Assembly: GCA_024280015.1 (NCBI GenBank)
Contig: JAJRQY010000014.1
Span: forward strand, 1-36,580
Reading direction: 5' to 3'
DNA from: Actinomycetes bacterium
GTDB taxonomy: Bacteria > Actinomycetota > Acidimicrobiia > Acidimicrobiales > SZUA-35
Length of the DNA stretch: 36,580 bases
Made by a program: the position numbers and the translations under genes. The notes beneath the pieces are model-generated. The model was not told the origin of the DNA and did no database searches. It saw nothing but the letters and a program-made list of their open reading frames with translations. This document shows positions 1 through 36,580 of this stretch, piece after piece (position 1 is the first letter of the stretch; every line of letters begins with the position of its first letter).

Positions 1-1879
1 GAAGCGCCTCGTCTTCAAGCTGGGTCCCCGAAAGGTTCACCATGACTTGAAAGTTCGTGTCGCTTGACCGGAGAAGATCAGAAAGCTGCTCGTTGACTCC
101 TTCGACAACAAGCGAGCCAAGCGCACCCATCAGTCCACTGTGCTCTGCGGCTGTAATCACTTCCATAGCCGACAGACCAACTTCGCCACCAAGTCGCAGG
201 AGAGCTTCGGCACCAACAACAGCACCAGTCGGCATGTCGACGACGGCCTGATAGGCGAAACGAACATCGCGCCGGTCGATTGCTCGACGAAGTTGCCGCT
301 CAACGACCAGCAGTCGCTGAGATCTCGCTCGTAGCTCCTCGTCATGGACCGCGACACGGTTTCGGCCCCGGCCCTTGGCCAGGTAAACGGCTGTCTCTGC
401 CGCACTCAAAAGCTCGTCACCGCTCTGGCCATTCTCGGCCAACGCCACACCGATGCTGGCGGTTAGGGCGAGGTCATGACCCAGATCAGACAGGGTGGCA
501 ACGGCTAGCCGTACCCGGTCAGCCAGCTCTTCGGCGCTACCGCTCCGGCCCGATTCTGAGGCAACAATGACAAACTCGTCAGAGGGCAGTCGGAAGAATA
601 GATCTGTTTCTCGCATTGCCGACCGGATCGTGCCACTGACGACTTCGAGCAGGCGGAGCGCCTCGATGTTTCCGACAAGATCGTGAACAACCTTGAAGCG
701 ATCCAGGTCCACATAGAGAACTGCAACCTTCTGCAATTTGGAGTCTCCAGTACTTGCTGCCGATGCTTCTGACGCCAGCTGGAGGGCGGCGTCGATGACC
801 CCAATGACTTCGACCCGGTCTGTTACCTGGGTGCCACCAGTTGCTCCTTCAATGGCGACCACGGTAACGAAGCTGACCCCAAGCTTGGTCGCGGCCCCGA
901 TCAGTAGCAACTCGACCAGTTCTTCGCTTCCATCGGAGAGGACCATGGCCCGGTTTCGTTGCCAGGATTCATCAATATCGGGAAGAAGGACGTCGTCTTC
1001 GGCCTCGCCATACCAGTGACTATCAAGCAACTCTTGGACGCCGAAGCGAGAGGTCCAGCCCTCACTACTCCAGAGGATCTGGCCGCTTGATCGGTCCACT
1101 ACTGCCATCGATAGACCAACTGCGGAAACCGCAACTGATAGTCCCTCAATCACCATCTCAGCCGTAAGGTCAGGCTGGATCGAAGGATCGAGTCCGTCGG
1201 ACTCCCGATTCATATGGGACTGACTTGCCGCCCCAAGCAGCCGAGAGTCGGCTCTACGATCACCTCTGGCCGGAGTCGCCTCAATCGCATTCCAGTCTGG
1301 CAACGAGTCACTCCCCGGTCCGACCGGGTCCATTCCAGACTCGCTCGTAGCAGCCCTTAGACCGACAGGGTCAATTGCCGTCGGCTCACTTTCTTCTGCT
1401 GGAAGCGTGTTCTCAAACTGGTCAAGGGCTTCCAGATCTACCTCACTGACCCCATCAGGGAACGAGACAAGATTCGCGGCCGGCACCTCATCGTGAATCT
1501 GGGCTTCCGCAACGGGTGTCTGTTCCTCACGAACTGACTCATCTGGTGGTCCCGCCAGCGCCTCGGGAACAGCAAGAACCTCCGGAACAGCAAGAACCTC
1601 AGGAACAGCATTGCCCGTTGCGGCCTCCAGGGTCTCAGTATCTAGGGCCTTCGAACTCAAGGCATCCATCGACGAAGCCAGTGCCTCGAGCTCGGCGGCG
1701 TCCAGGGCCTCTGCTTCCTCACCCTCAGGCACGACCCGATCAGTCGCCCCACGAACTCTCGCATCCCAGCTTCGAACCACAATGGCTCCCTTGTCGTTTC
1801 CGAACTGCACCTGGCAGCCCACCTCAGAAATCTCCAAGAGTTCCCGAACCGGACCATCAATACAGCCACTGCTAGCCAA
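1..1879 (-). CDS. DUF4388 (PATAN)-degenerate GGDEF-EAL protein, 3' end outside window
   Basis: The reading frame is open from the left edge to about 1990, and the protein continues beyond the window. The first ~45 residues resemble the front of a DUF4388/PATAN domain (G-x-I-x-G-P-V-R-E-L-L, then GAIVVRSWDARVRGAT). An acidic low-complexity linker with a triplicated AVPEVL motif follows, then a PAS-like stretch, a GGDEF domain and the start of an EAL domain. The GGDEF signature is degenerate (RLPSDEF instead of RxGGDEF), although the upstream LYVDLDRFK strand is kept, so cyclase activity is unlikely. The EAL part has EALLR and MVNLSGTQL, so phosphodiesterase activity or c-di-GMP binding is possible. 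The start is uncertain. The TTG at 1879 begins just before the DUF4388-like stretch; GTG codons further in have better ribosome sites but would cut it. The gene is divergent from bL37. Confidence 0.8.
   Translation of the reverse strand, partial: MASSGCIDGPVRELLEISEVGCQVQFGNDKGAIVVRSWDARVRGATDRVVPEGEEAEALDAAELEALASSMDALSSKALDTETLEAATGNAVPEVLAVPEVLAVPEALAGPPDESVREEQTPVAEAQIHDEVPAANLVSFPDGVSEVDLEALDQFENTLPAEESEPTAIDPVGLRAATSESGMDPVGPGSDSLPDWNAIEATPARGDRRADSRLLGAASQSHMNRESDGLDPSIQPDLTAEMVIEGLSVAVSAVGLSMAVVDRSSGQILWSSEGWTSRFGVQELLDSHWYGEAEDDVLLPDIDESWQRNRAMVLSDGSEELVELLLIGAATKLGVSFVTVVAIEGATGGTQVTDRVEVIGVIDAALQLASEASAASTGDSKLQKVAVLYVDLDRFKVVHDLVGNIEALRLLEVVSGTIRSAMRETDLFFRLPSDEFVIVASESGRSGSAEELADRVRLAVATLSDLGHDLALTASIGVALAENGQSGDELLSAAETAVYLAKGRGRNRVAVHDEELRARSQRLLVVERQLRRAIDRRDVRFAYQAVVDMPTGAVVGAEALLRLGGEVGLSAMEVITAAEHSGLMGALGSLVVEGVNEQLSDLLRSSDTNFQVMVNLSGTQLEDEAL
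1566..1610. repeat. 18-bp in-frame tandem repeat (about 2.5 copies)
   Basis: The unit GGAACAGCAAGAACCTCC occurs at 1566-1583 and 1584-1601, with a partial third copy to 1610. On the minus strand it encodes the repeated AVPEVL motif in the linker between the DUF4388-like and sensor parts of the protein. The 18-bp period keeps the frame, so copy number could change without breaking the gene. Confidence 0.85.
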
Positions 1880-1992
1880 ACTTGTTCTACCTGTCGGCTC
1901 CTTCAGCCCAGAATCAAGCCCGACTTGCCTAGGAACCTCCCTCAAAAGAAGGAGGGGGAGAACTGCTATTGAGTCGCTAGCCTCACTGGCCT

Positions 1993-2076
1993 ATGTCTAA
2001 GCGCCGCAAGAAGAAACGCCTGGCCGCTCGCCGCAAGAAGGCGAACCACGGTCGGAAGCCAAACGCAGGACGCTAG
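1993..2076 (+). CDS. 27-residue ribosomal protein bL37-like
   Basis: This 27-codon ORF encodes a very basic peptide (MSKRRKKKRL at the start, KKANHGRKPNAGR at the end). The known actinobacterial large-subunit protein bL37, first seen in mycobacterial ribosome structures, is a 24-residue Lys/Arg-rich peptide ending in KANHGKRPNA. The shared K-A-N-H-G-[KR]-[KR]-P-N-A ending and the length make homology very likely; this comparison is from memory. The role would be structural, in the 50S subunit. The nearest strong Shine-Dalgarno (GGAGG at 1951) is about 40 bases upstream, too far to serve this ATG, so initiation may be leaderless or weak. The gene lies between divergent and convergent neighbours and is probably monocistronic. 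It is short enough to be missed by automatic callers. Confidence 0.82.
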   Translation: MSKRRKKKRLAARRKKANHGRKPNAGR

Positions 2077-2103
2077 TTAGTCTTCCAACGACTGGTGTGC
2101 GCC

Positions 2104-2171
2104 GAGTTGTCCAACCAGCGTCGACCAGGCTCAGAGTTGGCAACCCAAGGTTGGCGGGTTCCGAGTTGGCA
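2104..2171. repeat. Short GAGTTGGCA-type repeats between bL37 and the mutase
   Basis: This convergent spacer holds direct copies of GAGTTGGCA (2134-2142, 2163-2171), a GAGTTG copy near 2104, and a small hairpin CAACC-CAA-GGTTG (2141-2153). There is no U-tract. It may help end transcription of the two converging genes, but the evidence is weak. Confidence 0.35.
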
Positions 2172-2203
2172 GAGCCAGCGTTCTCTCCGGCAGTACTGCC
2201 AAG

Positions 2204-3886
2204 TCAAACGTTGAAGTAATCGCTCAGTTCCCGTTGGTAGCGGTCAAGCCGCTGCTTGGCGCGCTCCTGGGCATCAGCCAAAGCATCATCATTTTTGTTG
2301 TCCACTGGCTCGACAATTTCGATATAGGCCTTCAGTTTCGGTTCGGTTCCACTGGGTCGAATGATGACCCTGCTTCCGTCGGCATAGTTCAGCACCACCC
2401 CATCAGCCGCGGGTAGGGTTTCACCAAGCGACAGATCCAGAAACGCTACAAGTTCGGATTCAGCGAGAGTCGATGGTGGATCGGTTTGGGCCTGCTTCAT
2501 GAGTTCTTGGCGCTTGCTCACGCCGTCGGCCCCAGGCAACCGAACAGTGACGGGACCGGTCACGTAGACTCCATGTTCTTGAGCCAGTTGATCCAACCGG
2601 TCCCACACCGTGCTGCCAGCCTTCTTGAGGGTCGCAAGCATCTCGGCGGCAACCAGGGCCGCAGAGATCCCATCCTTGTCACGGACCGCACTGCCAACGC
2701 AGTATCCGAGAGCTTCTTCATAGCCAAGCACAAACCGGAGCTCGGGCCTCTCCACGATTGGACGCGCCACCCACTTGAATCCCGTCAGAGTCGTTGCACT
2801 TTCGATCCCGGCCGAAGCAGCGATCCGGCTAACCAGGCGACTGGACACCAACGAGTTCGAAACGATCCGATCGGCGCCCGAGCCCTGGGTAATCAAGTAG
2901 TCAGCCAGCAGAATCCCGACCTGGTCACCAGACAAAGCGATGTGGCTTGGGCCAGCATCGTCCTGCTGCCGCTTCTTGACTGCGAGGGCCAGCCGGTCAG
3001 CGTCGGGGTCATTGGCAACAACGGCATCGGCATTGTGCTGTTGGGCTAAGGCCAGTGCCAGGTCCAGGGCACCTGCCTCTTCTGGATTCGGAAAGGCAAC
3101 GGTGGGAAAGTCGGGGTCAGGGTCAAATTGTTCTGGAACCAGGATTAGCTCAGGAAAGCCCGCCTGAGCCATTGCTTTCACCATGTGTTCGCCTCCCACC
3201 CCGTGCATAGCGGTGTAGACCAGGGTGACGGATCGGCTGCCTGATACACAGGCGGCTACGGAGGCATCCAGGTGAGCCTGGGCAATCTCTGGCCCGAGCA
3301 CGGTTATTCGCGCGTCATCAGCGGAGGCGAGCACCAGAGGCTCATCCAAACTCGCTTCGATGCTGGCTGCCACTTCTGAATCGGACGGACTCACAAGTTG
3401 GATGCCATCGGCGAGGTACAACTTGTAGCCATTGTCAGCCGGAGGATTATGACTGGCAGTGATCATGATGCCAGCGTCAGCAGTCTGACTCAGCACCGCA
3501 AAGGCCAGTACGGGAGTCGGCAACGGGCCCGGCAAGAGTTCTGCTTGGCCGCCGGCTCCAGCCACGACTCTGGCGACGTCACTGGCAAATTCGGCCGAGT
3601 GGTGGCGAGCGTCATAGCCAATGACAACCTTTGCTCCGGGCTTGAGCCATCTCATGAGGCCTGCGGTCGTTTGGCGAACTACCAGCCGATTCATCTGCCT
3701 GGGACCAGGCCCCATCTGGGCCCGTAAACCAGCGGTGCCAAAGGCAATCCGACCACCGAACATCTGGAGGAGTTGGTCAGAATCGGACTCCAACAAGTCA
3801 GAAACCTCGCTGCGGGTCTGCGGATCCGGGTCAGCGGCCATCCAGTCCCGGGCGGCAAGACGAATTGATTCAGGAATTGTGGTCAC
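2204..3886 (-). CDS. Phosphoglucomutase/phosphomannomutase family protein
   Basis: An alpha-D-phosphohexomutase that interconverts hexose 1- and 6-phosphates in the cytosol. At 560 residues it has the length of the PGM2/PgcA-type 'phospho-sugar mutase' subgroup. Visible motifs are GTAGLR near residue 50, the phosphoserine loop TASHNPP (Ser145), the Mg2+ loop NDPDADR, the sugar-binding GYEEALGY and the phosphate-binding RPSGTEPKLK. All four domains are therefore present with intact catalytic residues. Substrate preference (glucose or mannose) cannot be read from sequence; with galU in the window, a supply of glucose-1-phosphate for UDP-glucose is plausible. The start is GTG at 3886, with no strong ribosome site visible. 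It is divergent from the Qng1 gene, with only 48 bases between them. Confidence 0.93.
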   Translation of the reverse strand: MTTIPESIRLAARDWMAADPDPQTRSEVSDLLESDSDQLLQMFGGRIAFGTAGLRAQMGPGPRQMNRLVVRQTTAGLMRWLKPGAKVVIGYDARHHSAEFASDVARVVAGAGGQAELLPGPLPTPVLAFAVLSQTADAGIMITASHNPPADNGYKLYLADGIQLVSPSDSEVAASIEASLDEPLVLASADDARITVLGPEIAQAHLDASVAACVSGSRSVTLVYTAMHGVGGEHMVKAMAQAGFPELILVPEQFDPDPDFPTVAFPNPEEAGALDLALALAQQHNADAVVANDPDADRLALAVKKRQQDDAGPSHIALSGDQVGILLADYLITQGSGADRIVSNSLVSSRLVSRIAASAGIESATTLTGFKWVARPIVERPELRFVLGYEEALGYCVGSAVRDKDGISAALVAAEMLATLKKAGSTVWDRLDQLAQEHGVYVTGPVTVRLPGADGVSKRQELMKQAQTDPPSTLAESELVAFLDLSLGETLPAADGVVLNYADGSRVIIRPSGTEPKLKAYIEIVEPVDNKNDDALADAQERAKQRLDRYQRELSDYFNV

Positions 3887-3934
3887 ATCGAGAGTATGGC
3901 CTGGCTTTTGAGACCTTGCTCCTAGGGTCTCGGG

Positions 3935-5080
3935 ATGAACCCCGTCCCCTCACTCCCCGCTCTTGTTCGGGAGTCCTGCGCGAAGGTATGTGAGACGGCT
4001 GCCCTTGTTGCCCTCGATCCTGATCGGCTCGCTTCGATTGGAGACAGGCTCAAACTGCCCAGTAAGCAAGACGACTTGGTCGAGGAACACTTCCTGACAC
4101 AACACAACAAGCTTTTCGAGCCAAGAGCAGCAGGCCGCACCGAATTCGAGACACGCGGGTTTGAGATGCGTGAGTCCAGGATGATGGAACGTTCTGCTCT
4201 GCTTGTCTTCGCTCTGGACGCCATAAACTTTGGGTCCGGGTACCACGACATTATCGACAAGCTCCCCGGGCTTTCCGGCGCCCGTTCGATGGAAGCCAAT
4301 CTCCGAGACTTTGAAGCGGGGGCCGGACCCCTCACACCCGCTGTCCTTCGAACATTGTCAGCATCTCGATGCGCCATAGTATTCCGACAAGAATTGCACG
4401 GATCTCGACCGGGGAACACCAAGGCTGAACGCAAGGCCAAGGCTGAGCTCATGGCACTGTTCTCCACGGCATTTGGTGCGCTCGCCACATGGCTTGACAA
4501 CTACGAAGGGCAAGCGCTTCAAGCCATTGAGGCCGCCAACGGCTCGGCAGTCACCTTGGCCACGATGCTGTTGGGGATGCCCTTCTACCGAGACCGAGCG
4601 CACTATGACCGGGCGCAATCTGTCAGCGATCGGGCACTACCTGGCGGCCTTGACCAGCCGTCTCCACAGCACCCAGCGGCGACAAATCTTACAAGCCCGG
4701 CCCCCTCAGCAACCGTCCACTTCTACAAGCGCGCCCAGATCACTCCTGCGGACCTCCAACGGGAGTTGAATCATCCACTCTTTGATGATCTCGACAAGCT
4801 GACCGCCTTCGCCGACAATCTGGTGCCTCATCTTCTCCGCATCGACGGCGCCATCATTCTTGACCAAGAGCTCGAGAATCGAATCAACACAGGCATGCTT
4901 CTGCCTGCTGGCTCACCGGCAGAGATCGAGATACGCGCTGCTGGAATCGAAGCAGTCCGACAACTGGCACAGCTCACGGGAAGAACCGAGATGGAGCTGG
5001 ATCTGCTGCTCTGGACCCAAGGCAGACAACCGAAGTACAAGAACGTCCCGCGCCACCGCTGCCGGACCGTCTTCTACTGA
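3935..5080 (+). CDS. Queuosine-5'-phosphate N-glycosylase (Qng1/DUF2419 family)
   Basis: This 381-residue protein matches the queuosine salvage family (Q_salvage, DUF2419), which releases queuine from queuosine 5'-monophosphate so that the base can be reused. Family hallmarks in the C-terminal half are the VHFYKRAQ strand, the F-x-D-L-D-K-L-T-A-F-A-D-N-x-V-P segment, the EIEIRAAGIEAV helix and the terminal WTQG...VPRHRCRTVFY, which is the usual family end. The N-terminal half (ALDAINFGSGY) also fits. No queuosine biosynthesis gene (queC-queF, tgt) is nearby, so the host may scavenge queuine rather than make it. A low-complexity stretch near residue 240 (Pro/Ser/Thr-rich) is unusual. The stop codon lies inside a 14-bp tandem repeat. 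Confidence 0.87.
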   Translation: MNPVPSLPALVRESCAKVCETAALVALDPDRLASIGDRLKLPSKQDDLVEEHFLTQHNKLFEPRAAGRTEFETRGFEMRESRMMERSALLVFALDAINFGSGYHDIIDKLPGLSGARSMEANLRDFEAGAGPLTPAVLRTLSASRCAIVFRQELHGSRPGNTKAERKAKAELMALFSTAFGALATWLDNYEGQALQAIEAANGSAVTLATMLLGMPFYRDRAHYDRAQSVSDRALPGGLDQPSPQHPAATNLTSPAPSATVHFYKRAQITPADLQRELNHPLFDDLDKLTAFADNLVPHLLRIDGAIILDQELENRINTGMLLPAGSPAEIEIRAAGIEAVRQLAQLTGRTEMELDLLLWTQGRQPKYKNVPRHRCRTVFY

Positions 5081-5109
5081 CCGTCTACTACTGACCGTCT
5101 ACTACTGAC
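5065..5109. repeat. 14-bp tandem repeat across the Qng1 stop codon
   Basis: Three head-to-tail copies of GACCGTCT[T/A]CTACT lie at 5065-5078, 5079-5092 and 5093-5106, followed by GAC. The last two are identical. The gene's TGA (5078-5080) sits at the junction of the first two copies. Because 14 is not a multiple of 3, copies upstream of the stop would shift frame, while extra copies downstream are silent. Confidence 0.85.
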
Positions 5110-5120
5110 GGCTCACCGTC

Positions 5121-5759
5121 GTGGTCAGCCACACTGTCCTGACGCTCGATAAGGTCTTGGTTGTGTTGGATCATGTCTTTACTGACGCAATCGGAGCGCT
5201 CCGGGATGCCCTGGAAGAAGCCATGTTGGAGCGCCAAGCTCTGGAAGAACGTTTCCAAACCGACGTCTTACTGGGCGACCTAACCTGGGAGACCAGTTAT
5301 GGATTGCCCGGTGAAGGCTCGCCGCCGCGGGTGCAGGTCGATCTCACCCTGGAATGGCCAACCTGGGCTCAGACCGCCTACCGCACCTGGTTCCTCGAGG
5401 AAACCTTTACCGAGTCACCCCATATCGAGATCGGTGTCGTCTTTCGGGTGCAGCGTCTTGCCTCTCCGCCCGAGCCGACAATCATCGTCGATGCGTTCCC
5501 TCGGAGTGCCCTCACGATTGGCACTGTCACCCTCGATCGGGCTGCACCGACCATGGAGACCAGGTACGACGACCACCTCAAGGTGCTTGACCACGCCGTC
5601 GAAGTCGGCTTCCAGACTTCTTACCCGTTGTCAGAAGCGATCCTGGAAGACGGGTCTGTCCTCGATCAGCAATTTGCCGATCTTGGTAGCTGGATCTTGT
5701 CTGCACTCGTCCGATTGGGAGACGTTCCTCTGGGGTTCTTGCCAGGTAGGACGCCGTAG
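5121..5759 (+). CDS. Hypothetical protein, 212 residues
   Basis: I do not recognise this protein. The first 50 residues form an acidic amphipathic helix with coiled-coil character (RDALEEAMLERQALEERF). A mixed alpha/beta part with several tryptophans follows (LTWETSYGLPG, LTLEWPTWAQTAYRTWF). There is no signal peptide, membrane segment or cysteine cluster. It starts at GTG 5121, 40 bases after the Qng1 stop and just past the 14-bp repeat, with no clear ribosome site. It probably shares a transcript with Qng1, and the 30-bp palindrome downstream may end that transcript. Codon use looks like that of its neighbours, which supports a real gene. Confidence 0.65.
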   Translation: MVSHTVLTLDKVLVVLDHVFTDAIGALRDALEEAMLERQALEERFQTDVLLGDLTWETSYGLPGEGSPPRVQVDLTLEWPTWAQTAYRTWFLEETFTESPHIEIGVVFRVQRLASPPEPTIIVDAFPRSALTIGTVTLDRAAPTMETRYDDHLKVLDHAVEVGFQTSYPLSEAILEDGSVLDQQFADLGSWILSALVRLGDVPLGFLPGRTP

Positions 5760-5812
5760 TCCTTGTGCACAATCACCTAGCGGGACGACTTCACTGACTT
5801 TGACGAGAACGT

Positions 5813-5842
5813 TACACTCTGCCCCCATGGGGGCAGAGTGTA
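5813..5842. other. Perfect 30-bp palindrome
   Basis: TACACTCTGCCCCCA and its exact reverse complement meet with no spacer around the central CATG at 5826-5829. As RNA it would fold into a very stable hairpin, but there is no U-tract on either side, so it is not a standard rho-independent terminator. It could stop transcription from the hypothetical gene, cap an mRNA, or act as a dimer-binding operator for the EAL gene starting 50 bases downstream. Confidence 0.85.
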
Positions 5843-5891
5843 CCAAAGCCGTGAGAACCGGGTCATTGGCGGGATTGATGGACGTTCGACG

Positions 5892-6914
5892 ATGAGTCTT
5901 ACCGAGCGCCACGTTCGCCGACCTCCTTTACCAACAGATCAGCCGACCCTCGTCATGCTCGGGTCTGACAATCCAAAGCTATTGCACACACTGGATCGGC
6001 TGCTCCACGAAGCCGCAAGCCGGCTCGATTTACGATCGAACGCGTTGTGGACCGAGGTGCGTAGCGGACATGCCTTCCTGCAAACCGTCATCGAAACGAT
6101 GGAAGGCGACCTCGATCAGGTTCGCTTTGCTTTCGCCGCTCCTCACGCCACCGTGCAAGAGCTGCTTCGCCATGCCCTGCTCGCTTCAAGTCTGGACCGT
6201 CTCTCCCTCCATCTGGATCTGAGTCCAGCCAAGGCCCCGCACTACCAGGTGCGATACCAGCCAATCGTTTCGCTGAGTGATCGCTCAATCATCGGTTTTG
6301 AGAGCCTTATTCGGGCCAAAAGCGGAACCGACGCGATTACCGCTGACGACCTGATCAACCGAGCAGTAGCAGGTGGCTGGATCGCCGAACTCGACAGTCT
6401 TGGGCGTTCCCTGGCAATCGAAGGGATCGGCCCCTGGCTCGGTGAGGGATTGCTGTTCCTGAATGTGATGGCGCCGGATGGATCATTCGATGAAAAAGCT
6501 GTACTCGGGACAATCATGCAGGCCAAGGAAGCTGGACTGGCACCAGATCAGCTGGTCTTAGAGGCCGTTGAGCGAAACCGCTATTTGTCTCTGAATGAAG
6601 CTAGTGCGCAGGTCGAAGGCTTCCGTCAGCAGGGTGTGCGAATCGCCGTTGATGATGTCGGCGACGGCTACTCGAGCCTCCGAAAGGTGGTTTCGTTCAA
6701 ACCGGACATCGTGAAGATTGCCGGCAGCCTGGCCAAAGATTTGGACAAGCCCGAGGGGAAGGCCGTCGTTCGCGCCATTGTTGAGCTAGCTCATGAAACT
6801 GGCGCTTGGGTGGTGGCAGAGAACATAGAAACCGCGGCCCAAGCACAACAAGCCCGGGACCTTTCGGTGGACTGGGGTCAAGGCCACTTCTTTGGCGCTC
6901 CCGGCTTGCCCTGA
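5892..6914 (+). CDS. Stand-alone EAL-domain protein (putative c-di-GMP phosphodiesterase)
   Basis: A 340-residue cytosolic protein. The first ~115 residues are a helical region I do not recognise. The rest is an EAL domain, which hydrolyses cyclic di-GMP to pGpG. The metal and catalytic signatures look complete: ESLIR (first Glu about residue 137), FLNVMAP, VLEAVE, AVDDVGDGYSSL, PDIVKI, AENIET and the closing GQGHFFGAP. On sequence alone it is the best candidate in the window for an active c-di-GMP enzyme. The frame stays open to a GTG at 5838, but that codon lies inside the 30-bp palindrome, so I chose ATG 5892. No strong ribosome site is visible. A stem-loop terminator follows at 6953-6986. 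Confidence 0.88.
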   Translation: MSLTERHVRRPPLPTDQPTLVMLGSDNPKLLHTLDRLLHEAASRLDLRSNALWTEVRSGHAFLQTVIETMEGDLDQVRFAFAAPHATVQELLRHALLASSLDRLSLHLDLSPAKAPHYQVRYQPIVSLSDRSIIGFESLIRAKSGTDAITADDLINRAVAGGWIAELDSLGRSLAIEGIGPWLGEGLLFLNVMAPDGSFDEKAVLGTIMQAKEAGLAPDQLVLEAVERNRYLSLNEASAQVEGFRQQGVRIAVDDVGDGYSSLRKVVSFKPDIVKIAGSLAKDLDKPEGKAVVRAIVELAHETGAWVVAENIETAAQAQQARDLSVDWGQGHFFGAPGLP

Positions 6915-6952
6915 GTTCTCAAAGTAGCCCGAAACCAGCACAGCTAAGAGTG

Positions 6953-6986
6953 GCTGGCGGAGAAGGGGCGACTCTTCCCCGCCAGC
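6953..6986. terminator. Stem-loop between the EAL and adenosine kinase genes
   Basis: Two 13-base arms (6953-6965 and 6974-6986) pair at 12 of 13 positions around the loop GGGCGACT, and a short T-rich stretch follows (CTAGTTTCTAG). The adjoining genes converge here, so it could serve both. Confidence 0.65.
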
Positions 6987-7051
6987 ACCACTAGTTTCTA
7001 GCGGGCATTTGGCCAGTCTCCACGCCAACAGCGCAAGCTCAATCAAAAATG

Positions 7052-7083
7052 ATTGTTCACCTGATGAACAATATTTGAACAAT
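7052..7083. promoter_or_regulatory. ATTGTTCA inverted and direct repeats in an AT-rich spacer
   Basis: ATTGTTCA (7052-7059) and TGAACAAT (7065-7072) are perfect inverted repeats 5 bases apart, and a third half-site TTGAACAAT lies at 7075-7083. Looser versions (CAATTGTTAATA, AAATTGTTGAAG) follow to about 7147. The stretch is much more AT-rich than its surroundings. The arrangement resembles a multi-site operator, yet both flanking genes end here, so the regulated promoter is unknown. Confidence 0.4.
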
Positions 7084-7192
7084 CCCTGAATTCAGCGGGC
7101 TATGACCCCTCAAACAATTGTTAATATCCATCTCAAAATTGTTGAAGACGAGATACTTTCGGGCACCTTAAGCAGCGTCTTATCACTGCGAA

Positions 7193-8188
7193 CTAGGCTA
7201 AATCAGCCAGTTCTTTCAATGACTGGATTGGTCGAGCACCAACATGACCGATCACTTCGGCCGCAGCCAGTGAGCCTAGGTAACCACAACGGGCAAGATC
7301 GAAACCCTTCGCAACCCCGTACAAGACTCCGGCTGCATATTGGTCACCGGCACCGGTGGTGTCAATAACCGCAGAGATCTCTTCAGCTTCAACTGCCAAG
7401 ACGCCATCAGGAGTGACCAGCAACGAACCCTCCTCCCCCAAGGTGATGCAGCCAAGTTCGACCTCGGACTGAACTTTGGCTACGGCAATGTCGAGATCAT
7501 CGGTTTCGTACAACGAGGCCAGTTCGGCCCGATTGGCAAAGAGGATGTCGACCGGACCACGAACAAGTTCGCGAAATTCCTGGTGATGACGATCGACACA
7601 GAACGTGTCCGACAGAGCAAGGGCCGATTTGCGACCAGCGGCTCGGGCAACAGCCATTGCCTTCCGGATGGATTGCTTGGCTGATTCAACATCCCAAAGA
7701 TAGCCCTCACAGAAAACCACTCGACCAGATTCGACAGTTTCGGGAACCACATCGTCAGGGGCCAATTGTGAGGACACACCGAGGTAGGTATTCATTGTTC
7801 GATTGGCATCGGGCGTCACAAGGATCAGGCATCGGGCCGTTGCTGGCCCACCCTTGCTGGCTGGCACCTCATAGTTCACACCGCTGGCCCGCATGTCATG
7901 AGCAAAGACTCGACCGAGCTGATCATCGGCAACCTTGCCGATGTAGGAGGAGGTACCGCCAAAACTGGCGATGCCGGCCATGGTGTTGGCGGTAGACCCA
8001 CCAGATGATTCGATTCCCGGACCCATGGTGGCGTACAGATCGTGCGCACGCTTCTCATCGATAAGCGTCATCGAATTCTTGGTCATCTTCTGCTCAACCA
8101 GAAACTCGTCCGTTGCCTGTGTAATCACGTCAACGATGGCATTTCCTACACCAACAACGTCGACTTCCTGAGGCTTGGTTCCATCCAT
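7193..8188 (-). CDS. PfkB-family sugar/nucleoside kinase, adenosine kinase-like
   Basis: A ribokinase-fold enzyme of about 331 residues, most similar to bacterial adenosine kinases (adenosine + ATP to AMP + ADP; purine salvage). Visible are the N-terminal substrate strand VVGVGNAIVDV, the GGSTANTM motif of the first PfkB signature, and the C-terminal signature DTTGAGDQYAAG, whose Asp (about residue 282) is the catalytic base. The absolute substrate cannot be fixed by eye; fructokinase-like or ribokinase-like use is the alternative. I chose ATG 8188, preceded by GGAAGAG at proper spacing and placing the first strand near the N-terminus. A GTG at 8242 would add 18 polar residues. It is divergent from the aminopeptidase. 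Confidence 0.87.
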   Translation of the reverse strand: MDGTKPQEVDVVGVGNAIVDVITQATDEFLVEQKMTKNSMTLIDEKRAHDLYATMGPGIESSGGSTANTMAGIASFGGTSSYIGKVADDQLGRVFAHDMRASGVNYEVPASKGGPATARCLILVTPDANRTMNTYLGVSSQLAPDDVVPETVESGRVVFCEGYLWDVESAKQSIRKAMAVARAAGRKSALALSDTFCVDRHHQEFRELVRGPVDILFANRAELASLYETDDLDIAVAKVQSEVELGCITLGEEGSLLVTPDGVLAVEAEEISAVIDTTGAGDQYAAGVLYGVAKGFDLARCGYLGSLAAAEVIGHVGARPIQSLKELADLA

Positions 8189-8306
8189 GTCGCTCTTCCA
8201 ATCTGGCTTGGCGTTCGATTCGTGACTCGACTCGCTAGTCACCAGTGCTCGGTTGACTGCGCTGCTTACCAGCAGGTGAACCTAGCGTGTCGATACCCTC
8301 ATCGGT

Positions 8307-11069
8307 GTGTCTTCAGATCATTCAAGCTTCCATGACCCAGCCAACGAGCACGAGCCCGACTCGACTGGCACCGACCGGTACCGCTTGCCAGACTCCGCAG
8401 TACCAACGAACTATCGTTTGCGAATTGTTCCGGACGTTGACCAGGAGAAGTTCCGTGGTTCGGTCGCCATCACCGTCACCGTCCTGCGCCCGAGTGAAGT
8501 CCTCGTACTCAATAGTGATGCCTTGGACATCACCTCAGCCAAGGTCGATGGCAAGCCAGTCACGTTCTCTCTGGATGCGGAGCTAGAACGTCTCACGCTG
8601 CATCACCAAACCACTCCAGGAGAGCTCGTTGTTGAGCTGGACTTCAGCGGTAAGTTTGATCCCCAACTCGTCGGCTTCTACCTGAGTGCCTTCACCGATT
8701 CTGAAGGAACAGACCGGGTGCTTGCTTCCACCCAGTTCGAATCGACCTACGCCAGGAAGGCCTTTCCTTGCTGGGATGAACCCGCATTCAAGGCAACCTT
8801 CGATCTGACCATCGTCGCTCCCCCGAAAATGAATGCCATCGCCAACACCAGCGAGATCGCCAGGGAGGAAGATGAGGGTGGAACACAAATCACCTTCGCC
8901 ACCACCATGGTGATGAGCACATACCTGGTTGCCTTTGTTGTCGGCCCGATCGAGATAACCGAACCTGTTGACATTGACGGCACTCCATTGCGGATCGTGC
9001 ATGTAACCGGCGCCGGATCCACCACCGTTGCCAGACGAAAAGAGCTGTTGACCGGAGACGAAGCCGGCAGCGCAGCAAACGCCAGCACCGTTGCCCCATC
9101 TTCACCTTCTCAAGCATCTGAGACCGAACCTGCAGCTGTCGATCTCACCACGGTTGATCTGACCGCGTTTGCTGCAGAGTGCGGGGCCTTTGGCTTGCGG
9201 TATTTCAGCGAGTACTTCGGGATTCCCTACCCCGGAGACAAGGTAGATCTTGTCGCCATACCTGACTTCGCCATGGGAGCAATGGAGAACCTTGGTTGCA
9301 TCACCTTCCGAGAATCCCTGCTGCTTGTCGACCCCGAAGCCAGTACCCAGTCCGAGCTGCAGCGGATCGCCGACGTCATCTTCCACGAACTGGCCCACAT
9401 GTGGTTCGGTGATCTGGTCACGATGAAATGGTGGAACGGGCTCTGGCTGAATGAGGCGTTCGCCACCTTTATGGAGATGCGTTGCACGGACGCATTCCGT
9501 CCCAAGTGGCAACGGTGGGTCGACTTCGGGCTCTCGCGGACTGCGGCCTTTGACGTTGACGCCCTGGCATCGACTCGCCCAATCGAATTCGATGTTGTCA
9601 GCCCAGATGATGCTGAAGCCATGTTCGACGTGCTGACCTATGAGAAGGGTGCCGCCGTTGTCCGGATGCTGGAACAACACTTGGGAGAGGGCCCGTTCCG
9701 GTCGGGCATCCGCCGCTACATGACGGAGAACGCCTACGGCAATACCGAGACCACTGACCTCTGGGACGCCATCGAGGCACAAACCAATGAGCCTGTTCGC
9801 GCCATCATGGATTCATGGATCTTCCAGGGTGGGGCTCCAGTCATCCACACTGAGCTGGCGGCCAACGGCCGCTCGGTGACCTTCAGCCAAGAACGATTGC
9901 ACTATCTGGGTGGCGACGAGGTTTCAGACCAGAACTGGATGGTTCCAATTCGTTACCGCTGGAAGCCCGTTGGAGGTGACCCGATCACGGGACACCTCTT
10001 GTTGGACAGCGACGAGGCCGAAGTTGAATTGGCGGCCGAGGCTGGCACGGGCAACGGGCCTGGAGGCGCCGAGTGGCTCGTCGCCAACGCCGACGGGGCA
10101 AGCTACCTTCGTGTGATCTACCCTCCCGAGGCTTTGGACATGCTCGGGTCACTGGCCTTTGAAGCGCTCGCTCCCGTCGAACGCTATGCCATGGTTGATG
10201 ACGCTTGGGCTGCGGTGCTATCGGGCTTGATGAGCGCGGCATCGTTCCTCTCTCTATTGGAGTCCTTGACCGCCGAAGGTGATCGATCGGTTTGGCAACG
10301 GATCCTGGCGGGCTTCAGTTCCATCAGCCGACTACTGGATGGCGAAGCCAAGGTTGTGTTTGAGGCCATCGCCCATGACGCTTTTGCTCCCGCTCTAGCC
10401 GGCTTGACCCTTTCCCCCCAAGATGACGACGACGACCGCTCGCGTCAGCTTCGTGGCGATCTCATCCGGGCTATGGGTACAACGGCCAACGACGAGGAAA
10501 TACAACGCGAAGCCCAGCGGACGGTTTCGGAGGGACGACGCAGCTCCGACTCGGTGGAAACCTCAATCATGGCCGCGGCAATCGATGTGGTTGCATCAAT
10601 CGGGGACCAGACCGACCTGGATGACTTCCTGGCTGCCGCCGACGCGGCAGCAACCCCACAAGAATACTTACGCTATCTCTACGCCACCGCCGACTTCCCA
10701 GACTTTGAGCAGTTGGAGATCGTGTTGAACATGATCCTGAACGGTGAGGTTCGTTCACAAAACGCGTCTCTCTGGATCAATCGTGCTCTACGAAACCGAA
10801 CGAATGGTCCCCGAGTCTGGGAGCTTGTCCAGCAGAACTGGGAGACGCTCACCAGTATTGTTCCCACCAGCACCGTCGCCCGAATGGTTACGGGTGTCTC
10901 GACGCTAACGGCCCAGGGTGCCGTGGATCAGGCCACTGCCTTCTTCGCCGCTCATCCTGTTCCTCAAGGCGAGCAGAACATCCTGCAGATCCTGGAACGA
11001 CAGCGGGTCGGGACTGCCCTACGTGCTCGCGAAGCCGTCCTCCTCAACGCCATCCTGGCCCCTCGGTGA
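8307..11069 (+). CDS. pepN: M1-family aminopeptidase N
   Basis: A zinc metallo-aminopeptidase of 920 residues that removes N-terminal amino acids from peptides in the cytosol (no signal peptide seen). The order is an N-terminal beta domain, the exopeptidase signature GAMEN (324-328), the zinc site HELAH (His360, Glu361, His364) with the third ligand Glu383 in NEAF, then a long helical ERAP1_C-type domain. Residues about 246-285 form a Ser/Ala/Thr/Glu-rich insertion between the N-terminal and catalytic domains, which is unusual for the family. The start is GTG 8307. The stop overlaps the next gene's GTG by four bases (GTGA), so the two are translationally coupled. Confidence 0.95.
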   Translation: MSSDHSSFHDPANEHEPDSTGTDRYRLPDSAVPTNYRLRIVPDVDQEKFRGSVAITVTVLRPSEVLVLNSDALDITSAKVDGKPVTFSLDAELERLTLHHQTTPGELVVELDFSGKFDPQLVGFYLSAFTDSEGTDRVLASTQFESTYARKAFPCWDEPAFKATFDLTIVAPPKMNAIANTSEIAREEDEGGTQITFATTMVMSTYLVAFVVGPIEITEPVDIDGTPLRIVHVTGAGSTTVARRKELLTGDEAGSAANASTVAPSSPSQASETEPAAVDLTTVDLTAFAAECGAFGLRYFSEYFGIPYPGDKVDLVAIPDFAMGAMENLGCITFRESLLLVDPEASTQSELQRIADVIFHELAHMWFGDLVTMKWWNGLWLNEAFATFMEMRCTDAFRPKWQRWVDFGLSRTAAFDVDALASTRPIEFDVVSPDDAEAMFDVLTYEKGAAVVRMLEQHLGEGPFRSGIRRYMTENAYGNTETTDLWDAIEAQTNEPVRAIMDSWIFQGGAPVIHTELAANGRSVTFSQERLHYLGGDEVSDQNWMVPIRYRWKPVGGDPITGHLLLDSDEAEVELAAEAGTGNGPGGAEWLVANADGASYLRVIYPPEALDMLGSLAFEALAPVERYAMVDDAWAAVLSGLMSAASFLSLLESLTAEGDRSVWQRILAGFSSISRLLDGEAKVVFEAIAHDAFAPALAGLTLSPQDDDDDRSRQLRGDLIRAMGTTANDEEIQREAQRTVSEGRRSSDSVETSIMAAAIDVVASIGDQTDLDDFLAAADAAATPQEYLRYLYATADFPDFEQLEIVLNMILNGEVRSQNASLWINRALRNRTNGPRVWELVQQNWETLTSIVPTSTVARMVTGVSTLTAQGAVDQATAFFAAHPVPQGEQNILQILERQRVGTALRAREAVLLNAILAPR

Positions 11070-12214
11070 GGTTTCGGGCATCACCCCTGATGATCTGGGC
11101 GATCGAGGATGACGCCGTGCAAGTCGTGTGGGGTGATCTGCCAGCCGGAACGGTCCAGGCCGAAGTAGGCGAGCAGACCGCGGACCTTGACCATGTTGGC
11201 GGGGCCGGATCCCTCGTTGTCAACAACCTCCCACCTTCCAGCAAGCTCCAGATGGTTGTGCGCTCAGCAGCGGGAACAACAATACTCAAATTCACCACCC
11301 TGACTCCCCCGCCCGGCGAGCGACTGGCCCGGATCGCCACCGTCTCTGACCTCCACCTTGGAGCCGAACGGTGGGGATTTCTCAAGACAATGAACGAGTC
11401 AAAGATGGAACTGCCGGCGGGCGTTGACAGCAAGGTCGCCGCGACCCCTGCGGCGATGCGGAGTGCGACCGCAGCCATTGCCGAGGCGGTGAGTTGGGGT
11501 GCCACTCAGCTTGTCATCAAGGGCGATGCCGCCCACCATCGCACTCCTGAAGCCTTCCGACTCGTGGACCAACTGGTGGACAAGTACGTCGATCTTCCCA
11601 TCCTGATGATTCCTGGCAACCACGATGTCGATGACCAGTCCGACATGGACGTTCCAAGCACCTTTGGGCAGCGCCAGCTTCCCCTCATTCGCAGCCAAGA
11701 ACACCTTGACCTGCCAGGGCTCCGCTTGTTGGTTACCGACAGCACCATGGACAATGCTGGCCCTGGAACCATCATGGAGAACCGTAGCGAGCTGCTGGAC
11801 CTTGCTGCTGACACACCAGGTCCCGTGTTGCTGGCAATACATCACCACTTCCAGCCGAAGTCCTACCCGACCTATTGGCCCCTGGGCATACCGGCTCCGG
11901 AGTCAACCGACTTCTTGACCGATCTTGGCCGCTCCAACAAGAACACCCTGGTGACCTCGGGACACACTCACCGCAACCGGGTGCGACGACATGGTCCCGT
12001 CTTGTTAACCCAGGTAGCTTCGACCCGTGACTGGCCAGGAGTCTGGGCTGGCTACACCATCTACGAGGGTGGAATCAGTCAGGTGGTCCGGCGGATCGCA
12101 CAACCAGGGGCCATCCATTGGCATGAATACTCCAAAGACGCCGTCGGGGGTATCTGGCGATACTGGTCAAGTGGACCAATGAAACAACGCTGCCTCAGCC
12201 ACTCCTGGACCTAA
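11066..12214 (+). CDS. Calcineurin-like metallophosphoesterase
   Basis: A 382-residue protein. The first ~80 residues form an all-beta, fibronectin-like domain, as in purple-acid-phosphatase-type enzymes. The catalytic domain carries the two-metal motifs in order: SDLHLG (D-x-H), KGDAAHH (in place of GDxxD), PGNHDVDD (GNHD), IHHHFQ and SGHTHRNR (GHxH). The substrate is unknown; the fold covers phosphodiesterases, nucleotidases and phosphatases. There is no signal peptide, so it is probably cytosolic. Four-base overlap with pepN indicates coupled expression, perhaps general peptide and nucleotide turnover. A hairpin terminator follows at 12235-12254. The motif variant KGDAAHH (His where Asn is usual) may alter metal binding. 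Confidence 0.88.
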   Translation: MRFRASPLMIWAIEDDAVQVVWGDLPAGTVQAEVGEQTADLDHVGGAGSLVVNNLPPSSKLQMVVRSAAGTTILKFTTLTPPPGERLARIATVSDLHLGAERWGFLKTMNESKMELPAGVDSKVAATPAAMRSATAAIAEAVSWGATQLVIKGDAAHHRTPEAFRLVDQLVDKYVDLPILMIPGNHDVDDQSDMDVPSTFGQRQLPLIRSQEHLDLPGLRLLVTDSTMDNAGPGTIMENRSELLDLAADTPGPVLLAIHHHFQPKSYPTYWPLGIPAPESTDFLTDLGRSNKNTLVTSGHTHRNRVRRHGPVLLTQVASTRDWPGVWAGYTIYEGGISQVVRRIAQPGAIHWHEYSKDAVGGIWRYWSSGPMKQRCLSHSWT

Positions 12215-12234
12215 ACCTTCGTTCTGGCGCCGGC

Positions 12235-12254
12235 AGCACGCTGCTATGCGTGCT
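12235..12254. terminator. Hairpin between convergent genes
   Basis: AGCACGC (12235-12241) and GCGTGCT (12248-12254) pair perfectly around a 6-base loop. It lies in the 45-base gap between the metallophosphoesterase stop and the stop of the minus-strand MocR gene. There is no long U-tract. Confidence 0.5.
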
Positions 12255-12259
12255 TGGCT

Positions 12260-13675
12260 TCAACAGACTGCTCGCCATGCTTGGACCAGTCGGTCCAGGC
12301 CTTCCATCAACTGGGTCTCAGGCCGATCGAAACAAAGTCGAATGAAGTGATCTGCCTCGCTGGCCACCGAGGCAGAGGCACCAGTGGCAATGGTGACACC
12401 ATGTCGAGCAGCAACCTGGGCCAATGGCTCGGCATAGGGACCGGGCAGCTCGATCCACATCGAGAGTCCGCCCAAGGGAATCGTCAGTCCCCACTCTGGC
12501 AGCTCCCGAGCCAAATACTCACTCGTTGTTGTTGCCCGACAAAGCAGGGTTTCCTGTCGAACCTTAGCGACTTGGTCAAAACTGGCCAACACCCCAGCAG
12601 CGATGACCTGAGAGGGGATGGAGCTTCCCAAGTCGTCCGACAGTCGAGCCCGTATCAACCGTTCTAGAAGTGAATGAGGGGCCCGAAGCCAGCCGATACG
12701 CAGGCCGCCCCATCCCAATTTCGACAGGCTCCCAATAGCCAAGATCGAAGCATGATTCACCCTTCCAGCCAATGGTGTCGGGCGCGAGCCGTCATAGCGC
12801 AGATCGGCAAGTACCAGGTCTTCCAACACCGTCAGGTTCAGCTCGTCACAGACCTTGGCCAGCGACCGCAGCTGCCAGTCATCCATGCTGAAACCGGTCG
12901 GATTGTGCACCGAGGTTTGCAGATAGGCCAGCGAAAGGTCGTACTCATTGACGAGACGCCGCAGTTCAGCGGTGTCAATCCCGCCGCCGGTTCGCGGCAA
13001 AGGAATTGGCTTCAAACCACGGGCGGAGAGGAGATCAAAGATCCCGGGATAGGTCGGCTCATCAACCAGCACACTGTCACCCCGATTTGTCAGCATGTTG
13101 AGGGCCAGGGCCAGGCCATGCTGGGCACCATTGGTGATCAGAACATTCTCCAGCTCCGTTGGCAAGCCGCCCAAAGCCAGGCGTTCAGCCACGGCTAGGC
13201 GTAGGGCTGGTAGCCCGGCTGGCGTGTAGCCGTGCCGAGGCCCGGCGCGAAGAAGCGCGGCAAGGTCGACCTCAACCTGAGGCAACGCCCTCGCGTCAGC
13301 GGGAACCGAAGCAGCAAGGTCGATTGCTCCAACCGGGACACTGCCCCTGCCCAAAATGCCCGGTAACACCGTTGCTCCTGGATCCTGTGCCGGAGAAGAG
13401 CCAACAACTCGGGTTCCGCTACCTTGTCTTGATTCGAGGACCCCTCGGGATTTGAGATCGTTCATAGCAGCGGTGACGGTTGACCGGCTGACGGACAGGG
13501 ACCGGGCCAACGCTCGTTCTGCGGGCAAGGTTGCAGCCGCGGGAAGAACACCAGACTCGATGGCATCGAGCATGGCTTCGGCCAGCTTGGTATGGAGGGG
13601 GACCCCACGGCCAAGGGACCAATCACCCAACATGTTGATGAGGGCGTTGGTCCCGATTCGTTGGCTTACCGGCAC
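12260..13675 (-). CDS. MocR-type regulator (GntR wHTH fused to aminotransferase fold)
   Basis: The N-terminus is a GntR-type winged helix (GVPLHTKLAEAM, LPAERALARSLSVSRSTVTAAMNDL, GSGTRV). A fold-type I aminotransferase domain follows, with YTPAGLPALR, NGAQHGLA, HNPTGF, VLEDLVLADL and the PLP-lysine motif SLSKLGWGGLRIGW (Lys about residue 319). MocR/PdxR proteins bind PLP or its adducts and control nearby genes of vitamin B6, GABA, taurine or amino-acid metabolism. Here the obvious target is the divergent aminotransferase gene at 13820. I placed the start at GTG 13675, just before the SQRIGTNAL helix expected at the family's N-terminus. The frame is open to ATG 13768, which would add 31 residues without a recognisable role. 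No ribosome site decides this. Confidence 0.88.
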   Translation of the reverse strand: MPVSQRIGTNALINMLGDWSLGRGVPLHTKLAEAMLDAIESGVLPAAATLPAERALARSLSVSRSTVTAAMNDLKSRGVLESRQGSGTRVVGSSPAQDPGATVLPGILGRGSVPVGAIDLAASVPADARALPQVEVDLAALLRAGPRHGYTPAGLPALRLAVAERLALGGLPTELENVLITNGAQHGLALALNMLTNRGDSVLVDEPTYPGIFDLLSARGLKPIPLPRTGGGIDTAELRRLVNEYDLSLAYLQTSVHNPTGFSMDDWQLRSLAKVCDELNLTVLEDLVLADLRYDGSRPTPLAGRVNHASILAIGSLSKLGWGGLRIGWLRAPHSLLERLIRARLSDDLGSSIPSQVIAAGVLASFDQVAKVRQETLLCRATTTSEYLARELPEWGLTIPLGGLSMWIELPGPYAEPLAQVAARHGVTIATGASASVASEADHFIRLCFDRPETQLMEGLDRLVQAWRAVC

Positions 13676-13819
13676 TGGAGGTCCCGACCGGTTCTTGATT
13701 GCTCGACGAGCAGGGATTGGGCCATGGCTCCACGCTAGAGGAAAGTGGCCCAGCATCATCCAGGCCAATTACCCGAAGTTGGCCCGTGACCCTGCCGCCG
13801 ATCCCCCTCAAGCTCAGTT

Positions 13820-15052
13820 ATGGCTCTTACCGACCTGCTACAACACCCCGACAGTGTCACCGACCGATTCACCTCCTCCGTCATCCGAGATCTTCTGGTC
13901 CATGCTCGACAATCCAATGTGATCTCCTTGGCCGGAGGGCTGCCATCTGAATCGGCACTCCCGGTAGAACGGGTTGGGGTTGCCATGGACAAGATCCTGT
14001 GCCAACGCGGTGCCACCGCCTTGCAATACGGCTTGACGGCCGGTGAACCCGAGCTTCAGGAACAACTGGCCGCGGCTGCGCCCTATTGGCGAGAGCCTGA
14101 ACAGATCGTCGTAACTGCAGGCTCGCAACAAGCCCTGGACCTGGTCATCCGAGTGATGGCTCGCAAGGACCGGCATGCAAACATTGCCGTGGTTGAAGAC
14201 CCGGGGTATCTGGGCGCCTTGCAAGCATTCCGAGGGCATGACTTCACCCTGGCCCCGATCCCCGTCGATGAGGATGGTCTGGATGTTGAGCTGCTCGGCA
14301 CCAAACTGGCAACTGGTTTGCGGCCACGATTGTGCTACATCAACCCGTCGTTCCAGAATCCAACGGGGGCATCACTTTCGCCCGATCGAGCCGAAACGTT
14401 GGTGCAACTGGCCGAGCGCTACAACTTCGTCATTCTGGCTGATGACCCCTACGTCGAGCTCCATCTGGATGGTGAGCGGCCAAAGCCTCTGCCTCAGAGC
14501 GAGATGGTGGTGTACCTTGGCTCAACATCCAAGACCTTGTCCCCAGGCTTGCGAGTCGGATGGTTGGATGCCGATCCCGCTCTCGCCTCAGTGGCTGCCC
14601 TGGCCAAACAGCCCATCGATTTGCAAACCTCGACCCTGAACCAATTGCTGGTGGCCGAACTTATGGGCGACAAGGTCTGGTGGTCCAGACACACCAATGC
14701 TCTACGGACTGACTACCGGACCCGACGGGCCGCCCTGACCCAGGCTGTTCAGCACCATCTCCCTGATTCGACCATTGCCAACCAGGGCGGTGGGTTCTTC
14801 CTCTGGGTGACGGTCAATGAACACACCAGCCATGAGCGACCGATGTCCAGGCTTGACATGATGGAACTACTTCCGAGGGCAGTCGAAAATGGCGTGGCCT
14901 ACGTGCCTGGCGACGCCTTTACTGTGGCAACCAAGCAACCGAACACCATCCGCTTGTCCTATTCCAGTGGGGACCCCGAGCGATTCGATGAAGCCGTACA
15001 CCGCCTGGCGCGGACGCTTTCCACCGGAGAATCCAGGGGTAGACAAAGCTGA
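13820..15052 (+). CDS. PLP-dependent aminotransferase (2-aminoadipate transaminase-like)
   Basis: A 410-residue class I/II aminotransferase of the ARO8/LysN-like group, often labelled 2-aminoadipate or valine-pyruvate transaminase. Key positions are visible: ISLAGGLPS, TAGSQQALDL (cofactor phosphate), QNPTG (Asn180), LADDPY (Asp208, Tyr211), and the Schiff-base lysine Lys238 in STSKTLSPGLRVGW; RLSYSS near the C-terminus carries the substrate-carboxylate arginine. It lies divergent from a MocR regulator, which fits substrate-dependent control. The 3' end overlaps the 3' end of the minus-strand kinase by 94 bases. The exact amino-acid substrate is unknown. Confidence 0.9.
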   Translation: MALTDLLQHPDSVTDRFTSSVIRDLLVHARQSNVISLAGGLPSESALPVERVGVAMDKILCQRGATALQYGLTAGEPELQEQLAAAAPYWREPEQIVVTAGSQQALDLVIRVMARKDRHANIAVVEDPGYLGALQAFRGHDFTLAPIPVDEDGLDVELLGTKLATGLRPRLCYINPSFQNPTGASLSPDRAETLVQLAERYNFVILADDPYVELHLDGERPKPLPQSEMVVYLGSTSKTLSPGLRVGWLDADPALASVAALAKQPIDLQTSTLNQLLVAELMGDKVWWSRHTNALRTDYRTRRAALTQAVQHHLPDSTIANQGGGFFLWVTVNEHTSHERPMSRLDMMELLPRAVENGVAYVPGDAFTVATKQPNTIRLSYSSGDPERFDEAVHRLARTLSTGESRGRQS

Positions 15053-16227
15053 ACACGGCCGCCGGGTCCAGCTTCGATGGTCACGGAGCCGCCGTGGGCC
15101 TGGATCAGGGTTTGGGCGATGGCAAGCCCAAGTCCGGCTCCCCCGTGGCGAGACCGTGCCGGGTCGTGCTGGCTAAATCGCTCGAAGGCTCGCGGAAGAA
15201 ATTCGGCATCGAACCCAGGGCCGTCATCGCGAACCTGGACGATGGCCGAACCATCTTCAACCTCGACGGCCACCACGACGCGTCCCCCCTCGGGTGAGTG
15301 CCGAATGGCATTGTCGACCAGGTTTCGAAGCACCCGTCCAATCGCAGTTGCGTCGCCTCGGACCGGAACCGCCTGATCCAGAACGGCCTGCAGGCCAACA
15401 TCGTCTCCCGCAGCCGTTGGACCCATTGCTTCCAAGGCCTCATCAACCAGCTCAGCCAGATCCAACGATTCGGACTGCAAGGCCAGGTTGCCACTGTCGG
15501 CTCGGGCCAACAAGAAGAGGTCTTCGACCAGACGGTTCAGGGCTAGGACGTTCTGCCTCATGGCCGGAAGGTGCTCATCAACCTCGGCGATGCCATCTTC
15601 GATGGCGTCAATGGAGACTAACAAGGAGGCAAGTGGCGTCCGTAGATCATGACTCAGGGCACTGACCACAGACTGTCGCTCATCGTCAGCGGCCGAGCGC
15701 TCGGCTTCGACTCGAACCAACGAGCGCCCAAGCTCATCTACGGCCGAGGCCAACACGCCTAGTTCGTCTTGCCGGTCAATGTCAGTTCGGGCTGATCGTT
15801 CACCAGCAGCGATGGCACTCACCGTTGTTGCTACCCGGTCAAGGTCGTTGGCCAATGGTCGAGCCAGACGCCAGCCAACAATGATGGCCGCGACACCAGA
15901 CAAGATCGTGACCGTCAACACGTACCCAGCGTCATGGCCTGACAAGGTCATCGCTCCGGTTCCAACAAGAGCGCCAACGATGGCAAGAACAGGGCCGACA
16001 AGGGCGAGTACGGGAACCGAACGCCGGAGCGAAAGTCGGCCCATGAAGATGGGTAGACCCAAGGCAACAAGGACGGAAAGGGCGACAACGACCACAACGA
16101 AGAGGGTCAGGCTCTGTCCATCATCCATCATGTCATTCTTGTCAACGGACTGGGCTAGTTGAACAGCTTGGGACGACCGAACAGACTGGGACAGCTGAAC
16201 AGACAGTGTGCGGAAAAACAGCATCAC
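14959..16227 (-). CDS. Membrane sensor histidine kinase
   Basis: A 422-residue kinase with three predicted membrane segments (about 40-62, 71-92 and 101-120), a HAMP-like linker, a HisKA domain with the phospho-acceptor His193 (ALSHDLRTPL), and a HATPase domain with an N box (NLVDNAIRH, about 302-309), a G1 box (DDGPGFD) and a G2 box (GGAGLGL). No large extracytoplasmic sensor domain is present, so it probably senses a signal in or at the membrane. It starts with GTG-ATG overlapping the regulator stop (GTGA), so the pair is translationally coupled. The fold should end near residue 398; the last ~24 residues run into the convergent aminotransferase gene and look like read-through of a lost stop. 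Confidence 0.93.
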   Translation of the reverse strand: MMLFFRTLSVQLSQSVRSSQAVQLAQSVDKNDMMDDGQSLTLFVVVVVALSVLVALGLPIFMGRLSLRRSVPVLALVGPVLAIVGALVGTGAMTLSGHDAGYVLTVTILSGVAAIIVGWRLARPLANDLDRVATTVSAIAAGERSARTDIDRQDELGVLASAVDELGRSLVRVEAERSAADDERQSVVSALSHDLRTPLASLLVSIDAIEDGIAEVDEHLPAMRQNVLALNRLVEDLFLLARADSGNLALQSESLDLAELVDEALEAMGPTAAGDDVGLQAVLDQAVPVRGDATAIGRVLRNLVDNAIRHSPEGGRVVVAVEVEDGSAIVQVRDDGPGFDAEFLPRAFERFSQHDPARSRHGGAGLGLAIAQTLIQAHGGSVTIEAGPGGRVQLCLPLDSPVESVRARRCTASSNRSGSPLE

Positions 16228-16916
16228 GGATCGAACCGATAGCCAACGCCATACACCGTGACCAGGTGCACCGGGTTGGCCGGATCGGCCTCCAGCTTGC
16301 GCCTAAGGCGCCTCATATGAACCGTGACCGTGCCCGGGTCTTGCCAATCCGGGCTTGATCCCCAGACATCGCGCAAGAGGTCGGCACGACTATGGACCTC
16401 TCCGGGAGTACTGGCCAGCTGAACCAAAAGATCGAATTCCTTAGGAGTCAGCTCGACCTCAACCTCATCTTGGTGAAGTCGACGGCCACTGAGATCGATC
16501 TCCATGTTTCCAACCGTGATTGATTCCGGTCCGCCGGACCCGGAGCGCCGTAGGACGGCTCGGACTCTTGCCGCGACCTCGCGAGGCGAAGCAGGCTTAG
16601 CCAGATAGTCATCGGCTCCAAGCTCCAGACCGGCAACCCGCTCAGATTCCTGGCCCTTGGCGCTCAGCACAATGACCGGAACCTGGTCACCCGAAGCCCT
16701 CAAGCGCTTCAACACCGTGAGGCCATCCACCCCAGGGAGCATCAGGTCTAAGACAACAAGATCCGGCCGCTTCTTCGCCAATTCGGCCAAGGCGGCATTT
16801 CCATCGGCCGCGGTGCGCACTCGAAACCCTTCACGCTCCAGGTACGAAGCAACGATCTGTCGAACCTGGGGCTCGTCATCGACCACCAGGACGTCGGGGG
16901 CCTCTGAGCCGGTCAT
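16224..16916 (-). CDS. OmpR/PhoB-family response regulator
   Basis: A receiver domain with the acidic pair Asp13-Asp14, phospho-acceptor Asp57 (VVLDLMLPGVDG), Ser85 and Lys107 (LAKPASP) is followed by a winged-helix DNA-binding domain (LTPKEFDLLVQLAS, DPGTVTVHMRRLRRKLE, VYGVGYRFDP). It acts as a DNA-binding transcription factor driven by the kinase gene it overlaps. The frame runs up to GTG 17024, but the receiver fold begins a few residues after ATG 16916, so I chose that start; no strong ribosome site supports any candidate. The unit lies downstream of the Nudix gene on the same strand with a gap of about 130 bases, so it may have its own promoter. Confidence 0.93.
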   Translation of the reverse strand: MTGSEAPDVLVVDDEPQVRQIVASYLEREGFRVRTAADGNAALAELAKKRPDLVVLDLMLPGVDGLTVLKRLRASGDQVPVIVLSAKGQESERVAGLELGADDYLAKPASPREVAARVRAVLRRSGSGGPESITVGNMEIDLSGRRLHQDEVEVELTPKEFDLLVQLASTPGEVHSRADLLRDVWGSSPDWQDPGTVTVHMRRLRRKLEADPANPVHLVTVYGVGYRFDP

Positions 16917-17046
16917 TTCCCAGATTCGTTCTGGAGACTGGTGTTCGGAGAATATTTGTTCTGGAGGTGTTCTCTCACCCAAGAATGCTGCCATGAATTG
17001 ATCGAACCAGCTGGTCCCCACCAATCATTCCTTTGTCGAGCAGAGT

Positions 17047-17625
17047 TCACAGGCTCTTCAGATCTTCACCGAAATGGTCAAGCAAGAGGGGAAGGACCCC
17101 TCTGGTCGAGTCGCTACAGACGTCTCGTTCGCCAATCCAGGTGCGTATTTGGGACAGAGGCACATGGTCAAGGGCTACCACTTCGCCGTCCGGACAGCTC
17201 ATCGGTTCATCAGATCGCACCACAAATGCTTCCCCAACAATCCGCATATCGGGTTGATCAAAGAAGACCGATCCAATTTGCTCAAGCTGGCCCTCAGCCA
17301 CGGAGAGCCCGGCTTCTTCCCGTAGCTCTCGATATGCGGCCTCTGGCCAACTCTCACCAATCCCGGCGACTCCACCAAAACAGAGATCCCAGTAGCCGGG
17401 GGCGACATCCTTCCAGTTCGCTCGCTTATGAACAACAAGATCTAGACGACTCGTGAGGACGGCAATGTAGGTGCAGCGATGTCGGAGTCTTCCCCGTCTC
17501 ATCTCCGCTCGGGTCACCACCCGCTGAACCCTGCCTTCGACATCGACGATCTCAACCGGCTCATCCGCTGGATCGACGTGCCCGACGGTCCGAGCAACAG
17601 ATTCTCTGTCCGAGCTGGTCGACAT
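17047..17625 (-). CDS. Nudix hydrolase
   Basis: A 192-residue Nudix protein with a complete box: G-x5-E-x7-R-E-x2-E-E-x-G within GGVAGIGESWPEAAY then RELREEAGL. The N-terminal VEIVDVEGRV and RRGRLRHRCTYIAV resemble the YfcD/isopentenyl-diphosphate-isomerase-like subgroup, whose substrates are mostly unknown. A nucleoside-diphosphate derivative is hydrolysed in the cytosol. ATG 17625 lies 4 bases after the stop of the FAD reductase gene, so the two are almost certainly co-transcribed and coupled. The longer open frame up to 17994 is only antisense-like shadow over the reductase's repeat. Confidence 0.9.
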   Translation of the reverse strand: MSTSSDRESVARTVGHVDPADEPVEIVDVEGRVQRVVTRAEMRRGRLRHRCTYIAVLTSRLDLVVHKRANWKDVAPGYWDLCFGGVAGIGESWPEAAYRELREEAGLSVAEGQLEQIGSVFFDQPDMRIVGEAFVVRSDEPMSCPDGEVVALDHVPLSQIRTWIGERDVCSDSTRGVLPLLLDHFGEDLKSL

Positions 17626-17629
17626 CGCG

Positions 17630-18910
17630 CTAGGCCAACTCTTCGCGAGCTTCGTCCAGCGTCCCACCTCGGAGCAGCAATTGTCGGGCCTTGATGGCAT
17701 GACGAGGTCGGTTCCAAGCAACCGCGCCAGTGAAGGCACCATCTTCGTCAGAATAGATCTGCACGAAGCGTCGTTCCTCCAAGGTGCCATGAACCAGTTC
17801 GGCGGTATTGCTCGGCACTCCAGCGAGCTGGATCTTGCGATCGTACTGGTCAGACCAGAACCAGGGAACCGGGGTGTAAGGCTCAAGGTCTGAGTCAGTC
17901 TGGTCAGGGTCAGTCTGGTCTGAGTCAGTCTGGTCAGGGTCAGTCTGGGCCAGGCACGCCAGTAACCGCTTCCCGACATAGGCCCCTTGCTCAAGGGCGT
18001 TGTCCCACTGCTCGACTCGCATCATCTTGTTGCCGTAGCGCTGATTTGGCCAACGGGCAACGTCGCCGGCAACGACCACTCGCGGAGCGGCCAAACAGGT
18101 GCTATCGCAAACAATGCCGTTGCCCAGCTCCAGGCCCGAGTCAGCCAGCCAGTCAGTTGAGGGAACAACACCAATACCGATGACAACAACGTCGGTAGCA
18201 ATAGCAGTGCCATCCCCGAGCACGACCCGATCGACTCGACCGTCTTCTCCGTGGATCTCCTCAACTCCAACCTCGAGCCGAACATCAACTCCGTTGGATC
18301 GGTGAAGTTCGGCGATAGCCATGCCGGTTTCAAGATCCAGAACCCTCGCCAGCGGAGCTTCGGCTGCCTCGATCATGGTGACCTGGTGCCCGAGTTGTTG
18401 AGCCGTGGCAGCAACTTCAGCTCCGATGAACCCCGCCCCGATCACACAGACCCGACGAGGCTGAACAACTTCTCCCTGAGCAAGGTCCGAGCGAAGCGAC
18501 CGGGCGTCGTCCAGTGTTCGTAGGACATGAACGCCCTCTAGATCAACCCCAGGTAAGGTGCGCGGTGTTGCACCGGTTGCGATTACCAGGCCGTCATAGG
18601 CAACGCGTTCATCCCCAATCGCTACTTCACGATTGGCCAGATCTAGACTAGTGGCAGCACGGCCCAACATCCAGGTCAGGTCATGCTCGGCCGGATCAAC
18701 CGCACCGCGCAGGGTTAGCTTCGCCTCATCCCAAGCGCCAGCCAAGAACTGTTTGGAGAGGGGCGGTCGGTCATAGGGATAGTGGGACTCGGCTCCGACC
18801 ATGACGATTTCGCCCTCGAAGCCTGATCGTCTCATCGTTTGGGCTGCCTGGAGGCCAGCCAAGGAGGCCCCAACGATCACAATACGGGGATGAGCAGACG
18901 TCAGATTCAT
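17630..18910 (-). CDS. FAD/NAD(P)-dependent reductase, ferredoxin/rubredoxin reductase type
   Basis: A 426-residue pyridine-nucleotide disulfide-oxidoreductase-fold flavoprotein of the BphA4-like group that passes electrons from NAD(P)H to a ferredoxin or rubredoxin. Seen are the FAD-binding IVIVGASLAGLQAA, the YDRPPLSK motif, VIATGATPRTL, the NAD-binding VCVIGAGFIGAEVAA, VAGDVARWPN and the C-terminal WFWSDQYDRKIQLAG typical of this group. An acidic insertion made of D-P-D-Q-T-D-S-D-Q-T repeats (two exact 30-bp copies) sits just before that segment, in a surface loop. There is no ferredoxin gene nearby to identify the partner. It heads a pair with the Nudix gene and follows the SDR gene by 45 bases. 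Confidence 0.92.
   Translation of the reverse strand: MNLTSAHPRIVIVGASLAGLQAAQTMRRSGFEGEIVMVGAESHYPYDRPPLSKQFLAGAWDEAKLTLRGAVDPAEHDLTWMLGRAATSLDLANREVAIGDERVAYDGLVIATGATPRTLPGVDLEGVHVLRTLDDARSLRSDLAQGEVVQPRRVCVIGAGFIGAEVAATAQQLGHQVTMIEAAEAPLARVLDLETGMAIAELHRSNGVDVRLEVGVEEIHGEDGRVDRVVLGDGTAIATDVVVIGIGVVPSTDWLADSGLELGNGIVCDSTCLAAPRVVVAGDVARWPNQRYGNKMMRVEQWDNALEQGAYVGKRLLACLAQTDPDQTDSDQTDPDQTDSDLEPYTPVPWFWSDQYDRKIQLAGVPSNTAELVHGTLEERRFVQIYSDEDGAFTGAVAWNRPRHAIKARQLLLRGGTLDEAREELA
17887..17946. repeat. Two exact 30-bp tandem copies inside the reductase gene
   Basis: The 30-bp unit starting GGTCTGAGTCAGTCTGG occurs identically at 17887-17916 and 17917-17946. It encodes an in-frame acidic decapeptide in the C-terminal half of the FAD reductase. 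Each unit itself holds degenerate GTCAG/GTCTG sub-repeats. Exact identity suggests a recent duplication. Confidence 0.9.
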
Positions 18911-18955
18911 GAACGGCAGTTTGCCACAAACAACCAGGTCCGATCGAAGGGCCTC

Positions 18956-19711
18956 TTAGAAACGGGTGTAGCCACCATCCATCACGATCTCATCGCCGGT
19001 GTGGTAGCTCTGGGTTGGATCAGCCAGGAAGGCTCCAACCGTTCGGAAATCCTCGGGAACTCCCCAACGGCGGATCGGGGTTCGAGCGGTGGTGTTCTGG
19101 AGGAACCGTTCGTTCTGACGTCCGGCTTCGGTCATCTCCGTTTCGGTCCAACCAGGAACGACAGAGTTGGCTCGAATCCCGAAGCGAGCAAGTTCGACAG
19201 CCAGCCCACGAACCATGGCCAACACGCCAGCCTTGCTTGACGCGTAGGCCTGAGCTTGGGGTGCACCATGAATGGCCGACACCGATGAGACTGCCACCAG
19301 GGCTCCCCCGTCTCCCTGCTTCACCAGATGCCTGGCCCCTTCGCGCAGGGTAAGGAAGACACCTTCCAGATTGACCGACATGACCCGACGCCACTCCTCC
19401 AGAGTCTGGTCGATGAATGGTCCGCCTCCAGATATCCCCGCGTTGGCCATCACCGAATCGAGACGCCCCATTTCCTTGACGGCATCGGCCATGCCAGCAA
19501 TGACCGCCTCCTCATCACTCACATCGACCTGCTGACTAAGGACGCGACCGCCCAGCTCCAGCAAGGTCGCTGAGGCCCGCTCCAACTTGTCAGAGTTGGT
19601 TCCCCAGATCACCAGATCGGCACCAGCCATGGCACAGCCTTCAGCCATACCGAGGCCGATGCCTCCATTGCCACCGGTGATGAGAACTACTCGTCCAGCT
19701 AGATCAGTCAT
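18956..19711 (-). CDS. Short-chain dehydrogenase/reductase
   Basis: A classical SDR of 251 residues with the cofactor loop TGGNGGIG (12-19), NAGISG (90-95), a Ser of the SSVSAIHG segment (142-149) and the catalytic Y156-x3-K160 pair. The ending GDEIVMDGGYTRF is typical. It oxidises or reduces a hydroxyl or keto group with NAD(P)(H) in the cytosol; the substrate is unknown. A Trp-Gly-Thr-Asn segment after the second strand leaves cofactor choice open. It lies on the same strand between the redox lipoprotein and the FAD reductase, with gaps of 60 and 45 bases. Confidence 0.9.
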   Translation of the reverse strand: MTDLAGRVVLITGGNGGIGLGMAEGCAMAGADLVIWGTNSDKLERASATLLELGGRVLSQQVDVSDEEAVIAGMADAVKEMGRLDSVMANAGISGGGPFIDQTLEEWRRVMSVNLEGVFLTLREGARHLVKQGDGGALVAVSSVSAIHGAPQAQAYASSKAGVLAMVRGLAVELARFGIRANSVVPGWTETEMTEAGRQNERFLQNTTARTPIRRWGVPEDFRTVGAFLADPTQSYHTGDEIVMDGGYTRF

Positions 19712-19771
19712 GGACCCAGTATGTCATGGGGCCAGTATGCGGTGCAGCTGACGAATCAGGCGGGTTGATGG

Positions 19772-20515
19772 CTAGGCGGCGCGAGCAAGTTCCAGAACTT
19801 GGTCGACGTCGAACGCTCCGAGCCAGGATTGAATCGGCTCGCCCTTGGCGTTCACCAGGAGGGCTGCTGGCTGTCCTCGAACACCGTAGTAACTCCAGGT
19901 CTCGAACGACTCATCCCAGATCATGGTCAGTGACTCAGTCCCCGTCGATTCCAAGAACTGCTCGGCCTGATCAAAACTGTCTTGGGCCCCCATACCAATG
20001 ATGCGGACTTCATCTCCGTGATCTCGAGCAAACTGCTCGACGGTCGGGCCCTCAGCCCGACACGATGGTCAATGAGGCGCCCAGAACCAGAGCAAGACGG
20101 GACGATCGCCCCCAGCAAGCTCGGTTGCGATATTCAAGGTCGCCCCTGTCTGGATATCGAGAACATCGACATCGGGAAACAAATGGTCGGGGGTTGGCAC
20201 AACCGGCCCGGCTGCCTCTTCGCCCGTCGATCCAGCAGTTGATTCAGCGCTAGCTTCTGACCCTGCAGCATCGGATCCAACGTCGCTGGATCCAGACCCG
20301 ACAGCGGAGGCTTCGGTCGAAGCAGAGTTGGGGTTGCCACCGAGCTCGGGGCTGCTTGCCCCGCTTCCACAAGCCGTTGCCAGCAAGGTAACGCCAGTAA
20401 TTAGGGCCGGCAGCTTGCCTCGGCCAACCCTCGGGACAACAAACTGGTGCGGACGGGTCCGCTCTTGAGATCGGGTACACACGGTTTCAGTCAACCGACT
20501 CGGGGCAATCATCAT
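19772..20515 (-). CDS. Candidate selenoprotein: TlpA/DsbE-like thioredoxin lipoprotein with U-P-S-C active site
   Basis: Read through one in-frame TGA (20071-20069), this is a single 247-residue protein. Residues ~34-51 form a signal peptide ending in a lipobox-like LLATAC, so it is probably a lipid-anchored extracytoplasmic protein. A Ser/Glu/Gly/Ala-rich linker follows. The C-terminal half is a TlpA/DsbE-type thioredoxin fold: PVLLWFWAPH, then TGA, then PSCRAEGPTVEQF. The TGA (position 149) stands where the first cysteine of CxxC belongs, and Cys152 is kept. The cis-proline GQPAALLV and the closing beta strand and helix are intact up to TAG 19772. A stem-loop follows the TGA. I infer selenocysteine. 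A Cys-to-stop mutation or base error is the alternative. Family role: disulfide exchange on exported proteins. It is divergent from a molybdoenzyme, and an SDR gene lies downstream. Confidence 0.78.
20043..20061 (-). promoter_or_regulatory. Putative bacterial SECIS stem-loop
   Basis: Seven bases after the in-frame TGA, GTCGGGC pairs perfectly with GCCCGAC around the loop TGAGG (7-bp stem, 5-base loop). Bacterial SECIS elements are short hairpins lying inside the coding sequence just after the UGA, with G/U in a small apical loop bound by SelB. Position, size and loop fit; binding is not shown. Confidence 0.6.
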
Positions 20516-20592
20516 TCCGTTTGGGCAAAATCAATGCTGAACAAGTGGTGAACGCCGGAACACTGCCGATAAGGGAGGGGTTGACTCTTACC

Positions 20593-22242
20593 ATGCCTAG
20601 CCAGACTCCATCCACGCCAGCACACGGCACGCCAGCACACGGCACCTCCATCTCCCCCCTGCGGGGAATCGTGACCGGAGTCCTTGCCGGGGCAACAGCT
20701 TTGTCTGTTGGCGAGCTAGCTGGCGCTCTTGCCGCCCCGCGGCCAGGGCCAGTGACTGCGGTATCGAATCGGGTGGTCGACAAGGCCCCCGTGTGGTTCG
20801 TCAATTTCGGCAAGGACATCTTCGGATTGGCGGACAAGCCTGCGTTGCTGTTGGGCACAGTCATTCTTTCCCTCGTCGCCGCGGCGGCTCTCGGCCTAGC
20901 CTCGCGGTCCAAGCCTTCAACCGGTGTTGCCGGTATCGGCTTGTTCGGACTCATCGGACTGGTTTCCATGGCAGTGGATGCCCAGTCCGGAATTTTTGCC
21001 GCCGTTCTCATCAGTGCCCTGGCCGTTGTGACCGGCATCGGCGTCCTGCTCATTCTTCAAGGACTGGCAGGGTCCAGCGCAGGCTCCGGCCTCAAGCCCG
21101 CGCTGGTCACCGGACAGTCCGCTTCGAATCAGCCGCTGGATATTCCGACCGACCCGGCTGTAGCCCGGCGATCCTTCCTTGGCTTCAGTGCAGTTGTTGG
21201 CGCTGGGTCAGTTCTTGGTGGAGTAGCTGCCAACTCCCTCCGCAGCCGAACCTCAGCCAACGAAGCCCGAGACGCAGTGGAGATCATCAAGCCGGAAGTG
21301 GCTGAAGCGGTCGAAGAGCAAGTCATCGTCGCCGCAACCAGCGATGTCGCCGCAACCCCGGGAATCACCCCAATTGTGGTGTCCGGCGAAGATTACTACC
21401 GGATCGACACGGCCCTTCTGGTTCCTCAGATCGATCCCGCGACTTGGAAACTCACGATCAAGGGGATGGTCGACAACGAACTCACCTTCACCTACGACGA
21501 ACTTCTGAAGCGGGCTACAACCGTCGAGCCCGTCACTCTTTCTTGCGTGTCCAATGAGATCGGCGGAGGCCTTGTCGGCAACGCAGTCTGGCAAGGAGTG
21601 CCGCTCACAGACTTGTTAGACGAAGCAGGAGTGCAGCCCGGCGCGACCCAGATCAGCAGCCGGTCTGTTGACGGTTGGGATTGTGGTTTCCCGACCGAAG
21701 CGGCCTATGACGGCAGGACTGCCTTGGTGGCTGTCGCCATGAACGGCGAGCCCCTTCCCATCAATCATGGGTTCCCGGTACGACTCGTTGTTAGTGGTCT
21801 CTACGGCTACATCTCTGCCACCAAATGGCTTTCAGAAATCGAACTCACCACAACAGAAGCCTTCAACGGATACTGGATCCCTCGGGGCTGGGCAAAGCAT
21901 GCACCAGTGAAAACTCAATCCCGCATTGATACTCCACGCGACTTCACCCAGATCGAAGGAACGAATCCCGTCCCTATCGCCGGTGTTGCCTGGGCTCCAA
22001 ACACTGGCATCACCAAGGTTGAGGTCCAGGTCGATGACGAGCCTTGGATGGAAGCCACCCTGGGTGAATCACTTGGTATCAACGCCTGGCGCCAATGGCT
22101 GGTGTCATGGACACCGACCCCTGGCGAACACGAGGTTCGCGTCCGCGCCACTGATGGCAGCGGGACAACCCAAACCGAGCAGCGCACCGCTGTTGCCCCG
22201 GACGGGGCATCAGGCTGGCACACCATCCGTCTCCGAGTCTGA
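20593..22242 (+). CDS. Membrane-anchored molybdopterin-dependent oxidoreductase (SUOX/MsrP-like)
   Basis: A 549-residue protein with three parts. Residues 1-160 hold several hydrophobic segments (GIVTGVLAGATALSVGELAG, ALLLGTVILSLVAAAALGLA, two more). Next is a twin-arginine-like stretch ARRSFLGFSAVVGAGSVLGG (about 191-210) that may act as internal Tat signal and anchor. Then comes a sulfite-oxidase-type Moco domain whose molybdenum-binding cysteine is Cys318 (TLSCVSNEIGG), and a C-terminal Mo-co dimerisation domain (WAPNTGITKVEVQVDDEPW). The active site would lie outside the membrane. The substrate is unknown; sulfite or S-/N-oxides are known for relatives. I chose ATG 20593; TTG 20521 is possible. 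The purine-rich AAGGGAGGGG near 20573 is a plausible but distant ribosome site. The gene is divergent from the candidate selenoprotein. Confidence 0.88.
   Translation: MPSQTPSTPAHGTPAHGTSISPLRGIVTGVLAGATALSVGELAGALAAPRPGPVTAVSNRVVDKAPVWFVNFGKDIFGLADKPALLLGTVILSLVAAAALGLASRSKPSTGVAGIGLFGLIGLVSMAVDAQSGIFAAVLISALAVVTGIGVLLILQGLAGSSAGSGLKPALVTGQSASNQPLDIPTDPAVARRSFLGFSAVVGAGSVLGGVAANSLRSRTSANEARDAVEIIKPEVAEAVEEQVIVAATSDVAATPGITPIVVSGEDYYRIDTALLVPQIDPATWKLTIKGMVDNELTFTYDELLKRATTVEPVTLSCVSNEIGGGLVGNAVWQGVPLTDLLDEAGVQPGATQISSRSVDGWDCGFPTEAAYDGRTALVAVAMNGEPLPINHGFPVRLVVSGLYGYISATKWLSEIELTTTEAFNGYWIPRGWAKHAPVKTQSRIDTPRDFTQIEGTNPVPIAGVAWAPNTGITKVEVQVDDEPWMEATLGESLGINAWRQWLVSWTPTPGEHEVRVRATDGSGTTQTEQRTAVAPDGASGWHTIRLRV
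20613..20642. repeat. 15-bp tandem duplication near the molybdoenzyme start
   Basis: CACGCCAGCACACGG occurs twice head to tail (20613-20627, 20628-20642), encoding TPAHG-TPAHG just before the first membrane segment. It keeps the frame and lies in the presumed flexible N-terminal tail. Confidence 0.85.
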
Positions 22243-22291
22243 GTCTGAGCATTCTCGAGACGGCAACAGACAGGGGCGTGACCGATACGAC

Positions 22292-23500
22292 CTAGGGCAG
22301 ATAGGGCCTTGGGTCGACTGGCGCACCATTGGACCGGATCTCGAAGTGGAGATGGGGCCCCGTCGACTGGCCGGTTGAGCCGACATAGCCAATGACTTCG
22401 CCCCGACCAACACTTTGGCCAACCGTCACCGCGATCTTTGACTGGTGTCCGTACAGGGTGGTCAAGCCATTGCCGTGGCTGATGACAACCGCATTGCCAT
22501 AGCCGCCGAGCCAACCAGCCGAAATGACCGTGCCCCCTTTGGCCGCGGCAATGGCCGAGCCAGAACCAGCCGCAAGGTCAATGCCCTTGTGAAGCCGACG
22601 AGTGCCATGGATCGGATGAACCCGGTAGCCATACCCGCTGGTAATTGGGGCCGAGAGCGGCCACTGGAAACCGTGGGACGACGGATTTCCCGCAGAGGGA
22701 GCCGGGGAAGGCGGTGGAGCCGCAGCCTTTGCTTCCTCACGGCGGATGAAGTCAGTGAGTTTGGCTTCCTCGGCTTGGGCTTCTGCCAGCTCGGCTTGCC
22801 ACTTTCGGACCCGAGTTTCCATCTCGGCCTTCAGCTTGGCCTGCACTGCTTGTTGGGACTCAAGATCCACCAGGATGACGGCAAGCTCGGACTCGATCCT
22901 TGTGGACTCGGCCAGGGCATTGTCGGCCCGAACCTCAGCAATATCACGATCTTCTTGGACGATCAGAAGCTGCTCCAGCAGTTCCTCAGTGTCGGCATTG
23001 ACCTCGTCCAGCAGTGCTTCTTGTCGCAATGCCCGAGTCACATCGTCCACCTGCAGGAACCCAGTGTCAACCTCTCCAGCGGTGACGAAGCCAGAGACCG
23101 CTGTTTGTGACAGCTGGAGTTCAAGTTCGGCCTGTTCCACCTCAGCGGCTTGCACCTCGGCAGTAGCCATCAAGAGTTCGGAACGGTGGAGGGCAAGCTG
23201 TCGTTGTGCTTCTTCCACCTGGAGTTGCTGTGCATTGACCAGTTCGGTTATCGCGCCAAGAGCCTCAGCCACCTCGGCATCATCAGCCTTCGCTGCGTCG
23301 AGTTCGGCCGCAGCCGCAGCCTTTTCTTGGCGAGCTTGCTCTCGTTCATCACGAGCGTCTTCGATCGATTCTTGGCCACTGGCTGGGAGGGACGCCCAGA
23401 TGCCCGGCGCTGCGATACTGGCCGCAACAAAGACAACGAGAACCCAAGCGCTGCGTGCCGATCTGGCATACCGTCGAATTCGACCGACCTCATCAAGCAT
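22292..23500 (-). CDS. M23-family peptidoglycan hydrolase with coiled coil (EnvC-like)
   Basis: A 402-residue exported protein. A transmembrane or signal segment (WVLVVFVAASIAAPGIWASL) follows a short basic N-terminus. Residues ~45-260 are a long Glu/Ala/Gln-rich coiled coil. The C-terminal LytM/M23 domain carries the zinc ligands H-x3-D in LHKGIDLA and the HLHFE motif. It would cut peptide bridges in the cell wall or activate amidases, as EnvC/RipA-type factors do during division. The start is ATG 23500, preceded by GGAGGAGG at 5 bases, which overrules the longer frame to 23533. No partner cell-division gene such as ftsX or ftsE is nearby, although glpR and glp lie in the same window. Confidence 0.93.
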   Translation of the reverse strand: MLDEVGRIRRYARSARSAWVLVVFVAASIAAPGIWASLPASGQESIEDARDEREQARQEKAAAAAELDAAKADDAEVAEALGAITELVNAQQLQVEEAQRQLALHRSELLMATAEVQAAEVEQAELELQLSQTAVSGFVTAGEVDTGFLQVDDVTRALRQEALLDEVNADTEELLEQLLIVQEDRDIAEVRADNALAESTRIESELAVILVDLESQQAVQAKLKAEMETRVRKWQAELAEAQAEEAKLTDFIRREEAKAAAPPPSPAPSAGNPSSHGFQWPLSAPITSGYGYRVHPIHGTRRLHKGIDLAAGSGSAIAAAKGGTVISAGWLGGYGNAVVISHGNGLTTLYGHQSKIAVTVGQSVGRGEVIGYVGSTGQSTGPHLHFEIRSNGAPVDPRPYLP

Positions 23501-23580
23501 CCCAACCTCCTCCACGAAGCTCACGGTGACCACCTGGCCACACCCACCTACTGCCAGCCAAGCACTGTAGCCTCCTGACT

Positions 23581-23928
23581 ATGCATCCGTTTCTCGTTGG
23601 CTTGAGACCGCTGGTAACCGAGTGTGGCGGCGAGATCATCGAAGCATCCGAACTGACCGATGGCGATGTCCCACTGCACTGGGAGGGCGAACTCGTCGGG
23701 GCCTACCGGCCTGGAGGGCTGCAAGGGGCCCTGGAACGTCTGGTCAAACAGGTGGAACGAGAGATGGGAGCCCCAATTGGTGGGCTGGACCGATCAGCGA
23801 AACAAGAAGCGGTTCGGCGTCTCGACGAACTGGGTGCATTCAACCTGCGAAAGGCCGTCGAGGACATTGCCGACTTCCTCCAGGTCAGCCGATTCACTAT
23901 CTACAACTATCTGAACTCTCAGGCCTAG
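23581..23928 (+). CDS. Small DauR/YheO-type helix-turn-helix protein
   Basis: A 115-residue protein. The last ~45 residues match the DauR-type HTH (HTH_22): LDRSAKQEAVRRLDELGAFN then KAVEDIADFLQVSRFTIYNYL. The first ~65 residues are a small acidic domain I do not recognise (ECGGEIIEASELTDGDVPLHW); the PAS-like YheO domain usually found before this HTH is missing. It is probably a DNA-binding regulator with a short sensing or dimerisation part. The downstream gene starts 12 bases after the stop, with AAGGAGG between them, so the pair forms an operon with the thiamine-binding-type protein and may sense the same ligand. Confidence 0.8.
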   Translation: MHPFLVGLRPLVTECGGEIIEASELTDGDVPLHWEGELVGAYRPGGLQGALERLVKQVEREMGAPIGGLDRSAKQEAVRRLDELGAFNLRKAVEDIADFLQVSRFTIYNYLNSQA

Positions 23929-23940
23929 AAGGAGGCAACC

Positions 23941-24234
23941 GTGTCAAACCAAGACCAGCCGGCTCAAGAAGGCCGGACCCGAACCAAGCCCGGGGCCACA
24001 ACCCTGAGTCTTGAATTCACCGTCGAGCCCTTTGTGGAATCAAACCCAGGGCCACATGTGCAGGCAGCCATCGCCGCGGCCACAAATATCGATGGTCTCC
24101 TCACCAACGTTGGCCCCTTTGGGACTGTCGTTTCTGGTCCTCGGGAACAGGTTCTAACAACGACCCAGGAAATCTTAGAGGCTGCCTTTGCCAGCGGAGC
24201 TTCCCGAATCAGTCTCCAGTTAACTTCGGAGTAA
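23941..24234 (+). CDS. Thiamine-binding (YqgV/MTH1187-type) protein
   Basis: A 97-residue protein resembling the Thiamine_BP/DUF77 family (YkoF and MTH1187-like): LSLEFTVEPF, then a helix with VQAAIAAAT, then NVGPFGTVVSGPREQVL and a closing SRISLQLTSE strand. Family members are ferredoxin-like oligomers that bind thiamine or related heterocycles; none has a known reaction. The first ~18 residues are a charged tail. It starts at GTG 23941 behind AAGGAGG and is coupled with the HTH gene. A role in sensing or carrying thiamine is inference; no thi gene or TPP riboswitch is visible. Confidence 0.8.
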   Translation: MSNQDQPAQEGRTRTKPGATTLSLEFTVEPFVESNPGPHVQAAIAAATNIDGLLTNVGPFGTVVSGPREQVLTTTQEILEAAFASGASRISLQLTSE

Positions 24235-24313
24235 CGAATTCGTCGATCGAGGGCAATATCGACTTGAGTATCCGGTAGTTTCGTGTCGATCACCCAATCC
24301 CGAGGAACTGACC

Positions 24314-24826
24314 ATGACTGACGCCAACCCGGACCGCGAAGAACTGGACTGGCAGACCTATGGGACAGCAGCCCGTCAGCTGGCCGCCATGGTGGCCGAC
24401 AGTGGCTTTCGCCCAGACATGATCCTTGCCATTGCCCGAGGGGGCCTCTTCGTTGCTGGTTCGCTGGGTTACGCCCTGTCGGTCAAGAACCTCTATGTGA
24501 TGAACCTGGAGTTCTACTCCGGTGTTGATGCCCGCCTTGATGTACCAATCATGCTGCCTCCGTACTTCGACAAGGTCGATTTGACCGGAGCGAAAATTCT
24601 CGTTGCCGACGATGTCGCCGACACAGGGCACACCTTGAAAGCAGTGCATGAGTTCTGCCAGGACGTTGTTGCCGAGTCACGCACGGCCGTTCTCTACCAG
24701 AAGTCGCATTCCCTGGTGAAGTGCGACTATGTCTGGAAACACACAGACCAGTGGATCAACTTCCCATGGTCAACAGAGCCGCCCCTAGTCGAGCCGGCCA
24801 AGGGAAATGTCGTCCTAGACGCCTGA
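24314..24826 (+). CDS. Purine-type phosphoribosyltransferase
   Basis: A 170-residue PRTase with the PRPP-binding motif ILVADDVADTGHTL and the hydrophobic IAIARGGLFVAG strand-loop. The C-terminal WINFPWSTEPP is typical of the xanthine/guanine phosphoribosyltransferase (Gpt)-like group in Actinobacteria. It would attach ribose-5-phosphate from PRPP to a purine base in salvage. Adenosine kinase elsewhere in the window is another salvage enzyme, but they are not in one operon. ATG 24314 is preceded by GAGGAA at 6 bases, which fixes the start. The length is close to that of the family. Confidence 0.88.
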   Translation: MTDANPDREELDWQTYGTAARQLAAMVADSGFRPDMILAIARGGLFVAGSLGYALSVKNLYVMNLEFYSGVDARLDVPIMLPPYFDKVDLTGAKILVADDVADTGHTLKAVHEFCQDVVAESRTAVLYQKSHSLVKCDYVWKHTDQWINFPWSTEPPLVEPAKGNVVLDA

Positions 24827-24935
24827 GGTCTTCACTGGGCGACTCGCTTGAGTGAAACACCCAGCGTTACTCCCTGTCGCTCCCCATCGGCTACGGTGCT
24901 GGTCGAACGGGCGTACGAGAAACCGAGGCACCACT

Positions 24936-25388
24936 GTGATCGAGCCGAATCCGGCATCTGACACGGACGCAAACTCTGACGATCCCGCTCCAAAGTCCAT
25001 CCGAAACACCGAGTCGGAGCAGGGGAAAAGGCCACCCAAGGTGCTCATCCTTGAAGATGAGCCAACACTCCTGGAGCTGATCTCCGAAATGCTGGCGCTG
25101 CGTGGTATGGACGTGACGCCAACCAATACCGTTGCTGCTGCACGGCACCAGCTGACCCTGGCGACCTTCGATCTCTTTCTGACCGACATCGTTGTGCAGG
25201 GCGAGTTCTCTGGCGCTTCCTTAGCTAAGGAGGCCCAGGAACAGGGTCAGGCAGGCAGAGTCGTTGTCATGTCTGGCCATCCGAAACAACGAGCGCTCGC
25301 GGGGCAGGACAACACCGAACGGCTTCGGTTCCTCAAGAAGCCATTTTCTTACGATGAGCTGGTCCAGAGCGTTTCCGGCGAAGACTAG
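24936..25388 (+). CDS. Single-domain response regulator (receiver)
   Basis: About 150 residues. A polar tail of ~35 residues is followed by a receiver domain: VLILEDEPTLLELI (acidic pair), LFLTDIVV with the phospho-acceptor Asp, VVMSGHP, and FLKKPFSYDEL with the conserved Lys. No output domain follows, so it probably relays phosphate or acts by protein contact, as CheY-like proteins do. No histidine kinase adjoins it. I chose GTG 24936, preceded by GAGG at 7 bases; a GTG at 24852 would extend the tail by 28 residues. A perfect hairpin lies ~80 bases after the stop. Confidence 0.88.
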   Translation: MIEPNPASDTDANSDDPAPKSIRNTESEQGKRPPKVLILEDEPTLLELISEMLALRGMDVTPTNTVAAARHQLTLATFDLFLTDIVVQGEFSGASLAKEAQEQGQAGRVVVMSGHPKQRALAGQDNTERLRFLKKPFSYDELVQSVSGED

Positions 25389-25469
25389 AGACTTGAGGCC
25401 GTGGATGTTTGGCGCCCCAGCGCCGAAACTCCGGTTTGAGCTGTCCCGAAGGGATTGCTCAATACTGGG

Positions 25470-25492
25470 AAGTTCGGCCGCAGGCCGAACTT
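25470..25492. terminator. Perfect 10-bp stem-loop after the receiver gene
   Basis: AAGTTCGGCC (25470-25479) and GGCCGAACTT (25483-25492) pair fully around a 3-base loop and are followed by TAAAG on the plus strand. It probably ends the receiver transcript and may also shield the tRNA gene transcribed from the other strand. Confidence 0.65.
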
Positions 25493-25531
25493 TAAAGAAC
25501 TCCAGAGGCCCCCAGGGCCGAAGAGTTCGCG

Positions 25532-25605
25532 TGGAGATGAGGGGATTCGAACCCCTGGCCTCCTCGATGCGACCGAGGCGCTCTAGCCAACTGAGCTACA
25601 TCCCC
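25532..25605 (-). tRNA. tRNA-Ala (anticodon CGC)
   Basis: The minus strand folds into a complete 74-base cloverleaf. The acceptor stem GGGGATG/CATCTCC includes the G3-U70 pair that marks alanine tRNAs. D-arm GCTC...GAGC, anticodon stem CCTCG/CGAGG with loop GTCGCAT (anticodon CGC, reading GCG), and T-arm AGGGG-TTCGAAT-CCCCT follow. No 3' CCA is encoded. A tRNA-Ala next to glpR is, as I recall, common in Actinobacteria. Confidence 0.95.
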
Positions 25606-25635
25606 CTGTGAGGGCGACTGGACAATCCTACCGGT

Positions 25636-26109
25636 CTAGCGACCTTCGGCCGTCCGGACGTACACCGGATTGGGAACATGGTCGACCTTTAACAAGGTGA
25701 CCTTCGCTCCCCGCTCGCGCTGCACCCCGCCAACCCGAGCCGCCATTGCGGTGTAGGCAACGAAGAGCACATCAATGATGATGTTCTGGGCGACAAATGC
25801 GCCGCGGAAGGCAACGGCAAGGATAAGCGAAACCACAGCGGCGATTCCAAGCCCGAGAAAGATCTGAAGCCGGCGTCGTTGAGCATTGTTCTTGCCCATT
25901 GATGCCATGCCAGAACGAGAGGACGAGGATAGGCGACTGCCCCTGCTCGCACCGGGTGCTGATCCCAAGACGGACATCTCACGATTGAAGTGACCAACTG
26001 GATCACGGCGAGCCCGGTCAAACAAGCTTTGCAAAACTGGTCGTCCGAGAACCCAAATCCAGACGGTGGCAAGGCCCACTATCACGATGGCTTGAACTGG
26101 ATTTGGCAC
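25636..26109 (-). CDS. glpR: GlpR/SepX-like divisome membrane protein
   Basis: A protein of about 157 residues. An N-terminal membrane segment (AIVIVGLATVWIWVLGRPVL) is followed by a basic cytosolic linker (FNREMSVLG and a Ser/Arg-rich stretch) and a closely spaced hydrophobic pair (LQIFLGLGIAAVVSLILAVA and NIIIDVLFVAYTAMAA). This matches the actinobacterial protein called GlpR in Corynebacterium and SepX in Streptomyces, the membrane receptor for the gephyrin-like MoeA homologue Glp in cell division. That link is family knowledge. A glp/moeA gene lies ~1.8 kb upstream on the same strand, as in other Actinobacteria. This copy is shorter than the Streptomyces form. I chose GTG 26109, placing the first membrane segment at the N-terminus; ATG 26136 would add nine residues. 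Confidence 0.75.
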   Translation of the reverse strand: MPNPVQAIVIVGLATVWIWVLGRPVLQSLFDRARRDPVGHFNREMSVLGSAPGASRGSRLSSSSRSGMASMGKNNAQRRRLQIFLGLGIAAVVSLILAVAFRGAFVAQNIIIDVLFVAYTAMAARVGGVQRERGAKVTLLKVDHVPNPVYVRTAEGR

Positions 26110-26258
26110 TGAACGTCTTCTTTCTGGCTGCAGCATCCTGTCGGCGGGTCGAGGGTGCTACCAAAGCGTTACAAAACTACTACAGACCGCGGAGAGCAAC
26201 AACCAAATGGGCAAATACTGCTCACTGCGGTCGGGCACTCACCCGAACCGCTTGGCGG

Positions 26259-26807
26259 TTAATCCATCCGGCGATAGGTGCCTGAACGACCACCACTCTT
26301 CTCCCACAACGCAATCTGGCCAATGGTCATGGACTTGTCTGCCGCCTTGCACATGTCATAGATGGTCAGTGCCGCTACCGAAACGGCAGTTAGCGCCTCC
26401 ATCTCAATTCCCGTTCGCTCCACAATGTCGACCTGGCACTCGATCTCGATTGAGGTTTCTTGAATCTCGAAGTCAACACTCACTGCGCCAACCATGATCG
26501 GGTGGCAAAGTGGAATCAGCTCGCTGGTCTTCTTGGCCGCTTGGATTCCGGCTACCCGGGCTACCGCCAGCACGTCACCCTTAGGTACCCCACCCTCGGC
26601 AATGAGCTTGACCGTGCTGGCAAGCATGGTGATCTGGCCACGGGCGACCGCCCGTCGAGCAGTCAGGTCTTTTTGGGTGACGTCAACCATCCTGGCTTGG
26701 CCTTGTGAGTCCAGATGGCTCAGCGTTAGCTCTGTGTCTTCCAGCGAAGTGTCTTCCAGCGAAGTACTCGGCCGCGAGGGTGTACCGGGGTGTTCAGCTT
26801 CAGACAT
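26259..26807 (-). CDS. moaC: Cyclic pyranopterin monophosphate synthase MoaC
   Basis: With MoaA, this enzyme converts GTP through 3',8-cyclo-dihydro-GTP to cyclic pyranopterin monophosphate, the first stage of molybdenum cofactor synthesis. MoaC motifs are clear: MVDVTQKDLTARRAVARG, AGIQAAKKTSELIPLCHP and ERTGIEMEALTAVSVAALTIYDMCKA, with KSGGRSGTYRR at the end. The first ~30 residues are an acidic tail containing a 15-bp tandem duplication (LEDTS-LEDTE; 26736-26765). ATG 26807 follows GGAGG at 7 bases and lies 3 bases after the moaA stop, so the two are co-translated. Confidence 0.96.
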   Translation of the reverse strand: MSEAEHPGTPSRPSTSLEDTSLEDTELTLSHLDSQGQARMVDVTQKDLTARRAVARGQITMLASTVKLIAEGGVPKGDVLAVARVAGIQAAKKTSELIPLCHPIMVGAVSVDFEIQETSIEIECQVDIVERTGIEMEALTAVSVAALTIYDMCKAADKSMTIGQIALWEKSGGRSGTYRRMD

Positions 26808-26810
26808 CTC

Positions 26811-27851
26811 TCAGCCTCCAAGCTGGGACATCGATTTGGAGGGCCGGATGAAGTGGACTTGACCAATGGCGTGTCCAGCCCATTTCCGATCAACTTCGCC
26901 TGCAACTGCAGCGAGGAGCTCGTCATCACTCCCCCCGTTTCGCATGATGTCTCGCAGGTCCACATGATCAAGGCCAAACAAGCAGTTCCGAAGCTGACCC
27001 TCGGCCGAAAGCCTCATGCGATCACATGACTCACAGAATGGTTCGGTAACACTGGCAATGATGCCAAACTCTGACCCCGGCGAACCAGGGGAAGCGTCGC
27101 GGTACCCGAAGCGTTCAGCCGGAGAGGATCCCCGCTCCAACGGTTCGAAGTCGAAATCAGCTGCTGCTTGTTCAAGAATCTCAGCTCGAGAAACAACACG
27201 CTCCTCGGTCCACTCACCCTGAGCATCAAGCGGCATGAATTCAATAAACCGGATGGTTACGCCCTTGTCGCGGCCAAGCTGGAGGAACCGGCTGACTTCA
27301 TCGTGATTGATTCCCCGCATAAGAACGGCGTTCACCTTGACCGGGGAGAACCCCGCCTCAACTGCAGCGTCGATTCCTTCAAGCACGCGAGTGAGTTCGT
27401 CACGGCGAGTCAGTTCGAGAAAGCGCTCAGAGTCCAGGGTGTCCAGACTGACGTTCAGTCGACGCAAGCCAGCCTGGTAGAGATCATCAGCGATCAGCGC
27501 CAATGTCGCCCCATTTGTCGTCATAGAAATATCGATCGGATCTCCGGTTGCTCGGACACGAAGCTTGGACAACTTGGCAACCAGCAGCGGCAGTCGAGCT
27601 CGAATGGTTGGCTCACCGCCGGTGAGGCGAACCGAGCTAACACCGGCCCGATTAACCAGCAGGGCCGTGATCCGCTCAATCTCCTCGAAGGACAAGAGGT
27701 CGGCTCGATCGACCCAAGTCATCCCCTCTTCGGGCATGCAGTATGCACACCGAAAGTTGCAACGGTCCGTGACCGAGATTCGAAGATCGGAGTGGACTCG
27801 ATCGAACTTGTCGACGAGAACCGTTTGCTGTTCTGGCTGATCTAGCGGCAT
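26811..27851 (-). CDS. moaA: GTP 3',8-cyclase MoaA
   Basis: A radical-SAM enzyme of about 346 residues that starts molybdenum cofactor synthesis by cyclising GTP. The N-terminal [4Fe-4S] motif is C31-x3-C35-x2-C38 (CNFRCAYC). The GGEP motif (LTGGEPTIR) and the second cluster's cysteines (CESCDRMRLSAEGQLRNC) are present. The chain ends in the conserved Gly-Gly (QLGG) needed for activity in this family. I chose ATG 27851 because family members begin close to VDKFDRVHSDLRISVTDRC; a TTG at 27887 would add 12 residues. It lies between moeA/glp and moaC in one operon. Confidence 0.95.
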   Translation of the reverse strand: MPLDQPEQQTVLVDKFDRVHSDLRISVTDRCNFRCAYCMPEEGMTWVDRADLLSFEEIERITALLVNRAGVSSVRLTGGEPTIRARLPLLVAKLSKLRVRATGDPIDISMTTNGATLALIADDLYQAGLRRLNVSLDTLDSERFLELTRRDELTRVLEGIDAAVEAGFSPVKVNAVLMRGINHDEVSRFLQLGRDKGVTIRFIEFMPLDAQGEWTEERVVSRAEILEQAAADFDFEPLERGSSPAERFGYRDASPGSPGSEFGIIASVTEPFCESCDRMRLSAEGQLRNCLFGLDHVDLRDIMRNGGSDDELLAAVAGEVDRKWAGHAIGQVHFIRPSKSMSQLGG

Positions 27852-27951
27852 GAGCTCAAACCTGAGTTCGGGTGGATGGTCAGTCAACGAAGGAGCATTC
27901 GGTGAAGAATGCAGTCATTGCTACCCAGAACCGTAGCTCCGTAATACCAGA

Positions 27952-29202
27952 TCAATCCAACAGCATGACTCGAACCCGCCCGCCGGGTTCGATTCCGTCA
28001 CCATCAGGAACAACAGCAAGCCCGTTTGCTCTCGCCATTGCGGTGAGTTGATGCGAACCTTGCCCGCCAGCAGAGCGCGCGTTCCACGCTCCTTCTGAGT
28101 CTTGATCCACCACCACTCGCATGAAGTGCGTCTTGCCATCACCATGGCGACTCATTCGGTCATCGCTAACCGCCCAGATTGCCGTTCGTTCCGTTTGCTT
28201 GCGTCCCATCATCTTCAATAATGCGGGCCGGGCAAAGAGCTCGAAGCTAACCATCGAACTCACCGGATTGCCGGGTAGTCCGAAGATTGGTGTGTCCATC
28301 AGAAGGCCGAAAGCCAAAGGCTTTGCCGGCTTGATTGCAACCTGCATCCAATTGAGATCACCAAGTCGAGCAAGCACTCGCTTGACAAAATCGAAGTCAC
28401 CCATGCTGACTCCGCCCGAGGTGACAAGCGCATCACAGGGATCATCAGCATCTGGGCCGACAGCCTTGCGAAGTGCCGCTTCAATCAATTCCTCGTTGTC
28501 GGGCAAGGATCCAAGGTCAATGGGGATACAGCCCGACTCTGCCACCAACGCCAACAAGGTTGGGCGATTCGAGTCGCGAATCTGTCCCGGCTGCAGTGGA
28601 GCCGGACCAGTAACCAGCTCATCACCAGTTGAGAAGACCCCGACCCTGGGGCGCCGCACAACAACGACCTGTCCATAGCCGACGCTGGCCAAGACCCCGA
28701 GATGGGCCGGTGACAAAACCGCACCAGGCGACAGCACTTCGACACCGGCCCCGACATCGTCTCCCGCGGGACGAATATGATTGCCGACGACGACTTCAGC
28801 CAGTAGATCGATGCTGAGGGCATCCGATATTGATTCCTCAGAACCCGAGGACGATCGAGTTAGTTCAACCATGATGACAGCATCAGCACCCTCGGGTATT
28901 GGCGCACCCGTCATGATGCGCATGACCTCACCAGCAAGCAAAGGCCGGGTAGCTACGGCCCCAGCAGCAATTGTTTCTGCCACCGGCAGAGTTCGAGGAG
29001 CACCCTCGGTTGCCCCAACCGAATCAGCAGCACGCAGGGCAAATCCGTCCATGGCCGTATTGGCAAATGGAGGGATTGCTTCCCGGGCGACAACGGCTTC
29101 AGCCAGCACCAGACCAAGGGCGTCTTGCAGACGAACTGTTGCCGTCGGTAAGACCTTGATGTCGCCGTGAACGCGGGCTTGGGCGTCAGCCAGAGGAATC
29201 AT
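27952..29202 (-). CDS. moeA: Molybdopterin molybdotransferase MoeA / gephyrin-like Glp
   Basis: This 416-residue protein has the four-domain MoeA layout: N-terminal PLADAQARV and PPFANTAMDGFALRA, IMTGAPIPEGADAVI, the MoCF-type core VFSTGDELV, SGGVSMGDFDFVK and FGLPGNPVSSMVSFELF, then the C-terminal beta-barrel. MoeA inserts molybdate into adenylylated molybdopterin. In Actinobacteria the MoeA homologue beside galU and glpR is the gephyrin-like protein Glp, which binds FtsZ and the membrane receptor GlpR. Catalytic residues appear kept, so both roles are possible. ATG 29202 lies 50 bases after the galU stop, in the same operon. Confidence 0.93.
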   Translation of the reverse strand: MIPLADAQARVHGDIKVLPTATVRLQDALGLVLAEAVVAREAIPPFANTAMDGFALRAADSVGATEGAPRTLPVAETIAAGAVATRPLLAGEVMRIMTGAPIPEGADAVIMVELTRSSSGSEESISDALSIDLLAEVVVGNHIRPAGDDVGAGVEVLSPGAVLSPAHLGVLASVGYGQVVVVRRPRVGVFSTGDELVTGPAPLQPGQIRDSNRPTLLALVAESGCIPIDLGSLPDNEELIEAALRKAVGPDADDPCDALVTSGGVSMGDFDFVKRVLARLGDLNWMQVAIKPAKPLAFGLLMDTPIFGLPGNPVSSMVSFELFARPALLKMMGRKQTERTAIWAVSDDRMSRHGDGKTHFMRVVVDQDSEGAWNARSAGGQGSHQLTAMARANGLAVVPDGDGIEPGGRVRVMLLD

Positions 29203-29252
29203 GATCCCAAGCTAATGGGCAGCTGGGTCAATCGGCACACCCACCAGAGGGT

Positions 29253-30155
29253 CTAGGCGAGGCCTTCGCGTTTCACTGCCGCCAGCAAGATTTGACGGAA
29301 CTCCGGAGCCAGGTCTTCACGATCCAAGGCAAAGTCAACAACAGCCCGTAAATAGTCGATCTTCATGCCGGTGTCGTAGCGGCCCTCACTAAAGGTGTAG
29401 CCGTACATCGTCTGACTGCCAAGCAAGCTCAACATGGCGTCGGTGATCTGGATCTCTGCGCCAACACCAGGCTTCGTCCGCTCAATCTCATCAAAGATTG
29501 AAGGAGTGAACAGATAGCGACCCATGATGGCCAGGTTGGAAGGGGCAACATCAACCGCTGGCTTCTCAACCAGGTCGGTGACCTGAACAAGGTTCGAAGA
29601 AGTCGCTGAACCGCCGGATGCCACAACGGGCTCGATCGCCGCACACCCGTAGGAGCTGATGTTCTCTTTCGGAACTTCCATCAAGGCAACAACCGATGAC
29701 TGATGCTCCTCATAGGAAGCAATCATGCCTTTCAACACGGAATTGAGCATGATGTCATCACCCAGGAGGACAACAAAGGGTTCATCACCAACATGATTCT
29801 TGGCTGTTCCGATGGCATGACCCAATCCCAGCGCTTCACCCTGGCGAACGAAATGAATGTCAGCCAGCTCACTCAAGGCACGGACCTCATCGGCCTCGGC
29901 CGTCTTGCCCTTTCCGGCAAGAACTGCTTCCAACTCGGTGTGTCGATCGAAATGATCCTCCATCACCTTCTTGTGACGAGAAGTGATGATCAAGATGTCT
30001 TCAATCCCCGCGTCGACCGCTTCCTCGATGATGTACTGGATGACCGGTCGATCGATGACCGGGAGCATCTCCTTCGGTACAGCTTTGGAGAATGGCAGAA
30101 ACCGTGTGCCGAGACCAGCGGCAGGAATGACGGCTTTACGGACTGACTTTGGCAT
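29253..30155 (-). CDS. galU: UTP-glucose-1-phosphate uridylyltransferase GalU
   Basis: A 300-residue nucleotidyltransferase that makes UDP-glucose from UTP and glucose-1-phosphate, feeding cell-surface glycan synthesis. Motifs are AVIPAAGLGTRFLPFSKAVPKEMLPV (nucleotide loop), VIQYIIEEAVDAGIEDI, FVVLLGDDIM, VEKPAVD and GAEIQITDA. ATG 30155 is preceded by AAGGA at 8 bases and places the family's MPKSVRKAVIPAAG at the N-terminus. The frame's extension to 30239 runs through an 11-bp tandem repeat and is not coding. It heads the galU-moeA-moaA-moaC operon, and the phosphohexomutase at 2204 could supply its substrate. Confidence 0.96.
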   Translation of the reverse strand: MPKSVRKAVIPAAGLGTRFLPFSKAVPKEMLPVIDRPVIQYIIEEAVDAGIEDILIITSRHKKVMEDHFDRHTELEAVLAGKGKTAEADEVRALSELADIHFVRQGEALGLGHAIGTAKNHVGDEPFVVLLGDDIMLNSVLKGMIASYEEHQSSVVALMEVPKENISSYGCAAIEPVVASGGSATSSNLVQVTDLVEKPAVDVAPSNLAIMGRYLFTPSIFDEIERTKPGVGAEIQITDAMLSLLGSQTMYGYTFSEGRYDTGMKIDYLRAVVDFALDREDLAPEFRQILLAAVKREGLA

Positions 30156-30207
30156 GAAAATGGTCCTTGAAGATGGAATTTCGAACGGGGAATACGTGGA
30201 AATGCGG

Positions 30208-30251
30208 GAAAGAGCACAGAAAGAGCACAGAAAGAGCACAGAAAGAGCACA
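30208..30251. repeat. Four exact 11-bp tandem repeats in the galU/fmdB spacer
   Basis: GAAAGAGCACA is repeated four times without change (30208-30251). It lies in the 218-base spacer between the divergent galU and FmdB-like genes, 53 bases upstream of the galU start. The 11-bp period is close to one DNA turn, so repeated binding on one helix face is possible. Slippage could change promoter spacing. Confidence 0.9.
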
Positions 30252-30373
30252 GCATCAACACTGGCTCTCAACGACCCAGTCGGCTACAAGGCTCAATTGT
30301 TGAACATGACAACCGATCCCTCGGCGATAGTCTGCCTGTGCTTCCTTCAGATAGTGGAGGCGAGGAGTAAGTA

Positions 30374-30805
30374 ATGCCAACCTATGAATACAAATGCACC
30401 GAATGCGGCGAGCACTTCGACGTTCAGCAATCCATCAAGGATGACACGCTGACGACGATGCCGGGCAGCGACCATGAACACCAGGTCAAAAAAGTCTTCC
30501 ATCCGGTTGGGATTTCCTTCAAGGGAGATGGCTTCTACAAGAACGACGCCCGGTCATCATCGGCTAAAGTCAAGTCATCGGGCGACTCCAGTTCCAGCTC
30601 CTCTGATTCCTCTGATTCCTCTGGTTCATCAGGAGATGCTTCCACGACAGGCAAGAGCGGCGAGACAAAGGCCGATTCCTCATCGAAGTCTGAGGGCTCC
30701 TCTGAGTCTTCGAGTTCATCAACGAAGTCCGAGTCGTCAGGCGGGTCAGGCACTAAGTCCCCCGCTACGAAGAAGAAAAGCTCCAAGGCTAAGTCCTCCA
30801 GCTAG
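30374..30805 (+). CDS. FmdB-like zinc-ribbon protein with Ser-rich tail (Ruc-like)
   Basis: The first ~60 residues match the FmdB family (MPTYEYKCTECGEHFDV ... GISFKGDGFYKNDAR). The remaining ~83 residues are almost only Ser, Lys, Asp, Gly and Thr and must be disordered. The mycobacterial homologue at the matching galU-linked place (Rv0991c, Ruc) is a redox-regulated chaperone with a disordered tail; a related role is inference. Family members hold zinc with two CxxC pairs. Here only the first remains (Cys8, Cys11); the second is replaced by MPGSDHEH, so His34 and His36 may coordinate metal or zinc binding may be lost. ATG 30374 follows GAGGAG at 6 bases. The gene is divergent from galU. Confidence 0.85.
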   Translation: MPTYEYKCTECGEHFDVQQSIKDDTLTTMPGSDHEHQVKKVFHPVGISFKGDGFYKNDARSSSAKVKSSGDSSSSSSDSSDSSGSSGDASTTGKSGETKADSSSKSEGSSESSSSSTKSESSGGSGTKSPATKKKSSKAKSSS

Positions 30806-30818
30806 TCCGGTTCCGACT

Positions 30819-30840
30819 TCCTCTCCTCTCCTCTCCTCTC
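30819..30840. repeat. TCCTC pentanucleotide repeat after the FmdB-like gene
   Basis: TCCTC is repeated 4.4 times in a pyrimidine-rich tract just past the stop codon at 30805. It is one of several short-period repeats in the window and has no recognised function. Confidence 0.8.
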
Positions 30841-30943
30841 AACGTACTTCCCTTCCTCCAACATCTCGCAGCCACTCAACTGACGTTGAACCTGCCCCAA
30901 ACAGTACGGCCTGCCGTTGGCAAGCCCGAACCGAGGAAGCACG

Positions 30944-31618
30944 ATGTCAGGATCACGAACCAAGTCCCTTTACAGACCCCAAACCCAGCATGAGCCGTCC
31001 CAACGCCTCACCAGCTGGCCCATGGTCCATCTCCTGCAGCGAATTCGATGCGGGGTAGATCGGCGGCGACTCCTTGCTCTGGGGCTTGCCGGGCTTGTTG
31101 CTGTCTTGACCAATCAGATCGTTGCCAATGCCGACGCAACCACACGCTCGCTTGGCTCAAGCGAGCGTGTCGTCATAGCGACACGGGACCTCCCGAGCGG
31201 CCACCGGCTGGAGTCCGGCGACTACACCTTCAGTACCCGCCCCCTGGCCATGTTTCCCGACGGTGTGTGGCAAGGCAACCCGGATGGGCTGATCCTGACC
31301 GAGTCAGTATTGGCGAATGAAGTCCTCATTGCCTCTCGTCTTGGGGCTGGACCATTCGGTCTGCTGAGCGATGAACTCGCCGTCACCATTCCACCACCAT
31401 TAGCGCCACCGCCACTGGAGGTCGGCCATCAGGTTCTGCTGGTAACAGTCGCGGCTCCAAACGGAGCCTTCGTTCGACCAGCAACCACTCTTAGCACCGG
31501 CCGAGTTCTCGTTGTGAGTCCCGAGGCCATCACTCTGGCAGTCCCGGCCCAGGTCGCGAACTCGGTCATCAATGCCCTCGCCGTTGGCTCGATCGATCTG
31601 GTCCTCACCCCGGGCTAG
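30944..31618 (+). CDS. SAF-domain protein, CpaB/RcpC-like
   Basis: A 224-residue protein. After a basic N-terminal stretch, a membrane segment (LLALGLAGLVAVLTNQIVA) anchors an extracytoplasmic SAF domain (RVVIATRDLPSGHRLESGDY ... LTESVLANEVLIASRLG). A second beta-rich part with a Pro-rich hinge (IPPPLAPPPLEVG) follows. SAF domains occur in CpaB/RcpC pilus-assembly proteins, which bind peptidoglycan or the secretin. A stand-alone SAF protein beside the FmdB-like gene is, as I recall, common in Actinobacteria. No pilus genes adjoin it. ATG 30944 follows GAGGAAG; a TTG at 30917 is possible. It converges with the GT2 gene. Confidence 0.83.
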   Translation: MSGSRTKSLYRPQTQHEPSQRLTSWPMVHLLQRIRCGVDRRRLLALGLAGLVAVLTNQIVANADATTRSLGSSERVVIATRDLPSGHRLESGDYTFSTRPLAMFPDGVWQGNPDGLILTESVLANEVLIASRLGAGPFGLLSDELAVTIPPPLAPPPLEVGHQVLLVTVAAPNGAFVRPATTLSTGRVLVVSPEAITLAVPAQVANSVINALAVGSIDLVLTPG

Positions 31619-31638
31619 GCAAGCTGGCGACAAAACTG

Positions 31639-33033
31639 TCACCCAGCGGCAAAGCCTTTGCGAACCTGAAGGCCCCACTCCTTACGACCACGCAAGAACA
31701 ACTGGATCCCCCACAATCGCCACAACAAGGTCAGCGGCCGATACACCAGCTGCTCAAACACCGCATAGCCAGCCAAGGCAACCCGGAATCGCATCTTTGG
31801 ATAGGACCGGAAGGCCAGATCGTCGAAAAGTAGGGTCAGGATGGTCACCGCAGTACCAAACCCATAGGAGGCTCCAACCAGCCACAGAACCGACCAATCC
31901 AGCACACCAGTAACCAGACCAATCGTGAGCAACACCAGGCCGACAAACTCGATGAGTGGTGCCATGAATTCCACGATCAAGAAGTACGGCATTGCCAAGA
32001 GTCCAGCCGATTTGTAGCGAGGATTGAAGATCATTCTCCGGTGCCGAAGCAGCACATCCATCAGCCCTCGCTGCCAACGATTACGTTGACGGGCTAGCAC
32101 CCGAGCCTGCTCAGGTGCTTCGGTCCATGCGACCGGGTCAGGCAGAAACTCCACCCTGGCCGTTCGTCGGTCCTCATAGGCCCGACGCCGCAGCCGAACA
32201 ATCAGCTCCATGTCCTCGCCAATTGACCCAGTCTCATAGCCCCCAACGTCCACGACCGCTTCCCGATCAAAGAGTCCGAAGGCCCCCGAGATGATGAGGT
32301 TTCCGCCCAATGCGTTCCAGCCAAGCCTGCCAATCACGAAGGCTCGTACATACTCAACCGCCTGCAGTGCGGGTAGGACTCGCTTGGGCACAACCAACTT
32401 GGTAACACGAGCAGCACGAATTGGTGAGTCATTGGTCAAGCGGACGGTGCCACCAACAGCAACCACGTTCGATTGATTCAGGAACGGAGCGACCAGCAGC
32501 TGCAAGGCGTCTGGCGCAACCAGGGTGTCCGCATCAATGGCGCAGACAAGGTCGCCCGATGCGACGTTCAATCCGGCATTGAGTGAATCTGCCTTTCCTC
32601 CGTTGAGCTTGTCAATCATGACGAGGCGAGGCTCACGAGTCGAGAGGTACAGGCTCTTCACTTCAGCAGTCTCGATGACCCGTTGAAAGGCAGGATGAAT
32701 GGATTGCAGATCAAATCGCTCGGCTAAGACCTCAGCGGTCCGATCTGGAGACCCATCGTTAATGACCACAATCTCCAGATTTGGGTAGGCCAGGGCCAAC
32801 AAGCCTTGGACCGTGTCACAGACCGTGATCTCCTCGTTGAAAGCAGGCACAAGAACAGAGATTTTGGGAGCGATCGGTGATGCCATGACTCGTCGCCACA
32901 TCTGATGCCGGTCGCGCTGACGAATCCGTCGGATCTCCACCACCGCTGATACAACAATCATGAGTTGCAGGAACGTCACCAGTGTTACCCAGCCCGCCGA
33001 GAACAAGACCGAATTCTCCAGAAGTGTGCTCAT
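31639..33033 (-). CDS. Processive family-2 glycosyltransferase (membrane)
   Basis: A 464-residue inverting GT2 enzyme of the cellulose/poly-GlcNAc synthase type. An N-terminal membrane segment is followed by the GT-A domain with ISVLVPAFNEE, VVINDGSPD, LNGGKADSLNAGL, the metal-binding DAD (CAIDADTLV), GED (IGEDMELI) and the processivity motif QRNRWQRG (Q-x2-R-W). Two or three C-terminal membrane helices form a channel-like part. It probably makes and extrudes an extracellular polysaccharide. The start overlaps the HEAT gene stop by four bases (ATGA), so a multi-gene unit controls synthesis. No secretin or deacetylase gene is present within the window. Confidence 0.92.
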   Translation of the reverse strand: MSTLLENSVLFSAGWVTLVTFLQLMIVVSAVVEIRRIRQRDRHQMWRRVMASPIAPKISVLVPAFNEEITVCDTVQGLLALAYPNLEIVVINDGSPDRTAEVLAERFDLQSIHPAFQRVIETAEVKSLYLSTREPRLVMIDKLNGGKADSLNAGLNVASGDLVCAIDADTLVAPDALQLLVAPFLNQSNVVAVGGTVRLTNDSPIRAARVTKLVVPKRVLPALQAVEYVRAFVIGRLGWNALGGNLIISGAFGLFDREAVVDVGGYETGSIGEDMELIVRLRRRAYEDRRTARVEFLPDPVAWTEAPEQARVLARQRNRWQRGLMDVLLRHRRMIFNPRYKSAGLLAMPYFLIVEFMAPLIEFVGLVLLTIGLVTGVLDWSVLWLVGASYGFGTAVTILTLLFDDLAFRSYPKMRFRVALAGYAVFEQLVYRPLTLLWRLWGIQLFLRGRKEWGLQVRKGFAAG

Positions 33034-34232
33034 CTGATTGACCCCGATTTCGAGTTGGCAGAAAGGGCGAGCCTCTCATCGTTGTTGGTGCTGGAAGTAC
33101 CATCGTCAGCTCGACGGTGTTGCAGTGAAGGCACCGAAACAACCCCAGTCTTGACCGCTCCGGTATCCAACGTGCGTCTGGCCATATCACGGGCAAAGGG
33201 GTCTGAGTGAGTCAGATAGCTACGCAACAGCAACCGACCTGGCGCACCGAGACCATCCAACGCCGCACCTGCCGCTCGCCTCACAATCCAGGATCGATCA
33301 CCAAGGCGGTGCCCAATTGCGCCGACCGATCTCGTCATGCCAAGCCGTTCAAGTCCCTCAAGGGCAGCCACCCGCACCCTGGCGTCGGTATCGTCAAGTG
33401 CCTCAATCAGGAGTTCTTCAGCACTAGCACCTCGCCCGCTGATTAGGGCGCGCACTGCCATCTGTCGAATCACCGGGTCCTGATCCTGGCAATGCCTGCG
33501 CAGGGCAAGGGTCAGGCGAGGATCAGACAGGTTGGCGGCAATCTCCAGCACAGACAGAACGTGACCAGGCTGACTGTCCTCAGACCAACTGACCTCAGGC
33601 CCACTGGCACCAGGCCGGGCATGACCTAGCGGCCACTCGTTCAAGAACCGAATGAGATCGGGCACAATGGCCTCACCAACACCGAGCAGGGTTTGCTTGA
33701 TCACCCAAGAAAGACCTGCATCGGCCCCGACCAGCAAGCCAAGGAGTTCTGGCACCAAGGGAGCAGCCTGGTTCGGCGTCATACTCTCGATCGCCCGGGC
33801 CCGGACCAGAGGGTGTCGATCGTTCAGAAACACGGAACGGTCGAAATGGGCATCATCAAGCAGATAGTGAAGTTGGGCCGCTTGAATTCGTCGACGCCAC
33901 CGCCAGCTTCTTGCCCGTCGTCGGATGTGTCGCTCAAGCCCTCGGGTTCTTACCAGCGTGCGAAGTCGTTGAGCGGCCTGACCCTCCAGGTCAAAAGCAA
34001 GGGTCTGGATAACGGCAAGCAACGCTCGAGTTGGCAGCTGGCCTGCGCGTTGGTGAACGATGTTTGCCTCGGCGTCAGATTCGAATAGCAAGACAGCGAG
34101 CACCGCGAGGACACGTTGTTTTCGTCGCTCGATGAGACCAGTGGTGATGTCGAAGATCAGGCCAGCCACAAGGTAGACAATGGTGAGGAGGCCCACAAGC
34201 GACCAAGCAATGGTGAACAGCTGGATTCGCAC
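33030..34232 (-). CDS. Membrane-anchored HEAT-repeat protein
   Basis: A 400-residue protein. One N-terminal membrane segment (FTIAWSLVGLLTIVYLVAGLIF) is followed by an Arg-rich helical part (HIRRRARSWRWRRRIQAAQ) and five or so HEAT repeats (HPLVRARAIESM, DPVIRQMAVRALIS, DARVRVAALEGL, SWIVRRAAGAALDGL, DPFARDMARRTLD). HEAT arrays are protein-binding scaffolds. Its place between a receiver-type regulator and a processive glycosyltransferase, overlapping both, suggests it links the regulator to the synthase at the membrane. GTG 34232 overlaps the upstream stop by one base and follows GGAG at 5 bases; a TTG at 34253 is less likely. Confidence 0.85.
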   Translation of the reverse strand: MRIQLFTIAWSLVGLLTIVYLVAGLIFDITTGLIERRKQRVLAVLAVLLFESDAEANIVHQRAGQLPTRALLAVIQTLAFDLEGQAAQRLRTLVRTRGLERHIRRRARSWRWRRRIQAAQLHYLLDDAHFDRSVFLNDRHPLVRARAIESMTPNQAAPLVPELLGLLVGADAGLSWVIKQTLLGVGEAIVPDLIRFLNEWPLGHARPGASGPEVSWSEDSQPGHVLSVLEIAANLSDPRLTLALRRHCQDQDPVIRQMAVRALISGRGASAEELLIEALDDTDARVRVAALEGLERLGMTRSVGAIGHRLGDRSWIVRRAAGAALDGLGAPGRLLLRSYLTHSDPFARDMARRTLDTGAVKTGVVSVPSLQHRRADDGTSSTNNDERLALSANSKSGSIR

Positions 34233-36166
34233 TAGCGCTCCAAGGCTCGACAAATCCGACGGTGAAGAAGAGGGATGCTTAGTGGTTTCGGAACAAAATC
34301 ATCAATGCCGAGCTCGAACGCCAGCCGCAGCTCCGATTCGCTGGATCGTGGCGATAAGAGGATCACCTTGACCTCAGCCAGTGTCCCCGCCTCCGCCAGC
34401 AGGCGAAGGAAGGCCAGGCCATCGATATCTCGAAGGTCAAGATCCATGAGCACTACCCGGGGCAACGGCCGGTCAGTCTGCCCAGTAAGCAGATCCAAGG
34501 CATCCAGGCCATCGCTCTGATACTCAACCAGCAGACCTCGTCGCTCGAGGCTCGACATAAGCATCTTGGCCACGTTCGGATCTGGGTCCAAGATCAAGAC
34601 GTCGGTCAGGTCTTCCTCTACCTCAACCGCTTCTCCCAAAACCGCTGGCCCTTCACCCCGATCGACCAGGTGAAGAAGCACCTCGCCCCGCTCAAGGGCC
34701 GCGTCCAGAGACCGACCTTCGGTTGGGCATTCCACACAGGCAATAGCTGCGCCAAGTTCATGAAGAGACAGACTCCGGTGGATGTCCGACATTCGCCGGA
34801 CCAGGGTTTGACGCTGAATACCATCAAGAGCAATGATCAGGTGGCGAGCATCGAGGCGGGTGACCACCGCGTCATCTCGAAACTGGTTGACGATGGCCTG
34901 ATCCAGGACCGACGTTGCCTTGGCGTCTTGGCGGTCGAGTCGGACCAGGGCAATGCCGACAGTGGAGCGACGACGACTCGCCCCCTGCAGCATTCGATCA
35001 ATCAAGACAGTGGCGTTCTCCCACGGTTCAACCCGGCGACCGGGAGCCGGGCTGCGGATCGACTCGCTGTCGCCGCGTCGCTCAAGCTTGGCCTTGATTT
35101 GTACCGTCAGCTCATCCAGCTCAGTCTCGGGGCCAACATACATGTCAGCCCCCTTCCGGAGCGCATCGTGGTGCCGTGCACTATCAGCATTTTCATCGAC
35201 AACGACCACGGTGACTGAGCGCAGCGTTGGGTCGGTACGGATGAGACGAAGAATGAGATGACGGTCGGCGGAGGAAGCCATGGACATGTCAGCATGAGGG
35301 GTGAGCACAACTGCTCGAATCTTGTCTGACCGAATGCTGGCGAAGAGATCTGAAAGATCATCCTCAACTCGACAATCCAGGCCGCGCTGTTGGAGCTGCT
35401 CAGCGAGCCACGACGAGCCATGGCCATAGACCCCAACCGTTCGCCCAGCACGGTGACGCAATACACCAATTTGTACCTCGCTCAGAATCTCATCTGGCGT
35501 GGAAGTGCGAGAGTCGAGGATGGTGGTTGCTGCTTGAGCCGCAACAACACGAGTCTCCGGATCCATCTCTTGGAGAACAGCAATGACAGGAAGCGAGGGG
35601 TGACTTTGGCGAATCGACCGAAAAAGGTCCTGGTTTCGGTCAACGTCATGTTTCTCGGGAACAACCACGATCGCAGCAGCTTGAGTTGGCCCGGTGAATA
35701 GCATCTGGTGACGATGACTAACGGACAATCCCCGGTTGCTAGCCGTCCAGATGATTTCATCAACCGTCTCACAAATTGGCCCGATGACGAGCAACTCAAA
35801 TCCAACCCTTGGCACGAGCACAAGATCAGCAACAGTGGAAACAACGGCTGTTCGAGCGTCGTCTAGGAGTGCGGCAATCGCCAGCCCCTCATCAAGCTCG
35901 ACCGAACTACGGTCCAGTATCGCCCCGATTCTCCGCACGAGGTCAGCACTCTCCGCAAAGCCAAGAAGACTCAGCTCACGGGCCACCAGATCACAGTATT
36001 GTCGGGCCTGAGTCAGTTCAGCGGGGGCAAGCGGCCGATCAAAGAGGACCGAAACGATTGCTTCCAACTGACCAAGAGGACGATCCAGCCGGCCATACAG
36101 GCGACCCCAGACATGGTCGAGCAGCTCAGAGACCGGGGTCTCGGGCATGTGGGTAGAGGCTGACAC
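34232..36166 (-). CDS. Multidomain receiver protein with degenerate GGDEF
   Basis: A 644-residue cytosolic signalling protein. Residues 1-95 are helical and HPt-like in length, but no AHxLKG histidine motif is seen. Two receiver-like alpha/beta domains without clear phosphorylation sites follow (about 120-370). Residues ~390-510 resemble a GGDEF fold whose signature is lost (RLDARHLIIAL), so no cyclase activity is expected. The C-terminus (~522-644) is a canonical receiver with Asp527/Asp529, phospho-acceptor Asp575 (VVLMDLDL) and Lys627 (VPKPLS). It is the first gene of the unit with the HEAT protein and GT2 and is a likely input for polysaccharide control. Partner kinase and ligand are unknown. 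ATG 36166 is the start. Confidence 0.85.
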   Translation of the reverse strand: MSASTHMPETPVSELLDHVWGRLYGRLDRPLGQLEAIVSVLFDRPLAPAELTQARQYCDLVARELSLLGFAESADLVRRIGAILDRSSVELDEGLAIAALLDDARTAVVSTVADLVLVPRVGFELLVIGPICETVDEIIWTASNRGLSVSHRHQMLFTGPTQAAAIVVVPEKHDVDRNQDLFRSIRQSHPSLPVIAVLQEMDPETRVVAAQAATTILDSRTSTPDEILSEVQIGVLRHRAGRTVGVYGHGSSWLAEQLQQRGLDCRVEDDLSDLFASIRSDKIRAVVLTPHADMSMASSADRHLILRLIRTDPTLRSVTVVVVDENADSARHHDALRKGADMYVGPETELDELTVQIKAKLERRGDSESIRSPAPGRRVEPWENATVLIDRMLQGASRRRSTVGIALVRLDRQDAKATSVLDQAIVNQFRDDAVVTRLDARHLIIALDGIQRQTLVRRMSDIHRSLSLHELGAAIACVECPTEGRSLDAALERGEVLLHLVDRGEGPAVLGEAVEVEEDLTDVLILDPDPNVAKMLMSSLERRGLLVEYQSDGLDALDLLTGQTDRPLPRVVLMDLDLRDIDGLAFLRLLAEAGTLAEVKVILLSPRSSESELRLAFELGIDDFVPKPLSIPLLHRRICRALER

Positions 36167-36199
36167 TCTTCTCTATCGGACGGCATCACCAAGAATCAC

Positions 36200-36215
36200 T
36201 AGGCCGTTGGGCCTA
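36200..36215. terminator. Small hairpin after the TldE-like gene
   Basis: TAGGCC and GGCCTA pair perfectly around GTTG. It lies in the 95-base gap between the TldE-like stop (36262) and the regulator start (36166), with no U-tract. It may end the upstream transcript; evidence is modest. Confidence 0.4.
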
Positions 36216-36261
36216 ATGGGGCGCGCCGATCCCTAACACAAGCGTTCACCCGGATCTGTAT

Positions 36262-36580
36262 TTAGCTGCTTTCACCCGACATCATGATGTCGGCAACTAC
36301 CAGACTCGGCACCGAAACTCCCGACGGTAGGAATATCTGATCAGAACCGAGCTTCTTGATGTCCAGAAGCATTCGCTGGAGCGAAGAACCAATGGTGCAC
36401 TCGCTCAGGGGTTCCGCCAATTCACCACCTCGAATTGCTCGACCTTCAACCCCAACGGAAAAGTCACCAGAAACCGGATTTACCCCAGAGTGAAGTCCGG
36501 CAAGCGAGAAAACAAGAATCCCGTCCTCAACTCCGCGGATCAAGTCTTGGAGTGTGCCATCGGGTCCTGGTTCAACAGCA
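36262..36580 (-). CDS. TldE/PmbA-type metallopeptidase subunit, C-terminal part only
   Basis: The frame is open to the right edge, so only the last ~105 residues are seen. The pattern VEDGILV, GLHSGVNPVSGDFSVGVEG, IRGGELAEPLSECTI and the ending SVPSLVVADIMMSGES is typical of the C-terminal domain of the TldD/TldE(PmbA) family. TldD and TldE form a protease that unfolds and cuts flexible peptides, for example in maturing modified peptides. TldE lacks the zinc site of TldD; the fragment has no HExxxH, but that region would lie upstream, so TldD cannot be fully excluded. TldD, often adjacent, would lie outside the window. Confidence 0.85.
   Translation of the reverse strand, partial: AVEPGPDGTLQDLIRGVEDGILVFSLAGLHSGVNPVSGDFSVGVEGRAIRGGELAEPLSECTIGSSLQRMLLDIKKLGSDQIFLPSGVSVPSLVVADIMMSGESS

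What the first reader, a model, noticed from the sequence alone, without database searches (positions are those of the whole stretch)
19772..20515. Candidate selenocysteine in an exported TlpA/DsbE-like lipoprotein (U-P-S-C active site)
Seen: one in-frame TGA replaces the first Cys of the CxxC motif in WFWAPH-(TGA)-PSC. Sequence on both sides is a normal TlpA-type thioredoxin fold with the cis-Pro motif intact, ending at a proper stop 99 codons later. Known: Sec replaces the attacking Cys in several redox families. Inference: a recoded UGA in a surface-anchored disulfide enzyme. Automatic callers would split it into a 148-residue lipoprotein and an unrelated 73-residue ORF, hiding it. No selA, selB, selD or tRNA-Sec lies in the window, so host capacity is untested.
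Basis: partly seen in the sequence, partly recalled or inferred. Interest (0 to 1): 0.92.

Follow-up and report, generated by a model that had tools for sequence, protein, structure and literature searches.

The report
Selenocysteine thioredoxin-like lipoprotein, conserved UGA
A bacterial gene that looks broken by a stop codon is very probably read through with selenocysteine there, in an exported thioredoxin-like enzyme: a well-supported new case of a known kind of selenoprotein.

Summary
One in-frame TGA (20071-20069) sits where the first Cys of CxxC belongs, in a TlpA/ResA/DsbE-type thioredoxin domain behind a lipoprotein-like N-terminus. The same genome has tRNA-Sec(UCA), SelA, SelB and SelD. 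The TGA is at one column in 30 of 30 aligned loci. A hairpin 34-35 nt after it keeps its five core pairs in 148 of 150 cells, with compensatory changes (few independent events), and its GAG, CAG and GCT codons never vary synonymously. Of 65 genomes with a listed match, 54 carry TGA in the best match and all 54 have a SelA match; of the 11 without TGA, 9 have none. TGA is an ordinary stop elsewhere (13 of 25 window ORFs). So: a genuine selenoprotein gene by computation, unproven by chemistry. It is not a new kind: UxxC Thioredoxin_8/TlpA-type selenoproteins are already catalogued. Added here: an Acidimicrobiales family of them, eight selenoprotein candidates in one genome, and a conserved divergent pairing with a molybdenum oxidoreductase (18 of 20 flanks fetched), whose meaning is untested.

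The parts
19772..20515 (-). Sec-containing TlpA/ResA/DsbE-like lipoprotein gene, 247 aa with U149, stop TAG
   Evidence: start codon uncertain
20069..20071 (-). in-frame TGA read as selenocysteine (U149 of U-P-S-C)
   Evidence: TGA at the same column in 30 of 30 loci
20024..20040 (-). SECIS-like hairpin UCGAGCA-GUU-UGCUCGA, apical loop 34-35 nt after the TGA
   Evidence: synonymous constraint
20043..20061 (-). first hairpin directly before the SECIS-like hairpin, strong in the window, not conserved as one set of pairs (63.3% of cells)
19775..20170 (-). thioredoxin-like domain (about residues 116-247), Sec149 and Cys152, Pro216 in the cis-Pro position
   Evidence: AlphaFold2 model, blocks of mean pLDDT 92-98 from residue 111 on; Foldseek and VIA matches to DsbF, CcmG, ResA
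20593..22242 (+). divergent neighbour: Oxidored_molyb protein, sulfite-dehydrogenase-like; beside the Sec gene in 18 of 20 relatives whose flanks were fetched

Best explanation
The TGA at 20071-20069 (minus strand) is decoded as selenocysteine by the host's SelA/SelB/SelD/tRNA-Sec system, directed by a hairpin 34-35 nt downstream. The product is an exported lipoprotein with a TlpA/ResA/DsbE-type thioredoxin domain whose catalytic pair is Sec149-Pro-Ser-Cys152. Shown by computation: machinery in the genome, conserved UGA, conserved RNA hairpin, Cys at the same place in the homologues read from genomes without a SelA match, thioredoxin fold. Inferred: Sec149 is the exposed attacking residue, Cys152 resolves the mixed selenenyl-sulfide, and the protein exchanges disulfides with exported proteins. 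Direction is open (oxidase, as mycobacterial DsbE/DsbF are held to be, or reductase, as ResA/CcmG; both recalled), and so is the partner; the divergent molybdenum oxidoreductase is my leading candidate.
For: tRNA-Sec with UCA anticodon; SelA, SelB, SelD in the same assembly. TGA at one column in 30 of 30 loci, with purifying selection downstream (median pN/pS 0.417 after, 0.362 for the 40 columns before). Hairpin: five core pairs hold in 148 of 150 cells, three pairs with changes on both sides; Glu GAG 29/29, Gln CAG 28/28, Ala GCT 29/29 in the hairpin, while other conserved Ala, Gly and Val columns use several codons. Loop, spacing and, in the window, energy (-8.4 kcal/mol alone) fit the published bacterial SECIS model (PMC13188914 section 5). 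54 of 54 TGA genomes have a SelA match; 9 of 11 non-TGA genomes have none. Cys at the UxxC position in 10 of 10 non-TGA homologues read, 8 of them from seven genomes without a SelA match. Fold: best PDB match 3ios (DsbF), Z 19.2, rmsd 2.1, 132 aligned.
Against: No protein or selenium chemistry. The compensatory changes are few events: one sequence (L035) supplies two of the three pairs, and eight of the nine changed loci of the third pair come from one genus, g10. Over 66 nt the window fold is only modestly better than shuffles (z -1.74, 13 of 200 as good), though over 51 nt z is -3.77 (0 of 200). The bare 17-nt hairpin reaches the published -7.5 kcal/mol in only 15 of 30 loci, and in 25 of 30 with two more bases on each side. 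Two genomes with SelA, G056 and G065, have no TGA in their best match. The same-genus relative G001 lacks a close orthologue (best match 65 bits). Relatives are not independent, so the Fisher p (1.7e-9) overstates.
Confidence: 0.96

Rival explanations
1. A pseudogene or sequencing error: a Cys codon mutated or misread to TGA.
For: One base separates TGT/TGC from TGA; a mechanical caller sees a 148-residue ORF.
Against: TGA at the same column in 30 of 30 loci from 30 genomes, coding constraint downstream, and a conserved hairpin.
Confidence: 0.01
2. Genome-wide reassignment of UGA to an amino acid (as in codes 4 or 25).
For: UGA lies in frame in several genes of this genome.
Against: TGA ends 13 of 25 window ORFs that I picked as likely genes and ends this same gene in 17 of 30 loci; in the eight candidates read, the single in-frame TGA sits at a Cys-like redox position.
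Confidence: 0.01
3. UGA is a regulated stop: the 148-residue truncated lipoprotein is itself a product, full-length protein being made only when selenium is plentiful.
For: Sec decoding competes with termination in general (established knowledge, recalled).
Against: The truncation lacks most of the thioredoxin domain, and the long N-terminal linker is modelled with low confidence (block means 48-64 for residues 1-100). Conservation of the linker was not measured: alignment A2 holds most rows only from 55 residues before the Sec.
Confidence: 0.08
4. SelB or a near-cognate tRNA inserts Cys or Trp at the UGA.
For: Such misinsertion is known for some selenoprotein systems (recalled).
Against: Full Sec pathway, including a SelD that itself carries an in-frame TGA; in the homologues read from genomes without a SelA match the position is encoded as Cys directly.
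Confidence: 0.02

Closest known systems
Thiol-disulfide isomerase-like selenoprotein, UxxC (pfam13905 / cd02966)
   Same: Same Pfam family as the best match here (PF13905), same UxxC motif, single Sec (PMC9312934 table, passages; PMC13188914 Table 1).
   Different: I could not compare sequences with the listed representatives, nor did I open the reference they are cited to. Here: Acidimicrobiales, a lipobox-like N-terminus and a conserved molybdenum-enzyme neighbour.
Mycobacterial DsbF (3ios) and DsbE/MPT53 (1lu4)
   Same: Best two sequence matches and best two Foldseek matches among solved structures; thioredoxin-like enzymes with W-F-W-x-P-W-C-P-x-C.
   Different: Cys in place of Sec; 24-27% identity. 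The NCBIfam DsbE cut-off is not reached.
ResA / CcmG (DsbE) / TlpA
   Same: Same fold, Z 18.0 to E. coli CcmG and to ResA.
   Different: Cys enzymes; their cytochrome c maturation roles are recalled. No such genes were recognised among the 10 window proteins scanned.
UGC-containing TlpA disulfide reductase family selenoprotein
   Same: TlpA-type with Sec; PMC13188914 Table 1. A candidate with SWUGC occurs elsewhere in this genome (C94).
   Different: Motif UGC rather than UxxC.

Membership tests
Bacterial selenoproteins | in-frame UGA at a redox-active position aligned with Cys in homologues | tested here: met
   TGA in 30 of 30 loci; Cys in 10 of 10 non-TGA homologues read
Bacterial selenoproteins | SECIS: apical loop 16-37 nt after UGA, 3-9 nt loop with G in its first two positions, 4-16 bp stem, MFE at or below -7.5 | tested here: met
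   window: 34-35 nt, loop GUU or AGUUU, 6-7 bp, -8.4 kcal/mol for the lone 17-nt hairpin. Of 30 loci 15 reach -7.5 with 17 nt and 25 with 21 nt. Criteria: PMC13188914
Bacterial selenoproteins | tRNA-Sec, SelA, SelB, SelD in the genome | tested here: met
Bacterial selenoproteins | selenium present in the protein | not testable with these tools
   needs mass spectrometry or 75Se labelling
Thioredoxin_8 / TlpA-type thioredoxin-like family | Pfam score above the gathering cut-off and thioredoxin fold with the cis-Pro position filled | tested here: met
   PF13905 33.4 bits over 27; fold; Pro216 invariant; its cis geometry was not measured
DsbE (TIGR00385) | curated NCBIfam cut-off 123.15 bits | tested here: not met
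   46.6 bits; so DsbE-like, not filed as DsbE
Exported lipoproteins | signal peptide with lipobox Cys | tested here: inconclusive
   pattern found in 29 of 30 loci, pattern recalled; no signal-peptide predictor was run and the start codon is uncertain
Published UxxC thiol-disulfide isomerase-like selenoprotein family | sequence relationship to the listed representatives | not tested
   representative sequences were not fetched; same domain and motif only

The most novel reading that the evidence does not exclude
The Sec lipoprotein is a dedicated redox partner of the divergently encoded molybdenum (sulfite-dehydrogenase-like) oxidoreductase, so that Acidimicrobiales run a selenium-plus-molybdenum redox pair outside the cytoplasm, within a selenoprotein-rich lineage of actinobacteria that carries several exported Sec-TlpA paralogues.
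Probability: 0.2. Interest if true: 0.65.

Novelty: new member of a known kind. Interest (0 to 1): 0.42.

Why it matters
A conserved family of exported actinobacterial thioredoxin-like proteins is hidden from callers that stop at UGA; the shared hairpin and the protein profile give a way to find them. It suggests Acidimicrobiales as a selenoprotein-rich group: one genome has eight candidates, against the six-or-more definition of PMC5029168, which names Deltaproteobacteria, Clostridia and Synergistetes (passages). The conserved pairing with a molybdenum enzyme gives a testable partner.

Tried and rejected
Reading the plus strand of the given coordinates: no such protein. My first extraction of relatives ignored strand and gave nonsense for minus-strand loci; one search replaced it and nothing is used. 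The motif pattern TGGN9TGAN6TGY in the own genome gave 197 matches against 79 for the pattern read backwards, too loose to name selenoproteins. The first hairpin (20043-20061) was considered as the SECIS and set aside: 63.3% of its cells pair across the 30 loci. Over both helices together the percentage of paired cells was reached by 20 of 500 shuffles and the number of further pair types by 157 of 500; cells with both-side changes and the covariation score by 0 of 500. The covariance model R1 is family-specific: it scores the Sec paralogues of C165 and C55 (28 bits) no better than some Cys homologues (up to 31.9 bits), and it matched 57 of 99 genomes, four of them without a SelA match (G015, G049, G053, G081) at 23.5-31.9 bits; every listed match of 40 bits or more lies in a genome with a SelA match. 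So R1 does not tell Sec from Cys outside this family. The deep-Sep paper held none of six search terms (find only). Searches for print on Acidimicrobiia, Acidimicrobiales or Actinomycetota selenoproteins and on Sec TlpA/DsbF; no listing showed a report of this gene, but most subscription papers are not held. A 2006 survey (PMC1794560, passages) counted 12 selenoprotein families and 19 selenoproteins in Actinobacteria, 12 of them in Symbiobacterium.

Full report
What is there. The gene runs on the minus strand from 20515 to 19772. Read with TGA as a residue it gives 247 amino acids with a single TGA, residue 149, in WFWAPH-U-PSC, and ends at TAG. Read on plus the coordinates give no such protein. 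The mechanical ORF stops at 148 residues. The read-through protein passes the Pfam gathering score for Thioredoxin_8 (33.4 over 27), AhpC-TSA, Thioredoxin and Redoxin. NCBIfam gives DsbE as best family but far below its cut-off (46.6 of 123.15 bits).

Host capacity. The window lies in an assembly of 4.80 Mb in 175 contigs. It has a tRNA-Sec scoring 66.4 bits over a cut-off of 47, which ARAGORN reads with anticodon UCA; SelA, 419 bits; SelB, 271 bits, whose product carries a SelB winged-helix domain; and SelD, 375 bits with an in-frame TGA, in HGAGUGC. The selA and selB frames overlap by four bases on contig C15. All four exceed their curated cut-offs. Controls: weak matches occur in 14 of 14 control genomes for tRNA-Sec, SelB and SelD and in 4 for SelA; over the cut-off they occur in 5, 2, 2 and 1. 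So only the over-cut-off hits count.

Relatives. A search of 99 genomes with the protein matched all 99, many only as distant TlpA-type relatives. I aligned the 30 best loci, the window's included. TGA stands at one column in 30 of 30. One locus, L035, has a second TGA upstream, before its likely start. Downstream of the TGA the sequence is under purifying selection: median pN/pS 0.417 against 0.362 for the 40 columns upstream, highest downstream value 0.598, with synonymous sites near saturation. Of the 39 genomes of the window's family, 31 have a match at E 1e-30 or better, and in all 31 the best match carries TGA; the same-genus genome G001 is among the eight without such a match.

Sec or Cys by genome. 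One search lists matches for 65 genomes before its table is cut. The best match carries a TGA in 54, and all 54 have a SelA match; in two of these, G025 and G035, it is below the curated cut-off. The other 11 have no stop; 9 of these have no SelA match and 2, G056 and G065, do. I checked by reading that the TGA is at the UxxC position in 33 loci (the 30, and L086, L087, L092); for the others I rely on the tool's stop count. Eleven of the non-TGA stretches were fetched. For L090 no homologue was recovered. In the other ten the position is Cys, for example WSFAPHCGTC and WFWAPWCTSC: eight loci from seven genomes without a SelA match, and two from G056, which has one. The Fisher p of 1.7e-9 ignores shared ancestry.

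The RNA element. After the TGA the 30 loci share a hairpin, in the window UCGAGCA-GUU-UGCUCGA at 20040-20024, with the loop starting 34-35 nt after the UGA. On alignment A1 its five core pairs hold in 148 of 150 cells, and three have changes on both sides: C-G to U-A in nine loci (eight of them from genus g10), A-U to C-G and G-C to A-U in one, L035. In the longer seven-pair helix 91.4% of cells pair, while the preceding hairpin pairs in 63.3%. Within the hairpin the codons are fixed: Glu GAG 29 of 29, Gln CAG 28 of 28, Ala GCT 29 of 29, whereas an invariant Ala later in the protein uses GCC 19, GCT 5, GCG 4 and GCA 2 times. The 51-nt window fold, with both hairpins, has energy -25.0, z -3.77, 0 of 200 shuffles as good; over 66 nt z is -1.74, with 13 of 200. 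The lone window hairpin has -8.4 kcal/mol; across the loci 15 of 30 reach -7.5 with 17 nt and 25 of 30 with 21 nt. Loop, spacing and, in the window, energy fit the published bacterial SECIS model (PMC13188914, section 5 read whole). Both-side changes are few independent events, so I give the codon constraint more weight.

Structure and likely chemistry. AlphaFold2 on 29 aligned proteins gives a confident thioredoxin domain (blocks of mean pLDDT 92-98 from residue 111 on) after an N-terminal stretch of low confidence. Best solved matches are DsbF (3ios; Z 19.2, rmsd 2.1, 132 aligned), then E. coli CcmG, 1lu4 and ResA at Z 18.0; rows within 1 Z are tied. Sequence gives 3ios and 1lu4 first. The Sec column (read as Cys), Cys152 and Pro216 are invariant. 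From established knowledge of this fold, Sec149 should attack and Cys152 resolve. Whether it oxidises or reduces its targets cannot be told from sequence. The genome holds one DsbD_TM/CcdA-like match, which could supply reductant.

Neighbourhood. Divergent from it lies a protein with an Oxidored_molyb domain (149.8 bits), closest to SorA/SoxC sulfite dehydrogenase models but far below their cut-offs (134.8 of 600, 118.8 of 420). It lies beside the Sec gene, divergent, with 141-725 bases between the matched stretches, in 18 of the 20 relatives whose flanks I fetched (20 of the 29 other loci); L123 and L124 lack it. Genes of molybdenum cofactor synthesis, moaC, moaA and moeA, lie further along the window. 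Conserved adjacency is a lead, not proof of partnership.

Lineage. Three genomes of the same family have contigs whose lengths equal those of named records: Acidimicrobiales MAGs JAHDCV010000001.1, JAHDBV010000014.1 and JAHEJM010000001.1. The window is therefore inferred to be from Acidimicrobiales.

Other selenoprotein candidates of this genome. Among 14 Redoxin-family matches in the genome five carry one TGA. With the window gene, the C55 protein (neither of which that list shows) and SelD this makes eight: SelD, window, C165 (WFWAPWUPTC), C55 (WFWAPWUATC), C32 (TPGUT), C170 (HLHULPC), C94 (SWUGC), C21 (GDWUPYC). Only the window gene was tested for SECIS conservation. The C165 and C55 genes show a stem with a GGUC loop about 26 nt after the UGA by eye; the minimum-energy fold displays it for C165 but not for C55. 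Six or more selenoproteins is the 'selenoprotein-rich' definition of PMC5029168 (passages).

Compared with what is known. PMC13188914 Table 1 (section 7, parts 1 and 2 of 3 read) covers 119 families or subfamilies, among them a UxxC thiol-disulfide isomerase-like protein (cd02966), a UxxC Redoxin family protein and a UGC TlpA protein; PMC9312934 (passages) gives the first as pfam13905, this protein's best Pfam family. The window gene is therefore a new member of a known kind. Verdict: selenocysteine at 149, 0.96; molybdenum-enzyme partnership, 0.2.

Noticed in passing
G000 contigs C58, C165, C55, C32, C170, C94, C21 (L017, L086, L087, L097, L102, L104, L105): Seven further selenoprotein candidates in the same genome: SelD and six thioredoxin-like or peroxiredoxin-like proteins, each with one in-frame TGA at a Cys-like position.
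   Followed up: partly
window 20593-22242 and L118-L122, L125-L137: An Oxidored_molyb protein lies beside and divergent from the Sec gene in 18 of 20 relatives whose flanks were fetched.
   Followed up: partly
window 26259-29202: moaC, moaA and moeA on the minus strand: molybdenum cofactor synthesis near a molybdenum enzyme.
   Followed up: no
G008:C76, G017:C343, G026:C76 and others: Some relatives have TlpA-like homologues with two in-frame TGA codons, possibly two-Sec proteins.
   Followed up: no
L085 and L093 (genome G056): A genome with SelA (contig length equal to a Microthrixaceae record) has Cys in both homologues read: a Sec-to-Cys change or ancestral Cys.
   Followed up: no
G089:C64:21640-22523: Two partial matches side by side, with equal R1 scores 221 bases apart: perhaps an assembly duplication or a tandem copy of the Sec domain.
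   Followed up: no
window 25531-25605: tRNA-Ala (CGC), minus strand; the only tRNA that ARAGORN finds in the window.
   Followed up: no
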